A DNA stretch of 62,344 nt, taken from contig JAFYWG010000037.1 in the NCBI GenBank assembly GCA_017558115.1, positions 1 through 62,344 of the forward strand. Reading direction: 5' to 3'. Shown piece after piece: positions 1 through 62,344 of this stretch. The notes beneath the pieces are model-generated. The model was given only the letters and a program-made list of their open reading frames with translations, was not told the DNA's origin and ran no database searches. The stretch comes from Alistipes sp. GTDB lineage: Bacteria; Bacteroidota; Bacteroidia; Bacteroidales; Rikenellaceae. The position numbers and the translations under genes are program-made. How positions within the stretch are numbered: the first letter of the stretch is position 1; the number at the start of each line of letters is the position of its first letter.

Positions 1-263
<263 letters not shown>

Positions 264-264
<1 letters not shown>

Positions 265-388
265 TTTCGCGTGATAGCGGCGCATCTGCGACGCTTCAAT
301 CAAAGCCACCAATGGGACGTACGTCAAGTACTACCCATCGGTGGCTTTTTCATGTCAGCGCCACATCTGCACCACTCTGACGCGAAAT
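264..388 (+). repeat. Palindromic intergenic element, copy R1
   Basis: This 125-bp element starts inside the gap stop codon. Outer arms ATTTCGCGT (264-272) and ACGCGAAAT (380-388) pair. They enclose the conserved unpaired GAT/CTG positions, a second imperfect stem, and a core hairpin with stem 302-310/340-348 and ATGGG/CCCAT (312-316/334-338). One A311-C339 mismatch separates the two core stems. The loop carries two GTAC tetramers (319-322, 328-331) that can pair. A T run (346-350) follows the core, so read from gap it could also act as a terminator. Orientation is given relative to the upstream gene. Confidence 0.9.
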
Positions 389-390
389 AA

Positions 391-452
391 CTTATCGCTA
401 ATGGAGGTGTCTGCGTAATTCCCAGTGGCTATTTTCATGTCAGCGCCATCTG
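391..452 (+). repeat. Decayed fragment of the palindromic element
   Basis: The stretch GGCTATTTTCATGTCAGCG followed by CCATCTG (427-452) reproduces the 3' arm of copies R1 and R6. The preceding bases keep only traces of the 5' arm. It looks like a second, tandem copy next to R1 that has lost its core hairpin. Confidence 0.6.
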
Positions 453-516
453 TTTGTCAGTTTGTCTGCTTATCCGCTTGCCCGCTTGTCTGTTTGTCCG
501 CTTGTCCTCGGACAAA
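451..516. repeat. Octamer tandem repeat (GYTTGTCY)n
   Basis: About eight imperfect units of an 8-base repeat (GTTTGTCT, GCTTGTCC and similar) fill the gap before the convergent GNAT gene. The same octamer or its complement recurs at 29872-29925 and 29991-30049. It has no coding support. Confidence 0.7.
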
Positions 517-525
517 CACTTGCCG

Positions 526-1530
526 CTATAATCTCATGTAAATCAATGGAAATGGGCGACCCTGCTCGTCGCACTCCGTGCGCTTGTATGCCCTAAATCC
601 CATCCTCTTGTAAAACTCTACTGCCGAGGGGTTTTGCTCGTTAACCGTGACCTCCTCAATGCCCATATTCTCTATGCCATGCTGCACCATATTGCTGCCT
701 ATGCCGCAGCCGAAGTGCGTGGGGTTCACAAACAGCATCTCCAACATGCCATTCTCCACACCCATAAATGCTACGGGCATGTTATGCCCATCCTCAGTTA
801 CTACGAGGTGCTCGACGCCACCCAATGCCATAGGCACATAGCCTCGTATTTCGCATATATCCTCCTCGCTGAGAAAGTGGTGCGAAGCGCGTACCGAAGC
901 CTCCCATAGTGTGGTGAGTTGCTCGATAAGCTCTGCTGTGCGCTCCTCGACGTGGTGGAGCCTATAGTTGCACCTCTGCAGGTGCCACATCTGGTGGTTG
1001 AAGAAGGGGCGTGTGCCCACTCGTCTAAAGCCAAGCGAGGTGTACAACCTCTCCGCATCAGGGTTTTCATAATCCACGATTAGTCCTACGCATCTATGCC
1101 CTTGGGCAAAGGCGCTATCGCAAAATGCCGACACCAAGGCGCGACCTATGCCCATACCGCGGAACTGGTGCAGTACAGCCACAGAGTCGAGGTAATACTC
1201 GCCCGCCGAGGTCTCGTCCACAATCGTTGGCGTGCGACCAATGCAGTTGCGTAGCGTGGCAAACGTACCCTCGCGCAGGGTGTGGAGCATAGCGCCGTCG
1301 TAGCCAACTATGGCTCCCGCAGCTGCGCCATCCACTTCGGCAATAAGGGCATACTGCCAGCTATACTGCGTAGCCTCGTGGCGTGCAATCTCCGTTAGCA
1401 CCGCCATATACTCCTCGCCGCAGTAGTTGCGTAGTGCCCTCTCGTCGCCAATGGCCATGGCCACAGCCTCAGCAATCACTGCGGCATCTTCGCGCACAGC
1501 CTTGCGTACGATAATCGTTTTACTCTCCAT
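526..1530 (-). CDS. Protein with two GNAT acetyltransferase domains
   Basis: 334 residues containing two acyl-CoA N-acyltransferase folds. The first (about 6-165) has the acetyl-CoA loop motif QFRGMGIGRAL. The second (about 190-334) resembles YjaB-type enzymes, with FVNPTHFGCGIGSNMV and the terminal NPSAVEFYKRMGFR motif typical of GNAT beta-6/alpha-4. Substrates cannot be told from sequence; a protein N-terminus or small amine is possible. A single GNAT is usually 140-180 residues, so this is a tandem fusion. It is monocistronic and convergent with gap. A good -7 box (1535-1542) lies only four bases upstream of the ATG, implying a leaderless message. Confidence 0.85.
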   Translation of the reverse strand: MESKTIIVRKAVREDAAVIAEAVAMAIGDERALRNYCGEEYMAVLTEIARHEATQYSWQYALIAEVDGAAAGAIVGYDGAMLHTLREGTFATLRNCIGRTPTIVDETSAGEYYLDSVAVLHQFRGMGIGRALVSAFCDSAFAQGHRCVGLIVDYENPDAERLYTSLGFRRVGTRPFFNHQMWHLQRCNYRLHHVEERTAELIEQLTTLWEASVRASHHFLSEEDICEIRGYVPMALGGVEHLVVTEDGHNMPVAFMGVENGMLEMLFVNPTHFGCGIGSNMVQHGIENMGIEEVTVNEQNPSAVEFYKRMGFRAYKRTECDEQGRPFPLIYMRL

Positions 1531-1534
1531 AGCA

Positions 1535-1542
1535 CAAAGTTA
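1535..1542 (-). promoter_or_regulatory. Bacteroidetes -7 box TAACTTTG for the double GNAT gene
   Basis: An exact TAnnTTTG match on the minus strand. With the usual 6-7 base spacing, transcription would begin at about 1528-1530, that is at the ATG itself. Confidence 0.6.
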
Positions 1543-1567
1543 CAAATTTATCACTATAAATATAGTA

Positions 1568-1600
1568 AATAGGCTGTCCAAATACGTTGAACAGCCTATC
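1568..1600 (-). terminator. Hairpin after the leuS/FNT transcript
   Basis: ATAGGCTGT (1569-1577) pairs with ACAGCCTAT (1591-1599), just past the stop of the FNT gene. On the minus strand it is followed by an A/T-rich but not pure T tract, so the terminator is of moderate quality. Confidence 0.55.
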
Positions 1601-1607
1601 TTGCTTA

Positions 1608-2231
1608 TTACTTAGTCTCGAACTTGTCGCCCATGCACCAGCGGGGGAGGTTACAGCCGATGTAGTTGCCAATGACTGACCACACCCATGCCATAATCAT
1701 CCAGCCTGCGAACTTGCCGTGTAGTATCGCCACGCAGTAGTAGAAGGCATCGGCGATGCTGTGGGGTAGTCCGCACATGATAAATACGGGTACGCCATAT
1801 AGCAGCGGGAAGTAGGTGCCATTGCGCACGCCATGTAGTGCCATCGTAACGATAACACCCGTACCTATAGAGGTGATAGCGATGCGCCATGATGCTGTCT
1901 CGCGGGCCACCATAACAGCGTCGAGCGTAGCCATGGCATTCTCATTGATGGTGGAGTATGCTATAGCGGCCATGACCATACAGCCCAGAGCATTGAACAA
2001 CACCATAGGGATAAGCTGTAGCGACTCCTTGTATGGCAGATATCCCGCCTTACCCGTAAAGAGCAGAGCCTTACTTACGCTTACGGACATAAGACCGAAG
2101 GCGAAGAGCACAGCACCGCCCAGCTCTCCGAAGCCACGACCCTCGTCCAAGCCACCAACATGCAGGAATACGAGTCCGGCAATGCCGATCAGAAGACCGG
2201 CAAATACCGACTGCGAAAAGAACTGCCTCAT
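1608..2231 (-). CDS. Formate/nitrite transporter (FNT) family channel
   Basis: 207 residues, almost wholly hydrophobic, with about six membrane segments. FNT hallmarks are present in order: the LLIGIAGLVFL first helix, LGGAVLFAFGLM, ALLFTGKAG (the LFT loop of FocA), GLPHSIADA carrying the central His of the FocA pore, and GNYIGCNL in the last helix. It would pass small monovalent anions (formate, nitrite, acetate or hydrosulfide) across the inner membrane as a pentamer. It is shorter than FocA (about 280) because the termini are trimmed. The ATG overlaps the leuS stop (TAATG), so translation is coupled to leuS. The substrate is unknown. Confidence 0.75.
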   Translation of the reverse strand: MRQFFSQSVFAGLLIGIAGLVFLHVGGLDEGRGFGELGGAVLFAFGLMSVSVSKALLFTGKAGYLPYKESLQLIPMVLFNALGCMVMAAIAYSTINENAMATLDAVMVARETASWRIAITSIGTGVIVTMALHGVRNGTYFPLLYGVPVFIMCGLPHSIADAFYYCVAILHGKFAGWMIMAWVWSVIGNYIGCNLPRWCMGDKFETK

Positions 2232-4987
2232 TACATTACGATGTTGATGATCTTGCCCTTAACCACAATGATCTTCTTAGGCTGCTTGCCCTCGAGCCAC
2301 TTCTGTGCACCCTCGGTAGTGACGATATGTGCCACGATATCCTCCTGTGAGAGGTCGAGAGCGTACTCCTGCTTGAAGCGGAGCTTGCCGTTGATCATTA
2401 CGGGGTACTCGAATGAGTTTTCCACGAGATACTCGGGGCAGAACTTGGGGAATGCGGCGTCGCAAACTGTAGTCTCGTGACCGAGCACGTGCCACAACTC
2501 CTCAGCGATATGGGGCGCGAAGGGTGCGATAAGTGCTGTCAAAGGCTCCAAAATCTCGCGCTTAGAGCAGTCGCCAAGCTCGTTGAGGCAGATCATAAAT
2601 GCCGCAACAGAGGTGTTGAACGAGAAGTTTTCGATATCCTCGCTTACCTTCTTGATTGTCTTATGGAGAACCTTGAGCTCTGCGGGTGTAGCCTTCTCGT
2701 CGTTTACCAGCAACACGCCATCGCGCGAGTAGAACTTAGCCCAGAAGCGGCGCAAGAACTTGTGTACGCCGTCGATGCCGTTAGTATCCCAGGGCTTAGA
2801 CTGCTCCAAAGGACCGAGGAACATTTCGTACATACGCAACGTGTCGGCGCCATAGGCCTCGACGATGTAGTCGGGGTTAACGACGTTGAACATAGACTTA
2901 GACATCTTCTCCACAGCCCAGCCGCAGATATACTTGCCATCTTCCAATACAAACTCTGCATCCTTAAACTCGGGGCGCCATGCGCGGAAGGCGTCGAGGT
3001 CGAGTACATCGTTCTTAACGATGTTAACGTCTACGTGAATCTCCTGAGTCTGATAGTTATCCTTAAGGCCGAGCGATACGAACTGGTTTGTGCCCACGAT
3101 GCGGTACACGAAGTTCGAGCGACCCTGAATCATACCCTGATTAACAAGCTTCTTGAAGGGCTCCGACTCGCACACGTAGCCCAAGTCGTAGAGGAACATG
3201 TTCCAGAAGCGTGAGTACATGAGGTGACCTGTAGCGTGCTCGATACCACCCACGTAGAGGTCTACATTGCGCCAGTAGTCGTTAGCCTCCTTACCTACAA
3301 GACCCTCGCGGTTGTGGGGATCCATATAGCGGAGGTAGTATGCTGAAGAGCCTGCGAAGCCTGGCATTGTAGAGAGCTCATAGGGGTAGCCCTCGGCTGT
3401 GTGCCACTTCTCCACGCGTGCCAAAGGTGGCTCACCCTCCTCGGTAGGACCAAAGTTCTCAATAGGGGGCAATGTGAGAGGCAACTGCTCATCTGCTACG
3501 CGGTAAGCTACATCGTTTTTGTAGTAGATAGGGAAGGGCTCACCCCAGTAGCGCTGGCGCGAGAAGATAGCATCGCGCAAGCGGTAGTTGATAAGCTTCT
3601 TACCCAAGCCGCGGCGCTCTACCTCCTCGAACATGAAGTTGATGGCATCCTTAACATCCATGCCATTGATGATGTCGGAGTTGATGACCATGCCCTCCTT
3701 AGCGTCGTACGACTCAACCTCGAGGTTACCACCCTCAACAACGGGGATGATCTCGATGCCGAAGTGGCGTGCAAAGGCGTAGTCACGTGAGTCGTGCGCA
3801 GGAACAGCCATGATAGCACCTGTACCGTAGCCCGCCAATACGTAGTCTGATATATAAATAGGTATCTCGCGACCAGAGAATGGGTTGATAGCATATGAAC
3901 CAGTCTTCACACCACTAACACGCTTGGTGTCGGCGATACGCTCACGCTCCGAGCGACGCTTTGTCTCAGCGATATATGCCTCTACAGCCTCGCGGTTCTC
4001 GTCGGTTGTAAGCTCCGCTACCCACTCGTGCTCAGGGGCGATAACCATGAACGTAACGCCATAGATAGTGTCGGGGCGTGTGGTGAAAATCTCGAGCTTA
4101 CGCTCCGAGCCCTTAACATCGAAGAATACCTGTGCACCTACCGAGCGGCCAATCCAATTGCGCTGAATCTCCTTCAACGACTCGCTCCACTCAAGTTTCT
4201 CAAGGCCATCGAGCATGCGCTGTGCATATGCTGTTACGCGCAACAGCCACTGCTTCATGCGCTTCTGCTCCACGGGGTGACCACCACGCACCGAGAGACC
4301 CTCCTTAACCTCGTCGTTAGCGAGCACGGTGCCGAGGGCGGGACACCAGTTTACCATCGTGTCGGCACGGAACGCAAGACGGTAGTTCTGCAACACCTGC
4401 TCGCGCTCTGCCTCGCTCATATCCTTCCACTGCTGGGCGGTAAATGTGAGGTGCTGAGTCTCTGCGGCGTCGATGCCTGCGCTACCCTCAGCCTCGAAGT
4501 GCGCTACGAGGACTGTGATAGGCTCTGCCTTCTGGCTCTTATTGTTGTACCAGTGGTCGAACATTTTGAGGAATGCCCACTGTGTCCAGTGGTAGTAGTC
4601 GGGCTCGCATGTGCGCACCTCGCGTGACCAGTCGTACGAGAAGCCAATCTTGTCGAGCTGCGAGCGGTAGCGTGCGATGTTCTCCTCGGTGGTAACCGCA
4701 GGGTGCTGACCTGTCTGGATTGCATACTGCTCTGCGGGGAGACCGAAGGCGTCGTAACCCATGGGGTGAAGCACGTTGAAGCCACTCTGACGCTTATAAC
4801 GTGAGTAGATGTCCGATGCGATGTAACCGAGTGGGTGACCTACGTGGAGACCCGCACCCGATGGGTAGGGGAACATATCCAACACGTAGAACTTGGGGCG
4901 TGAAGCATCTACATCTACCTTGTAGGTGCCCTCCTCTTGCCATTTTTTCTGCCATTTAGGCTCTATGGCTCTGAAATCGTATTCCAT
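2231..4987 (-). CDS. leuS: Leucyl-tRNA synthetase
   Basis: 918 residues, full length for a bacterial LeuRS. It charges tRNA-Leu with leucine in the cytosol. It starts [16 protein letters not shown], has the class I HIGH motif as HVGHPLGY near residue 50, a CP1 editing domain including [12 protein letters not shown] near residue 305, and the KMSKS loop ([10 protein letters not shown]) near residue 690, followed by the anticodon-binding and C-terminal domains. It lies 42 bases downstream of the Hsp15-like gene and shares its stop with the start of the FNT gene, so it appears to be part of the long dcw transcript. Confidence 0.98.
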
Positions 4988-5029
4988 AAATCGTTATATT
5001 TTAATTTGTTGTTATTGTCGTAGTAAAGT

Positions 5030-5449
5030 TTAATCCTCGTCATCCTCCATATCGGCGTCGGCGTCGTAGAAGAAGCCATCCATCAGTGCGTCGATGTTGC
5101 GCCTATCCTTCTTCGTGGGGCGTCCCATGCCGCGCTCGCGGAAGACGAAGATGGTCTCGTGGGGTACGTTGAGCTTGTCTAACTCCTCCTGTGGTGTGCA
5201 GTTGAGGCAGTACATGGGCACATTCTTCGCGGGCTGGCGACTCGACACGAGGTCGAGTACCTTGTAGCTGTAATGCACACGCTCGCGACGTACCGATATC
5301 ATATCGCCCACCTTGACCTCGCGTGAGGGCTTGGCATAGGCGTCGTTTACCAATACGCGATTTTGGCGTATGGCATCTGCGGCATCGCTACGTGTCTTAA
5401 AGACGCGCACGGCCCACAGATACTTATCCAATCTTATAACGTCACTCAT
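5030..5449 (-). CDS. S4-domain RNA-binding protein, Hsp15/HslR-like
   Basis: 139 residues. An S4 fold occupies about residues 6-55 (RLDKYLWAVRVFKTRSDA, then NRVLVNDAYAKPSREVKVGD), the arrangement of Hsp15, which binds stalled 50S subunits carrying peptidyl-tRNA. Residues 100-125 are basic (RERGMGRPTKKDRR) and the tail is strongly acidic (DADADMEDDED). The start codon lies inside the end of ftsW (8-base overlap), indicating translational coupling. The role in ribosome quality control is inferred from family membership. Confidence 0.85.
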   Translation of the reverse strand: MSDVIRLDKYLWAVRVFKTRSDAADAIRQNRVLVNDAYAKPSREVKVGDMISVRRERVHYSYKVLDLVSSRQPAKNVPMYCLNCTPQEELDKLNVPHETIFVFRERGMGRPTKKDRRNIDALMDGFFYDADADMEDDED

Positions 5450-6713
5450 CTTTTTTACTCTCTTTGTTTAATCTCTCTTGTTCGTTTGTGCGGCTTACGC
5501 TGAGTATCAGGCCAAAGGCTATGGCGGTAAATAGCAGCGACGATCCTCCGCGCGATACGAGTGGGAGGTTCTGTCCCGTCTCGGGTAGGATGTTCACCTG
5601 CACGAGTATGTGTAAGAGCGCCTGACACGTTATGAGTAGTCCGAGGCCTGCAGCCATAAGCGTTGCAAAGGGTGTCGTAGCGCGACGACATATCTCTATT
5701 GCGCGGAATGTTATCCATAAGTATAGCAGCATGAGTATCAGTGCCGCCACGATGCCATACTCCGAGGTGAAGAACGAGAAGGCGTAGTCGCTCTCGGGGT
5801 GGATGATAGCGGCACGCGAGGCGCTATGTCCCGCACCCTTACCCACGATGCCACCCTCGTGTATCGCAATCATTGCACGCTCGGTATCCGAGAACTCATA
5901 TACTGCATCATGCTTGCCATCAACCCATGTGTTTATCCACTGCGAGAAGCGTCCTCCCGCCGTGTCGCCACGTCCCACGCCTGCCAACGACATCGTTGCG
6001 ATGCCGAGTATACCTACGGCCGAGGTTATCATGACAAACTTCATAAGCTCGCGCAGCGATACGCGACCTATGTATAGCATAAGCAGCGAGGTGGAGAAGA
6101 TAAGCACTGCCGTTGAGGTGTGCGCAGGGAGAATCACGCCACAGGCAATGGCTATGGGGCCTATCAGTGGCCAGGTGTTCTCCTTCACTATCTTCCATTG
6201 CTCAGGCTCCCTTATGCGCCACGATGTGGGTAGCAGCTTGATGCGGTCTATATCCTTCTGTCGCTTCTCCATGCAGCGTGCCAACATAAGTATGGTAAGC
6301 ACCTTAAGGCCCTCCGAGGGCTGCAACTGGAAGGAGCCGATGGGGAGCCAGCGTGCCGCGCCATTTGTCGTGCTGCCAATGAAGTAGGTGAGCACGGTGA
6401 GGCCCACAAAGAGCCAGAAGAGACTCGGTGTGAAGAAGCGCACGATGGGCGAGTTTATCTTGTGCGTGACAAAGACTATGAGCACGGCTATCACCACGAG
6501 CATAAGCTGCTGGCGTAGTGACTCGGTTGTAGAGAGGTCGGTGGTGATGTCGTAGGCCATCTTCGCCGTTGAGGAGTATACCACGAGAATGGATATGACG
6601 ATGAGCACTGCGAATATTATCCACAGCGTGCGGTCACCCTCCAATATGCGCCTACTGCGTGTTATAGGCTCGTTGGCACTCTCATCCACCTCTTTCTTGC
6701 TCTTAAAAAACAT
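5442..6713 (-). CDS. ftsW: Septal peptidoglycan polymerase of the SEDS family, FtsW
   Basis: 423 residues with about ten membrane helices. SEDS signatures are visible: NGAARWLPIGSFQLQPSE near residue 120, the catalytic-Asp loop HPESDYAFSFFTSEYG near residue 307, and LPLVSRGGSSLL near the C-terminus. FtsW polymerises glycan strands from lipid II with its partner transpeptidase FtsI, encoded upstream in the same operon. Position after murD identifies it as FtsW and not RodA. The short N-terminal cytoplasmic tail is charged (FKSKKEVDESANE). Confidence 0.92.
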   Translation of the reverse strand: MFFKSKKEVDESANEPITRSRRILEGDRTLWIIFAVLIVISILVVYSSTAKMAYDITTDLSTTESLRQQLMLVVIAVLIVFVTHKINSPIVRFFTPSLFWLFVGLTVLTYFIGSTTNGAARWLPIGSFQLQPSEGLKVLTILMLARCMEKRQKDIDRIKLLPTSWRIREPEQWKIVKENTWPLIGPIAIACGVILPAHTSTAVLIFSTSLLMLYIGRVSLRELMKFVMITSAVGILGIATMSLAGVGRGDTAGGRFSQWINTWVDGKHDAVYEFSDTERAMIAIHEGGIVGKGAGHSASRAAIIHPESDYAFSFFTSEYGIVAALILMLLYLWITFRAIEICRRATTPFATLMAAGLGLLITCQALLHILVQVNILPETGQNLPLVSRGGSSLLFTAIAFGLILSVSRTNEQERLNKESKKDE

Positions 6714-6720
6714 CGATTCC

Positions 6721-8085
6721 CTACTTTAATACATTCTCCTTTACCCACTCCTTGAACATGCGGCCACGCTCCTCGTAGTTGCGGAAGAGGTCGAAGCTTG
6801 CACATGCAGGCGATAGAAGCACGGTGTCACCCTCCTTAGCCTCGTCGCGTGCTGCGGCCATAGCCTCCTCGAAGGTGTGGCAGTCACGGATTACTGGCAC
6901 TATGCCCTGGAAGTCGCGCACGAGTTTTGCGTTGTCCACACCCATGCAGATGAGTGCCTTGACCTTGCGGCGTGCAAACTCCTTGATAGGGGTGTAGTCG
7001 TTACCCTTGTCTGTGCCTCCTGCAATCCACACCGTTGGGCGCTTCATGCTCTCCAGGGCGTACCACACGGAGTCAACATTCGTGGCCTTAGAGTCGTTCA
7101 CCCACTGTATGTCGTTTGCTGTGCCTGCGGGCTCGAGGCGGTGCTCCACGGGCGAGAAGTCGTAGATAGAGCGCTTAATCTGCTTGGGCTCGATGCCCGC
7201 AGCGAGCGTAGCAAGTGCCGCCGACATGGCGTTGTAGATGTTGTGCATGCCCTCTATCTGCATCTTGCGTGTGTCGATTGTCACCGACTTCTTACCTACG
7301 GTAGCTGTGAAGGTGTGACCCTCAAGTATAGCATCACCATCGCCGCTGGCAATGGCTGTGTTGATGGCGAAGGGGAGCTGACGTGCGCGTAGCGTGTCGT
7401 CCATCTCAGCGAGCATGTTGTTTGTCTCGTTGTCGTCGGCCGAGTAGATGAAGAAGTCCGAAGCACCCTGATTCTGCGTGATGCGCATCTTCGAGCGTGC
7501 GTAGTTCTCCAACTTGTAGTCGTAGCGGTCGAGGTGGTCGGGTGTGATGTTTGTCAACACGCCGATGTCGGCCTTAAATTTGAAGCAGCCGTCGAGCTGG
7601 AATGAGCTGAGCTCCAACACGTGCCAGAAGTACTTGTCGGTAGCCACGGAGTATGCGAAGCTTTCGCCGATGTTGCCACCCAAAGATACCTTACGGCCCG
7701 CATCGCTCATAATCTTGTAGATGAGCGACGTTGTCGTGGTCTTACCGTTCGAACCTGTGATGCAGATTGTCTTAGCTACGCCCTTGTAGCGACCTGTGAA
7801 CTCTATCTCCGAGATTACGGGGATGCCACGCTCGCGAATCTTTACGACGATGGGCGCTGTGTCGGGAATGCCGGGCGACTTAATCACCTCGTTGGCATCG
7901 AGGATGCGCTCCTCGGTGTGGCCGCCCTCCTCATACTCCACACCCCACTCATCGAGGCGTTCCTTGAACTTGGGGGCAATCTTGCCCATATCTGTTAGGA
8001 AGGTGTCGAAGCCTTTCTTCTTTGCAAGTATTGCTGAGCCGTAGCCCGAGATACCGCCACCCAAAACTACTATCTTACGTTTCAT
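6721..8085 (-). CDS. murD: UDP-N-acetylmuramoylalanine--D-glutamate ligase
   Basis: 454 residues. It adds D-Glu to UDP-MurNAc-L-Ala in the cytosol. It has an N-terminal Rossmann-like UDP-binding domain (IVVLGGGISGYGSAILA), the Mur ligase P-loop GSNGKTTTT at about residues 110-118, NITPDHLDRYD in the central domain, and a C-terminal domain with WIAGGTDKGNDY and LLSPACASFDLF. Seven bases separate it from ftsW and 25 from mraY. Confidence 0.97.
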   Translation of the reverse strand: MKRKIVVLGGGISGYGSAILAKKKGFDTFLTDMGKIAPKFKERLDEWGVEYEEGGHTEERILDANEVIKSPGIPDTAPIVVKIRERGIPVISEIEFTGRYKGVAKTICITGSNGKTTTTSLIYKIMSDAGRKVSLGGNIGESFAYSVATDKYFWHVLELSSFQLDGCFKFKADIGVLTNITPDHLDRYDYKLENYARSKMRITQNQGASDFFIYSADDNETNNMLAEMDDTLRARQLPFAINTAIASGDGDAILEGHTFTATVGKKSVTIDTRKMQIEGMHNIYNAMSAALATLAAGIEPKQIKRSIYDFSPVEHRLEPAGTANDIQWVNDSKATNVDSVWYALESMKRPTVWIAGGTDKGNDYTPIKEFARRKVKALICMGVDNAKLVRDFQGIVPVIRDCHTFEEAMAAARDEAKEGDTVLLSPACASFDLFRNYEERGRMFKEWVKENVLK

Positions 8086-8110
8086 AATGCTCTATATTTG
8101 TTGAGGTCGT

Positions 8111-9349
8111 TTACTGAATCTTCAAAGTTACGAGTGTGAGGGCCGATAGGAGCAACGATATGATGAAGAAGCGCATCATAATCTTGGTCTCGAAGAGGCC
8201 CTTCTTCTGGTAGTGGTGGTGGATGGGCGACATAAGGAATATGCGACGTCCCTCACCATACTTACGCTTGGTATATTTGAAGTATGTTGTCTGTATAATC
8301 ACTGAGAGTGCCTCCACGAGGAATACACCACACAACAGAGGCAACAACAACTCCTTGCGGATGCAGAGGGCAAAGACGGCGATAATGCCACCAATGGTCA
8401 ACGAGCCAGTGTCGCCCATGAATATCTGCGCGGGGAAGGAGTTGTACCACAAGAAGCCCACCAGCGCACCCACAAAGGCTGTGGCGAAGACGATAAGCTC
8501 GGCGCTATCGGGGATATACATGATGTTGAGGTAGTCTGAGTAGATGATATGTCCCGAGAGGTATGCCAAGACGCCGAGCACCATGACGATAGGTATCGAG
8601 ACTCCCGTCAATAGGCCGTCGAGGCCGTCGGTGAGGTTCGCACCATTCGACACGGCGGTGATGATAAATATCGCTACGAGGATGTAGAACAACCAGCCAA
8701 CGGTATCGTTGCCACCGATAAGATCTTTATAGTCGAGCGTAGTATCCTTGAGGAAGGGGATAGAGGTCTCCGTAGCCTTCTTCACCTCCTTCTCCACTAC
8801 GACCTTCTCCTTCACGGTCTTTGTCTTGCCGTTTTCATCCACTACCTCGTACGTTGTTGTTGTCCACTCCTTCTCCTGGATAACTATGTCGCTCGAGAGC
8901 CACATGGTAGTACCTACGATGATGCCCAAGCCTACCTGACCAAAGACCTTGAAGCGGCCATTGAGACCCTCCTTCTTGTGGCGGAAGACCTTGATGTAGT
9001 CGTCCAAGCCACCGATGAAGCCGAGCCATACGGTTGTGATGAGCATAAGCTGTATGTAGACATTCGAGAGGTCGCTAAAGAGCAACACGGGGATGAGCAC
9101 CGCCATGATGATGATGATACCACCCATGGTAGGTGTACCCTTCTTCTGTAGCTGACCCTCGAGACCGAGGTCACGAATATCCTCACCAATCTGCTTGCGG
9201 CGCAGCATGCGGATGACGTACTTGCCGAAGAAGATGGTGATGAGCAACGATAGAATGATTGCTGCACCGGCGCGGAACGAGAGAAAGTTTCCGAGGTCCT
9301 TGCCGGGTAGGTCGGTGTTCTTTAAGTATGAAAAGAGTTCGTATAACAT
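8111..9349 (-). CDS. mraY: Phospho-N-acetylmuramoyl-pentapeptide transferase
   Basis: 412 residues, integral membrane. It makes lipid I by transferring phospho-MurNAc-pentapeptide to undecaprenyl phosphate. Family motifs include [11 protein letters not shown], the acidic [20 protein letters not shown] and the HHHYQ loop ([12 protein letters not shown]). It is longer than E. coli MraY (360) because of a hydrophilic, Lys/Glu/Thr-rich insertion at about residues 150-210 between membrane helices, a feature of Bacteroidetes MraY proteins. It lies in operon with murE upstream and murD downstream. Confidence 0.97.
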
Positions 9350-9364
9350 TTTGTTCGGGTTGTG

Positions 9365-10828
9365 TTAACGGGTTGTGTTGTGTGTAGTTTCGAATGCTTT
9401 GCGCACCTCCTCGCGGTCGTCGAAGTGGTGCTTCACGGTGCCAATGATCTGGTAGTCCTCGTGGCCTTTGCCCGCAATAAGGATGATGTCGCCTGCCTTG
9501 GCAAGCATCGTCGCTGTGCGTATAGCCTCTCGGCGGTCGCTGATGCGTAGGTAGTTTGTAGCGCCCGCTACGCCTGCAACCATATCATCGAGGATGGCGT
9601 CGGGATTCTCGGTACGGGGGTTGTCCGAGGTGAATATCGCCGTTGTGGCGTGCTCCACAGCTATCTTTGCCATCTCGGGGCGCTTGGTCTTGTCTCTGTC
9701 GCCACCACAGCCGCATACTACGATGAGCTGCTGCTGCGCGGTGCGTATCTCTTCGATTGTCTGAATCACATTCTCCAAGGCATCGGGCGTGTGTGCATAA
9801 TCCACAATCGCCATTGTGCGGTCCGCGGCCGTGATGGTCTCGAAGCGTCCCGCCACGGGGGTGAGCATTGAGAGTGTTGTGAGCACCTCGGTGCTGTCGA
9901 TGCCCAGAAGTGTCGCTGCGGCATATACCGTGGTGAGGTTGTAGGCGTTGAACCTACCCGTAAACTTCACCCACACCTCTTTGCCATCGAGGATGAGTTG
10001 CATGCCGTCGGGGTGCATCTCTACAATCTTTGTGCGGTAGTCGGCCATCGAGCGCAACGATAGACGGTAGCCACGTGCCTTGCAGTTCTGCAGCATAACG
10101 TCGCCATTACGGTCGTCGCCATTCACCACAGCCCATGCCTCGGGTGCGAGGTTGTCGAAGAACGACTTCTTGGCGCGGATATACTCCTTGTATGTGCCGT
10201 GGTAGTCGAGGTGGTCGTGTGTGAGGTTTGTGAAGAGGGCACCTGCGAAGTGAAGGTTTGCAATGCGGTGCTGAGCTGCTGCGTGCGACGACACCTCCAT
10301 GAAGCAGTAGTCGCAGCCCTCATCTACCATCTCGCGCATCATGGCGTTGAGGCGTATGGCGTCGGGTGTGGTGTGTGTTGAGGCCACGCTACGCTCACCT
10401 ATGCGGTAGATGACCGTAGATATGAGACCCGCCTTGTAGCCCATCGCCATAAACATGTCGTATAGGAGCGTCGCGGTAGTGGTCTTGCCATTTGTGCCAG
10501 TCACACCCACAAGCTTTAGCTCCAACGTGGGGTGGTCATAGAATGAGGCTGCCATGGCTGCCATAGCAACGTTGGTGTCCTCCACCACGACGTATGTGAC
10601 GCCGTTGTTAATCTCCGTGGGTAGCTCCTGGCATACGATAGCCGAGGCACCGCGCTCAATGGCTGCGGGGATGAAGTTGTGGCCGTCGCTCGCCGTGCCG
10701 CGCACAGCAAAGAAGCATGAACCACGCTCCACGCGGCGCGAGTCGTACTCCAATGCCGTAATCGTGGGGTTTGCACCCTTTATCTCTAAGGCTCGAACAT
10801 CGTCGAGCAAGTCGTGTAGTTGTTTCAT
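9365..10828 (-). CDS. murE: UDP-MurNAc-tripeptide synthetase, meso-DAP type
   Basis: 487 residues. The P-loop GVTGTNGKTTTAT lies near residue 109, NLTHDHLDYHG marks the central domain, and DNPR (TSDNPRTENP) near residue 401 is the motif that selects meso-diaminopimelate over lysine. The enzyme adds the third stem-peptide residue in the cytosol. The motif therefore predicts DAP-type peptidoglycan, as expected of Bacteroidetes. It starts 45 bases after ftsI. Confidence 0.97.
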   Translation of the reverse strand: MKQLHDLLDDVRALEIKGANPTITALEYDSRRVERGSCFFAVRGTASDGHNFIPAAIERGASAIVCQELPTEINNGVTYVVVEDTNVAMAAMAASFYDHPTLELKLVGVTGTNGKTTTATLLYDMFMAMGYKAGLISTVIYRIGERSVASTHTTPDAIRLNAMMREMVDEGCDYCFMEVSSHAAAQHRIANLHFAGALFTNLTHDHLDYHGTYKEYIRAKKSFFDNLAPEAWAVVNGDDRNGDVMLQNCKARGYRLSLRSMADYRTKIVEMHPDGMQLILDGKEVWVKFTGRFNAYNLTTVYAAATLLGIDSTEVLTTLSMLTPVAGRFETITAADRTMAIVDYAHTPDALENVIQTIEEIRTAQQQLIVVCGCGGDRDKTKRPEMAKIAVEHATTAIFTSDNPRTENPDAILDDMVAGVAGATNYLRISDRREAIRTATMLAKAGDIILIAGKGHEDYQIIGTVKHHFDDREEVRKAFETTHNTTR

Positions 10829-10873
10829 ATCTCTATAGTGGAGAGGAGGGTTGCCCCTCGCTAAATATCACAA

Positions 10874-13195
10874 TTATTTGAGTGTCAGATGTATTTTGCT
10901 ATTGTTCGTTGTTATGGTCTTACCGGGGTCGATGCTCTGCGTACGCACGCTGCCGTAGCCACTATGTGTCACGCTCATGCCCACCGACTCGAGGAGGTAG
11001 AGTGCATCCGAGAGACCCATACCGCGTACGTCGGGCACCTTGCCCTCGGCGAACTCCAAGCCCGCGATGGTGCTATTACCCTCGTTGTCAATCTTCGCCT
11101 TGCCCCAATCCATACCCTTGGCCTCGTTAGTATGGCTGTTGCTGAGCTTGCGGCTAACCTCCGCCACGTCGCCACTATCTCCTGCCTTGATTCTCACGGG
11201 GCTGAATGGTGTCTCAGCTCTCTCCACCTCGGCATGAAGTGTGGGGTCGTTGGCGTGGATGTATGTCATGATGTTGTTTGCCACGGGACCTGCCAAGAGG
11301 ATACCGTAGTAGGGGTCGCCATCATACATCTTCTGCTTGCAGATGCCGACATATACGGTGTACTTGGGATTCTCGGCAGGGAGCACACAGACGATAGAAC
11401 CGTAGTAGTACTCATCGTCCTTGTCTATGCCATTTACCATCTGCTTATGGTCGATGGTGCCGATAGAGGTAAATGTCGACCACATCTGCGCAGTACCCGT
11501 CTTACAACCAAATGATGTGGGTAGGTCTCTGAACTTACCCGAGGTGCGTGTTGTACCCGCCACGAGGCAGCTGTCGAGGAGTTCGAGTGTGCGCTTCGAG
11601 CACATCTTCTTGTTGAGCACCACCGTGGGCATCACTTCGAGCACCGTGCCGTCACACTCTATGCGGTCTACGAGGCGTGGTGCTACCATGCGGCCATCGT
11701 TGGCAACGCCGTTATAGAATGTCGCCATGTGGATGGGGGGTATCGTCAACTCGTAGCCATATGCCATGCGTGGTAGGCGCGATGATGTGCTACCATCCTT
11801 ATTCCACTCGGCTGTGCCCGCCATGGGGAGGTAGGGCTCTGCCTCGCCATACTTCTCCATGCCGACATAGTCGCCAAAGCCTATATCTGCTAAGAACTCG
11901 GTGTACTCCTCGGGGTTATCCTTCCATTTCTGGTATACGGCCTTCGCGTAGTAGACGTTCGATGAGTGTGCAAAGGCATCTACGAGGGTGATGTTACCAT
12001 CGGTGCCCTCACCCGCATCGTGGGTGTCGTATACTGTTGCGGCACCCACCTTAATACCCTTCTTTGGGGTGGAGTGCTCGGTGTTTACCTTTGTGTCGAG
12101 CTCGTAGTCGCCAATCTCGAGTAGTGCCATTGTCGTTGCGAGCTTCATTGTCGAGCCAGGCATCATACTACTCTTAAAGGCATGGTTCTCCACACGCTCG
12201 GTATACTCGCCGCCTCGCTCCTTACCCGAGCCGAGGTTCACCAACGCGAGGAGGTTGCCTGTTTCAACCTCCATAACTATCGCCACGCCAAACGATGCGT
12301 TCTGCTGCTGCAATACCTCGCGGAGGTAGCCATCTGCAGCACGCTGTATGCCGGCATCTATCGTTGTGATGACGTCGCAGCCATCCACGGGCATCACATT
12401 CTTGTCGTCGTCGACACGTGCCCAGAAGCCGTGGGCTATCCATTGCTCCTTAACGCTGCCATCCTTACCCGTTAGCTGCTCGTTGAAGAGGTATTCGATG
12501 CCCTTACCGCCAATCTCCTTTGTCTCGGTCTCGGTCTCTATGGTGATGGGGGTATGGCGACCGATAGCCTGGCGAGCAACATCGTCTAAGGGGTATAGGC
12601 GCTGCTCCTCGGGGCGTGTGAAGTAGACATAGCCGAGGTTGCCGTTGAGGATGGGGTAGTTGCGCATGGTGTTCCACTCGTCGATGGTCACAAGGCGCGG
12701 AAAGAGCTTGTAGGCGCGATTCTTGGCCAATGTGCGCTCCTTGCATAGTATGTTGAAGTACTCCTTGGCGCTGAGATATTTGTATCTGTTCTCGGCAGCA
12801 TCCTCGCTATTGAAGTGTAGTGCGAGGAGTTTCGACAAGGAGTCTGCATTCTTGATGTAGAGCATGCTATCGGCCTTGCGTATACCATCGGATTTGAAGT
12901 CTATCTCGACGTTGTAGCGTAGGCTCGATATGGCAAGAGGCTCGCCGTCGCGCGTGAGGATAGCACCGCGGTGCGCCTCGATGGTCTCGGTGCGGAATAC
13001 GCCATCCTTCAACACCTGGGCATTGTGCTTAACTGCGGGGCTGGCAATCTGCACACTGATCAGGCGTATGGCGATGCCGAGGCCTACCAACATGAATGCA
13101 AAGTACAGGAAGCTCACGCGTGCCACAACATCTTGCTTGTGACCGCGCTTAGCCTTCTGGTCTGAACCACTATTTTCTCTATGCTTTTTACTCAT
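10874..13195 (-). CDS. ftsI: Septal transpeptidase (PBP3/FtsI) with one PASTA domain
   Basis: 773 residues, a class B penicillin-binding protein. One membrane anchor follows a basic N-terminus (about 28-50). The dimerisation domain contains HRGAILTRDGEPLAIS. The transpeptidase active site has SxxK as PGSTMKL (about 345), SxN as HSSNVYY (about 410) and KTG as GCKTGTAQ (about 563). A single PASTA domain closes the protein (about 705-773, VPDVRGMGLSDALYLLES). It crosslinks septal peptidoglycan and partners with FtsW. It lies six bases after ftsL. PASTA-bearing FtsI is common in Bacteroidetes and absent from E. coli. Confidence 0.96.
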   Translation of the reverse strand: MSKKHRENSGSDQKAKRGHKQDVVARVSFLYFAFMLVGLGIAIRLISVQIASPAVKHNAQVLKDGVFRTETIEAHRGAILTRDGEPLAISSLRYNVEIDFKSDGIRKADSMLYIKNADSLSKLLALHFNSEDAAENRYKYLSAKEYFNILCKERTLAKNRAYKLFPRLVTIDEWNTMRNYPILNGNLGYVYFTRPEEQRLYPLDDVARQAIGRHTPITIETETETKEIGGKGIEYLFNEQLTGKDGSVKEQWIAHGFWARVDDDKNVMPVDGCDVITTIDAGIQRAADGYLREVLQQQNASFGVAIVMEVETGNLLALVNLGSGKERGGEYTERVENHAFKSSMMPGSTMKLATTMALLEIGDYELDTKVNTEHSTPKKGIKVGAATVYDTHDAGEGTDGNITLVDAFAHSSNVYYAKAVYQKWKDNPEEYTEFLADIGFGDYVGMEKYGEAEPYLPMAGTAEWNKDGSTSSRLPRMAYGYELTIPPIHMATFYNGVANDGRMVAPRLVDRIECDGTVLEVMPTVVLNKKMCSKRTLELLDSCLVAGTTRTSGKFRDLPTSFGCKTGTAQMWSTFTSIGTIDHKQMVNGIDKDDEYYYGSIVCVLPAENPKYTVYVGICKQKMYDGDPYYGILLAGPVANNIMTYIHANDPTLHAEVERAETPFSPVRIKAGDSGDVAEVSRKLSNSHTNEAKGMDWGKAKIDNEGNSTIAGLEFAEGKVPDVRGMGLSDALYLLESVGMSVTHSGYGSVRTQSIDPGKTITTNNSKIHLTLK

Positions 13196-13201
13196 CGTTG
13201 G

Positions 13202-13825
13202 TTACTTTTCTATAAGTCGACTGCTCTTTGCGAGGTCGATAAGCTCAATGTTGTGCTCCTTGAGGCGCTCCGTTACCGAACTTTTTGACGATAGCTCGTA
13301 GCGCTGCTCGTCCTTTACCACCGAGCGCTCATGGAGTGTTGTTAGCGTGCGCTCCTTGCGGCGATACTCGTTGCTGGCATTCAGCGAGAGGAATGTGAGC
13401 ACGATACTTAGGAAGCACATCACGGCAATGGCTATGAAGTAGCGGTAGTAGGGTACAGTGCCCTCGGTAAGCAGCGAGCCCGTGATGATATGGTCTATAA
13501 GGCGCTTGGCGGTCTTTGGCTTATCCTCGGCGCTCTCGCTCTCGTTTACATCATCCTCATTCTCCTCGCTCTCATCCTCCTCTGCACTCTCTTCTATCTC
13601 CTCCACGAAAGGCTCCTCGAGGGCGAACTGCGGCGCCGGGGTGTAGGTGGGGCGCTTCTTGATGATCTGCTCAAGTGCCTCTTCGTCTGCTGCCTCCTCG
13701 GCAGCCTCCTCCTCCACGCGTACCACCTCGCGGACTATACGTCGGCGCATAGCCACATGGCTTGGGCCTCTGTCGTCGAGGTCGTCGGCAAGTATCTCGT
13801 TGCGGTTATCTCTATCTTTGGTCAT
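13202..13825 (-). CDS. ftsL: FtsL-like divisome protein
   Basis: 207 residues. A long acidic cytoplasmic region (about 1-120, rich in Glu/Asp) precedes one membrane helix (YFIAIAVMCFLSIVLTFLS, about 128-148). A short periplasmic segment with leucine/charged heptad character follows (EYRRKERTLTTLHERSV). The single-pass, coiled-coil form and the slot between rsmH and ftsI are those of FtsL, which holds the FtsW/FtsI complex. The acidic cytoplasmic extension is much longer than in E. coli FtsL (121 residues). Sequence identity to FtsL cannot be judged by eye, so the call rests on topology and position. Confidence 0.75.
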   Translation of the reverse strand: MTKDRDNRNEILADDLDDRGPSHVAMRRRIVREVVRVEEEAAEEAADEEALEQIIKKRPTYTPAPQFALEEPFVEEIEESAEEDESEENEDDVNESESAEDKPKTAKRLIDHIITGSLLTEGTVPYYRYFIAIAVMCFLSIVLTFLSLNASNEYRRKERTLTTLHERSVVKDEQRYELSSKSSVTERLKEHNIELIDLAKSSRLIEK

Positions 13826-13838
13826 GGTGCTCTATGGT

Positions 13839-14747
13839 TTATAGCTTCTCGGCCACACGGAGCTTCGCGCTACGTGAGCGTGGGTTGAGGGCTATCTCCT
13901 CGTCGGTGGGGATGACAGCCTTGCGTGTAATCGCCTTGAGTGGCGTTGTTGCGCGACCAAAAAAGTCCTTTTCGATGCGACCCTCGGTGTTGCCACTACG
14001 CATGAAGTTCTTTACTATGCGATCCTCCAACGAGTGGTACGACATCACCACCAGACGACCCTCGGGTGCAAGGAGCTTGAGGCTCTGCTCGAGTGCCATC
14101 TTAAGCGCCTCAATCTCGCCATTTAGCTCGATGCGCAACGCTTGGAAGAGCTTCGTGAGGAACTTGGCCTCATCCTTTGGTGGTGTGCAGGGCTTCACGG
14201 CCTCCACAAGCTCTGCCGTCGTGGTGATGGACTTCGTGTTGCGGGCGCGCTCAATGCAGTTGGCAATCTTCCATGTGGTGTCCAACTCGCCATACTCCGC
14301 GAAGATGCGGCTTAAGGCATCATTTGTGTAGGTGTTGACAATGTCGGCAGCTGTGCGACCACCGCGTGTGTTCATGCGCATATCCAAGAGGGCTTCGCCA
14401 CGGAACGAGAAGCCTCGGTGCTTAGCATCGAAGTGGTGTGACGATACGCCGAGGTCAGCCAAGATGCCGTCGACATGCTCCACGCCGCGAAGGCGCATAG
14501 CACCGCGCACGAAGCGGAAGTTCGAAGCCACAAAGGTGTGGCGCTCGTCGTCGGGGGCATTTGCCGCAGCATCGGGGTCCTGATCGAGGGAGTAGAGGTG
14601 ACCCTTAGGACCGAGGTGCTTGAGTATCTCGCGAGTGTGACCACCGCCACCCATCGTAAGGTCGATATATATGCCGTCGGGTTTGATTGCGAGGTTGTCG
14701 ATGCACTCCTGTAACATCACTGGTATGTGGTATGTTTCCGCTGCCAT
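13839..14747 (-). CDS. rsmH: 16S rRNA m4C1402 methyltransferase
   Basis: 302 residues from ATG 14747 (MAAETYHIPVMLQE). An upstream in-frame ATG at 14813 exists but adds 22 residues not typical of the family, so the internal start is chosen. RsmH uses AdoMet to N4-methylate C1402 of 16S rRNA. The AdoMet motif is TMGGGGHT near residue 31. GILADLGVSSHHFD, RGFSFRGEALLDMRM and the C-terminal SYHSLEDRIVKNF are diagnostic. It is the first gene of the dcw operon. mraZ, its usual upstream partner, is absent. A TATCTTCG at 14784-14791 is a possible -7 box. Confidence 0.97.
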   Translation of the reverse strand: MAAETYHIPVMLQECIDNLAIKPDGIYIDLTMGGGGHTREILKHLGPKGHLYSLDQDPDAAANAPDDERHTFVASNFRFVRGAMRLRGVEHVDGILADLGVSSHHFDAKHRGFSFRGEALLDMRMNTRGGRTAADIVNTYTNDALSRIFAEYGELDTTWKIANCIERARNTKSITTTAELVEAVKPCTPPKDEAKFLTKLFQALRIELNGEIEALKMALEQSLKLLAPEGRLVVMSYHSLEDRIVKNFMRSGNTEGRIEKDFFGRATTPLKAITRKAVIPTDEEIALNPRSRSAKLRVAEKL

Positions 14748-14850
14748 TTTGTAACGCTTTTTACATAGTAAAAAATAACGGGACGAAGATAGTAAAAAAA
14801 CGCCAAATAGCATAATTTCGTTGAGGTAAAAATTAAATTCAATATCGAGG

Positions 14851-15732
14851 ATGATACGTCGTGAGAGAGAACTGCTGGAAGCGGAGTTGCAGTGTGCTAC
14901 TCATCTTGGACGAGCAACGCACTGTAAGGCTGATATTTATACGTTCGACGGGGCGCGTTCGCCATGTCTTATGCGCGAGGTGTGGAGATTGAGAGATTTG
15001 GCATTTCGCCAAGCGGGTGTAGCACTTCAAGATAGCGCTAATGGCTGCGCTTCGGATTGTGATGGGTCGTGCAGGCAGCTTATTGTTTGGGATGGTGCGG
15101 CGCGCGAGATTGTGGGTGGCTATCGCTACGCTTTGGGTGCAGAGGTGGCGCCAGAGAGCTTGTCCATTTGGCGATATTTCACGCTTTCGCCGCGCTTTAT
15201 AAATGACTATATCCCCTCGGCGTTAGAGTTGGGTCGATCCTTTGTCTCGCCCCAATATCAGTGTGGTGCAGCCGATCGTACGATATATGCTCTCGATGCC
15301 TTGTGGGAGGGGCTTGGTCGGGTGGTTGTGTATTGGGATGTGCGCTACCTTTTTGGGCGTGTCACGCTCTATCCCACGCTTAGTGTTAGGGCGCGCAACC
15401 TCCTTGTTGGCTTTATGCGTTATCTCTTTCCGTCGCACGAGGCGTTGGTGGTGGCAAGGCATCCCGTACGCATGGGGTTGAGTCGCTATCGTTGTCGAAA
15501 ACTCTTTGTTGGTGAGACTATTTCGGATAATTATAGGGTGTTGATATCGCTGCTTAAAGGTATGCGTCATACGATGCCTCCCATCCTGTCATCCTATATG
15601 CGCCTATCGCCCACGATGCAGACGTTCGATACCTATGAAAACCCCGATTTAGGCGGTGTGGCCGAGGTTGCTATAATGCTCACGGTGGAGGACTTCTACG
15701 ATAATGTGAAGCGCCGATATCTTATGCAATAG
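14851..15732 (+). CDS. Hemolysin/OlsB-type acyl-ACP N-acyltransferase, GlsB-like
   Basis: 293 residues. The N-terminal half matches the Acetyltransf_5 (GNAT-like) pattern of the family once called putative hemolysins: LRDLAFRQAG, then DCDGSCRQLIVWD, EIVGGYRYALG, and an ELGRSFVSPQYQ acyl-donor segment. These enzymes N-acylate amino acids to start ornithine or glycine lipid synthesis; in Bacteroides GlsB does this for glycine lipid. No GlsA-like second acyltransferase lies beside it here, so the exact product is open. It is divergent from rsmH and convergent with the ROK kinase. Confidence 0.65.
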   Translation: MIRRERELLEAELQCATHLGRATHCKADIYTFDGARSPCLMREVWRLRDLAFRQAGVALQDSANGCASDCDGSCRQLIVWDGAAREIVGGYRYALGAEVAPESLSIWRYFTLSPRFINDYIPSALELGRSFVSPQYQCGAADRTIYALDALWEGLGRVVVYWDVRYLFGRVTLYPTLSVRARNLLVGFMRYLFPSHEALVVARHPVRMGLSRYRCRKLFVGETISDNYRVLISLLKGMRHTMPPILSSYMRLSPTMQTFDTYENPDLGGVAEVAIMLTVEDFYDNVKRRYLMQ

Positions 15733-15738
15733 CATAGG

Positions 15739-15779
15739 AAAAAGCGGAATAGACAATGCCTATTCCGCTTAAAATTTTT
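15739..15779. terminator. Bidirectional intrinsic terminator
   Basis: AAGCGGAATAG (15742-15752) pairs with CTATTCCGCTT (15760-15770). T runs flank it on both strands, and it lies between the convergent acyltransferase and ROK genes. Confidence 0.9.
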
Positions 15780-15791
15780 GGTTAAAATCTA

Positions 15792-16823
15792 CTATGAGTA
15801 GCTCTCTACAACAGCCTCGAGGTGTTGCTTCCAGATAAGTGCTGCACCGCCCAAAATAGCCACATTCTTATCCTGGATGCCGCTCATCATAAGCTTAACC
15901 TTGCCCTTGAATACGCTGAGCTGGTTCTCCTCCATATACTTGTATGTGGGGCGCATGATGTAGTCGCCGGCATTTGCCAAGCCGCCAAAGAGGATGATAG
16001 CCTCGGGTGATGTGACTGCTGTGAGGTCGGCAAGAGCCAAGCCGAGAACCTTGCCTGTGCGCTCGAAGGCCTCAAGAGCGATAGGATCGTTCTTTGCAGC
16101 TGCGTCAGAGAGCATCTTTGCCTCGAACTTCTCGTAGGGGATTGATCGAAGCTCACTCTCACACGTCATAGATGCCATGAGGTCGAAAGCGGTACGCTTG
16201 ATGCCAGTAGCTGAGACATATGCCTCGAGGCAGCCCTTACGGCCGCAGCCACACTGACGGCCAGTCTCGCGTGAGTCAACTGCGATGTGGCCATACTCGC
16301 CAGCGAAGCCGTCGTGGCCGTATACCATCTCGCCATTACATACGATGCCCGAGCCGAGGCCTGTGCCAAGGGTAATCATCGCGAAGTCCTTCATGCCGCG
16401 TGCGTTACCAAAGACCATCTCGCCGATAGCTGCAGCGTTGGCATCGTTGGTAACCATCACCTTCGCGCCACCCATCAAGCGGCTGAGGTCGTCAACAAAG
16501 TTGAAGATGCGGATTGAGTCGGGACGTGGATCCTGGGGATCTTCAAACTTCCAGAGGTTTGCGGGAGTCTCGATGCGACCAGAGTGGATGTTGGCGTTGG
16601 GGGCGCCCACACCGATGCCGATAAGGTCGCACTCGGGCTGTGAAGAGATAAGCTCCTTCATCGATGCCGCAAGGGTCTCCATGTATGGTTTGTAGTCGTC
16701 GTAATATTTGAATTTATCGGTAGGAATCTTGCTCTCTGCAATCACATTACCATCCTCATCCACAAGACCAAAGGCAGTATTGGTGCCACCAATATCAATG
16801 CCCATTGCATATTTTTTAGTCAT
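15792..16823 (-). CDS. ROK-family sugar kinase, probable glucokinase
   Basis: 343 residues. The ATP-binding MGIDIGGTNTAFG motif is at residues 7-19. The ROK zinc motif follows GHIAVDS, with three of its Cys in CGCGRKGCLEAY near residue 190. Catalytic Asp lies in MVTNDANAAAIGE. Family members phosphorylate glucose or other hexoses with ATP in the cytosol. No DNA-binding N-terminus is present, so it is an enzyme and not a NagC-type repressor. It is monocistronic with a strong promoter (16855-16887). The sugar specificity is inferred. Confidence 0.9.
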   Translation of the reverse strand: MTKKYAMGIDIGGTNTAFGLVDEDGNVIAESKIPTDKFKYYDDYKPYMETLAASMKELISSQPECDLIGIGVGAPNANIHSGRIETPANLWKFEDPQDPRPDSIRIFNFVDDLSRLMGGAKVMVTNDANAAAIGEMVFGNARGMKDFAMITLGTGLGSGIVCNGEMVYGHDGFAGEYGHIAVDSRETGRQCGCGRKGCLEAYVSATGIKRTAFDLMASMTCESELRSIPYEKFEAKMLSDAAAKNDPIALEAFERTGKVLGLALADLTAVTSPEAIILFGGLANAGDYIMRPTYKYMEENQLSVFKGKVKLMMSGIQDKNVAILGGAALIWKQHLEAVVESYS

Positions 16824-16854
16824 CCTTATAGTATTATTAGAAAATTTTATTGGT

Positions 16855-16887
16855 CAAAGTTACCAAAATTATTTTAATCTATGCAAA
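16855..16887 (-). promoter_or_regulatory. Bacteroidetes promoter for the ROK kinase
   Basis: The minus strand carries TTTG (16884-16887), 21 bases, then TAACTTTG (16855-16862). This is a full match to the -33/-7 consensus with standard spacing, predicting a leader of about 25 bases. Confidence 0.8.
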
Positions 16888-16963
16888 AAAATTATTAATT
16901 TTGACGCATATTATCCAATATGTACCGCGTAGCGTGCGTCGGTATGTGTGCGATAAGTGCTTA

Positions 16964-16986
16964 TAATGGAGCGGTTTGCTCCATAA
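16964..16986. other. Inverted repeat upstream of the polyprenyl synthase
   Basis: TAATGGAGC and GCTCCATAA-type arms around GGTTT sit about 28 bases before the ATG at 17013. No T run follows, so an operator or leader hairpin is more likely than a terminator. Confidence 0.4.
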
Positions 16987-17012
16987 TTACGAAGAATAAA
17001 AAGTAAAGAGTC

Positions 17013-17987
17013 ATGATTCGTACAAATGAAGAGATTTTAGCAGAGTTTGAGGCCGCACTCAGCCAGATGCAGACCCCCGCGGAGCCTGAGCTGTTGTATG
17101 CCCCCATTATCTACTCGATGTCGGGTGGTGGCAAGCGCCTGCGCCCCGTGTTGTTGCTCATCGCCACCGAGGCCTTTGGTGGTAGCGTCGACAAGGCTAT
17201 GCCTGCGGCTATGGCTGTGGAGGTTTTCCACAACTTCACGCTCTTGCACGACGACATCATGGACAACGCTGCGGTGCGCCGTGGCAAGCCCTCGGTATTT
17301 GCCAAGTGGGGTGAGAACGTGGCCATCCTTTCGGGCGATGCCATGCTTATTTCGGCATACAAAAACCTCGCCATGCTCGACGCAGAGCGCCTTGCGCGTG
17401 TCATGCCCCTATTTAACGAGATGGCATTGGAGGTGTGTGAGGGTCAGCAGTACGATATGGACTTCGAGAGCATGGAGCGCGTAGCTGTGGAGGAGTATAT
17501 ACAGATGATCGAGCGTAAGACCTCGGCACTTTTGTCGGGCTCGGCGATGATAGGTGCTACGTTGGCGGGTGCTTCGGACGATGACGTAAAAAAGATATAC
17601 CGCTTTGCTACGGAGCTTGGTCTGGCGTTTCAGCTTCAAGACGATATGCTCGATAGCTTTGGTGACGAGGCCCTCGGCAAGAAGATTGGTGGCGACATCC
17701 TTGAGGGTAAGCAGACATACCTCATGGTGCAGGCCATGAGCCGCGCATCGCATGAGGAGCGCGAGGTGTTGCGCACAACACACAAGAACGAGGCGTTGAG
17801 CGATGCCGAGAAGATTGCTACGGTGAAGGCTATCTATGAGAAGCTCGATGTTAAGCATGCTACGGAGCAGCAGATAGAGTTGCGCTTTGAGCGTGCCCTT
17901 GCGGTGTTGAATACCCTCTCTATTGGTGGCGAGCGCGCGGTGCGTCTCGCGGAGTTTGCCCGCAACCTTATGGGTAGAAAGAAGTAA
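17013..17987 (+). CDS. Trans-isoprenyl (polyprenyl) diphosphate synthase
   Basis: 324 residues. The two Asp-rich motifs of the family are LLHDDIMDNA (about 80-89) and LQDDMLDSFGD (about 208-218). GGGKRLRP near residue 40 binds isopentenyl diphosphate. It elongates allylic diphosphates with IPP. Small residues before the first motif and the lack of a bulky stop pattern suggest a medium or long chain product such as the menaquinone side chain, but chain length cannot be fixed from sequence. The U32 gene starts six bases later, so they are co-transcribed. Confidence 0.92.
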   Translation: MIRTNEEILAEFEAALSQMQTPAEPELLYAPIIYSMSGGGKRLRPVLLLIATEAFGGSVDKAMPAAMAVEVFHNFTLLHDDIMDNAAVRRGKPSVFAKWGENVAILSGDAMLISAYKNLAMLDAERLARVMPLFNEMALEVCEGQQYDMDFESMERVAVEEYIQMIERKTSALLSGSAMIGATLAGASDDDVKKIYRFATELGLAFQLQDDMLDSFGDEALGKKIGGDILEGKQTYLMVQAMSRASHEEREVLRTTHKNEALSDAEKIATVKAIYEKLDVKHATEQQIELRFERALAVLNTLSIGGERAVRLAEFARNLMGRKK

Positions 17988-17993
17988 AGGAGT

Positions 17994-19235
17994 ATGATTA
18001 GAAGAAAAGATATAGAGATCATGGCCCCTGTGGGGTCGTACGAGGCACTTAACGCAGCGATTAATGCGGGTGCCGATTCAGTATATTTCGGTGTTGAGCA
18101 GCTCAATATGCGTGCTGCGTCGAGCGTGAACTTCACCCTCGACGACCTTGCGGAGATTGTGCGCGTGGCACACGCTGCGGGTGTCAAGACCTACCTCACG
18201 GTCAATATCGTCATCTACGACACCGAGATGGATGTTATGCGCCGCATCATCGATCGTGCAAAGGCTGAGGGTATCGATGCCATCATCGCTACCGACCTTG
18301 CCGCAATCCTCTACGCCCGCGAGGTGGGCATGGAGGTGCACATCTCTACGCAGAGCAACATCTCGAACATCGAGGCTGTTAAGTTCTTCTCGCAGTGGGC
18401 CGATGTAGTGGTGTTGGCACGCGAGTTGTCGCTCGAGCAGATTGCCTACATATCGAAGCAGATTGCCGAGCAGCGTATATGTGGCCCTGCTGGTGAGTTA
18501 GTCAAGATTGAGATGTTCGCACATGGCGCTATGTGCATGTCGATGTCGGGTAAGTGCTACCTCTCGGAGCATGAGTCGCACAACTCGGCAAACCGCGGTG
18601 CATGCCGCCAGATATGCCGTCGCAAGTATACCATTACGGATAAGGATAGCGGCCAGCAGCTCGATGTCGATGGTCAGTATGTACTCTCGCCCAAGGACTT
18701 GTGTACGGTGGACTTCCTCGATACGTTCATCGAGGCGGGTGTCCGCGTATTGAAGATTGAGGGTCGTGCGCGCGGTGGCGAGTATGTGAAGCGCGTTGTG
18801 GAGAGCTACAATGAGGCACTTAAGCTTATGGAGGCCGGCGAGTACAATACCGAGAGCGTTGCTCCAATCAAGGAGAAGCTGCGCACGGTATTTAATCGTG
18901 ACTTCTGGGGTGGCTACTACGCCGCTAAGACCATGGTCGAGCATAGCGAGCGCTACGGCTCGTCGGCAACCTTGAAGAAGGTATACATGGGTAAGGTTAC
19001 CAACTACTTCAAGCGTATTGGCGTGGCCGAGGTCTTGGTAGAGGCTTGCGAGGTGGCGGAGGGTGATTCTTTGCTCTTTATGGGCGAGAAGACCGGTGTC
19101 GTGGAGCAGAAGGCCGAGGGCCTTATGCTCAACGAGCAGCCCACAACCAGCGCAAAGCAGGGTGACTTTATCTCGTTGAAGACCGTCGATGAGGTTCGCC
19201 GAGGCGATAAAGTCTACAAAGAGGTGGAAAGATAG
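17994..19235 (+). CDS. Peptidase U32 family protein, TrhP-like
   Basis: 413 residues. It begins with the U32 TIM-barrel signature MAPVGSYEALNAAINAGADSVYFG. It has the STQSNISN strand, a Cys-containing region (MSMSGKCYLSEHESHN, then ANRGACRQICRR, about 181-209) and LKIEGRARGGEYVKRVVE. Characterised homologues of this size (TrhP/YegQ) hydroxylate U34 of tRNAs using prephenate and bind an Fe-S cluster. Others were named collagenase-like proteases. The tRNA role is the better guess for a 400-residue member. It follows the polyprenyl synthase by six bases. Confidence 0.8.
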   Translation: MIRRKDIEIMAPVGSYEALNAAINAGADSVYFGVEQLNMRAASSVNFTLDDLAEIVRVAHAAGVKTYLTVNIVIYDTEMDVMRRIIDRAKAEGIDAIIATDLAAILYAREVGMEVHISTQSNISNIEAVKFFSQWADVVVLARELSLEQIAYISKQIAEQRICGPAGELVKIEMFAHGAMCMSMSGKCYLSEHESHNSANRGACRQICRRKYTITDKDSGQQLDVDGQYVLSPKDLCTVDFLDTFIEAGVRVLKIEGRARGGEYVKRVVESYNEALKLMEAGEYNTESVAPIKEKLRTVFNRDFWGGYYAAKTMVEHSERYGSSATLKKVYMGKVTNYFKRIGVAEVLVEACEVAEGDSLLFMGEKTGVVEQKAEGLMLNEQPTTSAKQGDFISLKTVDEVRRGDKVYKEVER

Positions 19236-19237
19236 TT

Positions 19238-19320
19238 GTGAATTTAGTGAATTTAGCGAGTTTAGTGAATTTAGTGTGGTATCCTTAAATTCATTAATTT
19301 CCCTAATCTCCTTAAACACC
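19238..19320. repeat. Nonamer tandem repeat (GAATTTAGN) with degenerate inverse arm
   Basis: Four units of a 9-base repeat (GAATTTAGT, GAGTTTAGT) are followed by a partly complementary stretch (TAAATTCATTAATTTCC). The same units occur at 24137-24165 and 33719-33779. The antisense reading frame is an artefact of the repeat (repeating Leu-Asn-Ser). Confidence 0.65.
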
Positions 19321-19368
19321 CTAAGAAATTGATAACGAAATAATGTAAAAACCTAAAACTATAAAACT

Positions 19369-20763
19369 ATGTTCAGCAAAGAGACTTATATTGGCCGTCG
19401 TGCCGAGTTGGCGCGCCGCGTAGGCAAGGGACTTATCCTTCTTCCCGCAAACCCCGAGGTGCCTAACAACTATCCCAATAACACATACTACTACCGTCAG
19501 GACTCTACATTCCGCTACTACTTCGGTCTTGACGTTCCCTCGCTCATCGGTCTTATCGACGCAGACTCGGGTGAGGCGATGCTCTTCGGTGATGACTTCA
19601 CCGTTGAGGATATCATCTGGACAGGTCCCATGCCCACAATCGCTGAGCAGGGTGCTGAGGTGGGCGTAGAGAAGACCTATGCTCGCAACGCTATTCGCGA
19701 CGTATTGCGCAAAGCTATTGAGCAGAACCGCCCCGTGCACTACTTGCCCCCCTACCGTGCAGAGCTTAAGATTGAGGTTGCTGACTGGCTCGGCATCCGC
19801 CTCGGCATGCTCCACGAGCGTAAGTCTATTGAGTTGATGTTCGCCGTAGCAGAGATGCGCGAGAAGAAGTCGGCAGAGGAGATTGAGGCTTTGGAGCGTG
19901 CATTCAAGATTGGCTACCAGATGCACATGACAGCGATGAAGATGTGTCGCCCCGGCGTTGTGGAGCGCGAGATCGCTGGTCGTGTTGAGGGCATTGCAAA
20001 GTCGTATGGTCAGGGTGTGTCGTTCCCTACAATCGTGACACAGCATGGCGAGATTTTGCACAACCACAACCATGATGGTGTGTTGGAGTCTGGTCGTTTG
20101 TTGTTGGTAGATGGTGGTGGTGAGTCTGTTGAGGGCTACTGCTCTGACCACACTCGTACATACCCCGTAAATGGTAAGTTCACCGACCGCCAGCGCGACA
20201 TCTACAACATCGTGCTCAACGCACACAGTCAGGTTAAGGATATGATTAAGCCTGGTACTATGTATCCCGAGATTCACAAGGCGGCATATATGTCGTTGGC
20301 TGAGGGCCTTAAGGGCGTAGGTCTTATCAAGTCTACACCCGAGGTTGCTGTTGAGGCTGGTGCTTTGTATATGTTCATGCCTCACGGCTTGGGTCACGGC
20401 ATGGGTATGGATGTTCACGACTGCGAGAACATTGGCGAGCGTTCGTTCGACTTCTCTACAGTTGCTGAGCGTGCTGCAAAGTCTGCAACATGCGTACACC
20501 GCGCAACATGGCGCGTAGAGCCAGGCACCGTTATGTCTGACGAGCCAGGTATCTACTTCATCCCCGCGCTTATCGACAAGATGCGCTCAGAGGGCAAGTT
20601 CGAGGGTATCGTGGACTACGCTTTGCTCGACACATACCGCGACTTCGGTGGCATCCGCATCGAGGATGACGTATTGGTAACCGAGACTGGTAGCCGCTTC
20701 ATTGGCGATAAGCTCTTGCCTCTCACTGTTGAGGAGCTCGAGGCTGTTATCGGCAAAGAATAA
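19369..20763 (+). CDS. pepP: Xaa-Pro aminopeptidase (M24B)
   Basis: 464 residues. An N-terminal creatinase-like domain (about 1-170) leads to the pita-bread metallopeptidase domain. Metal ligands are in VDGGGESVEGYCSDHTR (Asp), HGLGHGMGMDVHD near residue 340 (His), SDEPGIYF near 390 (Glu) and GGIRIEDDV near 431 (Glu). It removes N-terminal residues preceding proline in peptides, in the cytosol, fitting a peptide-fermenting lifestyle. It is monocistronic. The codon use is that of well-expressed genes here. Confidence 0.93.
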   Translation: MFSKETYIGRRAELARRVGKGLILLPANPEVPNNYPNNTYYYRQDSTFRYYFGLDVPSLIGLIDADSGEAMLFGDDFTVEDIIWTGPMPTIAEQGAEVGVEKTYARNAIRDVLRKAIEQNRPVHYLPPYRAELKIEVADWLGIRLGMLHERKSIELMFAVAEMREKKSAEEIEALERAFKIGYQMHMTAMKMCRPGVVEREIAGRVEGIAKSYGQGVSFPTIVTQHGEILHNHNHDGVLESGRLLLVDGGGESVEGYCSDHTRTYPVNGKFTDRQRDIYNIVLNAHSQVKDMIKPGTMYPEIHKAAYMSLAEGLKGVGLIKSTPEVAVEAGALYMFMPHGLGHGMGMDVHDCENIGERSFDFSTVAERAAKSATCVHRATWRVEPGTVMSDEPGIYFIPALIDKMRSEGKFEGIVDYALLDTYRDFGGIRIEDDVLVTETGSRFIGDKLLPLTVEELEAVIGKE

Positions 20764-20770
20764 CATAAAT

Positions 20771-20802
20771 AATTAGTAGTGAGTAATTAGTAATGAGTAA
20801 AA
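20771..20802. repeat. Short repeat TAATTAGTA/TGAGTAATTAGTAATGAGTA
   Basis: Repeating TAGTAATGAGTAAT-type heptamers lie between pepP and fhs. Similar strings occur at 29810-29825 and, inverted, at 55045-55078. They are dispersed A/T-rich filler with no assigned role. Confidence 0.5.
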
Positions 20803-20867
20803 GTGCTAAGTTACAGGGTATTACTTCGCACTAATAGTATAAATTCTTAAAACTTTATAATATTAAT

Positions 20868-22538
20868 ATGAAAACAGATATCGAGATTGCTCGTGAGACC
20901 GAGCTTAAGAATATTCGTGAGGTTGCCGCACAGGTAGGCTTCCCCGAGGATGAGGTGTTTAACTATGGTAAGTACATCGCAAAGGTCCCTTACCGCCTTA
21001 TCGACGAGCATAAGGTAGCTAAGAGTCACCTTATCCTTGTAACCGCTATCACTGCAACTAAGGCGGGAGTAGGTAAGACCACCGTGAGCATTGGCCTTGG
21101 TATGGGTCTTAACCACATCGGCAAGAAGGCTATTATCGCGTTGCGTGAGCCATCGTTGGGCCCCTGCTTCGGCATGAAGGGTGGTGCAACAGGTGGTGGC
21201 TATGCGCAGGTATTGCCCTCGGAGGATATCAACCTCCACTTCACTGGCGACTTCCACGCCATCACATCGGCAAATAACCTTATCGCTGCGCTCTTGGATA
21301 ACTACCTCTACCACAACCGCTCGCAGCAGCCTGGTTTGAAGAAGGTTATGTGGCGCCGCGTGCTCGACATGAACGACCGCTCGTTGCGTAACATCGTATC
21401 GGGTCTTGGTGGCTCGGCAAATGGCATTCCCACAGAGACAGGCTTCGACATCACTCCCGCATCGGAGATTATGGCGATCCTCTGCCTTGCGCGCAACGTC
21501 GATGACCTCTACGCTCGTATCGGTCGCATCGTGCTTGGCGTGCGCTATGATGACACCCCATTCACTGTCAACGACCTCGGCGTGACAGGTGCAGTAGTAG
21601 CCTTGTTGAAGGATGCTATCAACCCCAACCTTGTGCAGACAACTGAGCACAACCCAGTTATTATCCACGGTGGTCCCTTTGCGAATATCGCACACGGCTG
21701 TAACTCGGTGATTGCTACAAAGATGGCGATGAGCCATGCTGAATATACTGTTACAGAGGCTGGCTTCGGTGCCGACCTCGGTGCTGAGAAGTTCCTCGAC
21801 ATTAAGTGCCGTCAGTCAGGCTTGAAGCCCGATCTTACAGTTTTGGTTGCCTCTACACTTGCTCTTAAGATGCACGGTGGTGTGCCCGAGACAGAGATTA
21901 AGTTGCCCAACCCCGAGGGTCTCAAGCAGGGCTTCGCAAACCTCGATCGCCACGTTGCAAACCTCAAGAAGTTTGGCCAGACGGTCCTCGTATGCTTCAA
22001 CCGCTTCGCAAGCGATACCGACGACGAGATCGCTATGGTTATGGAGCACTGTGAGCAGCTTGGCGTGCGCTGCGTTATCAACAACGCATATGCTGAGGGT
22101 GGTGCTGGTGCTGCAGACTTGGCACGTGCCGCAGTCGAGCTTATCGAGACTGAGCCATCTAAGCCTATCAACTTTGCATACGACCTCGAGGATAGCCTCA
22201 AGGAGAAGATTACGAAGGTTGCGAAGAACATCTACGGCGCTGGTAGCGTTGTCTTTGGTCCTCGCGCACAGAAGGAGATTGCGCTTCTCGAGAAGTGGGG
22301 CATGGGCAACCTCCCCGTATGTATCGCCAAGACGCAGTTCTCATTTAGCGCCGATGCTAAGCGTTACGGTAGCGTTGAGGGCTTCGAGATCAACATCAAG
22401 GATATCGAGCTTAACGCAGGTAGTGGCTTCGTGGTAGCCCTTGCAGGTGATATTATGCGTATGCCAGGTTTGAGCAAGAATCCTCAGGCAAGCCATATCC
22501 GTCTTGCGGAGGATGGTAACGTTGAGGGCATCGTTTAA
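20868..22538 (+). CDS. fhs: Formate--tetrahydrofolate ligase
   Basis: 556 residues, full family length. It makes 10-formyl-THF from formate, THF and ATP. The ATP P-loop is [14 protein letters not shown] (about 63-76). [19 protein letters not shown] and HFTGDFHAI are signature blocks, and the C-terminal [16 protein letters not shown] is intact. It links formate to purine synthesis and to the serine/glycine genes nearby (gcvT, gcvP, serine dehydratase). Two tandem copies of the palindromic element follow immediately after the stop. Confidence 0.98.
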
Positions 22539-22664
22539 TTTGTTGTGATAATGGCGCATCTACATCCGCTAACGAATTATCTTAGCAATGGGCAGTACGC
22601 TTAAGTACAGCCCATCGCTTCGAAATTCGCCGAGCGTTGTATCTGCACCATTCTGACAACAAAT
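22538..22664 (+). repeat. Palindromic intergenic element, copy R2
   Basis: Arms ATTTGTTGT (22538-22546) and ACAACAAAT (22656-22664) pair. The conserved GTGATA and TCTGAC segments follow. The core is ATGGGC, two GTAC tetramers and GCCCAT. Together with R3 it forms a subtype in which GAATT/AATTC replaces the CAATCA/TCATGTC internal loop of R1, R5 and R6. It begins in the fhs stop codon. Confidence 0.9.
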
Positions 22665-22790
22665 AAGTTGTGATAATAGCTCATCTACTGCCGCTAACGA
22701 ATTATCTTAGCAATGGGCAGTACGCCATAGTACAGCCCATCGCTTCGAAATTCGCCGAGCGTTGTATCTGAACTATTCTGATAACAAATT
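22665..22790 (+). repeat. Palindromic intergenic element, copy R3 (tandem with R2)
   Basis: The core region, from the GAATTATC arm to the GTTGTATCTG arm, is nearly identical to R2, with a changed loop (GCCAT for GCTTA). The outer arms no longer pair perfectly, and the lower stem has matched changes (ATAGCTCA against TGAACTAT). This points to a recent tandem duplication followed by drift. Confidence 0.85.
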
Positions 22791-22805
22791 TGTGTAGCAT
22801 CAATC

Positions 22806-22831
22806 AAGGGGTAGCCTGATGGGTACCCCTT
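22806..22831 (+). other. Hairpin in the mqnB leader
   Basis: AAGGGGTA (22806-22813) pairs with TACCCCTT (22824-22831), twelve bases before the mqnB ATG. No T run follows. It may end the upstream transcript or shape mqnB translation. Confidence 0.45.
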
Positions 22832-22843
22832 AATACTATTAAT

Positions 22844-23359
22844 ATGAATATCTATCTATTTCCCACTGAGCTGGAGGCGAAGGCGTTTCGTGCATTATGT
22901 CCTAATGCTGAGGTTGTAATCTCGGGCGTGGGCATGGCGGCTACGGCGGCTACTATCGCCTCGCTCGGTTGCCGCGGTGGCGATGTCGTGGTGCTTGCAG
23001 GCATCGCGGGTGCGTACGATGATAGCGTCGCTGTGGGTAGCGTGGTCGAGGTAATGAGCGAGGAGTGTGTGGAGCTCCCCGAGCGCTTTAGACGTAGGTA
23101 TCTGCAGCCACAGCCATATACGACATTGCGTGGCGTGGCATCCAATACGGTGCATACGATGCAGAGTCTGTCGCATGGTGCCGAGATTGAGAATATGGAG
23201 GGTGCTGTGCTAATGGCTATGGCCGAGACGATGGGCTATCGTGCCGTTGAGGTGCGCGCCATATCTAATCGCGTGGGCGATAGCTTCGAGAAGTGGGCTG
23301 TAGATGAGGCCGTTATGGCACTTGCAAAGGAATTAAAAAAGCTTGAAGATGAGAAGTAA
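22844..23359 (+). CDS. mqnB: Futalosine hydrolase
   Basis: 171 residues of the purine nucleoside phosphorylase/MTA nucleosidase fold. It has VVLAGIAGAYDDSVAVGS (substrate loop), IENMEGAVLMAMAE (the NMEG motif that holds the ribose) and ISNRVGDSFEKW. It releases hypoxanthine from futalosine in the menaquinone route via futalosine. It is shorter than many MqnB proteins (about 200-230), with reduction around residues 80-100. It overlaps the start of the mqnD homologue, which supports the assignment. Confidence 0.88.
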   Translation: MNIYLFPTELEAKAFRALCPNAEVVISGVGMAATAATIASLGCRGGDVVVLAGIAGAYDDSVAVGSVVEVMSEECVELPERFRRRYLQPQPYTTLRGVASNTVHTMQSLSHGAEIENMEGAVLMAMAETMGYRAVEVRAISNRVGDSFEKWAVDEAVMALAKELKKLEDEK

Positions 23360-24125
23360 TAGGCTTCGCCTGGCTATTTCGCCATGCCCAAACGATACCT
23401 TTATGTTCGATGCGATTATCAACCGCCGCATCGACCTCGATGGCTTTGATGTTGAGGTTACGTACCTCGATATCGAGCAGTTGAATGCCGCGGCTATGGA
23501 GTGCAGGTATGATGTCACGAAGTGCAGTACGGCAATACTTGGTGCTGTGGGCGATAGGTATGCGTTGCTCGATAGCGGCTCGGCGCTCGGTCGTGGCAAT
23601 GGCCCGTTATTGGTGCGCCGTAAGGGTGAGAGTGCGCCATTGAAGCGCATTGCAGTACCTGGTGAGCACACAACGGCTAATAGGCTTGTGGGTAGATTGT
23701 TCCCCGAGGTTGAGGTGCGCGTGCCGATGCTCTTCTCGGAGATTGCCGAAGCTGTGGAGCGCGGCGAGTTTGATGGTGGCGTACTTATTCACGAGGGTAG
23801 GTTTGTCTACCAGCGCCGCAACTTGGAGCTCGTTGCCGACCTCGGTTTGGAGTGGGAGGCTCGCATGGCCCTACCTCTTCCCTTGGGTTCTATTATCGCT
23901 TCTAAGGAGTTGGACGAGGAGACAAGGGCGCGCTTTGAGCGCCTACTACGCAGGAGTATTGAGTATGCCTTTGAGCACCCTATGGTGTCGCGTGCGTTTA
24001 TTAAGGATCATGCTCAGGAGCTTGAGGATGAGGTGATTGAGAAGCATGTCGCGCTGTTTGTCAACGACTACTCATTGACGTTGGGTGATGAGGGGCGCAG
24101 GGCTGTTGAGGCACTGCTTGAGTAG
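23349..24125 (+). CDS. mqnD: 1,4-dihydroxy-6-naphthoate synthase
   Basis: 258 residues from ATG 23349; a TTG six bases earlier is an alternative. It begins LRLAISPCPNDTFMFD, the MqnD signature, and has the periplasmic-binding-protein-like fold with TKCSTAILGAVGDRYALLDSGSA and GGVLIHEGRF. It converts cyclic dehypoxanthine futalosine to dihydroxynaphthoate. MqnA shares the fold but lacks SPCPNDTF. It overlaps the end of mqnB. MqnA, MqnC and MqnE are not in the window. Confidence 0.92.
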   Translation: MRSNRLRLAISPCPNDTFMFDAIINRRIDLDGFDVEVTYLDIEQLNAAAMECRYDVTKCSTAILGAVGDRYALLDSGSALGRGNGPLLVRRKGESAPLKRIAVPGEHTTANRLVGRLFPEVEVRVPMLFSEIAEAVERGEFDGGVLIHEGRFVYQRRNLELVADLGLEWEARMALPLPLGSIIASKELDEETRARFERLLRRSIEYAFEHPMVSRAFIKDHAQELEDEVIEKHVALFVNDYSLTLGDEGRRAVEALLE

Positions 24126-24136
24126 AGCGCTTAGAG

Positions 24137-24185
24137 AATTCAAGGAATTTAGGGAGTTTAGCGACGGTGCTAAACTCTCTTTTTT
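24137..24185 (+). terminator. Intrinsic terminator after mqnD, built on nonamer repeats
   Basis: GAGTTTAGC (24154-24162) pairs with GCTAAACTC (24169-24177), followed by TCTTTTTTG. The upstream arm belongs to a run of the GAATTTAGN repeat. Confidence 0.8.
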
Positions 24186-24319
24186 GTTTAGTGGCGTAAG
24201 AGACAAAAGAGAAGAAAAGGATGATGCGGACAAAGGCTCTAAAGCGGCGAAAGAGTTCAAAAGTGAGTGTGGTATATTTTTGATTTTAGGGGAGGAGTTT
24301 TAGTATATCGCAAAAAAAG

Positions 24320-24363
24320 AAATCCCACGGGATAGTACTTTGACGTACAGCCCGTGGGGATTT
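24320..24363 (-). repeat. Palindromic element core, copy R4
   Basis: AAATCCC-ACGGG (24320-24331) and CCCGT-G-GGGATTT (24351-24363) enclose the two-GTAC loop in the reverse order of R1. It therefore has minus orientation, downstream of gdhA beyond R5. It lacks the outer arms of the full element, and has a bulged G where the others have the A-C mismatch. Confidence 0.75.
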
Positions 24364-24415
24364 GTTTGTGAAGGAGGCAATCTTTTTTTTTGTTGTGCCT
24401 CTAATCATTGTGCTA

Positions 24416-24539
24416 CTTTCATGTTAGAGTGGTGCAGTAGTGGCGCTGACATGAAGAAGCCCCGGATGGGTAGTACTTGCGTACGTCCCATTCGGGGCTT
24501 TGATTGAAGCGTCGCTAATGCGCCGCTATCACATGAAAG
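24416..24539 (-). repeat. Palindromic intergenic element, copy R5
   Basis: Arms CTTTCATGT (24416-24424) and ACATGAAAG (24531-24539) pair. Read on the minus strand it closely matches R1 (GTGATAGCGGCGCAT, GACGCTTCAATCAAAGCCCC). On the plus strand the core pairs AAGCCCCG (24457-24464) with CGGGGCTT (24493-24500) and ATGGG with CCCAT, with G24465-T24492 at the conserved mismatch. It begins four bases after the gdhA stop and may terminate gdhA. Confidence 0.9.
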
Positions 24540-24542
24540 GTA

Positions 24543-25886
24543 TTAGATGATACCCTGCTCAAGCATAGCCTGTGCAACCTTCATGAAGCCAGCGATGTTA
24601 GCACCCTTAACGTAGTTAACAGTACCATCAGCCTGAGTACCGAACTGAACGCAAGCCTCGTGGATAGACTTCATGATGAAGTGGAGCTTATCGTCAACCT
24701 CCTCACCTGCCCATGAAATGTGCATACAGTTCTGAGTCATCTCAAGACCTGAAGTTGCTACACCACCAGCGTTAACTGCCTTACCAGGTGCGAAGAGGAT
24801 GCCTGCATCCTGGAATGCCTTGATAGCCTCAGGAGTACAACCCATGTTAGAAACCTCAGCGCAGCACCATGTACCGTTAGCCAAAAGCTCCTTAGCATCA
24901 GCCTCGTTCAACTCGTTCTGGAATGCGCAAGGAAGTGCGATGTCACACTTTACTGACCAAGCCTTCTTACCAGCTGTGAACTTACAAGCCTCGGGGAACT
25001 TAGTTGCCATATCCTCAACCTTGTTGCGGTTTGAAGAACGCATTACCAACATGTAGTCGATCATCTCGTTAGTGATACCTGCAGGGATCTCGCAAACACC
25101 GTCAGGACCAGAGATTGCAACAACCTTAGCGCCGAGCTCAACAGCCTTCTGTGAAGCACCCCAAGCAACGTTACCGAAGCCAGAAACAGCTACAGTCTTG
25201 CCCTTGATGTCCTTACCAGCCTTAGCCAACATATACTCTACGAAGTACAAAGCACCGTAACCAGTAGCCTCGGGACGGAGGATTGAACCACCCCAAGTCA
25301 TACCCTTACCAGTCAAAACGCCAGTGTGGTACTTACGAGCGAGCTTCTGGTACATACCATTGAGGAAGCCGATCTCACGACCACCAACACCTACGTCACC
25401 TGCGGGAACGTCAGTATCTACACCGATGTTGTTCCACAACTCCTGCATGAATGCCTGGCAGAAGCGCATGATCTCACCGTCAGACTTGCCAACGGGGTTG
25501 AAATCTGCACCACCCTTAGCACCACCCATAGGAAGGGTAGTCAACGCGTTCTTGAAAGTCTGCTCGAAACCGAGGAACTTCAACATTGAAGGGTTAACTG
25601 CAGGGTGGAAACGCAAACCGCCCTTGTAAGGACCGATAGCTGAGTTGAACTGTACACGGTAACCGAGGTTAGTCTGTACATCGCCATTGTCGTCTACCCA
25701 TGTAACACGGAAAGTGAAGATACGATCGGGCTCAACCATGCGCTCAACGATCTTTGCCTTCTCATACTCGGGGTGCTGGTTGTATACCTCCTCGATAGAC
25801 TCCAATACCTCCTGAACCGCCTGCAAGTACTCAGCCTCACCGGGGTGCTTGGCCTCCAAATTGGCCATAATAACTTTTACATCCAT
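24543..25886 (-). CDS. gdhA: Glutamate dehydrogenase, NADP-type hexameric
   Basis: 447 residues. Active-site motifs are LPMGGAKGGADFNP (catalytic Lys loop), PAGDVGVGGREIGFL and GKGMTWGGSILRPEATGYG. The nucleotide fold follows as VSGFGNVAWGASQKA. It interconverts glutamate and 2-oxoglutarate with ammonia in the cytosol. The length and N-terminus match the small hexameric, mostly NADPH-linked class. The leader of about 80 bases from the -7 box at 25974 is longer than others here. The codon choice is very uniform, as in a highly expressed gene. Confidence 0.97.
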   Translation of the reverse strand: MDVKVIMANLEAKHPGEAEYLQAVQEVLESIEEVYNQHPEYEKAKIVERMVEPDRIFTFRVTWVDDNGDVQTNLGYRVQFNSAIGPYKGGLRFHPAVNPSMLKFLGFEQTFKNALTTLPMGGAKGGADFNPVGKSDGEIMRFCQAFMQELWNNIGVDTDVPAGDVGVGGREIGFLNGMYQKLARKYHTGVLTGKGMTWGGSILRPEATGYGALYFVEYMLAKAGKDIKGKTVAVSGFGNVAWGASQKAVELGAKVVAISGPDGVCEIPAGITNEMIDYMLVMRSSNRNKVEDMATKFPEACKFTAGKKAWSVKCDIALPCAFQNELNEADAKELLANGTWCCAEVSNMGCTPEAIKAFQDAGILFAPGKAVNAGGVATSGLEMTQNCMHISWAGEEVDDKLHFIMKSIHEACVQFGTQADGTVNYVKGANIAGFMKVAQAMLEQGII

Positions 25887-25973
25887 AGTTTTAGTTAAGT
25901 TAAAAGGTTATTATAAAATGATAAACTTTATCGTGTTTTCCTGTATGCTTCCTGTTCCGTAGGAATAGTCACA

Positions 25974-25981
25974 CAAAGATA
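25974..25981 (-). promoter_or_regulatory. -7 box TATCTTTG for gdhA
   Basis: An exact TAnnTTTG on the minus strand, 88 bases before the ATG. No clear -33 TTTG at the usual distance. Confidence 0.55.
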
Positions 25982-26021
25982 GACAAATTATCCTAATAAT
26001 ATCCACCTTTGCTAAATTTTT

Positions 26022-26076
26022 TTGCAAAAAAAAGAAAAACGGGTACTCTACGCCCCAAAAAGCGTAGAATACCCGT
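26022..26076 (-). terminator. Intrinsic terminator of the gcvT transcript
   Basis: Fifteen-base arms 26039-26053 and 26062-26076 pair with one mismatch. On the minus strand a long T-rich tract follows. Confidence 0.88.
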
Positions 26077-26088
26077 AGTTTTTATGCC

Positions 26089-27183
26089 TTATACGAATGG
26101 AAGACGTACCACCTCAGCCTTCAACAAGCGACCACGCACAACAACGGCGATCTGTGTGCCAGCCTTTGCGAACTCGGGCTTAACGTAACCCATGCCGATA
26201 CCTACCTTGAGGCAGGGCGACATAGTACCAGATGTAACGTGACCAATGACATTACCCTCGAGGTCCGCCAACTCATACTCGTGACGAGGCACACCGCGGT
26301 CGATGAGCTTGAAGCCTACGAGCTTGCGTGTAACACCCTCCTTCTTCTGGCGCTCCATGAGCTCGCGGTCGATGAATGGCTTGTTCTCCACGAACTTTGT
26401 GAGCCAGTTGAGACCAGCCTCGATAGGAGATGTAGTATCGTCGATGTCGTTACCATAGAGGCAGAAGCCCTTCTCGAGGCGGAGTGTGTCGCGTGCGCCG
26501 AGGCCAATGTTCTTCAAGCCGAACTCCTCGCCTACCTTCCACATGGCCTCCCAGATGGTGTCAGCATCCTCGTTGTACATGTAGATCTCGCAGCCACCAG
26601 AGCCAGTGTAGCCTGTAGTAGAGAGGATTACGTCGCATCCAGCCACCTTGCAGAGCTTAAATGTGTAGTACTCCATATCTTCGACCTGCTCCTCGGTCAT
26701 CTTCTGCACGAGCTTCATAGCCAAAGGACCCTGGATAGCGAGCTGTGCGGTCTTGTCTGAAGAGTTCTCGAGCTCTACGCCAGCCTTCATACCATACTCC
26801 TCACCCTGCTTGCAGATGTGGTTCCAGTCCTTCTCGATGTTTGCAGCGTTTACGCAAAGCATATACTTCTCCTCGTTGAGGCGATATACCAAGATGTCAT
26901 CAACGATACCGCCATTGCCGTTAGGCATTGTAGTGTACTGCACCTTGCCGTCGAAGAGGTCGCATACGTTGTTTGTGGTGATGCGCTGCAAGAACTCTGT
27001 TGCGCGTGGGCCCTTCACCCATATCTCACCCATGTGGCTTACGTCGAATACGCCACACTTCTCGCGTACGTTGATATGCTCGTCGTTGATACCTGAGAAC
27101 TCGATAGGCATGTTGTAGCCTGCGAACTCTGCCATCTTAGCACCATTAGCAATGTGGTACTTTGTAAATGCTGTAGTTTTCAT
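26089..27183 (-). CDS. gcvT: Aminomethyltransferase, glycine cleavage T protein
   Basis: 364 residues, normal length. It transfers the methylene of glycine-derived aminomethyl-lipoyl H protein to THF, releasing ammonia. Motifs are [14 protein letters not shown] (folate domain), [20 protein letters not shown] (catalytic Asp region) and [18 protein letters not shown] in the C-terminal barrel. It lies 38 bases downstream of the GNAT-like gene and probably shares its promoter. gcvP is 17 kb away, and no gcvH is seen in the window. Confidence 0.97.
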
Positions 27184-27221
27184 TGGTTTTATAGGTTTTA
27201 GATTGTTAGTTTTAGTCTTGG

Positions 27222-28469
27222 TTATGCCTTTTCGCTATTTATTGCATCCTCGACGCGTGGGCGGGGCTTGAAGCCTACCTTGGGGCAGCGCGTAAACTCC
27301 TTGGTGCGGTCGAAGAGGTAGCGATACGTTGTGTGCATCTTGTGCTTGCGTGCGCAGATGTAGCGCTCCACCATGCGGTTCATCACGGGGTTGAAGTCGC
27401 CAATCCATGCAAACTCCACTGAGCGGTACTGGTTCTTCTCGGTGCGTATGTAGTTGTCGAGCATCGCCTGCATGAAACCCGACTCCACGCCCTTGCCCTG
27501 GAACTCTGGCGTGATGCCGAAGACGATGGCGAAGATGCGGTCACTCTTCTTGCGCACCTTGAGATCCCACAATAGGCGTAACTTGTTTATAAGACCGAAC
27601 TTGCCGTTATACTTGCCTATGATGCGGTTTAGGTCGGGCACCATGATGAAGAAGCCTATGGGTTCGTCGTTGAAGTAGGAGAACCATATAAGGTTGCGGT
27701 CGATGATGGGGCGCATTGTGTCGGCCATCTGGCGAGCCTCCTCCGCGGTCATGGGCTGCACACCCGTGAAGAGTGCCCACGCCTTGTTATATATCATGCG
27801 CACCTTCTCCACAGCCGAGTATAGGTCCTCGTTGCCGATGGGTGCAAAGCGGTAGCCAGGTGTCGACATCAGGCGCTTCACGCGGTCGTAGACAACCTCG
27901 TTTACGTCGTCGTCATCAATCTTCCAGACATAGGTGTTTTGGTTGAAGTAGTTCTGGAAGCCGTAGCTCTCGAAGAGCTCCTTGTAGTAGGGTGGATGGT
28001 AAGGGTTTTCGAAGAGGGGTTGATGCTCATATCCCTCGACGAGAAGTCCCCACCAAGCGTCGCGCGAGCCGAAGTTCACGGGGCCATCCATCGCCTCCAT
28101 GCCGCGCTCCTTGAGCCAGTCGCGTGCAGCATTGAAGAGGGTGTTGGCAAGCTCCTGGTCGTCGATAGCCTCGAAGAAGCCGCAGCCACCTGTGGGCTGC
28201 TCGTAGCCGAAGGCGTGTGTGCGGTCGTAGAATGCTGCGATGCGACCTACGCACTCTCCCGCCTCGTTGCGTGCCACCCATCGGATGGCCTCGCCATCCT
28301 TGAATAGCTTGTTCTTGGCGGGGTCGAATACGCCCTTAATTGAGCTGTCGAAGGGGCATACCCAGTTGGGATTGCCCTTGTATATCATCTTGGGGAGGTC
28401 CAAAAACTCGCGCTCGAGGCGCTTGTCGCCGGTTTTAACCTCGGCAAGTGTATAACGTGTGTTTGCCAT
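27222..28469 (-). CDS. GNAT-like protein of unknown substrate
   Basis: 415 residues from ATG 28469 ([16 protein letters not shown]). An ATG 33 bases upstream is unlikely because the -7 box at 28500 would fall inside it. The N-terminal third resembles conserved Bacteroidetes proteins ([41 protein letters not shown]). The C-terminal third is a GNAT fold with [19 protein letters not shown], where the acetyl-CoA loop lies. The biochemical role is unknown. It is probably co-transcribed with gcvT. Confidence 0.75.
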
Positions 28470-28499
28470 TTTGTTGTACTCTATATAAGTATAATCACA

Positions 28500-28507
28500 C
28501 AAAGATA
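28500..28507 (-). promoter_or_regulatory. -7 box TATCTTTG for the GNAT-like/gcvT unit
   Basis: An exact consensus on the minus strand, giving a leader of about 25 bases before ATG 28469. Confidence 0.65.
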
Positions 28508-28710
28508 TACATTTTTTTGGTAATGCTACTTTTTTGAGTGAAAAAATATATGATTTTTTACCACTGTACTAAAGTCGAAGTTTTGGGTAATTATTGTTTT
28601 GTGGTTAAAGGAATAAGACTATAAACCGACTTTTGTTGACAAAAAATAGTAGTGTATATATATAAATAAAAAATTTTCTAATATTATCGTTTTATATCCA
28701 AAATATTTTG

Positions 28711-28718
28711 TACCTTGC
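28711..28718 (+). promoter_or_regulatory. Possible -7 box TACCTTGC for the PepSY-like pair
   Basis: One base short of the TAnnTTTG form. It is preceded by a T-rich stretch and followed by a leader of about 105 bases. Confidence 0.4.
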
Positions 28719-28828
28719 AGCATAAAAAATATATTGTGTGTCTATCTTCTGTACGCTATTTGCAGAGTACATGTCAGGTTAACACAATATAATATATGGT
28801 ATATGTAAACAAGTAAAAACGAAAGATT

Positions 28829-29278
28829 ATGAAAAAGGCAATTTTCACCCTCTTGGGTATAGTATTGGCAACAGCAAGTGTAGTGGCGGCAACGCTTGGC
28901 GACAACGACCGCGTGATAAAGTATGAGGAGCTCCCCGCTAAGGCGCGCACATTTATCAACGACCACTTCCCCAACGATGCGGCTTCGACCGTGTGGGAGG
29001 ATAAGGAGCTCAGCCACACCGAATATAAGGTTGTGTTGGCAAGTGGTACGAAGATTGAGTTTGATGCTGCTGGCGAGTGGGATGATGTGGAGTGTCGTGG
29101 TTGTGCGGTCCCCGCAGCTATCGTTCCAGCTAAGATTGCCGACTATGTGGCAAAGCACTACGCATCGAGTACCATTGTAGAGATTGCGAAGGATCGCAAC
29201 GACTGGGATGTTAAGCTTAGCAACGGCCTCGAGTTGGAGTTCGATAAGGAGTATCGCCTTGTTGAGGTCGACGACTAA
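28829..29278 (+). CDS. Secreted PepSY-like protein
   Basis: 149 residues. A signal peptide (MKKAIFTLLGIVLATASVVAA) is followed by two copies of a roughly 60-residue module. Each begins with a helix (LPAKARTFINDHFP; VPAKIADYVAKHY) and ends in beta strands with an acidic turn (KIEFDAAGEWDDVEC; ELEFDKEYRLVEVD). This is the Bacteroidetes PepSY-like family (BLIP-fold), mostly periplasmic or surface proteins of unknown function. The next gene, 29 bases on, belongs to the same family. Confidence 0.8.
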   Translation: MKKAIFTLLGIVLATASVVAATLGDNDRVIKYEELPAKARTFINDHFPNDAASTVWEDKELSHTEYKVVLASGTKIEFDAAGEWDDVECRGCAVPAAIVPAKIADYVAKHYASSTIVEIAKDRNDWDVKLSNGLELEFDKEYRLVEVDD

Positions 29279-29307
29279 TATGAGAATTAAGGGTTAATGA
29301 GAATTTA

Positions 29308-29805
29308 ATGGTGTCTATGAGAAAGTTAATGTTTGCAGCTTTTGCTGTGGTTGTGGCGCTGGGCTTTGTTGCCTGCGACAACTACAAGGCTCCAGCATCT
29401 ATGCGCAATGCCTTCTATGAGAAGTATCCTCAGGCGGTAGATGTGGAGTGGGAGAAGAAGCACGGCTATGCCGTTGCGGAGTTTACCCTACCTGGCGAGG
29501 GTGAGTGCGAGGCGTGGTACACTAAGGGTGGCGTGTGGGTTATGACCAAGTACGACATCAAGTATAGCGATTTGCCACAGGCTGTGCGCACCGCTTTTGA
29601 GACGTCGTATGGCGCGCAGACCCCCGTCGACGATGTGGAGCGCTTGGAGCGTAATACGGGCGAGACGGTCTACTTTATCGAGGCTACAATCGTGGTGAAC
29701 GGCTACCTTGCCGACATATACCTCGACTATGCCCCCGATGGCACGCTTCTTCGCACCGCAGTAGATGTTGAGGACTACGACAATATCTACTACTACCTCC
29801 CATAG
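29308..29805 (+). CDS. PepSY-like lipoprotein
   Basis: 165 residues; the start may be MVSMRK or MRK three codons later. The lipobox is LGFVAC with Cys at about residue 23. Two PepSY-like modules are visible (APASMRNAFYEKYPQAVDVEW; LPQAVRTAFETSYG), ending in a Tyr-rich tail. It is probably anchored in the outer or inner membrane facing the periplasm. It forms an operon with the preceding paralogue and ends at a strong terminator. No function is known to me. Confidence 0.78.
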   Translation: MVSMRKLMFAAFAVVVALGFVACDNYKAPASMRNAFYEKYPQAVDVEWEKKHGYAVAEFTLPGEGECEAWYTKGGVWVMTKYDIKYSDLPQAVRTAFETSYGAQTPVDDVERLERNTGETVYFIEATIVVNGYLADIYLDYAPDGTLLRTAVDVEDYDNIYYYLP

Positions 29806-29825
29806 GGAATTAGTAATTAGTAATG

Positions 29826-29855
29826 GCGTCGGCTCTGATGAGTCGACGCTTTTTT
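29826..29855 (+). terminator. Intrinsic terminator of the PepSY-like pair
   Basis: GCGTCGGCTC (29826-29835) and GAGTCGACGC (29840-29849) form a ten-pair stem with one G-T and a TGAT tetraloop, then six Ts. Confidence 0.92.
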
Positions 29856-29871
29856 GTGGTAAATTGTAAAC

Positions 29872-30049
29872 GACAAGCAGACAAGCAGACAAGCAGACAA
29901 GCAGAAGAGTAGACAAGCCGACAACGCATATAGCGAATTGTCATTGAGGAGATGCTTCGCTTTCGCTTGAGCATGACGGTCGCTATCGTCTGTTTGTCGT
30001 TTTGTCCGTTTGTCTACTCGCCGTTTGTCTACTCGTTTGTCTACTCGTC
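29872..30049. repeat. Octamer tandem repeats in inverted arrangement around a GTCATTGAG palindrome
   Basis: GACAAGCA units (29872-29925) are followed by GTCATTGAGGAGATGC...GAGCATGAC (29940-29977), then GTTTGTC-type units on the opposite strand (29991-30049). The octamer is the complement of the one at 451-516. The middle palindrome belongs to the dispersed GTCATnCTGA family seen near 54926 and 59417. Confidence 0.7.
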
Positions 30050-30054
30050 ATAAA

Positions 30055-30087
30055 CAAAAAAGCGTCAGCCCGAGGGTTGACGCTTTT
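30055..30087 (-). terminator. Intrinsic terminator after the YeiH-type transporter
   Basis: AGCGTCAGCC (30061-30070) pairs with GGTTGACGCT (30075-30084), and a T run follows on the minus strand. Confidence 0.85.
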
Positions 30088-30105
30088 GGGTTAGTATACT
30101 CTCCT

Positions 30106-31389
30106 TTATCCCAATAGCTCGGGCTTGACTATGCCGAACATGAGCCATGCCAAAAAGAGCGTAACAACGATGTTGAAGAGCTGTGCGCAGACGAAAGACC
30201 ACAACACGCGGCGGTTCTCGCGCGACACGATATCCTTAAGGCGGGTGTCCATGCCGATGCAGACAAACGAGAGCGAGAAGAAGAACGTAGAGAAGTTCTT
30301 AGCAAGCGACGTCTCCACAATCTTGCCACTATCGTTGAGCGTGAGCATATCGTTGCTCTGAAGTATGCTAAATAGCGCCGAAGCCACCACAAAGCCGAGG
30401 ATAAACTTAGGGAACTTCTCCCACACGATGCCGAACGAGGGGCGGGTCATGCCGCCATTTGCGCTACGCGTAGAGAGGTACAAGGCGATGAAGAATGCCA
30501 CAACGCCGATAAGCACATTCTGCGTAGCCTTAACCACCACGGCGGTATTCTCGGCGATTGTGCCCGCAGCCTCCGACGATGCTACGACGCCCGATGTGGT
30601 ATCTATAGTGCCACCAATCCATGCTCCGGTAATCTCCTGCTGTGTGACGGGGTCGTCGGTAATGAGGGGCACGATCATCTCTGCTAACCAGGGCATAAGG
30701 TAGATCATGGGCACTACGATGATAAGCACCACGGAGCAGATATACGAGAGTTGCTTCTTGTCTGTTCCCGCAACGCCCGCAGCTGTGATACATGCCGAGA
30801 CGCCACATATAGAGCAGCCACTCGCGAGGGTCATAGCCGTAGCGCGCTCCACCTTGAATTTGCGGGCGAGCCAGTAGGCGAAGAACCACACGATGCTCAC
30901 CACCATCACCGCCTGAATAAGGCCTGCGAAGCCCGACTTCATAACATCCGAGAAGAGCACCGTAGCACCGAGGCATACGACGCCAATCTTTATGAAGAAC
31001 TCACCCTGTATAGCGGGCTTAAGCCACTCGGGCACACGGAAGAGGTTGCGGACAAGGAGTCCGAAGAGCACCGAGAAGAATACCGCCTCGAAGCCGTAGA
31101 ACTTCACCGCCTCGAGCTTCGCAACCCACTGTGCAAGAACGGCTATGGCGAAGATCACGATAAACGACACGAGGAGGCCTCGCATGGGGCGCCCCAGGAT
31201 GCGGTTGCCCACAAATAGCAGTATCAACGCTATTATGAAAAATTGTCCAATGTTTTTCCAAGCTTCGAGTGTTATAAGCGTGTCGGGAATCTTGGGACCT
31301 CCGTTGAGGTGGTCTGCAAACAATGCAAGGATGAGGAGTGGAATGCTTAGAAATGTTACGACCCAATCCTCGGTCAAAAATCTTTTCAT
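30106..31389 (-). CDS. YeiH/UPF0324-type putative sulfate exporter
   Basis: 427 residues with about eleven membrane segments. Diagnostic stretches are FFIKIGVVCLGATVLFSDVM, TLASGCSICGVSACITAAG (re-entrant Gly/Ser/Cys motif) and GAWIGGTIDTTSGVVASSE. The family is annotated as putative sulfate or anion exporters of the inner membrane, with little direct evidence. It lies downstream of the porin gene, 33 bases after its stop is passed, so the two may be co-transcribed as an anion route through both membranes; that link is inference. Confidence 0.85.
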   Translation of the reverse strand: MKRFLTEDWVVTFLSIPLLILALFADHLNGGPKIPDTLITLEAWKNIGQFFIIALILLFVGNRILGRPMRGLLVSFIVIFAIAVLAQWVAKLEAVKFYGFEAVFFSVLFGLLVRNLFRVPEWLKPAIQGEFFIKIGVVCLGATVLFSDVMKSGFAGLIQAVMVVSIVWFFAYWLARKFKVERATAMTLASGCSICGVSACITAAGVAGTDKKQLSYICSVVLIIVVPMIYLMPWLAEMIVPLITDDPVTQQEITGAWIGGTIDTTSGVVASSEAAGTIAENTAVVVKATQNVLIGVVAFFIALYLSTRSANGGMTRPSFGIVWEKFPKFILGFVVASALFSILQSNDMLTLNDSGKIVETSLAKNFSTFFFSLSFVCIGMDTRLKDIVSRENRRVLWSFVCAQLFNIVVTLFLAWLMFGIVKPELLG

Positions 31390-31422
31390 AATAGCGTTAA
31401 TGGTAATGTTTTAAGTTAGCGA

Positions 31423-32445
31423 TTAGAACATCGCCGTCACCAGGAGGTTGAATCCTAGGCTGTTGCGGTGCTCTTCAGGTGCGAGCTCGTTAACCTCGTA
31501 GTTGAGGTTAGCCTGCAAGCGCAAGAACTTGAAGGGCTTGTATGCTGTGCCGAGCTGTATGCGGTTGCTATCCATGATGTTGGCATCATCCATGATGAAC
31601 TCCTCGCGGATGTATACGCTCCAGGGCTGCTGTGCGAAGTTGTGACCAAAGAGGGCGTAGAAAGAGTCTACATTTGTCTGGCCAAACTTTGCATGTACAA
31701 ACTCCGTGCGGCCAATCCAGCGGCCATCCTCATACCATGCGCCAAGGGCCCAACGTGGGCTCTTCATATACTCGTTGCCACCATAGTTAGTCTCGGCATA
31801 CATATACGAGCCGCTCACTGCGAAGCCCTTGAATGGCTTAACGATAATGCGGGCAACGATATCCTTTGATGAGTTGTTGTCCTTGATGTTAACGCCCGAG
31901 CCATTGAATACTGCGAGGTTGTAGTTGATGATGCTATAGCCCTCGCGGTGGATAAAGCCACCATAGAGCTGAAGACCAATGTCGCGACCTGTAGCGCCGT
32001 TGATGCCGTCGTACCTGCCATTATTACGCGCGAGGTATGTGGTGATATATGAGTAGTCGATAAACTCTACGGTTGTAGGGCCGCAGTTCTCGTTCTCGTA
32101 TGAGAAGGGCACCTTGAACTGACCGAGCTCCACGTTAAGCTCCTTCAAAGGCTTATAGCGGAAGTAGAGGTCGCAAATCTTGGGCGAGCCTGCCATATCT
32201 ACCTGCAAACGGTAGTCGATCTTATCCTTCGCTGCATCGCCCGTGATGCTCAGACGTGCGCGGTGGAGATAGAAGGTGTTTGAGGGGTCAGCGTTCTGGT
32301 CCCAGCGGTAACCGCCCTGGAGATAGCCCGAGAGGCGGAGGTGCTCATCAGCAAAAGCCTTAATCTTTTCGCCTGTAGTCTGTGCCTCGGCTACGGTGCA
32401 GATGCATGCTGCGACAAAAACGAGTAGTAGATTTTTGATTTTCAT
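31423..32445 (-). CDS. Phosphate-selective porin O/P-like outer-membrane protein
   Basis: 340 residues from ATG 32445; an ATG 51 bases upstream would precede the signal peptide and includes the promoter. The signal peptide MKIKNLLLVFVAACICTVAEA cleaves before QTTGEK. Amphipathic strands with porin O/P patterns follow (LRLSGYLQGGYRWDQN, HRARLSITGD, LNVELGQFKVPFSYE). It ends in Phe (LLVTAMF), the outer-membrane insertion signal. It is a passive channel for anions or small solutes. A consensus promoter lies at 32469-32497. Confidence 0.85.
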   Translation of the reverse strand: MKIKNLLLVFVAACICTVAEAQTTGEKIKAFADEHLRLSGYLQGGYRWDQNADPSNTFYLHRARLSITGDAAKDKIDYRLQVDMAGSPKICDLYFRYKPLKELNVELGQFKVPFSYENENCGPTTVEFIDYSYITTYLARNNGRYDGINGATGRDIGLQLYGGFIHREGYSIINYNLAVFNGSGVNIKDNNSSKDIVARIIVKPFKGFAVSGSYMYAETNYGGNEYMKSPRWALGAWYEDGRWIGRTEFVHAKFGQTNVDSFYALFGHNFAQQPWSVYIREEFIMDDANIMDSNRIQLGTAYKPFKFLRLQANLNYEVNELAPEEHRNSLGFNLLVTAMF

Positions 32446-32468
32446 AGTTTCTTCTGTTAAAAGTGCGA

Positions 32469-32497
32469 CAAAAGTATTAATTTTTAGATTATGCAAA
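32469..32497 (-). promoter_or_regulatory. Bacteroidetes promoter for the porin
   Basis: On the minus strand TTTG (32494-32497), 17 bases, then TACTTTTG (32469-32476). The -7 is exact and the spacing slightly short. The leader is about 17 bases. Confidence 0.65.
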
Positions 32498-32560
32498 ATT
32501 AGTATAAATACCTAATTTGAAGTTTAGGTATGTGGTTATTTTTGAAAATCATACTGATTA

Positions 32561-33055
32561 TCAATTGCTAAACGCGATAGATAGTTGGTTTTCTGGGTAT
32601 AAATTTTTGATGATTAAACCGAGTTTTCTTGCTCTTTTTACGGTGTAGCAAGTGCCACTCTTGCCTCCATCCCACCATGCGACGAGTGTGTGGGCGCCCT
32701 CGACGAGCATATCGTTGCGTAGGTGAAATATTGCGGGTTGGTATTTGTCTGCCGCGTAGCGAACAATAGTGGCGTGGGCAAGCACCTCGCGATATCGGTC
32801 GCGGCTGGCGGTATCGAAGCGGATGTTGAACTCTGGCCAGGGTATGCAGGCCTCAAGGATTATATCCTTCTTAGAGTGCATAAGTGCGACAACTGCCTCT
32901 CCCGCTGCGAGGTCGAAGCCCTGGGCCATGCCCACACGGAAGTGGCGCGCACCCTTGTTGTAGAGTTCGCCGATTGTCGCCCTGAGCAGTTCGTTGGCTT
33001 TGCCGTCGTAGGTGCGGTGTCCTGTGAAGGCTACTATGTGTGTCGCATTGTTCAC
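32561..33055 (-). CDS. SLOG-superfamily (YpsA/DUF1273-like) protein
   Basis: 164 residues from GTG 33055. It begins HIVAFTGHRTYDG, the nucleotide-binding Gly loop of YpsA-like SLOG proteins. VGMAQGFDLAAGEAVVAL and LVAWWDGGKSGTCYTVKRAR complete the Rossmann-like fold. SLOG proteins bind nucleotides or related ligands; YpsA affects division in Firmicutes, but nothing here fixes the role. The only plausible in-frame start is GTG, and a perfect -7 box ends four bases upstream of it, so the message would be leaderless. Confidence 0.8.
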   Translation of the reverse strand: MNNATHIVAFTGHRTYDGKANELLRATIGELYNKGARHFRVGMAQGFDLAAGEAVVALMHSKKDIILEACIPWPEFNIRFDTASRDRYREVLAHATIVRYAADKYQPAIFHLRNDMLVEGAHTLVAWWDGGKSGTCYTVKRARKLGLIIKNLYPENQLSIAFSN

Positions 33056-33059
33056 GGGG

Positions 33060-33067
33060 CAAAGATA
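33060..33067 (-). promoter_or_regulatory. -7 box TATCTTTG abutting the SLOG gene
   Basis: Exact consensus, four bases before the GTG start, so predicted transcription begins within the first codon. Confidence 0.6.
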
Positions 33068-33202
33068 ACTAAATTGCGGTAATCGAGGGCGTGGGGGCGA
33101 TTAAAAAGATGTTAAAATTCTATTAAATATGTTGCAGTTGGAGGCGTTGTTGGTCTATGGTTTGCAGATTGTCGAGGCGTAGAACAATTAAATTTTACAA
33201 CT

Positions 33203-33412
33203 ATGAAAAACACAACAATCTGTATCATTTCGGCACTCGGAGGTGCCATGTTGGGTGCCGCAGTGGCTATGCTCACTACGCCACAGTCGGGTAAGGAGCT
33301 TCGTGGCAAGATCCACGATGTATTTGACGAGACGGCACGACGCATCCATGACGACCTATGCAACTGCAAGGGGCAGGGCGCGGAACATGCCACAGCCGAG
33401 AAGCATGAGTAG
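33203..33412 (+). CDS. YtxH-domain small membrane protein
   Basis: 69 residues. An N-terminal membrane helix with Gly/Ala packing (ISALGGAMLGAAVAML) is followed by TTPQSGKELRGKI, the conserved YtxH/gas-vesicle-GvpT-like motif, then an amphipathic helix with Asp and Arg and a His/Glu-rich end. Family members are stress-associated, with unknown mechanism. It is followed 18 bases on by another small membrane protein, a common arrangement in Bacteroidetes. Confidence 0.75.
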   Translation: MKNTTICIISALGGAMLGAAVAMLTTPQSGKELRGKIHDVFDETARRIHDDLCNCKGQGAEHATAEKHE

Positions 33413-33430
33413 TACGCTTGAGGCGGAGGT

Positions 33431-33718
33431 ATGGTAGTGTTTCTATCCTTTATCCTCGCTGCGCTGCTTGGGGCTTTGCTCCTCAGCGCAGCTCTTGTGG
33501 TGTGGCTATGTGAGTTGGCCGTGCCACTACTCTTTGCGCTGGTAATAGTCGGCGTGGCGTGGTGCGTGGTGGCTACTATTATATATAGTTGTAGCCTGCG
33601 TACCTCGCTCGAGCGTCTTCGCCGTCGCCTCGATGTTGTGTATAAGGTGAGTGCAGTGTTCGACTTGATATATCGCAAGGCTATCGCTGTTGTTGAAAAG
33701 TTTTTTAAGGGAGTATAG
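33431..33718 (+). CDS. Small two-helix membrane protein, unknown
   Basis: 95 residues. Two closely spaced hydrophobic helices (VFLSFILAALLGALLLSAALVV-type and LLFALVIVGVAWCVVATII) are followed by a basic amphipathic C-terminus (SLERLRRRLDVVYKV, YRKAIAVVEKFFKG). The layout recalls phage-holin superfamily III proteins that accompany YtxH genes, but I cannot confirm the family. It is co-transcribed with the YtxH gene. Confidence 0.6.
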   Translation: MVVFLSFILAALLGALLLSAALVVWLCELAVPLLFALVIVGVAWCVVATIIYSCSLRTSLERLRRRLDVVYKVSAVFDLIYRKAIAVVEKFFKGV

Positions 33719-33779
33719 GGAATTTAGTGAATATAAAGAGTTTAGGGAGCTTAGTGCAATACTAAACTCTCTAAATTCC
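33719..33779. terminator. Double-stem inverted repeat made of nonamer units
   Basis: GGAATTTAG (33719-33727) pairs with CTAAATTCC (33771-33779), and AGAGTTTAG (33737-33745) with CTAAACTCT (33762-33770). It lies between convergent genes, so it could serve either as a terminator. The same GAATTTAGN unit occurs at 19238 and 24137. Confidence 0.6.
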
Positions 33780-33800
33780 TTAATCTCCTTAAACTCTCTA

Positions 33801-35000
33801 CTAATAAAAATCCTTTGCAAGACCACCCTCGCCAGTCTCCTTGTAGATTGAGGGTAGGTCGTGGCCCGTCTGCTTCATCACCTCCACCACGCGGTCGAAC
33901 GACACGCGGTGGTGACCATCGGTGTACATAGAGTAGAGGTTGGCGTCGAGGGCACGTGCTGCAGCGTAGGCGTTACGCTCGATGCAGGGTATCTGCACAA
34001 GACCGCATATAGGGTCACATGTCATGCCGAGGTGGTGCTCCAAGCCCATCTCTGCGGCATACTCAATCTGTGCGGGTGAGCCTCCAAAGAGCTGATTGGC
34101 TGCTGCTGCTGCCATGGCGCATGCTACGCCCACCTCACCCTGGCAGCCTACCTCGGCACCAGATATTGAGGCATTTTCCTTTACGATGTTACCTATCAGA
34201 CCCGCAGTAGCCAATGCTCGGCATATGCGCTGCTCCGAGAACTCGCGCGTCTTCCATAGGTGGTACAACACCGCGGGGAGCACGCCCGACGAGCCACATG
34301 TGGGTGCCGTAACGATGCGACCACCCGAGGCATTCTCCTCGCTCACGGCCAAGGCGTACGAGAAGATAAGGCCACGCGATTTTAGGCTTTGGCTATAACC
34401 CGATGCACGCACATTGTAACGCATTGCGCGGCGTGCAAGGTTCAATGGACCGGGTATCACGCCATCGGTCTCGATGCCGCGCTCCACGGCCTCGCGCATC
34501 ACGCGCCATACCTTCGAGAGGAATATCCAGAGGTCGGGACCCTCGTACATCTCGACATACTCCCAGAAGGTGCGGCCATTGTCGCGGCTCCACTGCAAGA
34601 TGTCGGTGAGCTTGGTCAAGGGGTAGATGTCGGCACTCTCTATTGGGGTGCTATCCTCCTCGGCCAATGCGCCACCACCCACGCTATATACTGTCCAGTC
34701 GCTCAGCACGTTCTTGGCGTCGTCGAGCGCCTCGAAGCGCATGCCGTTGGGGTGGAAGGGTAGGAAGATTGAGGGCTCCCACACAAGCTCCACGTCGCCG
34801 TGGGGACGGAGTGTGTCGAATATTGCTTGGTCGGTAAGGTGACCCTTGCCAGTGGCTGCGAGGCTGCCGTAGAGTGTCACGCGGAACATCTTGCACTCGG
34901 GGTTGCGGTGCTGGAACATCTCCGCGGCACGGCGTGGTGCCATGGTGTGGCTACTCGATGGGCCTGTACCGATACGATATAACTCTTTTATAGACTTCAT
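33801..35000 (-). CDS. L-serine ammonia-lyase, single-chain Fe-S type
   Basis: 399 residues. The beta domain starts MKSIKELYRIGTGPSSSHT, and the alpha domain holds TAPTCGSSGVLPAVLYH, GAEVGCQGEVGVACAMAAAA and MTCDPICGLVQIPCIERNA, whose Cys residues ligate the [4Fe-4S] cluster. It deaminates L-serine to pyruvate in the cytosol. The alpha and beta domains are fused, as in E. coli SdaA/SdaB and unlike the two-subunit Bacillus form. It is divergent from hemW with its own -7 box. Confidence 0.95.
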   Translation of the reverse strand: MKSIKELYRIGTGPSSSHTMAPRRAAEMFQHRNPECKMFRVTLYGSLAATGKGHLTDQAIFDTLRPHGDVELVWEPSIFLPFHPNGMRFEALDDAKNVLSDWTVYSVGGGALAEEDSTPIESADIYPLTKLTDILQWSRDNGRTFWEYVEMYEGPDLWIFLSKVWRVMREAVERGIETDGVIPGPLNLARRAMRYNVRASGYSQSLKSRGLIFSYALAVSEENASGGRIVTAPTCGSSGVLPAVLYHLWKTREFSEQRICRALATAGLIGNIVKENASISGAEVGCQGEVGVACAMAAAAANQLFGGSPAQIEYAAEMGLEHHLGMTCDPICGLVQIPCIERNAYAAARALDANLYSMYTDGHHRVSFDRVVEVMKQTGHDLPSIYKETGEGGLAKDFY

Positions 35001-35026
35001 AACTGTATAATTTAGTTGTCGTGGTA

Positions 35027-35034
35027 CAAAGATA
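35027..35034 (-). promoter_or_regulatory. -7 box TATCTTTG for serine dehydratase
   Basis: Exact consensus on the minus strand, giving a leader of about 20 bases. Confidence 0.6.
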
Positions 35035-35078
35035 ACTATTTTTGCGACTCTTATATCTGCAGAGTGCGAAATTTTTTG

Positions 35079-35086
35079 TAACTTTG
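35079..35086 (+). promoter_or_regulatory. -7 box TAACTTTG abutting hemW
   Basis: Exact consensus ending eight bases before the ATG at 35095. Transcription would start one to three bases before the start codon. Confidence 0.6.
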
Positions 35087-35094
35087 TTACTCAT

Positions 35095-36207
35095 ATGGCA
35101 ACACTCTATTTTCATATTCCATTCTGTAAGCGTATATGCTCCTACTGCGACTTCTATAAGGTTGGCGCACTCTCGCTTCTACCCCGCGTGGTGGAGGCTA
35201 TGCACTGCGAGTTGGAGGAGCGGAGCGACTATCTCGGCTCGCGCCACATAACCTCGATATACTTTGGCGGTGGCACACCCTCGCTTCTGCAACCATCAGA
35301 TGTAGAGCGCTTTGTGGAGCACTGTCGCGAGTTGTTTGACTGCTCGGAGGTCGAGGAGATTACGCTTGAGGCAAACCCCGACGACCTTACGGAGGAGTAT
35401 GTCAAAGAGCTTGCCACAACGAGCGTCAACCGCGTGAGCCTCGGCATTCAATCTTTTGATGATGGGGCGCTTGAGATGATGAACCGCCGACATACGGCCC
35501 AGGAGGCTAAGGAGGCTGTGGCGCGACTTAAGCGCTACGGCATAGATAATATTTCGGTAGATGTTATCTTTGGCATTGCGGGCTATGGTGGCGAGTCGTT
35601 GCGTCACACGCTCGAGGAGGCTATATTGTTGAACGTGGGTCATATTTCTGCCTACCACCTCACGATTGAGGAGCGCACGAAGCTCGGTAAAATGACACAG
35701 CGAGGTGAGTATATGCCTATCTCAGATGAGGAGTCGGAGCGCGAATATATGGTTGTGCATGAGATGCTTAAGGCGGCGGGGTATGAACACTACGAGGTGT
35801 CGAACTATGCCAAGGAGGGCTGCCGTGCACGTCACAATTCGGCATATTGGCAGGGTGTGGAGTACCTCGGCATTGGCCCTGGTGCACACTCCTTTTCGCG
35901 CGACAACCGCACGTGGTGCACCTCCACGGCAAAGGAGTATGCCGAGGGTGTGGTGAAGTATGAGAGCGAGGAGTTGACCGAGCTTGACCACCTAAACGAG
36001 TATGTCATGACCTCGTTGCGTAGGGTGGAGGGTATCGACCTTGCCTACATCGAGGAGCGCTTTGGACCGAAGCATGCTGAGCGCATAGCCCATGCGGCGA
36101 AGGAGTGGATGGAGGCTGGTGTGGTGCAGCGTGTGGGCGAGCGATTGGCTGTGCGTGCAGAGCGATTCTTGGTCTCTGACGCTGTAATTGAGTCGTTTTT
36201 TGCTTGA
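35095..36207 (+). CDS. hemW: HemW-type radical SAM heme chaperone
   Basis: 370 residues. The radical SAM cluster motif is CKRICSYC at residues 11-18. IYFGGGTPSLL, NPDDLT and VNRVSLGIQSF are HemW/HemN family blocks, and GPGAHSF lies in the C-terminal part. HemW lacks the extra N-terminal region of HemN and acts as a heme chaperone, not as a coproporphyrinogen oxidase. The start is fixed by homology (MATLYFHIPFC), which makes the promoter position striking. Confidence 0.92.
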   Translation: MATLYFHIPFCKRICSYCDFYKVGALSLLPRVVEAMHCELEERSDYLGSRHITSIYFGGGTPSLLQPSDVERFVEHCRELFDCSEVEEITLEANPDDLTEEYVKELATTSVNRVSLGIQSFDDGALEMMNRRHTAQEAKEAVARLKRYGIDNISVDVIFGIAGYGGESLRHTLEEAILLNVGHISAYHLTIEERTKLGKMTQRGEYMPISDEESEREYMVVHEMLKAAGYEHYEVSNYAKEGCRARHNSAYWQGVEYLGIGPGAHSFSRDNRTWCTSTAKEYAEGVVKYESEELTELDHLNEYVMTSLRRVEGIDLAYIEERFGPKHAERIAHAAKEWMEAGVVQRVGERLAVRAERFLVSDAVIESFFA

Positions 36208-36266
36208 AAATTTTGCGGTTTAAGAATAATTTCTTAATTTTACTTGTGCAAAATTGCATAATTATA

Positions 36267-36319
36267 TCATTTTGTGTCGCGCCGTGTGCTCAATTCGTTG
36301 AGCGATAGAGGCTTGCGAC
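36267..36319 (+). promoter_or_regulatory. Possible promoter and 5'-terminal TTCG hairpin of the glycogen operon
   Basis: TTG (36244-36246) and TCATTTTG (36267-36274) are 20 bases apart, a near-consensus promoter. Just after the expected start comes GCTCAA-TTCG-TTGAGC (36288-36303), a perfect six-pair stem with a TTCG loop. Outer GTCGC (36276-36280) and GCGAC (36315-36319) may pair around it. This would place a stable hairpin near the 5' end of an untranslated leader of about 85 bases. Confidence 0.5.
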
Positions 36320-36363
36320 GCGATTGTCGTACGAATATATAAACTAACAAATATACACATACT

Positions 36364-38388
36364 ATGTCAGGATTGAAATTTGACAAGCGTGAGTTGGGTA
36401 ATCTTGAGTATGCACTCGATAGAGAGATGCTTGCTACGGATCGCCTTGGTGGCTACATGGCCACCACAATCGTTGGTTGCAACACACGCAAGTATCACGG
36501 TTTGATGGTTGCTCCTATCGACACGAGCGACCGCACTTATGTATTGTTGTCGTCGCTCGACGAGACCATCGTGCAGCACGACCAGTCGTTTAACCTCGCG
36601 TTGCACCGCTTCGAGGGTACGTACGAGCCCCGCGGTCACAAGTACATCACCGACTTCGAGTACACCCCAACGCCCACTATCACATACCGTGTGGGTGGCG
36701 TAATCTTGAAGAAGGAGTTGTTGTGGATTCATAAGCGCACACAGCTTATGATTCGCTATACGCTTGTCGATGCTCACTCCGACACTACGTTGCGCCTCCG
36801 CCCCTTGTTGGCATTCCGCGAGAAGCACTCGCTATCGAAGGCAAATATGAATGCCGATGGCCGTGCATACCCCATCCCATATGGTGTTAAGTGCCGCTTG
36901 TACGATGGCTTCCCATGGCTCAACTTGCAGCTTAGCAAGGAGGAGTCGGAGTTTATCGCAGCCCCCGACTGGTACTACAACTTCGAGTACCGCAAGGAGC
37001 TTGCACGTGGCTACGAGGGTCACGAGGATTTGCTCACACCTGGCTACTTCGAGTTCAACATCAAGAAGGGTGAGAGCGTAATATTCTCGGCGGCTACCGA
37101 CATGATGGCATCGCCCGAGACTATCTCGGCAGTATACGATAGTGCTTTGGCACGCCGCACACATAAGATTGACTTCCTAAGTTGCCTCGAGCACTCGGCG
37201 CGTCAGTTTGTCGTACGTCGCCCTGGTGAGCGCACAGAGGTTATTGCGGGCTACCCATGGTTTGGCCCATTCATGGAGGATACATTCATGGCATTGCCTG
37301 GCTTGACACTCGCGCAGGGTCATAACGAGGATTGCATCGCTGTTCTCGACACCGCGGTGCGCGACATGGAGGCAAGTGGCATCTTCGAGGGCGCGAAGCT
37401 CAACACTACGGCAGATGCACCACTCTGGTTCTTCTTCGCACTCCAGCAGTTGGAGAAGCACACAACGCAGAAGGAGTTGTGGGCGAAGTATGGCCAGACA
37501 ATGAAGAGCATCCTCGCAGCATACCGCAAGGGCTTTGCCGAGGAGGTTAAGATGCACGACAACGGCCTTATCTGGGCATCGGCAGAGCGTCCCTTGACCT
37601 GGATGGGTACTATTATTGATGGTATGCCCCTCACCCCACGCCGTGGCTACCCCGTAGAGCTTCAGGCATTGTGGTATAACGCCGTGTCGTACACCTTGGC
37701 ATTGGCTAAGAAGCAGGGCGACAAAGAGTTTGTGGCGGAGTGGAAGGCACTACCCGAGATTATTAAGAACTCGTTCCTCGGTTGCTTCTGGTTGAGCGAG
37801 GGCTACTTGGCAGACTATGTAAATGCTGAGGAGATTAATAAGTTTATACGTCCCAACATGGTTGTAGCGGCGGGTCTCGACTACGTCATGCTCGACGAGG
37901 ATAAGCGTGTGCGCGTATTGCAGACCGTAAACGAGCACTTGCTCACACCTCGTGGCTTGCGCACGCTCTCGCCACGCAACATGCTCTACAAATCAAACTA
38001 CAACGAGGACCAGCGTTCGCAGGACCTTGCATCGCGCAATGGCTCGGCATGGGTATGGCCCCTTATGTTCTATGTTAAGGCTTGCTTTGCAATTGGTGGT
38101 GAGCGCTTTGTGGATGATGCCCGCAAGTTGTTGGAGGCATTCGACGCAGAGCTACAGACAAAGTGCGTAGGCTCAATCTCGGAGCGCTTCGAGGGTGATC
38201 CTCCACACAACCCACGCGGTTCGGTATCTCATGCTACATCTGTAGCGGGCTTGCTCTACATCAATATGCTTATCAATGAGCATGCCCCAAAGAGGCGTAA
38301 GTGCGTGAAGAAGGCGGCACCTAAGGCTGAGGCTGTAGCCGAGGAGAAGCCCAAGCGCAAGTGTGTTCGCAAGAGTGTTCAGAAATAA
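36364..38388 (+). CDS. Glycogen debranching enzyme (amylo-alpha-1,6-glucosidase, GH133)
   Basis: 674 residues. The N-terminal beta-sandwich carries DRLGGYMATTIVGCNTRKYHG. The (alpha/alpha)6 catalytic domain has AGYPWFGPFMEDTFMALPG and the carboxylate-bearing blocks NTTADAPLWFFFAL and RRGYPVELQALWYNAV. It hydrolyses alpha-1,6 branch stubs of glycogen. The last 33 residues are an unusual basic tail with two KCV repeats (KRRKCVKKAAPK, KRKCVRKSVQK) not needed for the fold. It is first in an operon with glycogen synthase and a GH57 enzyme. Confidence 0.93.
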   Translation: MSGLKFDKRELGNLEYALDREMLATDRLGGYMATTIVGCNTRKYHGLMVAPIDTSDRTYVLLSSLDETIVQHDQSFNLALHRFEGTYEPRGHKYITDFEYTPTPTITYRVGGVILKKELLWIHKRTQLMIRYTLVDAHSDTTLRLRPLLAFREKHSLSKANMNADGRAYPIPYGVKCRLYDGFPWLNLQLSKEESEFIAAPDWYYNFEYRKELARGYEGHEDLLTPGYFEFNIKKGESVIFSAATDMMASPETISAVYDSALARRTHKIDFLSCLEHSARQFVVRRPGERTEVIAGYPWFGPFMEDTFMALPGLTLAQGHNEDCIAVLDTAVRDMEASGIFEGAKLNTTADAPLWFFFALQQLEKHTTQKELWAKYGQTMKSILAAYRKGFAEEVKMHDNGLIWASAERPLTWMGTIIDGMPLTPRRGYPVELQALWYNAVSYTLALAKKQGDKEFVAEWKALPEIIKNSFLGCFWLSEGYLADYVNAEEINKFIRPNMVVAAGLDYVMLDEDKRVRVLQTVNEHLLTPRGLRTLSPRNMLYKSNYNEDQRSQDLASRNGSAWVWPLMFYVKACFAIGGERFVDDARKLLEAFDAELQTKCVGSISERFEGDPPHNPRGSVSHATSVAGLLYINMLINEHAPKRRKCVKKAAPKAEAVAEEKPKRKCVRKSVQK

Positions 38389-38406
38389 ATGTAAAAGAGA
38401 GATATT

Positions 38407-39726
38407 ATGAGAGTACTAATGTTCGGTTGGGAGTTTCCTCCCCATATCGCCGGTGGCTTGGGTACAGCCTGCTATGGCATGACCCAGGGTCTGGCACGAA
38501 ACGATGTAGAGGTCATCTTCGTGATGCCCAAGGCGTCGGGTGACGAGGACCAGAGCTTCGTGAAGGTTGTCAACGCCAGCGACATCGAGGCACGCTACTG
38601 CGATGCCAGCGTCGAGGGTTCTGAAGATATAATGAGCAAGATTTCATTCATTCATATCGACTCGAATATGGTGCCCTACATCTCGCCTGAGGAGTGGGCA
38701 ACATATCGCGAGAGCTACGAGCGCACAGGTAAGAAGTTCTGGGAGCGTAAGGGTGATAGCTGGACACAGCGCTACACCTTCTCGGGTAAGTATGGTGCCA
38801 ACATCATGGAGGAGGTGGCACGCTACGCCGTTGTAGCAGCCGAGGTGGCACGCCAACTCGAGGGTCAGTTCGACGTTATCCACGCGCACGACTGGTTGAC
38901 ATACTTCGCAGGTGTGGCAGCAAAGCAGGTGTCGGGTAAGCCCCTCGTAGTCCACATGCACGCGACATCGTTCGACCGCTCGTCGAGTGACAACATCGAT
39001 ACTCGCGTCTACGAGATTGAGCGCTCGGGTATGGCGGCAGCAGATATGGTCATCGCCGTGTCGAACCTCACGCGTAACATCGTCATCAACAAATATAACA
39101 TCGAGCCAGAGAAGGTCGTAGCGGTGCATAATGCTGTGCAGTTTGCCGAGAACGACAACCCTGTTCCTGAGCGCGGTGTGGAGGATAAGATTGTAACCTT
39201 CCTTGGTCGTATTACTTTCCAGAAGGGTCCCGACTACTTCATTGAGGCGGCAGCAAAGGTGCTCAAGCGTGTGCCTAATGTACGCTTTGTCATGGCGGGT
39301 TCGGGCGATATGATGAACCACTGTATTCGTCGTGTTGCGCAGCTCGGCATCGCCGACCGCTTCCACTTCACGGGCTTTTTGAAGGGTGATGATGTGCAGA
39401 AGATGTTCCAACTCTCGGACGTATATATCATGCCTTCGGTATCGGAGCCTTTCGGCATCTCGCCATTGGAGGCTATGCGCTCGAACGTGCCCACCATCAT
39501 CTCGCACCAGAGTGGTGTAGCCGAGGTGTTGGACTACGCCGTTAAGGTTAACTACTGGGATGTAGACGCTATGGCTGACGCCATCTATGGTCTTATCACA
39601 TATCCCGCTCTTGCGAAGATGTTCTCGGAGAAGGGTATGGAGGAGGTTAACAGCCTCAAGTGGTTCAATGCCGCTACGAAGATTAAGGATGTGTACCAGC
39701 AGGCTATCGACAAGTGTAATAAATAA
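38407..39726 (+). CDS. Glycogen synthase, GT4/GT5-like
   Basis: 439 residues. The N-terminal domain has VLMFGWEFPPHIAGGLGTA, the K-x-G-G-like sugar-nucleotide loop, and VIHAHDWLTYFAGV. The C-terminal Rossmann domain has VTFLGRITFQKGPDYFIEA and MPSVSEPFGISPLEAM, the E-x7-E retaining motif. It adds glucose from UDP- or ADP-glucose to alpha-1,4-glucan. It lies between the debranching and GH57 genes with gaps of 18 and 14 bases. Confidence 0.9.
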   Translation: MRVLMFGWEFPPHIAGGLGTACYGMTQGLARNDVEVIFVMPKASGDEDQSFVKVVNASDIEARYCDASVEGSEDIMSKISFIHIDSNMVPYISPEEWATYRESYERTGKKFWERKGDSWTQRYTFSGKYGANIMEEVARYAVVAAEVARQLEGQFDVIHAHDWLTYFAGVAAKQVSGKPLVVHMHATSFDRSSSDNIDTRVYEIERSGMAAADMVIAVSNLTRNIVINKYNIEPEKVVAVHNAVQFAENDNPVPERGVEDKIVTFLGRITFQKGPDYFIEAAAKVLKRVPNVRFVMAGSGDMMNHCIRRVAQLGIADRFHFTGFLKGDDVQKMFQLSDVYIMPSVSEPFGISPLEAMRSNVPTIISHQSGVAEVLDYAVKVNYWDVDAMADAIYGLITYPALAKMFSEKGMEEVNSLKWFNAATKIKDVYQQAIDKCNK

Positions 39727-39740
39727 AAAACGAAATATAT

Positions 39741-40928
39741 ATGAAGACTGTTTGTTTCTATTTTCAGGTGCACCAGCCCTGGCGTTTGAAGACCTATCGT
39801 TTCTTCCAGATGGGCAATGACCACAACTACCTCGATGACTTCACCAACCGCGCAATCATGCAGAAGGTGGCGCGCGAGTGCTACTTGCCTATGAATGCCC
39901 TGCTCTTGAGCCTTATCGAGGAGCATAAGGGTGCCTTCAAGGTGTCGTTCTCTATCACCGGTTCGGCTATCGAGCAGTTCAAGGCATACGCCCCCGAGGT
40001 GTTGGAGTCGTTCAAGAAGTTGGCAGACACTGGCTGCGTAGAGTTCCTTGGTGAGACATACTCACACTCACTCTCGTCGTTGGCTTCGGCAGATGAGTTC
40101 AAGAACGAGGTTAAGCTCCACACAAAGATGCTTAAGGAGGAGTTTGGCGTGAAGCCCACGGCCTTCCGCAACACAGAGCTTATCTACTCTGACGGCATCG
40201 CTAAGATGGTCGAGGATATGGGCTTCAAGACTATGTTTGCTGAGGGTGCTAAGCACATCCTCGGTTGGAAGTCGCCCAACTTTGTATATACCGATGCTAA
40301 CGACAATAAGCTCCGCCTCTTGTTGCGCAACTACAAACTCTCGGACGACATTGCCTTCCGCTTCTCTAATGAGGGTTGGCCCGAGTGGCCTCTCACGGTA
40401 GATAAGTTCGCGGGCTGGGTGGCAGCAGAGACTGGCGACGTAGTGAACCTCTTCATGGACTACGAGACATTCGGTGAGCATCAGAAGGCCTCAACCGGCA
40501 TCTTCGACTTTGTTAAGGCGTTGCCTGCAGCTTTGTTGGCAACGGGTGAGGTGGCATTTGCTACCGTTAGCGAGGCATCGAAGAAGTTGCAGCCCGTGGC
40601 TGTGTTGCATAGCCCCCACGCTATGTCGTGGGCAGATGAGGAGCGCGACGTTACAGCATGGCTTGGTAATGACCTCCAGAACGAGGCATTTGCTAAGCTC
40701 TACGCCCTCGCACCAAAGGTTAAGAAGGCTAAGAACAAGGATTTCGAGTATGTATGGCACTTCATGCAGAACTCCGACCACTTCTACTACATGGCTACTA
40801 AGTGGTTCTCGGATGGCGACGTGCACTCATACTTCAACCCCTATGGCTCGGCATATGAGGCATTCATCAACTATATGAACGTCTTGTCGGACTTCGATAT
40901 CGAGCTCACTAAAGCAGGTAAGGAGTAA
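39741..40928 (+). CDS. GH57 alpha-glucan enzyme
   Basis: 395 residues. GH57 motifs are present: FQVHQPWRL (HQP, residues 11-13), the nucleophile region FRNTELIYS near residue 146, and FMDYETFGEH with the acid/base Asp near residue 239. Enzymes of this size in Bacteroidetes glycogen operons are annotated alpha-amylase; branching or glucanotransferase activity is also known in GH57. No signal peptide is present, so it acts on cytosolic glycogen. Its stop overlaps the next ATG (TAATG). Confidence 0.9.
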   Translation: MKTVCFYFQVHQPWRLKTYRFFQMGNDHNYLDDFTNRAIMQKVARECYLPMNALLLSLIEEHKGAFKVSFSITGSAIEQFKAYAPEVLESFKKLADTGCVEFLGETYSHSLSSLASADEFKNEVKLHTKMLKEEFGVKPTAFRNTELIYSDGIAKMVEDMGFKTMFAEGAKHILGWKSPNFVYTDANDNKLRLLLRNYKLSDDIAFRFSNEGWPEWPLTVDKFAGWVAAETGDVVNLFMDYETFGEHQKASTGIFDFVKALPAALLATGEVAFATVSEASKKLQPVAVLHSPHAMSWADEERDVTAWLGNDLQNEAFAKLYALAPKVKKAKNKDFEYVWHFMQNSDHFYYMATKWFSDGDVHSYFNPYGSAYEAFINYMNVLSDFDIELTKAGKE

Positions 40929-41425
40929 TGAAGCGTCTACTTGTATTTGTGCTTGCTGCGGCGGTGTTCGTGGCTTGCAACCAGCAGAAGGGTGCTGCAG
41001 ATGTCGAGATGAATGAGTACAAGGTAGAGTGGAGCGAGATTACCTCGCTCATCGATGCCGAGGCTGTCGAGGCTGAGGGATTCGATGCCTGGTACAACAC
41101 GCTAACTAATAGCGAGGTGCGTGACTTGGATGCTGCAGCTGAGAAGCTTGGCGCATCGTTCGAGGCTGCTGAGCACTGGTATAAGAACCTCTCGGATGCC
41201 GATCAGAAGGTGGCGCTCGAGACTGCCGAGGCTTGGGAGAAGCAGAACCCAGCATTACAGTTGCAGGTGGAGCTCTTCGTCGAGAACCTTATGGAGTGCG
41301 ATATGCCCCTGCTTAAGGTCTACGTTGTGGAGGCCTTAGAGGAGGTCGCACCCGTTGCTGAGGAGTCCGTGATGGATGTTGAGGAGACTTTGGATGTTGA
41401 GGATAGCGAGGTTGACACCGAGTAA
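40928..41425 (+). CDS. Lipoprotein of unknown function, coupled to the glycogen operon
   Basis: 165 residues. The lipobox is AAVFVACNQQ with Cys at about 17. The mature part is helical and acidic (DLDAAAEKLGASFEAAEHWY, ALETAEAWEKQNPALQLQVEL) and ends in a run of Val/Glu/Asp (EETLDVEDSEVDTE). Its ATG overlaps the GH57 stop, so translation is coupled to a cytosolic glycogen enzyme although the product is exported. I do not recognise a domain. Confidence 0.75.
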   Translation: MKRLLVFVLAAAVFVACNQQKGAADVEMNEYKVEWSEITSLIDAEAVEAEGFDAWYNTLTNSEVRDLDAAAEKLGASFEAAEHWYKNLSDADQKVALETAEAWEKQNPALQLQVELFVENLMECDMPLLKVYVVEALEEVAPVAEESVMDVEETLDVEDSEVDTE

Positions 41426-41450
41426 TCCTCTTACCCGAATATTATTTATT

Positions 41451-41479
41451 GGCGGTGCCTTAGGGTGCCGCCATTTTTG
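41451..41479 (+). terminator. Intrinsic terminator of the glycogen operon
   Basis: GGCGGTGCC (41451-41459) pairs with GGTGCCGCC (41464-41472) using two G-T pairs, then ATTTTTG. Confidence 0.85.
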
Positions 41480-41538
41480 TTTGTGGAGAGGGGAGAGACG
41501 AATCGAAACGAAGAGAGGAGGCAATGAGGCAATGAGGC

Positions 41539-41617
41539 GAAAGGGACAGAAAGAGACAGAAAGAGACAGAAAGAGACAGAAAGGAACAGAAAGGGACAGA
41601 AAGGGACAGAAAGAGAG
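41539..41617. repeat. Decamer tandem repeat (AGAAAGAGAC)n
   Basis: About eight units with small changes (GGGAC, GGAAC). There are no unique spacers, so it is a minisatellite and not a CRISPR. Confidence 0.85.
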
Positions 41618-41716
41618 GTCACTATCAGCCATTGTCCGCGGCTTCGCTTACGTCTCTTAATTATCTTATCTCTCTTGTCCGAGACCATGCTTGCCCCTCT
41701 ATCATCACCAAATAAG

Positions 41717-41748
41717 TAGGGCTGCTCAGCATCTGCCGAACAGCCCTA
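41717..41748 (-). terminator. Hairpin after the 933-residue lipoprotein gene
   Basis: TAGGGCTG (41717-41724) pairs with CAGCCCTA (41741-41748). The minus-strand T tract is weak. Confidence 0.5.
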
Positions 41749-41768
41749 ACAAGTGTCAAATATCTCGC

Positions 41769-44570
41769 TTACTTAAGCTTGATGCCGTAGTATGCCTCCA
41801 CAGCAGCCTTAGCGCGCTTGTGGTAAGCCTCCTCGCCTGCCTCGATCTTATTCTCGCGAACAAGGCGTGTAGGAACATTAATCTTCTCGATGTCCATAGG
41901 AGTCATAGTGTATGTCTCAGGACGTGCCATAGGTACGGGAGCCTTGCCGATAGTAGAGAGAGGCTTAGCCACGCCCTTAGCAACAGAAGGATTAGCCTTA
42001 ACGCTTGCAGCCTTAGCACCTGTAGCGCGTGTGAGGGTTACCTCGCCACGTACGCGTGGGTTAAGAGGTGTAGCGTAGCCATTCTGAATCTGTGCAACGC
42101 AAGGATAGTAGTACTCAGTAGTACCCTCGCTATCTGTGTAGACGATAGGCTTGATAGTGATTGTGTTGTAGTCAGCCGATACCTCTACTGGGAAGCGAGC
42201 ATCGAGGATAGTCTGGCCGTCATAGCCTACAAGGTCACCGCCGAGGTATGTGCGCTCGCCGATAGCCAACATGTAGAATGCGTAGTCAAGACCGAAGTTG
42301 AATGTAGCCAATGGGAACTCGCGCTCGATGTCGATAGGCAACCATACGCTGCCGTCAGCGTCAATCTCGAAGTTCCACTTTGGACCGAAGTCGTAGAACA
42401 TGTGGCTTGTCTTGCTTGTAGAGTAGTCGTCAGCGATGAACAAGTCGTATGGAGTTGCTACGAGGTCGAGCATGTAGTTAGGATCTGCGAAGTTGTAGCC
42501 GAGGCACAATAGACGGTTGAAACCGCGTGTACGTGTGTTGTACCACTTTGTCTCCTCGATAAGCTCCTCGTAGTACTCCTCTGTCTGCTCGTCGCTAATG
42601 CCAGCAGCGCTGTAGATTGACCATACCTCATCAGGAATAGTCTCAGAGTATGGAAGACCACCCATGATTGATACTGCAGAGGTGTATGTGCCAGCGTTCT
42701 CGAACTTGTACTCGCCAGTAGCGTTGCCCTCAGCGTCAGTAACAGCAACGTAGTTCTCCATGTGTGCTGAAGCAACCCACTCACCCTGGAGCTTCTCGAA
42801 GAGATCAGAGTTTACGCGTACGGGGAAGTTAGCATGAGGTGTGGTGTACTCTGCAACAGCCTTTGACTCTGGCTCGTCGGGGTTGTTACCCGAGCCCTCC
42901 CAGTTGTAACCAAGCACTGCGAGACGTGTTGTAGCGTTGTCGCGTGACGAGATCTGGAAGTTGAAGCCGTTAGCTGAGTTGATAAGGTCGATTTCGGTCT
43001 TGCCGAGGGCGTTACCCATGCTCTTGAGGAGTGTTGTGTAGCTGTACTCCTTGAGGATAGCATCGAACTCACGCTCGTAGTTACATGCGAAGTAAACCTC
43101 TGTGAGTGCGTTGTCGGGGTTAGGATTCTTGATGTTGAATGTAACCATGTATGGGTCGTCGCTTGCAACAGGTGTTACGACAACCTCAGGCTTTGGAAGT
43201 GTTACCTCGGGCAAAGTGAATGTGTAGGTATCGAAGCTCTGCTTTGTGCCAGACTCGTTGCCAAGACCTGATACAAGCACGCGAATCTGCTGACCTGCCA
43301 TGCCCTTAGTATCTACGAACCAGTCTGAGAGCCAGAGCTCAGAGTCGCCAGAGCCCATCTGGATACCGAAGCTCATCATAGCGAAGTATGAGCCAGTGAA
43401 CCAGCGCAAGTAATCCTCGTTGTTCTCGATAAGAGGGAGAATCTGTGTCTCGTACTCAGACTCTGTACATACCAAGATGCAGTACTGGATGATGTCGTCT
43501 GTAGCGTTGAATGAGATGCAAGCGTCGATAGGTGTGATGTCAGTTGCCTTGATCTCTACACCCTCGATGATCTCGGGCTCGAGAGTCTCGATGAGAACGC
43601 GCTCGTAGTAACCTGTCCAGTACTTCTCTGAGTCGTACTCGTCGCTATCGAGCTCAGCATACCAGCGTGCCCAGTCGTACTGAGGGTTGTAGTAGCCCTT
43701 AGACCAACCTGCAGGATACCACCAGATAGAGTTCTCCATGTATGAGTCGTCGTATACGGTCATAGCCTCGCCGTCAACAAGTACGATACGCTCGTTCTCG
43801 TCCTCCATCAGAGCATACTCACCAACGATGAGGTAGCCAGGCTCGCCAGGAACCTTGGGGTCAGCGAATGTTGCAGATGCAAGGTTGCCAGCCTCGTCAT
43901 AGATGAGGTTGCCATTAGCATCGCGCTCTGTGCTGTGGTACTCATCGTAGATAACGAGCTTGTCGGTAGTAGTGTACTGCTGAGCGTTGTAGAGCAACAT
44001 ATCGAGCTCCATAGAACCCATCTGCTTAGCGTAGTTGTACATAGGCATAGAGCTTGTAGAGTAACGCAAAGCGTTGCCCTTAGCCTTTACCTCCTCAGGA
44101 ATCTGGATGTAAACAGAGAAGCCGTCGTACATGCGGTCAACGACGTTGATAACGTTGTCGCCATAGCTTGTTGTTGTGAACTCTACGCGCTTAACCTCCT
44201 GGTAGATAGTCTCATCAGCAAGGCGGAATGCGAAGTAGAGAGTGTAAGTCTCGCCAGCGTTGCAACCATCGATTATGAGAGTTGTCTTAGTAACCTCCTC
44301 GGTGTTTGCAATCTTTGTCTTGAACTCGTCGCTCTGGAGAATCGCTGTTGCGGGAATCTCAGTGTCGCGCTGAACATATGCGAACTCCTTCACGTTCTGA
44401 GTTGTGATCTCGATGGTTGCACCATTTGCTGCAGTTGCGGCAACGGCAACCTCCACCTTTGTCTCCACCTTGTCGCCCTTGTTCTCCACAGGGTCCTGCG
44501 TACAAGATGTGATTGCAAATCCCGCGATGATTGCGAAGAGTGCAAACAGGGTGTACTTAAAGTTTTTCAT
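41769..44570 (-). CDS. Large lipoprotein, unknown function
   Basis: 933 residues from ATG 44570 (MKNFKYTLFALFAIIAGFAITSC); a longer frame upstream is rejected because it precedes the signal peptide. The lipobox Cys is about residue 23. The mature chain begins with repeated Ig/fibronectin-like beta modules common in Bacteroidetes surface lipoproteins (VEVAVAATAANGATIEITTQN; VVTPVASDDPYMVTFNIKN). It is rich in Trp, Tyr and acidic residues (WWYPAGWSKGYYNPQYDW). The C-terminus is basic. No catalytic motif is recognised; glycan or peptide binding at the cell surface is possible. It has its own leader, identical over 16 bases to that of the beta-helix lipoprotein. Confidence 0.75.
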   Translation of the reverse strand: MKNFKYTLFALFAIIAGFAITSCTQDPVENKGDKVETKVEVAVAATAANGATIEITTQNVKEFAYVQRDTEIPATAILQSDEFKTKIANTEEVTKTTLIIDGCNAGETYTLYFAFRLADETIYQEVKRVEFTTTSYGDNVINVVDRMYDGFSVYIQIPEEVKAKGNALRYSTSSMPMYNYAKQMGSMELDMLLYNAQQYTTTDKLVIYDEYHSTERDANGNLIYDEAGNLASATFADPKVPGEPGYLIVGEYALMEDENERIVLVDGEAMTVYDDSYMENSIWWYPAGWSKGYYNPQYDWARWYAELDSDEYDSEKYWTGYYERVLIETLEPEIIEGVEIKATDITPIDACISFNATDDIIQYCILVCTESEYETQILPLIENNEDYLRWFTGSYFAMMSFGIQMGSGDSELWLSDWFVDTKGMAGQQIRVLVSGLGNESGTKQSFDTYTFTLPEVTLPKPEVVVTPVASDDPYMVTFNIKNPNPDNALTEVYFACNYEREFDAILKEYSYTTLLKSMGNALGKTEIDLINSANGFNFQISSRDNATTRLAVLGYNWEGSGNNPDEPESKAVAEYTTPHANFPVRVNSDLFEKLQGEWVASAHMENYVAVTDAEGNATGEYKFENAGTYTSAVSIMGGLPYSETIPDEVWSIYSAAGISDEQTEEYYEELIEETKWYNTRTRGFNRLLCLGYNFADPNYMLDLVATPYDLFIADDYSTSKTSHMFYDFGPKWNFEIDADGSVWLPIDIEREFPLATFNFGLDYAFYMLAIGERTYLGGDLVGYDGQTILDARFPVEVSADYNTITIKPIVYTDSEGTTEYYYPCVAQIQNGYATPLNPRVRGEVTLTRATGAKAASVKANPSVAKGVAKPLSTIGKAPVPMARPETYTMTPMDIEKINVPTRLVRENKIEAGEEAYHKRAKAAVEAYYGIKLK

Positions 44571-44770
44571 AGTTAATAAATGTGGTTTTAATGTGTGTAT
44601 ATGTATTTTTCTCTCTTTTGTTATAGCTTGCAAATATACTAATAATATTTGAAACTCTCACTATTTCAGTGCGATATTGTTGCATACTCTGCATTTTTAT
44701 GCCGTATGAGTGAATGTAATAACCCCTAAAATAAGAGGAATGTGGTTAAATCATTCTGACGCTATAAATG

Positions 44771-44806
44771 CAAAAAGGGCCGCTCAACATGCGTTGAACA
44801 GCCCTC
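44771..44806 (-). terminator. Intrinsic terminator after gcvP
   Basis: AGGGC...CTCAAC (44776-44788) and GTTGA...GCCCT (44793-44805) pair, with two C-A positions that become G-U in the minus-strand RNA. TTTTTG follows. Confidence 0.85.
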
Positions 44807-44826
44807 TGGGGATTCTAATCTATCGA

Positions 44827-47658
44827 TTACTCGATTGCGCGGCAGCAGAGGTTGCGGTCGCCGTAGCCGTTGTCAATCTTTGTTACATAGGGGAAGAACT
44901 TACCCTCGGCAATCCACTCCAAGGGGAATGCGGCCTCCTGGCGTGAGTATGGGTGGTTCCACTCGCCTGCCAACTCTAAAGCGGTGTGTGGAGCGTTCAC
45001 AACAACGTTGTCGCAGTTGCCGCTCTCGGCTGCAGCCTCGCACTCACGCTTAATCTTGATGAGTGCCTCGATGAAGCGGTCCATCTCAGCCTTCGACTCA
45101 CTCTCTGTAGGCTCAACCATTAAGGTCTCGTGCACGGGGAATGAGAGTGTAGGAGCATGGAAGCCATAGTCCATAAGGCGGTGTGCGATATCGCCGCAGT
45201 CGATGTTGTAGTCGTGCTTGAAGCGTGTGAGGTCGAGGATCATCTCGTGACCTACGCGGCCAGTCTCGCCAGAGTAGTATGTGCGGTACTCGTGCTTCAA
45301 TGCCGACGACATGTAGTTTGCATTCACGATAGCCATCTCTGTTGAGCGACGCAAGCCCTCGAAGCCGAGCATGCGGATGTAGCCGTAGGTGATGGGCAAC
45401 AACATCGCAGAGCCCCATGGTGAAGAGGCAACAGCGGTTATACCCTCCTCGCCACCTGTCTCCATGAGCGAGTGAGTGGGCAAGAACTTAACGAGGTGCT
45501 CAGCAACGCATACGGGGCCAACACCAGGACCACCACCGCCGTGAGGCATAGCGAAGGTCTTGTGGAGGTTGAGGTGGCATACGTCTGCGCCGATGAAGCC
45601 AGGGTTGGTAAGACCTACCTGTGCGTTCATGTTTGCACCATCCATATATACCTGACCACCTGCGTCGTGTACAGCATCTACGATGTCGCGGATGCGGCTC
45701 TCGAATACACCATGTGTAGAGGGGTATGTTACCATCAAGCCGCAGAGCTCCGAAGCGTGCTCCTCAGCCTTCTTCTTCAAGTCCTCAACGTCGATGTTAC
45801 CATTCTCGTCGCACGCCACGATAACGATCTTCATGCCCGCCATAGCCGCCGATGCGGGGTTGGTGCCGTGCGCTGACGATGGGATGAGGATGATGTTACG
45901 ATAGCCCTGACCACGGCTCTGGTGGTATGCACGAATCATAAGGAGACCTGCGTACTCACCCGCTGCACCTGAGTTGGGCTGCAAAGTACAGCCTGCGAAG
46001 CCGGTGATTGTTGCGAGATAGCCCTCGAGGTTTGAGATAAGCTCGCGGTAGCCCTCAGTCTGGTCTGCGGGAGCGAAGGGGTGTATGTTCTGGAAGCCAG
46101 CGAGTGAGAGTGGCTGCATGAGCTGTGCTGCGTTGAGCTTCATGGTACATGAGCCGAGCGAAATCATAGAGTTCATCAACGAGATATCGCGTAACTCGAG
46201 ACGCTTAATGTAGCGCATCATCTCAGTCTCTGTGCGGTAAGAGTTAAATATCTTCTCGGTGAAGAAGTCGCTCTCGCGCGCCACTTCAGATGCGATAGCG
46301 GGCTCCGCACGCTTTATTGTCTTTGCCTTCTTGCCACGTGCCTCAGCGAAGATGTCGACGATAGTCTGCAACTCAGCGTCGGTAGTAACCTCATCGAACG
46401 ACATGCGTACGCACTCGTCGGTGGGGTAGAAGAGGTTAATCTCGCGTGCAAGGGCGATATCCTGAATCACTGAAGCCTCAGCCTCCACCTCGATGGTGTC
46501 GAATAGGCTCTTTGTGCGAACCACGTAGCCCATAGCCTCCAAAGCCTCCTTAACGGTTACGGCTGCGGTGTGAGCGTTGAGTGCGGCACGCTGCAAACCC
46601 TCCTTACCATTATATATACAGTAGAAACCTACCATCGATGCCATCAACGCCTGTGCAGTACAGATGTTCGATGTGGCCTTCTCACGCTTGATATGCTGCT
46701 CACGCATCTGGAGCGACATGCGGAGAGCCTTGTTGCCAAGACGGTCTACCGATACGCCGATGATACGGCCAGGCATCTGACGCTTGTTAGCATCGCGTGT
46801 AGCCATGTAACCAGCACTTGGACCACCCATGCCCATGGGGCAGCCGAGGCGCTGTGTAGTACCCACGGCGATATCTGCGCCCCACTCTGCGGGAGCCTTC
46901 AAGAGTGCCAATGAGAGGAGGTCGGCAACAGCAGTAACGGTGATGCCTGCCTCGTGTGCCTTAGCTGCGAAGGCTGCGTAGTCGCGCACCTCACCATTTG
47001 CTGCGGGGTACTGCACGATAGCACCAAACTCCTTGCCTGTGAACTCGTACGAAGAGAAGTCGTCACGGATAATCTCGATGCCGAAGGGCTCAGAGCGTGT
47101 GAGCAACACGTCGAGAGTGTGTGGGAAGATGTTCTCGTCAACGAAGATCTGGTTGCGACCCTGCTTCACAGCCTCGCGTGAGCGCAATGCGTACATCATG
47201 AGCATAGCCTCGGCAGTTGCTGTAGCCTCGTCGAGCAATGAGCAGTTTGCCACCTCCATGCCTGTGAGCGAGAGGATTGCTGTCTGGTAGTTGAGCAAAG
47301 CCTCCAAGCGGCCCTGCGATATCTCGGCCTGGTAGGGAGTGTATGATGTGTACCATGCGGGGTTCTCGAAGACGTTGCGTGTAACGACTGCGGGAACAGC
47401 ATTGGGGTAGTAACCCATGCCGATGAATGAACGGAATGTGCGGTTCTTTGCTGCGAGCTCGGTGATGTGTGCAGCATACTCATACTCGCTCATCGCTGCG
47501 GGAAGGTCGAGGTCCTTCTTGAGGCGGATGTTCTGTGGAATGACCTGCTGGAGAAGCTCCTCAACTGAAGCCACGCCAATTGTTGCGAGCATCTCCTGGA
47601 GATCCTCCTTGGTGTTTAGACCGATATGACGGTCTACAAAACTGTCAAAGGTTTTCAT
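44827..47658 (-). CDS. gcvP: Glycine dehydrogenase (decarboxylating), P protein
   Basis: 943 residues in the fused (single-chain) form. The pyridoxal phosphate Lys lies in NLHKTFAMPHGGGGPGVGP near residue 698. The N-terminal half carries SFIGMGYYPNAVPAVV and SLLDEATATAEAMLM. It decarboxylates glycine and loads the aminomethyl group on GcvH. It is downstream of the uridine-kinase-like gene by 30 bases. GcvT is encoded 17 kb away and GcvH elsewhere, so the system is scattered in this genome. Confidence 0.97.
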   Translation of the reverse strand: MKTFDSFVDRHIGLNTKEDLQEMLATIGVASVEELLQQVIPQNIRLKKDLDLPAAMSEYEYAAHITELAAKNRTFRSFIGMGYYPNAVPAVVTRNVFENPAWYTSYTPYQAEISQGRLEALLNYQTAILSLTGMEVANCSLLDEATATAEAMLMMYALRSREAVKQGRNQIFVDENIFPHTLDVLLTRSEPFGIEIIRDDFSSYEFTGKEFGAIVQYPAANGEVRDYAAFAAKAHEAGITVTAVADLLSLALLKAPAEWGADIAVGTTQRLGCPMGMGGPSAGYMATRDANKRQMPGRIIGVSVDRLGNKALRMSLQMREQHIKREKATSNICTAQALMASMVGFYCIYNGKEGLQRAALNAHTAAVTVKEALEAMGYVVRTKSLFDTIEVEAEASVIQDIALAREINLFYPTDECVRMSFDEVTTDAELQTIVDIFAEARGKKAKTIKRAEPAIASEVARESDFFTEKIFNSYRTETEMMRYIKRLELRDISLMNSMISLGSCTMKLNAAQLMQPLSLAGFQNIHPFAPADQTEGYRELISNLEGYLATITGFAGCTLQPNSGAAGEYAGLLMIRAYHQSRGQGYRNIILIPSSAHGTNPASAAMAGMKIVIVACDENGNIDVEDLKKKAEEHASELCGLMVTYPSTHGVFESRIRDIVDAVHDAGGQVYMDGANMNAQVGLTNPGFIGADVCHLNLHKTFAMPHGGGGPGVGPVCVAEHLVKFLPTHSLMETGGEEGITAVASSPWGSAMLLPITYGYIRMLGFEGLRRSTEMAIVNANYMSSALKHEYRTYYSGETGRVGHEMILDLTRFKHDYNIDCGDIAHRLMDYGFHAPTLSFPVHETLMVEPTESESKAEMDRFIEALIKIKRECEAAAESGNCDNVVVNAPHTALELAGEWNHPYSRQEAAFPLEWIAEGKFFPYVTKIDNGYGDRNLCCRAIE

Positions 47659-47688
47659 TTTAGCTTAAAAGTTTTATGTTGTTTTGGT

Positions 47689-49359
47689 TTAATACTTAAA
47701 TGAGCTGTCACCGATAAACTCCCTGAGGAGTGAGGTGGGCGGTATTTCGTCGGGCGCAATGGGCACGAAGTTGTCGAGGAAGCGAAGCATGCGCTTAGCC
47801 TCGGCATACTCGGGTACTGTGTCGGGTACCTCCAAGAGTATGGGCTCGGCCAAGGCGCGGAGCACCGAAATCTCATAGAAGAGTGACGAGTTGAACATCA
47901 CGTTGGCATTCTCCTGGTAGGGGAATATGTGCTTCTCCTCGCCACGGCGTACCGAGGGCCACATTTGGAGTGTGCGCAGTGCGTTGTTGCCACGTGTGGC
48001 GTGGTCGCGGATTGTGCGACGCAGCATGCGGTTGTCTGAGGTGGGTATGCGCGAGAAGTTATCCATCGCTACAGACGTGAAGCACGATATGTAAATCTTA
48101 AATTTGCAGCCGTCGGCAATGCCTGGTGTGAGGCGTGGGTTGAGGGCGTGGATACCCTCAAGGATAAGTATCGAGCGGTCGGTGAGCTTAAGTGGTGTCT
48201 CATGCCACTGGCGCTTGCCCGATATGAAGTCGTAGCGTGGTATCTCTACGCTCTCACCCGCAGCGAGGCGCTGTAGGTGGTCGTTGAGTGTCGCGAGGTC
48301 TATGGCCTCCAATGCCTCGAAGTCGGGCTTGCCATCCTCATCTAATGGTGTCTTGTCGCGGTCTACAAAGTAGTCGTCAAGGGCGATAAGCACAGGGTCG
48401 TAGCCACGCACACGTAGCTGCACGCCGAGGCGCTTCGAGAATGTGGTCTTACCACTCGACGAGGGACCAGAGATAAGGGCGAGGCGCACGCCACGCTCCT
48501 CGTTGGCCTCGGCAATGGAGCGAGCTATATTTGCAATCTTAAGCTCGTGGAAGGCCTCGGCAAGCTTTATAAGCTCCGAGGCGTCACCCTCCATCACGCG
48601 GCGGTTGAGGTCGCCTACGGTAGAAACGCCCATGATGTCTATCCACTGCTGGTACTCATGAAAGATGTCGAACATCTTGTCGAGTTTGATGTCGGTAGTC
48701 ACCTGCTCGGGGTTATTACGCTCGGGCAATGCCACATAGAAGCCGTTGTAGTAGGGTGCGATATCGAAGTGGCGCACATAGCCCGATGAGGGTGCCAACG
48801 CGCCGTAGAAGTAGCCTGGCATCTCGCCGAGGTAGTTCACCGTTCTGTAGAGGTGGGGACGTGTCTTAACAAGGTCGAGGCGGTCGTCGAAGTCGTATCG
48901 GGCATACTCCTCTGCCACCTCTTCTGTAAGGCGCTTGCGGCGTGTTATTGCGAGGTCGCGCTCCACGATGGCCATCATGCGCTCTTTGAGTAGTGCCAAC
49001 TCCTCGGGTGTGGGGGCTATGCCACTCTCAAACTCGGCATAGAAGCCGCTACCGAGGGTGTGACGAATGCGTAGCTTACGCTCGGGGAATAGCTCCATGG
49101 CCGCCATCTGCATCACGAAGGATATGGTGCGCTGATATACGCGGTAGCCCTCATGGTGGCGCACATCGAGGAACTCCACTGTGACGGGCTTGAAGATGGG
49201 GAAGTTAAGCTCTTTGTAGCGGTTGTTCACGCGTGCCACCAGGATGGGGTAGGGGCGTGGAAAGTCAACCTGAGCGAGCACCTCCATAAGCGAAGTGCCC
49301 ATCTCCACGTCTAACGTAGTGCCATTATTCACAAGGCGAAGTGTTACTCTATCCCTCAT
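47689..49359 (-). CDS. Uridine kinase-like protein with ThrRS-type N-terminal domains
   Basis: 556 residues. Residues 1-65 form a TGS-like domain (VTLRLVNNGTTLDVEMGTSL). Residues 70-270 resemble the second additional domain of threonyl-tRNA synthetase (RTISFVMQMAAMELFP, GSGFYAEFE). From about 290 there is a uridine kinase/phosphoribulokinase P-loop domain (LISGPSSSGKTTFSKRL, LIALDDYFVDRDKTP). Such fusions are widespread in Bacteroidetes and Firmicutes and are annotated nucleoside kinase; the tRNA-like domains hint at RNA sensing. It probably heads the unit with gcvP. Confidence 0.88.
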   Translation of the reverse strand: MRDRVTLRLVNNGTTLDVEMGTSLMEVLAQVDFPRPYPILVARVNNRYKELNFPIFKPVTVEFLDVRHHEGYRVYQRTISFVMQMAAMELFPERKLRIRHTLGSGFYAEFESGIAPTPEELALLKERMMAIVERDLAITRRKRLTEEVAEEYARYDFDDRLDLVKTRPHLYRTVNYLGEMPGYFYGALAPSSGYVRHFDIAPYYNGFYVALPERNNPEQVTTDIKLDKMFDIFHEYQQWIDIMGVSTVGDLNRRVMEGDASELIKLAEAFHELKIANIARSIAEANEERGVRLALISGPSSSGKTTFSKRLGVQLRVRGYDPVLIALDDYFVDRDKTPLDEDGKPDFEALEAIDLATLNDHLQRLAAGESVEIPRYDFISGKRQWHETPLKLTDRSILILEGIHALNPRLTPGIADGCKFKIYISCFTSVAMDNFSRIPTSDNRMLRRTIRDHATRGNNALRTLQMWPSVRRGEEKHIFPYQENANVMFNSSLFYEISVLRALAEPILLEVPDTVPEYAEAKRMLRFLDNFVPIAPDEIPPTSLLREFIGDSSFKY

Positions 49360-49407
49360 TTTCTACCTCTTTTTAAGTAATTCGAGGGTAAAGATAGTAA
49401 TTTTTTA

Positions 49408-49415
49408 TAACTTTG
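49408..49415 (+). promoter_or_regulatory. -7 box TAACTTTG for the 5'-nucleotidase unit
   Basis: Exact consensus 22 bases before the ATG at 49438. On the opposite strand TATCTTTA (49389-49396) may serve the kinase gene. Confidence 0.55.
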
Positions 49416-49437
49416 TAGCAACAAAACGCTACAACTT

Positions 49438-50904
49438 ATGCAAAAAAATCTAATTTTACTATCATTGGCGCTCCTTGCGCTTGTATCGTGCTCACAGCCA
49501 AAGAGCAGCAATGAGAGCCATATATACATCATCTCGACAAACGATATGCACGCCAATATCGAGGCTATGCCTCGCCTGGCAACCCTTGTCAAGGAGTATG
49601 AGGCAAAGGGTGAAGTTATCCTCGTGGATTCGGGTGATAGGGTTACGGGAAATGCCTATGTTGATGACGATGCTGAGCCGGGCATACCTATGATTGAGCT
49701 TATGAACGAGGTGGGCTACGATGTCGTTACGCTGGGTAACCATGAGTTTGATAAGGGACGCGAAGTGTTATATGCTATGGTTACTGCCTCGGAGTTTGAG
49801 TGGGTGTGCGCCAATGTGTCCGATATGGTTGGTGAGTTGCCCGTCAATCCATATACCACACTTACGGTTGAGGATGTCGACATAGCCTTTGTGGGTGTGG
49901 TGGCAACAGACTGCAATGGCCGACCCCTCGGTGGCGAGGAGGCCTACAAAGATTTCAGCTTTGCTGATGACTGCGCTACAGCATACGATGTGAGCCAGAG
50001 TGTTGCTGAGGATGTCGATTTTGTGGTGCTCCTTTCGCATATGGGCCATGAGATGGACTTGCGCCTTTCGTCTATGTCGCATGGCTACGATTGGATTGCA
50101 GGAGGTCACAGCCACGACACTGTGAACGAGACTATTGATGGCGTGCAGATAAGCCAAAATCGTAAGGATGTGCGCTACGTCACCATTGCCGACTTGACCA
50201 TAAAGAATGGAGAGATTCTTAATGTCGAATACACGCAGGTCGAAAGCGCAAACTATATTGAGGATGAGACTGTTAGGGAGATAGTGGATGAGGTTAAGGC
50301 TCGTGATCCCGGACTAAATACCATTGAGGGCTATGCCAATAGCTACGTTACGAAGGATGGCGTTGCAAACTTCACGTGCGATGCCCTTTTGAACTACGCT
50401 TATGCCGATGGTTTTGTCCCCGAGGTGGTCTTCTATCACTATGGCGGCGTGCGCCTCTCGGAGATTAAGGAGGGTGATGTAAAGCGTGTCGACATCCTTA
50501 ATAATGACCCCTTCGTGTCGACGATATATGTTGGCGATATGAGCGTAGACGAGATGCGTGAGTTTATCCTCGCGAAGTACAATAGCGGCACCGCGGAGAA
50601 GCCCGATAAGGAGTCGCACTACGCGTATTTCTACTCGAATGTGCCCTACGAGATAGTGTTGGGCGATACCCCTGCGGACTATCCCGATGCAGTGGATGTG
50701 CGCTATGGCATAGAGCCACGTCGCTACAGAGTGGCTATGTGTAACTATATCGCTGAAAACTACATAGATAAGGAGGTTGCTGAAGGCCGCCTCAGGCAGA
50801 CGAATGTCACCGTACGCGAGGCAATGTTGAGCCAGATGCGCTCCTATGGCGAGGCGGGATTTACGCCCGACAACAATGTATATCAGGTAGAAGTAAAGCG
50901 TTAG
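49438..50904 (+). CDS. 5'-nucleotidase/UshA-type lipoprotein
   Basis: 488 residues. The lipobox is LALVSCSQP with Cys at about 19. The metallophosphatase domain has STNDMHANIEAMP, LVDSGDRVTGN, VTLGNHEFDKG and AGGHSHDTVN, which supply the di-metal site. The C-terminal 5_nucleotid_C domain (about 290-488) has YHYGGVRLSEIKEGDVKR and TIYVGDMSVDEMREF. It hydrolyses nucleotides or cyclic nucleotides in the periplasm or at the surface for salvage. rnhB follows within seven bases. Confidence 0.92.
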   Translation: MQKNLILLSLALLALVSCSQPKSSNESHIYIISTNDMHANIEAMPRLATLVKEYEAKGEVILVDSGDRVTGNAYVDDDAEPGIPMIELMNEVGYDVVTLGNHEFDKGREVLYAMVTASEFEWVCANVSDMVGELPVNPYTTLTVEDVDIAFVGVVATDCNGRPLGGEEAYKDFSFADDCATAYDVSQSVAEDVDFVVLLSHMGHEMDLRLSSMSHGYDWIAGGHSHDTVNETIDGVQISQNRKDVRYVTIADLTIKNGEILNVEYTQVESANYIEDETVREIVDEVKARDPGLNTIEGYANSYVTKDGVANFTCDALLNYAYADGFVPEVVFYHYGGVRLSEIKEGDVKRVDILNNDPFVSTIYVGDMSVDEMREFILAKYNSGTAEKPDKESHYAYFYSNVPYEIVLGDTPADYPDAVDVRYGIEPRRYRVAMCNYIAENYIDKEVAEGRLRQTNVTVREAMLSQMRSYGEAGFTPDNNVYQVEVKR

Positions 50905-50910
50905 AGGATT

Positions 50911-51507
50911 ATGTTGGAGACTACATTTCAGCGCGAGCTTATAGAGGCGGGCTGTGATGAGGCGGGACGTGGCTGCCTCGCAGGCTCGGTATTCGCTGCG
51001 GCGGTGATTCTTCCGCCCGATTTCCACCACCCGCTGCTCAACGACTCGAAGCAGATGACAGAGCGCCGACGCAACCAACTACGCGAGATTATCGAGCGCG
51101 AGGCCCTCGCATGGTACGTTGCTGAGGTGACAGCAGAGCGCATCGACCAGATAAACATCCTGCACGCCTCAATCGAGGGTATGAATATCGCGCTTAAGGC
51201 CCTTTCGACAACGCCCGAGTATATAATCATAGATGGCAACCGCTTTCATACAGATCTTACAACGCCCTGGCGCACAATAGTTAAGGGCGATGGTAAGTAT
51301 GCCAATATTGCTGCGGCATCGGTGCTTGCCAAGACCCATCGCGACGAGTATATGATGCGCATAGCCGAGGAGTATCCCATGTATGGCTGGGCAAAAAATA
51401 AGGGCTACCCCACGCGTGAGCATAGGATAGCCGTAAGGGAGTATGGGCTCTCGCCCTATCATCGTAAGACATTTAACGTCTCGCCCGAGCAGCTTGAACT
51501 ATTCTAA
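50911..51507 (+). CDS. rnhB: Ribonuclease HII
   Basis: 198 residues. The first catalytic acids are in AGCDEAGRGCLAGSVFAA (residues 13-30). LNDSKQMTERRR carries the Lys and substrate loop, YIIIDGNRF the second Asp, and VKGDGKYANIAAASVLAKTHRD the last. It cleaves RNA in RNA-DNA hybrids and single ribonucleotides in DNA. It is complete and co-transcribed with the 5'-nucleotidase gene, and convergent with the cold-shock gene with eight bases between stops. Confidence 0.96.
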   Translation: MLETTFQRELIEAGCDEAGRGCLAGSVFAAAVILPPDFHHPLLNDSKQMTERRRNQLREIIEREALAWYVAEVTAERIDQINILHASIEGMNIALKALSTTPEYIIIDGNRFHTDLTTPWRTIVKGDGKYANIAAASVLAKTHRDEYMMRIAEEYPMYGWAKNKGYPTREHRIAVREYGLSPYHRKTFNVSPEQLELF

Positions 51508-51515
51508 GAGTTGCG

Positions 51516-51788
51516 TTATCTACGTGAGGATTTACCCCTCTTGCGAGGCTTCAACTGTACGGGCTCAGGTGTCTCCTTAACGAGTTTTGGTAGCACCACC
51601 ACGCTGCGGGCCTCTTCGCGACCATCCTCGGTAGTTATGACCTCGAACTCCACGCGCCAGTTGTGCTTGAGCGTGCGGTAGCCCTCGCTAACAATAGCGG
51701 TGTAGTGGACATATACATCCACACCCTGCTCGTTTGTGATAAAGCCGTAGCCACGCTTGTCGTCGAACCATTTTACACGCCCTCTCAT
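51516..51788 (-). CDS. Cold-shock domain protein
   Basis: 90 residues. The CSD OB-fold starts MRGRVKWFDDKRGYGFI (RNP1-like) and continues VDVYVHYTAI (RNP2-like, with Tyr in place of one Phe). A basic tail (LKPRKRGKSSRR) follows. It binds single-stranded RNA or DNA. It is divergent from the lipoprotein/radical-SAM pair and has its own -7 box. Confidence 0.9.
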   Translation of the reverse strand: MRGRVKWFDDKRGYGFITNEQGVDVYVHYTAIVSEGYRTLKHNWRVEFEVITTEDGREEARSVVVLPKLVKETPEPVQLKPRKRGKSSRR

Positions 51789-51815
51789 AGATGATGTTGT
51801 TTAGTTTTGGCAGTT

Positions 51816-51823
51816 CAAAGTTA
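51816..51823 (-). promoter_or_regulatory. -7 box TAACTTTG for the cold-shock gene
   Basis: Exact consensus, giving a leader of about 20 bases, short for a cold-shock gene. Confidence 0.6.
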
Positions 51824-51873
51824 CTAAATTTCTCACATCAGTCAATACTAAGAGCGTAAAAAAATGCGTTTAA

Positions 51874-51905
51874 TTTGTAGATTCCCGAAAAATGGCATAT
51901 ATTTG
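51874..51905 (+). promoter_or_regulatory. Bacteroidetes promoter for the lipoprotein/radical-SAM pair
   Basis: TTTG (51874-51877), 20 bases, TATATTTG (51898-51905). Both boxes match and spacing is standard. The leader is about 34 bases. Confidence 0.8.
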
Positions 51906-51945
51906 TGCAACGTAGAGAATTATAAATAAGTAAATAGATACGATT

Positions 51946-52290
51946 ATGAATGCAAAATGGAAGATAGCCCTCCTTGCTATGCTTGGTCTCTCGACTGCGG
52001 CGTGCTGCAGCACTAAGAAGAGCAAGAAGAGTGAGGATCCACAGCCTGCAGGTGTTGAGGACCAGATGGATGACCCACGCGTGATGCTTATGTATGGCGT
52101 GCCATTCCCCGATGGCCAGGTTGCGCGCCCCGTTGAGGATGTCAAGGAGGCTGGTGAGCAGGCCGATGAGCAGGCTGCGCGCTTGCCCGATGGCGCTATT
52201 GCGCACCCCATCTCTGAGGAGGAGGCTGTCAAGCTTATCGAGCAGCTAAAGGCTGAGGAGGCTGCACGTGCTGCCCAGCAGGCTGAGTAA
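51946..52290 (+). CDS. Small lipoprotein of a radical-SAM/lipoprotein pair
   Basis: 114 residues. Signal peptide with lipobox GLSTAAC followed by a second Cys (TAACCSTKK). The mature chain has a basic start (KKSKKSED), then PRVMLMYGVPFPDGQ. An internal repeat follows (PDGQVARPVED; PDGAIAHPISEE), and an Ala/Glu-rich helix ends it. The YGVP element and the immediate radical-SAM neighbour fit the described rSAM/lipoprotein systems of Bacteroidetes, in which the lipoprotein is thought to be the enzyme's target. The product and modification are unknown. A full consensus promoter precedes it. Confidence 0.7.
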   Translation: MNAKWKIALLAMLGLSTAACCSTKKSKKSEDPQPAGVEDQMDDPRVMLMYGVPFPDGQVARPVEDVKEAGEQADEQAARLPDGAIAHPISEEEAVKLIEQLKAEEAARAAQQAE

Positions 52291-52310
52291 TCCATTTTCT
52301 AATATGCCTT

Positions 52311-53390
52311 TTGCAAGTGAAAGGAAAGAGATTGGGCATCCGCAAGCATCTGGGTCTCAAGCTATTCAAGGGACTATACGATGGTGTTGTAGAGCGCCAC
52401 GAGTTGCGTACACTCTTTTGGGAGTGTACGCTTCGTTGTAATTTGAAGTGCCGTCATTGCGGTAGCGACTGTCGTGTCGACGTGTCGGAGGCAGATATGC
52501 CTCTTGAGGACTTCCTCAAGGTTCTTGACGAGGAGGTTACGCCCAATGTAGACCCCGCAAAGGTGCTTATCATCTTCTCGGGTGGTGAGGTCTTAGTGCG
52601 TAAGGATCTCGAGGAGGCGGGACGCGAGGTTACGAAGCGCGGATATATGTGGGGTATGGTGACAAATGGCATGAGCCTCACGCGTGAGCGCCTACGCTCG
52701 CTCGTGGCGGCGGGCTTGCGCACGGTGTCGGTGAGCTTCGATGGCTTCGAGGATGTGCACAACTACATTCGCCAAAATCCCGATAGCTTTGCGCGTGCGC
52801 GCCAGGCTGTGGCTAATATCCGTGAGGTCGAGGGCCTTACCTACGACGTTATCACATGTGCCACGCCCGCTATTATGGATAGATTGGAGGAGTGGAAGGA
52901 GTTTCTTATCTCCGAGGGTATCTGTCGCTGGCGCATCTTCTCTGTCTTTCCAGCGGGGCGTGCCAAGCGCGACGAGACGCTGCACCTAAACCCCGAGCAG
53001 TTTCGCACGCTTATGGAGTTTATACGCAAGACGCGCAAGGAGGGGCACATAAACCTCAGCTACGCTTGCGAGGGCTTCCTTGGCGGCTACGAGACCGAGG
53101 TTCGCGACCACTTCTATATGTGTACTGCGGGTGTTACGGTGGCCTCAATACGTGTCAATGGCGATATATCTGGTTGCACCAGCGTGCGTGGCAACTATGC
53201 GCAGGGCAATATCTATCGCGATAGGTTCTGGGATGTGTGGCAGAACAGGTTCACCCCCTTCCGCAACCGCGAGTGGACTAAGAAGGATGAGTGCGCCGAT
53301 TGTAAGGTGTGGGAGTTCTGCCGTGGCGGAGGCATGCACTTGCGAGATGATAATGGTAAACTTATGTATTGTCACTATAATTTCTTGTGA
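52311..53390 (+). CDS. Radical SAM/SPASM enzyme paired with the lipoprotein
   Basis: 359 residues; the start is uncertain (TTG 52311 or GTG 52317, no ATG before the conserved LRTLFWECTLRC). The [4Fe-4S]-AdoMet motif is CNLKCRHC at about 43-50. The SPASM-like C-terminus has Cys near 270 and 285, then CADCKVWEFC at 327-336 and a final Cys near 356, ligands for auxiliary clusters. SPASM enzymes usually modify peptides. The N-terminal LFWECTLRCNLKCRHCGSDC-type block matches the subfamily found beside small lipoproteins. It lies 20 bases after that gene. Its stop codon sits inside palindromic element R6. Confidence 0.85.
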   Translation: MQVKGKRLGIRKHLGLKLFKGLYDGVVERHELRTLFWECTLRCNLKCRHCGSDCRVDVSEADMPLEDFLKVLDEEVTPNVDPAKVLIIFSGGEVLVRKDLEEAGREVTKRGYMWGMVTNGMSLTRERLRSLVAAGLRTVSVSFDGFEDVHNYIRQNPDSFARARQAVANIREVEGLTYDVITCATPAIMDRLEEWKEFLISEGICRWRIFSVFPAGRAKRDETLHLNPEQFRTLMEFIRKTRKEGHINLSYACEGFLGGYETEVRDHFYMCTAGVTVASIRVNGDISGCTSVRGNYAQGNIYRDRFWDVWQNRFTPFRNREWTKKDECADCKVWEFCRGGGMHLRDDNGKLMYCHYNFL

Positions 53391-53506
53391 TAAGGGGTCA
53401 TTCTCGGCCTCTCAATCAATAGCCCGAATGGGACGTACGTCAAAGTACTACCCATCCGGGCTATTTTCATGTCGAGACCAAGCCTGACCCCTTCTGACAA
53501 GAAATT
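53379..53506 (+). repeat. Palindromic intergenic element, copy R6
   Basis: Arms AATTTCTTGT (53379-53388) and ACAAGAAATT (53497-53506), then AAGGGGTCA and TGACCCCTT, pair almost perfectly. The core is ATAGCCCG/CGGGCTAT, mismatch A53427-C53456, ATGGG/CCCAT and the double-GTAC loop. It overlaps the last four codons of the radical-SAM gene and may terminate both it and the convergent ompA gene. Confidence 0.92.
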
Positions 53507-53516
53507 TCTCGTTGCA

Positions 53517-54713
53517 TCATTTTATTGTTACGCAACGGTTTACGAGTGGTGTATCGGGAGATGTGAATGCTGCCTCGGTGTCACCAACCCACTTGGTAGT
53601 TATGCGCGAGTCGGCAATGCCCTTAGATATGAGGTAGGCTGCGACATGCTCTGCTCGCTCCTCGGAGAGCTGCATGTTGCGCTTGGCGCTACCTGTCTCC
53701 TTGTCGGCATATCCCGTCACCACAATTGGTGTGTCGCAGCACGCCATCGCCGCGGCGTAGCTGTCGAGGGTGGCAAGCGCATAGTCCGTTAGTGTTGCCT
53801 CGCCGATATTGAAGAATACCACGCCCTCGCCCTTGTTTGCGCACATCATAGCACTCTGCTCGGCACTCTCTGCCGCTCTGAGCTCGCTTCTTAGGCGTGC
53901 GTTGTCATCCTCAAGGGCCTTGGCATCCTCGGCGAGCGATATGAGTGCTGCATCTGTTGCGAGTATCTCCTCCTCGAGGCCCACTATTGCAGCTATGTAG
54001 CCGTCGACCTCTGCCTGCGAGTATGCGGGGGTCCATGCGCGCTTATTGAAGCGGTAGGCTATGCCCACAGATGCCGAGAGGCCAAAGGCGAAGCGTCCGC
54101 CGTTGGTTATCTCTGCGGGGAGTGACTCCTCGCGGAATATCCATGAGCGTATGTCGAGTTCTATGTCCCATTGTGGTGTTATGTGAAACTTGTTGAGTAG
54201 GCCCGATGAGAATGCGAATTCGCCGTTGTAGGAGCCTGCAGAGCTGTCTGTCCACGACATTGCTGTGTATCCGAAGCCCACGTAGGATATGGCGCTGTAG
54301 ATGCGGTTGGGGCGGTATCCGCCAATCCAGTTCGACATATTGACCAGAATGTCGCCATGCACGAAGATGTATGGCGTCTTGAATATTCCCGAGCCATACT
54401 TAGGCTGGTCGAACGAGTAGTTCTGGAACTCGCCGCCGTCGAGCTGCAGACGCATGCCCACCACGGGCACTATCCACTTCACTGCCGAGATGTTGGCATT
54501 CCATCCCACGCGGTTGAAGAACTTACCAGGCTCGTCCCCCATATTCTCGGATACCTGCAACATCGCAGCGCCGCCACCTGCTGCTATCTCCCAGTTATCC
54601 CAGAAGCGATTTGTCTCATATCCGCGCCACGCACGTGGTCGCTGCCACTCTTGTGCCGAGACTATAGGTGTCATCAATGCGACAACCAATAGAGAGAGTA
54701 AAACTTTTTTCAT
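53517..54713 (-). CDS. OmpA-family outer-membrane protein
   Basis: 398 residues from ATG 54713 (MKKVLLSLLVVALMTPIVSA, cleaved before QEWQ). An N-terminal beta-barrel-like domain (about 30-230) is rich in aromatic strand pairs. A short coiled coil follows (EEEILATDAALISLAEDAKA, about 235-290). The C-terminal OmpA peptidoglycan-binding domain contains IVVTGYADKETGSAKRN and LSEERAEHVAAYL. It links the outer membrane to the DAP-type wall. It is monocistronic. Confidence 0.9.
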   Translation of the reverse strand: MKKVLLSLLVVALMTPIVSAQEWQRPRAWRGYETNRFWDNWEIAAGGGAAMLQVSENMGDEPGKFFNRVGWNANISAVKWIVPVVGMRLQLDGGEFQNYSFDQPKYGSGIFKTPYIFVHGDILVNMSNWIGGYRPNRIYSAISYVGFGYTAMSWTDSSAGSYNGEFAFSSGLLNKFHITPQWDIELDIRSWIFREESLPAEITNGGRFAFGLSASVGIAYRFNKRAWTPAYSQAEVDGYIAAIVGLEEEILATDAALISLAEDAKALEDDNARLRSELRAAESAEQSAMMCANKGEGVVFFNIGEATLTDYALATLDSYAAAMACCDTPIVVTGYADKETGSAKRNMQLSEERAEHVAAYLISKGIADSRITTKWVGDTEAAFTSPDTPLVNRCVTIK

Positions 54714-54925
54714 AGATGTAACCATTTTTTTTGTTTCGCACGCTTTCCGCGCAATGGACTACATCCATATTCCGTGCCACGGTTACACTCGTGGGGAGGG
54801 GATGATAATAAAGACGAAATGACGAAAACGACAAAACGATATTGTCCTCTGCTCGTCCTCTCGTCCTCTCGTCTGTTAGTCCCTCGGTCTCTCGGTCTTT
54901 TGGTCTCTCTCAGCGACAAGACAAC

Positions 54926-55015
54926 GTCATCCTGAGCGTAGCGAAGGATCTCGCAGTCTGTATGAGGGTCGACGGTAGTACTGCCCGAGAGATTCTTCAC
55001 TCCGTTCAGAATGAC
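54926..55015. repeat. Dispersed inverted repeat of the GTCATnCTGA family
   Basis: GTCATCCTGAGCGTAGCGAA (54926-54945) plus GGATCTC faces GAGATTCTTCACTCCGTTCA (54987-55009 region) plus GAATGAC. This arrangement is a familiar dispersed repeat of many bacterial genomes. Confidence 0.75.
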
Positions 55016-55079
55016 CGCGTATAGTAACAACACACTATGAACGCCATTACTAATTACTCACTACTCATTTCTCATTAAA

Positions 55080-55120
55080 TAAAAAGAGTTGGGGCTGTCC
55101 CCGGATATGGACAGCCCCAG
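55080..55120 (-). terminator. Intrinsic terminator of the beta-helix lipoprotein gene
   Basis: GGGGCTGTCC (55091-55100) pairs with GGACAGCCCC (55109-55118), and CTCTTTTTATTT follows on the minus strand. Confidence 0.88.
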
Positions 55121-55227
55121 TAGCAACACTTCTAAACATTTATGAAAGCGAGTATGTTTTTTTGCGTTGCTTAGTTTTATGCACTCGACCAAAGCCGAGC
55201 GCTTTGTAAATTATGGATTATTGTCGA

Positions 55228-58200
55228 TTACTTTGCAACATAAGGATAAGCAGCCTTAGTAGCCTCATCAGTATTCTCAGTAACGAATGTTGTAATACCA
55301 CCATTAGTATTGAACATACCACCTGTTACATTGATCTTGCCACCATAGTATACCTCAAAGATTCTATTTACTGAACCTGAAGTCCATAGACTTGTGAACT
55401 TACCACCGTTAACCTGGATGTCGCATCCTGCAGCAGCACCGCAGAAGAAGCAACCACCAGCAGAAGAGTTTGCCTTGCCGTAGAACTCACCATCGTTGAT
55501 AGTAAGGAGAGCTGAAACATAAGCAAAGTGGCGTGTTGTTGACTTCTCAACAATATTCTCGAACTTGCCACCATTGATAGTCACTGTTGAACTAACATTG
55601 ATCATACCATTGTTTGACTTGAATGTACCACCATTGATAATCAACTCACCACCCTCGCGGCAGTCAAGGCTATAGCGATAAGTTGCAGGGCTGTCAAGAG
55701 CAGTACCTGTAGATGTGTACTCGCCACTCTCAATAGTAGCCTTACCGCCTACGGCGCGTACAGTTGACTCGTATGCAACGACCTTACCGTTCTTGATGGT
55801 AAGGTTACCGCCAGCTTTAGAATTGAAAGCACTGAACAAAGGAGCTGTTACAGTCTTACCATTAAGGTCAATAACAACCTGATTCTCGATTTCGATGGTC
55901 TCCAAAAGTGTTACATCTGATGTCAATGTTACATTACCACCCTTAGCGATAGCTGCCTCGAAATCTGCAAGAGCCTTTGGCTTTGCTACAGTGTAAACGC
56001 CATTCTCCTCTACTGACTCGTAGCCGGCAACAACATATGATGCAGGATTAGCGTTGAAGTTACCGCCCTTGATGTTAATCTGAGCATCGTTTGGCTCAAC
56101 ACCAGGGCCCATACCATAACAATTGTAACCACCCTTGAATGTACCGCCAGTTACATTTAGAATAGATTTGCACGCCCAACCTGTCTCATAACGATTGTTC
56201 TGCGATACCAATACTGCATTATTATCAGCAGCAACAGTACCATCATTATTGGCAATCCACTCACCACCAGATACGTTGATAGTAGCACCTGTACTCATAA
56301 CGATAATACCACACTTAGCGCTCTTACCATAACCACCATAAATATTCATTGTAGCGTTATAGCTTGCACCAACAATGGCTCCTACATAGCTGCCTGTACC
56401 ATTCTGATAAATATTTACATTATCATAGATATTAACAACTGTGTTATTACCTACAGCCTCAATACCAACATAGTTATTCTTACCAGTAATTACTGTACCA
56501 GCCTTAACATTCAACTCTGCGCCACCTCGAATCTTAGCAACAGCACCATTTGAATTGTTACCAACGAGGTTTACATTCTCAAAGTTAATGGTTATCTTCT
56601 GTTTGTTTGAAGAAGCAGTAGCAAAAGCGCAGTAAGCTGTTGTGCCAGCATCAAGAGTACCATTCTTCAATGTAATGGTATTAGCCTTAGAGCCATCATT
56701 CTTGATCCAAATCAAATAATCATTGAGAGCACCATCCTGACCGATAGTCTTGTTGTTAAGGTCAATAGTAAAGCTCTTATCGCCAGCATAGCCGAGACCA
56801 TCCTTCCATCCACCGTTGTCATAATAGTTCTTCTCAGTAAAAGTCTCGTTTGCTACAAGAGTAATAGTCTCACCATCCTGAACAGCTGCAACAGCCTTAG
56901 CCAAAGATGTATAACCTACCTCACCAATCTTAGCTACGTCAGCTTTGCGCTCAAGTGTGTAAAACTCACCATTCTTAACTACATTGTAGTCGTAATCTAC
57001 ATACTTATCTGCAATCTGGTCAAAGAACTCACCACCCTTAACGATGATAGTACCCTTGCCATAGAGTGAACCGCTGTGAACAGGAAGGAACTTACCACCG
57101 TTGATGTTAACAATAGCACCTTCATCTGCATCTACATTGAAACCATTGTAGTTATCCTTACCATCGAATGTACCTCCATTGATAGTTGTTGTGCCTGCAG
57201 CAGCCCACAAAGCGTGAGCAGTGACACCCTCAAGACCATTGCAAGTGAACGAACCTCCATTAATAGTCATTGAGGCTGAGTTGGCAATTGTAGTGTGAAT
57301 TGTGGTGAAAGTACCATCGTTAATGGTAGTTGTACCGTAGTTATCGATAGCAACTGTGAAGTTGCTTACGTTGTTGATGGCACCGCCATTGATAGTTGCA
57401 GTTGCACCCTCGTCAACACGAATTGTAGTAGCATCATAGCCCTCTCCTGGTATATCGCCATCCTCTTTGCTTGTAACGATAGAACCGCCATTCATAATAA
57501 ACTCTGCATCCTCATAGTTGCGAACACCGTAACCACCGTTGCCATCGCAAGCATTGATAGTACCAGACTTAAGAGTCATTGTGCCATAGTTGAAAATACC
57601 GCGAGCCTTAATCTCACCATTGCCCTTAGAGTTAGAGTCCTGAATAGTCAATGAACCATGGTTCTTAAAAGCATAGTAATGCTTTTGTGCTGCCTCATCC
57701 TCCCAAGGAGTGGTAATTTTGTATCCATTAAGCTCAAGTACCAATGACTTACCATCTGCAACAACAATTGGAAGTGGAGCTGCTGTTGCACGTGTTGAGA
57801 GGATACCTGCACCAAAAAGATCGCCAAGGTTAATATCGCCACCAAGAACAATAGTTGTAGGTACCTCAGCCTCTTCAATAACCTGCTGTAGATCAGCAGC
57901 ATTACCAACCTCTACAATCTCAACATCGTACTCATCCTCTGTAGGATTCCAATTAGAACCATTCTTAAATGCATCCTCAACATTGACAGTAACGTTGTTA
58001 CCATCAGTCAAGATGTTACCCTGGATGGTTGTCAAGTAGTTACGCTGTGCAGGGATAGGAGTGTTGAAGGTATTAAGTTTAATGCTAGTACCGTTCTCCT
58101 CCTTAACATCCAAAGTGAAGTTTACAACCTCATTGTTAGCAAAGAAGTAGTCAGTGAACAATACCTTTGACTGCTTATCACCTGTTGTTACATTGTCACC

Positions 58201-58917
58201 GTATGAAACGATGTCGTATGTGTGTGAAATGTCGCTTACCTCACCTGCATAAGTGCCATTTAATGCGTTGAATGACTCGTAGTGCTTTGTAGTATATGTT
58301 GCAACTGCCTTGTATGGAGTAATACCAAGGTTGTTAAGCTCCACCATATCAGTAGTGATAACGCGCAACTTGGCGAAAGGACGAGTCAATGTGATATTGA
58401 TAGGCAAACCAGCAGAATATCTCTTGTCGCCATCAGCAGTGTTAAAGTAACCAGTGAATGCATCGCGAGTCTCATCCATAGCTACCCAAGTCTGCTTAAG
58501 GGTGATGTTGTGAAGATCTGTAGTGTTGTAGTGGAGACCATCATCGTTATTCCACACATTCTCCTGGAAGGTATTACCCTCAACAAGGTCAGCCCAAACT
58601 ACGAAGTTGTAGTCACGGCCAGGAACAAGACGAACATCAAAGGTTACCTCTTTGCCGTCAGTATACTGAACAAGACGCTCCTGTGAAGGCTCGTCCTTGT
58701 AGTAAACCTGAAGAATGTAGCGAATGGTGTACTCATTTAGGTTGACATTCTCAAATGCGCCCTCAGCGCTGTCTGTAGCACGAGTAGTCTCGGGAAGTGA
58801 AACGGTGATGGTAGTGTCAACCTCGCCACCAACGTTTACGTTAAGACCCTCAGGCTCTGTCTGGCATGCTGCTAAGCCAAGCACCAATGCCGCTAAAGCT
58901 AAAAATCTTGCTTTCAT
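55228..58917 (-). CDS. Giant lipoprotein: fimbrillin-like N-terminus and beta-helix repeats
   Basis: 1229 residues. The lipobox is LALVLGLAACQTE, Cys at about 19. Residues 20-330 look like the fimbrillin-type DUF6562 family (TRPFAKLRVITTD, IPAQRNYLTTIQGNIL). From about 340 to the end there are more than twenty short right-handed beta-helix coils, many with N-G-G turns (TINGGTFDGK, NINGGKFLP, MTINGGSFTCN, LIINGGTFKSNNG), probably a long surface rod. The codon mix is more A/T-rich than in neighbouring genes, which suggests different origin or selection. Binding of host glycans or adhesion is a guess. Confidence 0.82.
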   Translation of the reverse strand: MKARFLALAALVLGLAACQTEPEGLNVNVGGEVDTTITVSLPETTRATDSAEGAFENVNLNEYTIRYILQVYYKDEPSQERLVQYTDGKEVTFDVRLVPGRDYNFVVWADLVEGNTFQENVWNNDDGLHYNTTDLHNITLKQTWVAMDETRDAFTGYFNTADGDKRYSAGLPINITLTRPFAKLRVITTDMVELNNLGITPYKAVATYTTKHYESFNALNGTYAGEVSDISHTYDIVSYGDNVTTGDKQSKVLFTDYFFANNEVVNFTLDVKEENGTSIKLNTFNTPIPAQRNYLTTIQGNILTDGNNVTVNVEDAFKNGSNWNPTEDEYDVEIVEVGNAADLQQVIEEAEVPTTIVLGGDINLGDLFGAGILSTRATAAPLPIVVADGKSLVLELNGYKITTPWEDEAAQKHYYAFKNHGSLTIQDSNSKGNGEIKARGIFNYGTMTLKSGTINACDGNGGYGVRNYEDAEFIMNGGSIVTSKEDGDIPGEGYDATTIRVDEGATATINGGAINNVSNFTVAIDNYGTTTINDGTFTTIHTTIANSASMTINGGSFTCNGLEGVTAHALWAAAGTTTINGGTFDGKDNYNGFNVDADEGAIVNINGGKFLPVHSGSLYGKGTIIVKGGEFFDQIADKYVDYDYNVVKNGEFYTLERKADVAKIGEVGYTSLAKAVAAVQDGETITLVANETFTEKNYYDNGGWKDGLGYAGDKSFTIDLNNKTIGQDGALNDYLIWIKNDGSKANTITLKNGTLDAGTTAYCAFATASSNKQKITINFENVNLVGNNSNGAVAKIRGGAELNVKAGTVITGKNNYVGIEAVGNNTVVNIYDNVNIYQNGTGSYVGAIVGASYNATMNIYGGYGKSAKCGIIVMSTGATINVSGGEWIANNDGTVAADNNAVLVSQNNRYETGWACKSILNVTGGTFKGGYNCYGMGPGVEPNDAQINIKGGNFNANPASYVVAGYESVEENGVYTVAKPKALADFEAAIAKGGNVTLTSDVTLLETIEIENQVVIDLNGKTVTAPLFSAFNSKAGGNLTIKNGKVVAYESTVRAVGGKATIESGEYTSTGTALDSPATYRYSLDCREGGELIINGGTFKSNNGMINVSSTVTINGGKFENIVEKSTTRHFAYVSALLTINDGEFYGKANSSAGGCFFCGAAAGCDIQVNGGKFTSLWTSGSVNRIFEVYYGGKINVTGGMFNTNGGITTFVTENTDEATKAAYPYVAK

Positions 58918-59110
58918 AGTTAATAAATGTTAAGTATTAAATTGTGTAAAAAAGTTCCAATGTGTGATATGCTACTGTACGAACACGACGAATGATGCCC
59001 CCAAACGCAATGACTAAGGGCAAAACAGCATAGCCCCGCAACGTTGCTGTTGCGAGTTTAACGATTTATAATGAGTATTCGCGTAACTTATTGATTTACA
59101 GGCGTAAAAT

Positions 59111-59134
59111 CCCCCCCCCTATGCAAAATAGGGG
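59111..59134 (-). other. Nine-C homopolymer inside a CCCCTAT palindrome
   Basis: Nine Cs (59111-59119) run into CTAT-GCAAA-ATAGGGG, so the tract forms one arm of a hairpin about 190 bases upstream of the beta-helix lipoprotein. On the coding strand it reads as a G9 tract. Confidence 0.6.
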
Positions 59135-59350
59135 TTAGCGAAATAGTATGTGATGAAAACATTGTCATCTTTTATGCCTGTTATAGAGTGATATTGTAGA
59201 GCAAATGTAGTAAAAATTACCCTTGTATACAAGTTTTTTACAAATAAAATTTATTGTGCCCTCACTGCGAGAACCACAAATTTCGCTGTTATGGTTATAA
59301 AAGTGTAATTGCGTTAGACCGTTGTGCTCATGGTGACAGAGTACAGCGAG

Positions 59351-59628
59351 GAGATTGCCACGGCTTGTTTCAAGCCTCGCAATGACGCACAGACCAACGT
59401 TATTCTGAAGCCCTCTATGTCATGCTGAACGTAGTGAAGCATCTCTCGGAGAGTGCTGACGTTCGATTGCTGTGCTATCCCGTAGATCCTTGAGTTCCTC
59501 TACCTTGCTCCGCCTCGGCAGAACAAGTGAACTTGTTCTGCACTCGGCTTAATCGCAACGTTCGCGTTGCTCAGGATGACATACAGCGTGAATGAGATTG
59601 CCACGCCTTGTTCCAAGCCTCGCAATGA
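59351..59628. repeat. Cluster of dispersed palindromic repeats
   Basis: GAGATTGCCACGGCTTGTTT...CGCAATGAC (59351-59386) recurs as 59594-59628. Between them are GTCATGCTGAACGTAGTGAA (59418-59437 region), the palindrome CAGAACAAGTGAACTTGTTC (59519-59539) and CAACGTTCGCGTTGCTCAGG followed by ATGAC. These belong to the same broad repeat class as 54926-55015. Confidence 0.75.
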
Positions 59629-59653
59629 AGTAGAAGAAAGAGACAAAAGCGAA

Positions 59654-59682
59654 GGGGAGGCTAAAAATAATATAGCCTCCCC
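59654..59682 (-). terminator. Hairpin after nrdJ
   Basis: GGGGAGGCT (59654-59662) pairs with AGCCTCCCC (59674-59682). The following minus-strand tract (TTCGCTTTTG) is a weak T run. Confidence 0.65.
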
Positions 59683-59710
59683 TAATATAAGGTATATCCT
59701 TGAAGTCGTA

Positions 59711-62263
59711 TTAGTTACACTTAGAGTAGCCGCAGGCCATACATGTGAGGCAGCCATTCTGGTAGGCCATGTTCTCCTGACCACACTGTGGGCAGCGACC
59801 CTTACCGCGGGTACCATCCTTGATATACTGCTTCAACGCACGCTCCACACCATTCTTCCATGTGTTGATAGTCTCAGAGTCGAGGTGCAAGCCATCCACG
59901 AGCTGCACAACCTTGTCGATAGGCATGCCGTAGCGCAATACACCCGAGATAAGCTTAGCATAGTTCCAGAACTCCTCGTCGAAGAGGCGCGAGATACCAC
60001 CGATGGTGTTGATATAGCCGTAGCGGTCCTGATACTGGAAGTCGTAGCGCTTAGTGCCATCAGCCTCGGTAACCTTGAGGATGTGACCGTGAGTGATGGT
60101 CTTGGGGATGTACATAGCATCCTCCTCGATCTTACCGGTGAAGATCTCGTAGGGGCGGTCATCCTGCTTACCCACAAAGGCAATCCAATCCTCCTTGCCG
60201 TTCTTGAAGCGCACGATATCTGCGGGGATAGACTCGGGACGACGCATGCTGTTGCTACCTGAGCAGTTGCTCTTCTTGTTATTCTTAGCGTTCACGTCGA
60301 GCAACACGCCATCGCGGCAACCGTCGCGGTATACGGTGATACCCTTACAGCCACACTCCCAAGCTGTGCGATATACGTCAGCCACAAGCTCCTCGGTAAC
60401 CTCGTTGGGGAGGTTTACAGTTACCGAGATAGAGTGATCCACCCACTTCTGGATAGCACCCTGCATCTTCACCTTTGCCACCCAGTCGATGTCGTTGGCT
60501 GTAGCCTTATAGTAGGGCGAAGCCTTAAGCCACTCGTTGAGCTCCTCATCCTTGATTGTCTGAAGCTTAGTGGTGTCGTAGCCGTTGATCTCGAGCCACT
60601 TAACAAACTGGTGGTGGTATACGTAGTACTCGATGAACTTCTCGCCAGTCTCATCCACGAACGATGCCACCTGATCCTTATCCGAGGGGTTGATCTTACG
60701 ACGACGCTTATATACGGGGCGGAACACAGGCTCGATGCCCGATGTTGTCTGCGACATGAGTGACGTAGTGCCTGTAGGTGCGATGGTGAGCATGGCGATG
60801 TTACGACGACCATACTGCTTCATCAACTCGCGCAACTCGGGAGCTGCCTCGCATACGCGCTCAACCATGGGGTTGCCCTGCTCCTTCTCGAAGTTATATA
60901 CACCGAACGCACCACGCTCCTTCGCCATCATGGTAGAGGCGCGGTATGCCTCCACAGCGAGGGTCTTGTGCACATTAACAGTGAAGTCGATAGCCTCATC
61001 CGAGCCGTAGCGCATGCCGAGGGCTGCCAACATATCACCCTCAGCGGTGATGCCCAAGCCCGTACGGCGACCCTTGAGTGCCATATCCTTAATCTTCTTC
61101 CACAACTCGAGCTCCACGCGACGTACATCCTCATCCTCGGGGTCTGAAGCGATCTTGTTGATGATGAGCTCCACCTTCTCGAGCTCGAGGTCGATGATGT
61201 CGTCCATAAGGTGCATAGCCATTGCCACGTGCTGCTTGAACTTCTCGAAGTTGAACTTCGCCTCCTTTGTGAAGGGCGCGTCAACATAGCTCAAGAGGTT
61301 GAGTGCCAAGAGGCGGCAGCTATCGTAGGGGCACAATGGAATCTCGCCACAAGGGTTGGTCGACACGGTGCGGAAGCCCTCATCGGCATAGCAGTCGGGC
61401 ACGCTCTCGCGGATGATCGTATCCCAGAAGAGCACGCCTGGCTCTGCCGACTTCCACGCGTTGTGGATAATCTTTGACCAGAGCTTCTTAGCGTCGATAT
61501 CCTGAGTATATGTGGGGTTGTCGCTCTTGACGGGGAACTGCTGACGGTATGACTCACCCGCCAATGCAGCACGCATAAAGTCGTCATCTACCTTAATAGA
61601 TACGTTTGCACCAGTCACCTTGCCTGTGTCGACCTTTGCGTCGATGAAGCGCTCAGCGTCGGGGTGCTTGATGAGCAACGAGAGCATCAACGCGCCACGA
61701 CGACCATCCTGCGCAACCTCGCGTGTAGAGTTAGAGTAGCGCTCCATGAAGGGCACGATACCTGTTGAGGTAAGTGCAGAGTTAAGCACAGGGCTACCTG
61801 TGGGGCGGATGTGCGAAAGGTCGTGACCTACACCACCACGGCGCTTCATGAGCTGCACCTGCTCCTCGTCCATGCGGAAGATACCACCGTAAGAGTCTGC
61901 GGGGTTCTTGTGGCCGATAACGAAGCAGTTTGAGAGTGATGCTACCTGGAGGTTGTTGCCAATACCTGTCATAGGGCCACCCTGAGGGATGACATAGCGG
62001 AAGTGGTCGAGGAGCTCGAAGATCTGCTCCTTAGACAATGGGTTGGGGTAGTTACTCTCGATGCGCGCGAGCTCGCTTGCGATACGGTTGTGCATATCGC
62101 GAGGCGTAGTCTCGTAGATGTTACCGAACGAGTCCTTCAATGCGTACTTGCTCACCCAAACCTGTGCAGCAAGCTCGTCACCTGCGAAATACTCCTTAGA
62201 AGCCGCTACTGCGTCCTCGTACTTCACAGTCTTAAGCTGTTCATTGTTAGTCTTTTGAGTCAT
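59711..62263 (-). CDS. nrdJ: Adenosylcobalamin-dependent (class II) ribonucleotide reductase
   Basis: 850 residues. The radical barrel has SNCFVIGHK (active-site Cys), NPCGEIPL near residue 306 (Asn, Cys, Glu) and GTTSLMSQTTSGIEP in the C-terminal half of the barrel. A TSCPD-like region (DVYRTAWECGCKGITVYRDG) and a Zn-ribbon tail with four-plus Cys (CPQCGQENMAYQNG, CMACGYSKC) follow, as in NrdJ proteins. It reduces ribonucleotides to deoxyribonucleotides without oxygen, using B12. No small subunit gene is nearby. The upstream region is cut by the window end; AAGTGCGCACTT (62321-62332) is a perfect palindrome there. Confidence 0.95.
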   Translation of the reverse strand: MTQKTNNEQLKTVKYEDAVAASKEYFAGDELAAQVWVSKYALKDSFGNIYETTPRDMHNRIASELARIESNYPNPLSKEQIFELLDHFRYVIPQGGPMTGIGNNLQVASLSNCFVIGHKNPADSYGGIFRMDEEQVQLMKRRGGVGHDLSHIRPTGSPVLNSALTSTGIVPFMERYSNSTREVAQDGRRGALMLSLLIKHPDAERFIDAKVDTGKVTGANVSIKVDDDFMRAALAGESYRQQFPVKSDNPTYTQDIDAKKLWSKIIHNAWKSAEPGVLFWDTIIRESVPDCYADEGFRTVSTNPCGEIPLCPYDSCRLLALNLLSYVDAPFTKEAKFNFEKFKQHVAMAMHLMDDIIDLELEKVELIINKIASDPEDEDVRRVELELWKKIKDMALKGRRTGLGITAEGDMLAALGMRYGSDEAIDFTVNVHKTLAVEAYRASTMMAKERGAFGVYNFEKEQGNPMVERVCEAAPELRELMKQYGRRNIAMLTIAPTGTTSLMSQTTSGIEPVFRPVYKRRRKINPSDKDQVASFVDETGEKFIEYYVYHHQFVKWLEINGYDTTKLQTIKDEELNEWLKASPYYKATANDIDWVAKVKMQGAIQKWVDHSISVTVNLPNEVTEELVADVYRTAWECGCKGITVYRDGCRDGVLLDVNAKNNKKSNCSGSNSMRRPESIPADIVRFKNGKEDWIAFVGKQDDRPYEIFTGKIEEDAMYIPKTITHGHILKVTEADGTKRYDFQYQDRYGYINTIGGISRLFDEEFWNYAKLISGVLRYGMPIDKVVQLVDGLHLDSETINTWKNGVERALKQYIKDGTRGKGRCPQCGQENMAYQNGCLTCMACGYSKCN

Positions 62264-62344
62264 AATTGTATGTCGTTTTTATTATCTATTTCTGCTTTGT
62301 GCTTAGCAACTCTCGGCCACAAGTGCGCACTTCGAGTGTACAAA

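Follow-up and report, generated by a model that had tools for sequence, protein, structure and literature searches.

The window, that is the whole stretch of DNA analysed, has 62,344 nucleotides and is contig C16 of a draft genome (1.88 Mb, 84.9% complete) from an Alistipes-like lineage of the Rikenellaceae. It contains several copies of an element of about 127 bp that forms an imperfect hairpin. All five full copies listed in an earlier note on this DNA are present, with coordinates right to within a few bases. A further copy at 24320-24363, described there as core-only, exists too, but it is a piece of a more extensive decayed element next to the 24416 copy. The observation that the leading copies sit at stop codons holds for each of the four genes concerned, as given in the following list of features.

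263..389, plus strand: full copy of subtype 1, left end inside the TAA of the GAPDH gene
22537..22664, plus strand: full copy of subtype 2 (GAATT/AATTC inner stem), left end inside the TAA of the FTHFS gene (20868-22538)
22665..22791, plus strand: full copy in direct tandem with the 22537..22664 copy
24306..24376, minus strand: second element in decay, retaining core and inner arms (model positions 27-101), on the distal side of the 24413-24541 copy
24413..24541, minus strand: full copy of subtype 1, 2 nt past the TAA of the minus-strand GdhA gene (24543-25886)
53379..53506, plus strand: full copy of subtype 1 at the end of a radical-SAM/SPASM gene, whose frame stops at the element's own TGA
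53379..53387, plus strand: left arm of the outer stem, AATTTCTTG, with its partner at 53498-53506
53387..53392, plus strand: conserved GTGATA, facing TCTGAC at 53493-53498
53393..53412, plus strand: left-arm segment that might also form a local hairpin, judged from the folding means per subtype
53420..53463, plus strand: terminator-like core stem ATGGG-N2-GTAC-loop-GTAC-N2-CCCAT with GC clamp
53464..53467, plus strand: short U-tract (TTTT) 3' of the core in the sense direction
53498..53506, plus strand: right arm of the outer stem, CAAGAAATT

From the outside inwards, the element consists of an outer stem (commonly AATTTCTTG...CAAGAAATT), the near-fixed pair GTGATA/TCTGAC, two arms of about 30 nt and the core hairpin, which is often followed by U. 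The outer stem covaries as proposed: it reads CTTG, GTTG, CGCG, CATG, GATG, CACACCTTG and others, with the complement present each time; in a few copies the stem is imperfect (e.g. C31_1813, C43_19734). GTGATA/TCTGAC had been taken as fixed and is indeed near-invariant, but some copies have GTGAAA/TTTGAC instead. In these the T·C mismatch is replaced by an A-T pair through a change on both sides together (C5:36068, C29:151681, C32:43065 and C17:33432 in genome G059; C43:126753 and C9:399 in G000). Since GTGAAA faces TTTGAC there, one of the apparent mismatches covaries too. A reading of GTGATA/CTGA as a kink-turn or box C/D motif, weighed by eye, was set aside, as the spacing leaves a one-base bulge.

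Instead of the two subtypes previously distinguished, at least three were found, which have the ends and the core in common and differ in the inner arms. They were called from short text patterns, giving 87, 50 and 62 copies, with 47 of 246 classed as 'other'; the latter enter the strand comparison of all 246 copies and are left out of the subtype, arm-folding, parsimony G·U, U-run and terminal-branch analyses.

Occurrence in the genus and family

With the 53379 copy as query, blastn returned 47 matches in the own genome (best non-self match at E 4e-44), and an iterated profile over the fetched loci detected 58 full or partial copies, of which 43 exceed 110 bp. Long contigs, picked among those already showing matches and then read whole or mostly, held 32 copies or pieces in 420 kb of the own genome and 56 in 798 kb of the congener G040. 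A covariance model (R1) matched the window copies at 53379, 263, 24415 and 22537 with E values of 8e-30 to 3e-20 and the 24306-24376 piece at E 0.002; the second tandem copy at 22665 was absent from its list at E 0.1, yet scored 69 bits with nhmmer. Since the window copies were in the training set of the model, the remainder of the genome is the independent test.

The covariance model for the genome surveys was built on 35 copies (alignment A1, comprising 35 of the 43 full copies; alignment A2 comprises 20 copies of subtype 1). In one sample the model was positive in 47 of 73 genus genomes (the own one among them), compared to 1 of 47 from outside the genus, the split being taken from the genus numbering. 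The family-wide search was positive in 109 of 268 genomes, 104 from the genus and five from two other genera (3 of 22 genera). The dispersal that the earlier note described within the window is thus larger than stated there. Matches per genome were counted up to a ceiling of 29 or 13 in these surveys. The exact 23-base left end occurs in at least 119 stretches; among the matches listed (80), all are from Alistipes sp. or Rikenellaceae MAGs, and most of these MAGs carry ruminant hindgut sample names. Viral contigs gave no match to two exact patterns, and no plasmid matched the 53379 copy.

In accordance with the statement that no named family fits, no Rfam match at the gathering score was obtained across the window. 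At E values up to 1 the tandem pair (22537-22791) gave none, and the 53379 copy gave one miRNA-precursor match with 16 bits versus a cut-off of 79. Among the open-licence PMC papers listed in targeted literature searches, no title or abstract opening describes such an element from Alistipes or Rikenellaceae. To our knowledge, no familiar repeat family accounts for stop-codon placement together with one orientation and antisense folding.

Placement at stop codons and turnover

Most copies are placed exactly at a stop codon, with a bias towards one orientation. An open frame of at least 80 codons lies upstream of 105 of the 126 non-redundant copies whose left end is exact, and in 79 of these 105 the stop is T|AA at an offset of exactly -1, although the tally repeats the same gene across several species and its rows are not independent. 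In most of the other 26, the TAA is followed by a few extra bases, or what is left of an older copy lies there. In G059, where 28 of 48 matches were examined, the stop lies at -1 in 20, at -5 in four and at -16 behind an old remnant in one; of the remaining three, one frame runs into the element's TGA and two copies lie directly behind an older one.

The contig survey (own genome and G040) comprised 88 elements, 63 of them leading copies. Genes were taken as the longest open reading frames of at least 80 codons, so that some short neighbours are missed and some calls may be spurious. On this basis, 57 of the 63 leading copies share the strand of the gene before them; the other six, two of them at a contig end, do not. 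Among the leading copies, 52 have both a neighbour on their own strand and a left end that is nearly complete: T|AA is hit exactly by 26 of them, the range of -6 to +4 takes in 38, and in four the frame runs into the element's own TGA. The outliers are three at +9 to +11, four at +29 to +40 inside another repeat, and three far copies. At the far copy C5:16520 a 189-codon frame ends at T|AA, and the far copy C4:176896 also opens T|AATTT. Ten of the 88 elements were flagged inside a called open reading frame, some of these simple calls being possibly spurious. For comparison, element-free gene ends contain on average 1.69 TAA and 5.47 TA per 60 nt past the stop, and their stops are TAA in 170 of 331 cases (51%) and TAG in 148. 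Uniform use of T^AA would, from 1.69 TAA per 60 nt and 51% TAA stops, place about 23% of copies at the stop.

Two copies adjoin older ones: G000 C13:36927 sits within an older left end, at its GTGAT^AA, and the copy at L081 lies behind a similar remnant. Tandems of a new beside an old copy have a nearly identical junction, and AAAT-TA-ATTT often recurs where copies stand in tandem. For a TA target duplication, the left end T|AATTT and many tandem junctions would fit; the right junction is TA in only 25 of 107 tallied flanks. Similar degenerate tails (GGGTCGTGGTGCTAAT...) occur 3' of elements at different genes (e.g. L095, L098) and may be remnants of older copies.

The element has spread recently, near-identical copies being found at different genes. 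Genome G059 has five copies without a difference over 128 bases and 12 copies with at least 97% identity, and the upstream proteins differ at the loci where they were read. This supports the mobile or REP/MITE-like nature suggested before. Copy C12:65278 of the same genome has the master's sequence except for two compensated pairs of the outer stem (6/123, 8/121) and is best read as a converted interior within a resident outer stem.

An empty-site search led from 360 clusters to 71 flank pairs; among the 60 pairs listed, most belong to one repeat of G040, the B-repeat. Its match table has 32 copies, of which 10 contain the element at one fixed internal site and 22 lack it, their two halves lying directly against each other (copies read: 6 filled, 10 empty). 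Examples are G040 C4:251208-251500, C6:50500-50810, C4:60360-60540 and others (L308-L319). The B-repeat opens with GAGGCTGAATAAAAAGT, and at least one copy has an end that is nearly complementary to this. Of five empty-site alignments inspected, two (A and B) are clean comparisons between species. In both, the element-free orthologs end in TAG, the filled copies occupy the stop, and the outer stems take in the host gene's last codons (GTTTAATTG/CAATTAAAC and CGATTTATA/TATAAATCG). Within the window, the protein encoded before the 53379 copy ends in ...CHYNFL and its G040 ortholog (81% identical) in ...CHYKMLK, which is consistent with a replacement of the last codons of the radical-SAM gene by the element.

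Orthologs in G040 have the element for 17 of 47 element-bearing genes and for 6 of 129 others, and those in the own genome for 12 of 35 and 4 of 69, respectively; here, too, several rows represent the same gene in different species. Between the own genome and G040, 81 reciprocal pairs share the element in two cases, have it on one side only in five and three, and lack it on both sides in 71. Sharing above the level of other genes together with one-sided pairs indicates positions that are partly inherited and partly turned over. After nqrF, 10 of 11 genomes with at least 86% identity have an element at the stop or a few bases from it, with subtype and outer stem varying by eye; G038 has none. 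In more distant genomes the same gene end was seen, again by eye, to have element-like hairpins in some and plain terminators or other structure elsewhere. Another genus lineage has a cloverleaf-like structure with a central terminator after nqrF (L122-L125, L127). It was considered as an analogous repeat in the G024 lineage and dismissed, since a single copy in G024 makes it no repeat there.

Pairing and the strand that folds

Pairing is maintained through compensatory changes and through G·U pairs on the antisense strand (relative to the gene upstream), which folds better. Lower folding energies for this strand were obtained for 243 of 246 full copies, with a mean advantage of 12 to 16 kcal/mol per subtype and 5 to 7 times more G·U pairs. 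In an antisense alignment of 20 own-genome copies, 97.0% of the cells are paired compared to 82.2% in shuffles and 40-46% in slid alignments, and 30 of 48 pairs are changed on both sides versus 16.7 in shuffles. These values bear out the claim of a structured element with covariation. As the structure scored in this test was derived from the antisense alignment, which favours antisense, a strand-neutral pairing was used as a repeat. Parsimony on that pairing gave changes to antisense-only and sense-only G·U pairs in ratios of 150:38 for the arms, 38:16 for the outer stem and 40:26 for the core, with subtype 3 at 6:8 in its outer stem. On terminal branches the ratio is 108:59, with 120 double Watson-Crick changes and 147 breaks, where it has to be considered that trees of recombining repeats are unreliable. 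At unpaired sites C>T changes exceed G>A (64 vs 35, raw counts), an excess that would push in the opposite direction to the antisense G·U bias.

The asymmetry of the wobble pairs points to the strand opposite to the message as the selected one, RNA and single-stranded DNA fitting alike. A structure kept mainly for the 3' end of the upstream gene's own mRNA, as envisaged earlier, is at odds with the maintenance of pairing on the opposite strand. The mRNA of a convergent gene was rejected as the cause: copies with convergent (24) and with tandem (16) neighbours show an equal antisense advantage, so that an opposing gene's mRNA is no explanation. Convergent neighbours themselves are weakly enriched (odds ratio 1.8, p 0.08). 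TAnnTTTG is a Bacteroidota-type promoter motif. Tried as the one motif for a dedicated antisense promoter, it was not enriched (5 of 171 antisense vs 8 of 171 sense flanks), and such a promoter was discarded as a candidate.

Folded alone, the left arm beats its shuffles in all three subtypes, the sense strand being somewhat better than the antisense strand (subtype 1: sense -10.6 vs -4.9 for shuffles; antisense -8.7). The right arm alone favours antisense over sense in subtypes 1 (-6.7 vs -2.3) and 3 (-4.8 vs -1.8), with scarcely a difference in subtype 2 (-4.8 vs -4.3). The mean numbers of U after the core on the sense and antisense strand, 6.1/4.2, 3.7/5.3 and 5.8/5.1 for the three subtypes, suggest a largely two-way terminator, presumably stronger in sense direction for subtype 1 and in antisense direction for subtype 2. 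A pattern scan flagged a gene-direction terminator in one of four element clusters of the window; two further terminator scans placed an opposite-strand site in the 24416 copy, no gene-direction site, and nothing in the 53379 copy. From sequence, a terminator role appears plausible for the core alone.

Mobilisation, related systems and interpretation

Three families of possible mobilising enzymes (Y1_Tnp, DDE_3 and reverse transcriptase) were searched for in genomes of which many are incomplete. Y1_Tnp (PF01797) gave no match in the own genome (85% complete) and is absent in all 45 genus genomes tested, own included; it was found in 22 of 28 other genomes, and an E. coli control was positive. 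A link to a RAYT/Y1 transposase, which the earlier note had considered, thus fails at 0 of 45, and RAYT/IS200 mobilisation was rejected for the genus genomes tested. The IS630-type DDE_3 domain (PF13358) exceeded the cut-off in none of 67 genus genomes, with weak sub-threshold matches in G002, G018 and G061, and thus has no support as the mover. Reverse transcriptase PF00078 occurs in 22 of 67 genus genomes. It is present in the element-rich G003, G006, G025, G029, G040 and G041 and gave no match in the element-rich G000, G011, G017 and G022, and the matches include neither G059 nor G044. Its presence does not track the element, and it has no support as the mover either.

Passages of PMC3116915 describe REPINs as short inverted-repeat hairpins of high copy number that are extragenic, randomly distributed within extragenic space, and show compensatory changes and an alternative clover fold. 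On this description, the inverted hairpin, the high copy number, the extragenic location and the compensatory changes are shared; the element differs in lacking Y1_Tnp in 45 of 45 genus genomes and in lying mostly at stops in one orientation. The inverted doublet hairpin with compensatory changes, which serves to recognise REPIN/RAYT systems, is found in the element, and with no Y1_Tnp in the genus it is no REPIN by the defining test. Parts of PMC2759123 give ERIC (RU-1) as an intergenic repeat of 127 bp, and RUP, ERIC and relatives mostly have TA ends according to passages of PMC2229807. The size and the mobile-type intergenic occurrence are similar, whereas taxon, stop docking, strand-specific pairing and the lack of an IS630-type partner set the element apart by description. 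With intrinsic terminators it has the GC stem of the core and the U-run in common; unlike these, the core lies inside a rod, the 3' half of the rod would be outside a terminated sense transcript, and the pairing favours antisense. Integron attC sites also act as a folded single strand, have about 120 bp, follow a stop codon and are oriented with the gene; they contain GTTRRRY/RYYYAAC boxes. The element resembles them in the folded single strand, length, position after the stop and gene orientation, but its ends lack these boxes by eye and its neighbours are dispersed genes.

The best reading is that of a new non-autonomous hairpin repeat with REPIN/ERIC-like behaviour, a terminator-like core and stop placement. 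Its left end would enter T^AA, the T and the element's AA together giving a TAA stop. In analogy to the proposal for REPINs, a single strand that has to form a rod, with about 48 pairs and internal loops that are fixed, may be the spreading intermediate, and resident copies would later be remodelled by gene conversion among themselves. The core could act as an intrinsic, largely bidirectional terminator, by which the element would sit harmlessly at gene ends. We tentatively favour this combination of multiplication in genomes, docked in T^AA, with spread via a single-strand hairpin and later conversion, while giving it somewhat less than an even chance. Its patchy presence (47/73 and 109/268 genomes, see above) counts for mobility. 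Pure mobility, however, does not predict the partial conservation of positions between species (17/47 vs 6/129; nqrF 10/11). Also counting against this reading are the lack of a mobilising gene among the three families searched, the TA at only 25 of 107 right junctions and the similar tails at different loci. A selfish hairpin whose insertion targets stops, docking in T^AA, restoring the stop with its own bases, bringing its own terminator and multiplying via a hairpin of the template strand by means other than Y1/RAYT, an IS630-type enzyme or a resident reverse transcriptase, we regard as rather unlikely.

The main rival to mobility is function in place, a serious if doubtful possibility, to which the gene-specific outer stems reaching into the last codons of two diverged copies and the antisense G·U excess on terminal branches (108:59) point. 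It could take the form of a functional RNA that is kept as a bidirectional 3'-end module: the left-arm hairpin and the core would end the sense mRNA, and transcripts from downstream would form the full rod, blocking antisense transcription or protecting the opposing mRNA. The folding of the left arm beyond shuffles in sense direction in all three subtypes (nearly equal in antisense), that of the right arm in antisense for subtypes 1 and 3 (not clearly for subtype 2), and the U-runs past the core on both strands are what such a module would need, and the extended outer stems, the partly conserved positions and the compensated changes on terminal branches (120 double Watson-Crick vs 147 breaks) go in the same direction. 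This is opposed by an antisense advantage that is equal at tandem and convergent genes with only weak convergent enrichment, by the missing antisense promoter signal, by the many genus genomes without the element, and by a gene-direction terminator in just one of four window clusters; we consider the module conceivable, though somewhat doubtful. Ancient gene-end modules that ectopic gene conversion keeps alike, with transposition rare or absent and bursts being converted residents, would agree with the varying subtype of the nqrF element in most close relatives (by eye), with the master interior and own two-sided outer stem of G059 C12:65278, with orthologous positions shared above chance and with the similar tails behind different copies. 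Yet 30 of 47 G040 orthologs of element-bearing genes have no element (several rows being one gene in different species), the G040 B-repeat occurs both with (10) and without (22) it, the 53379 protein departs from its ortholog starting at the element's first base, and tandems of new beside old have almost the same junction, making conversion without transposition decidedly unlikely. Least probable, and quite improbable in our view, is an ordinary TA-target MITE of a DDE transposase, lost or of another family, with the palindrome as terminal inverted repeats and selection clearing other sites. T|AATTT can be read as TA + ATTT, AAAT-TA-ATTT is frequent at tandem junctions, and the mostly TA-ended RUP, ERIC and relatives (as in passages of PMC2229807) offer a parallel; the 0 of 67 genus genomes above the DDE_3 cut-off (three weak matches below) and the TA in merely 25 of 107 right flanks speak against it. 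Moreover, a fixed orientation with exact placement at the stop in 75% goes beyond what the TA background (5.5 per 60 nt) would give, and the terminal repeats vary yet stay complementary.

Small palindromic repeats are common in bacteria, and it is often uncertain whether the selected trait is mobility or an RNA function. For the hairpin repeat described here, the wobble asymmetry points to the selected strand and at most occupied stops the element is placed with single-base accuracy, making the question directly testable. Unusual are the docking at stops in one orientation and the strand-specific constraint on the template side, which suggest how repeats can spread without breaking genes. The subtypes swapped at one gene end between species further provide a natural experiment on gene conversion between repeats. 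As a separate observation, several gene ends have long imperfect hairpins made of repeated short units of the types TTTAGGGAG / CTCCCTAAA and GACCACAGA (downstream flanks of L079-L092; window 24151-24180).
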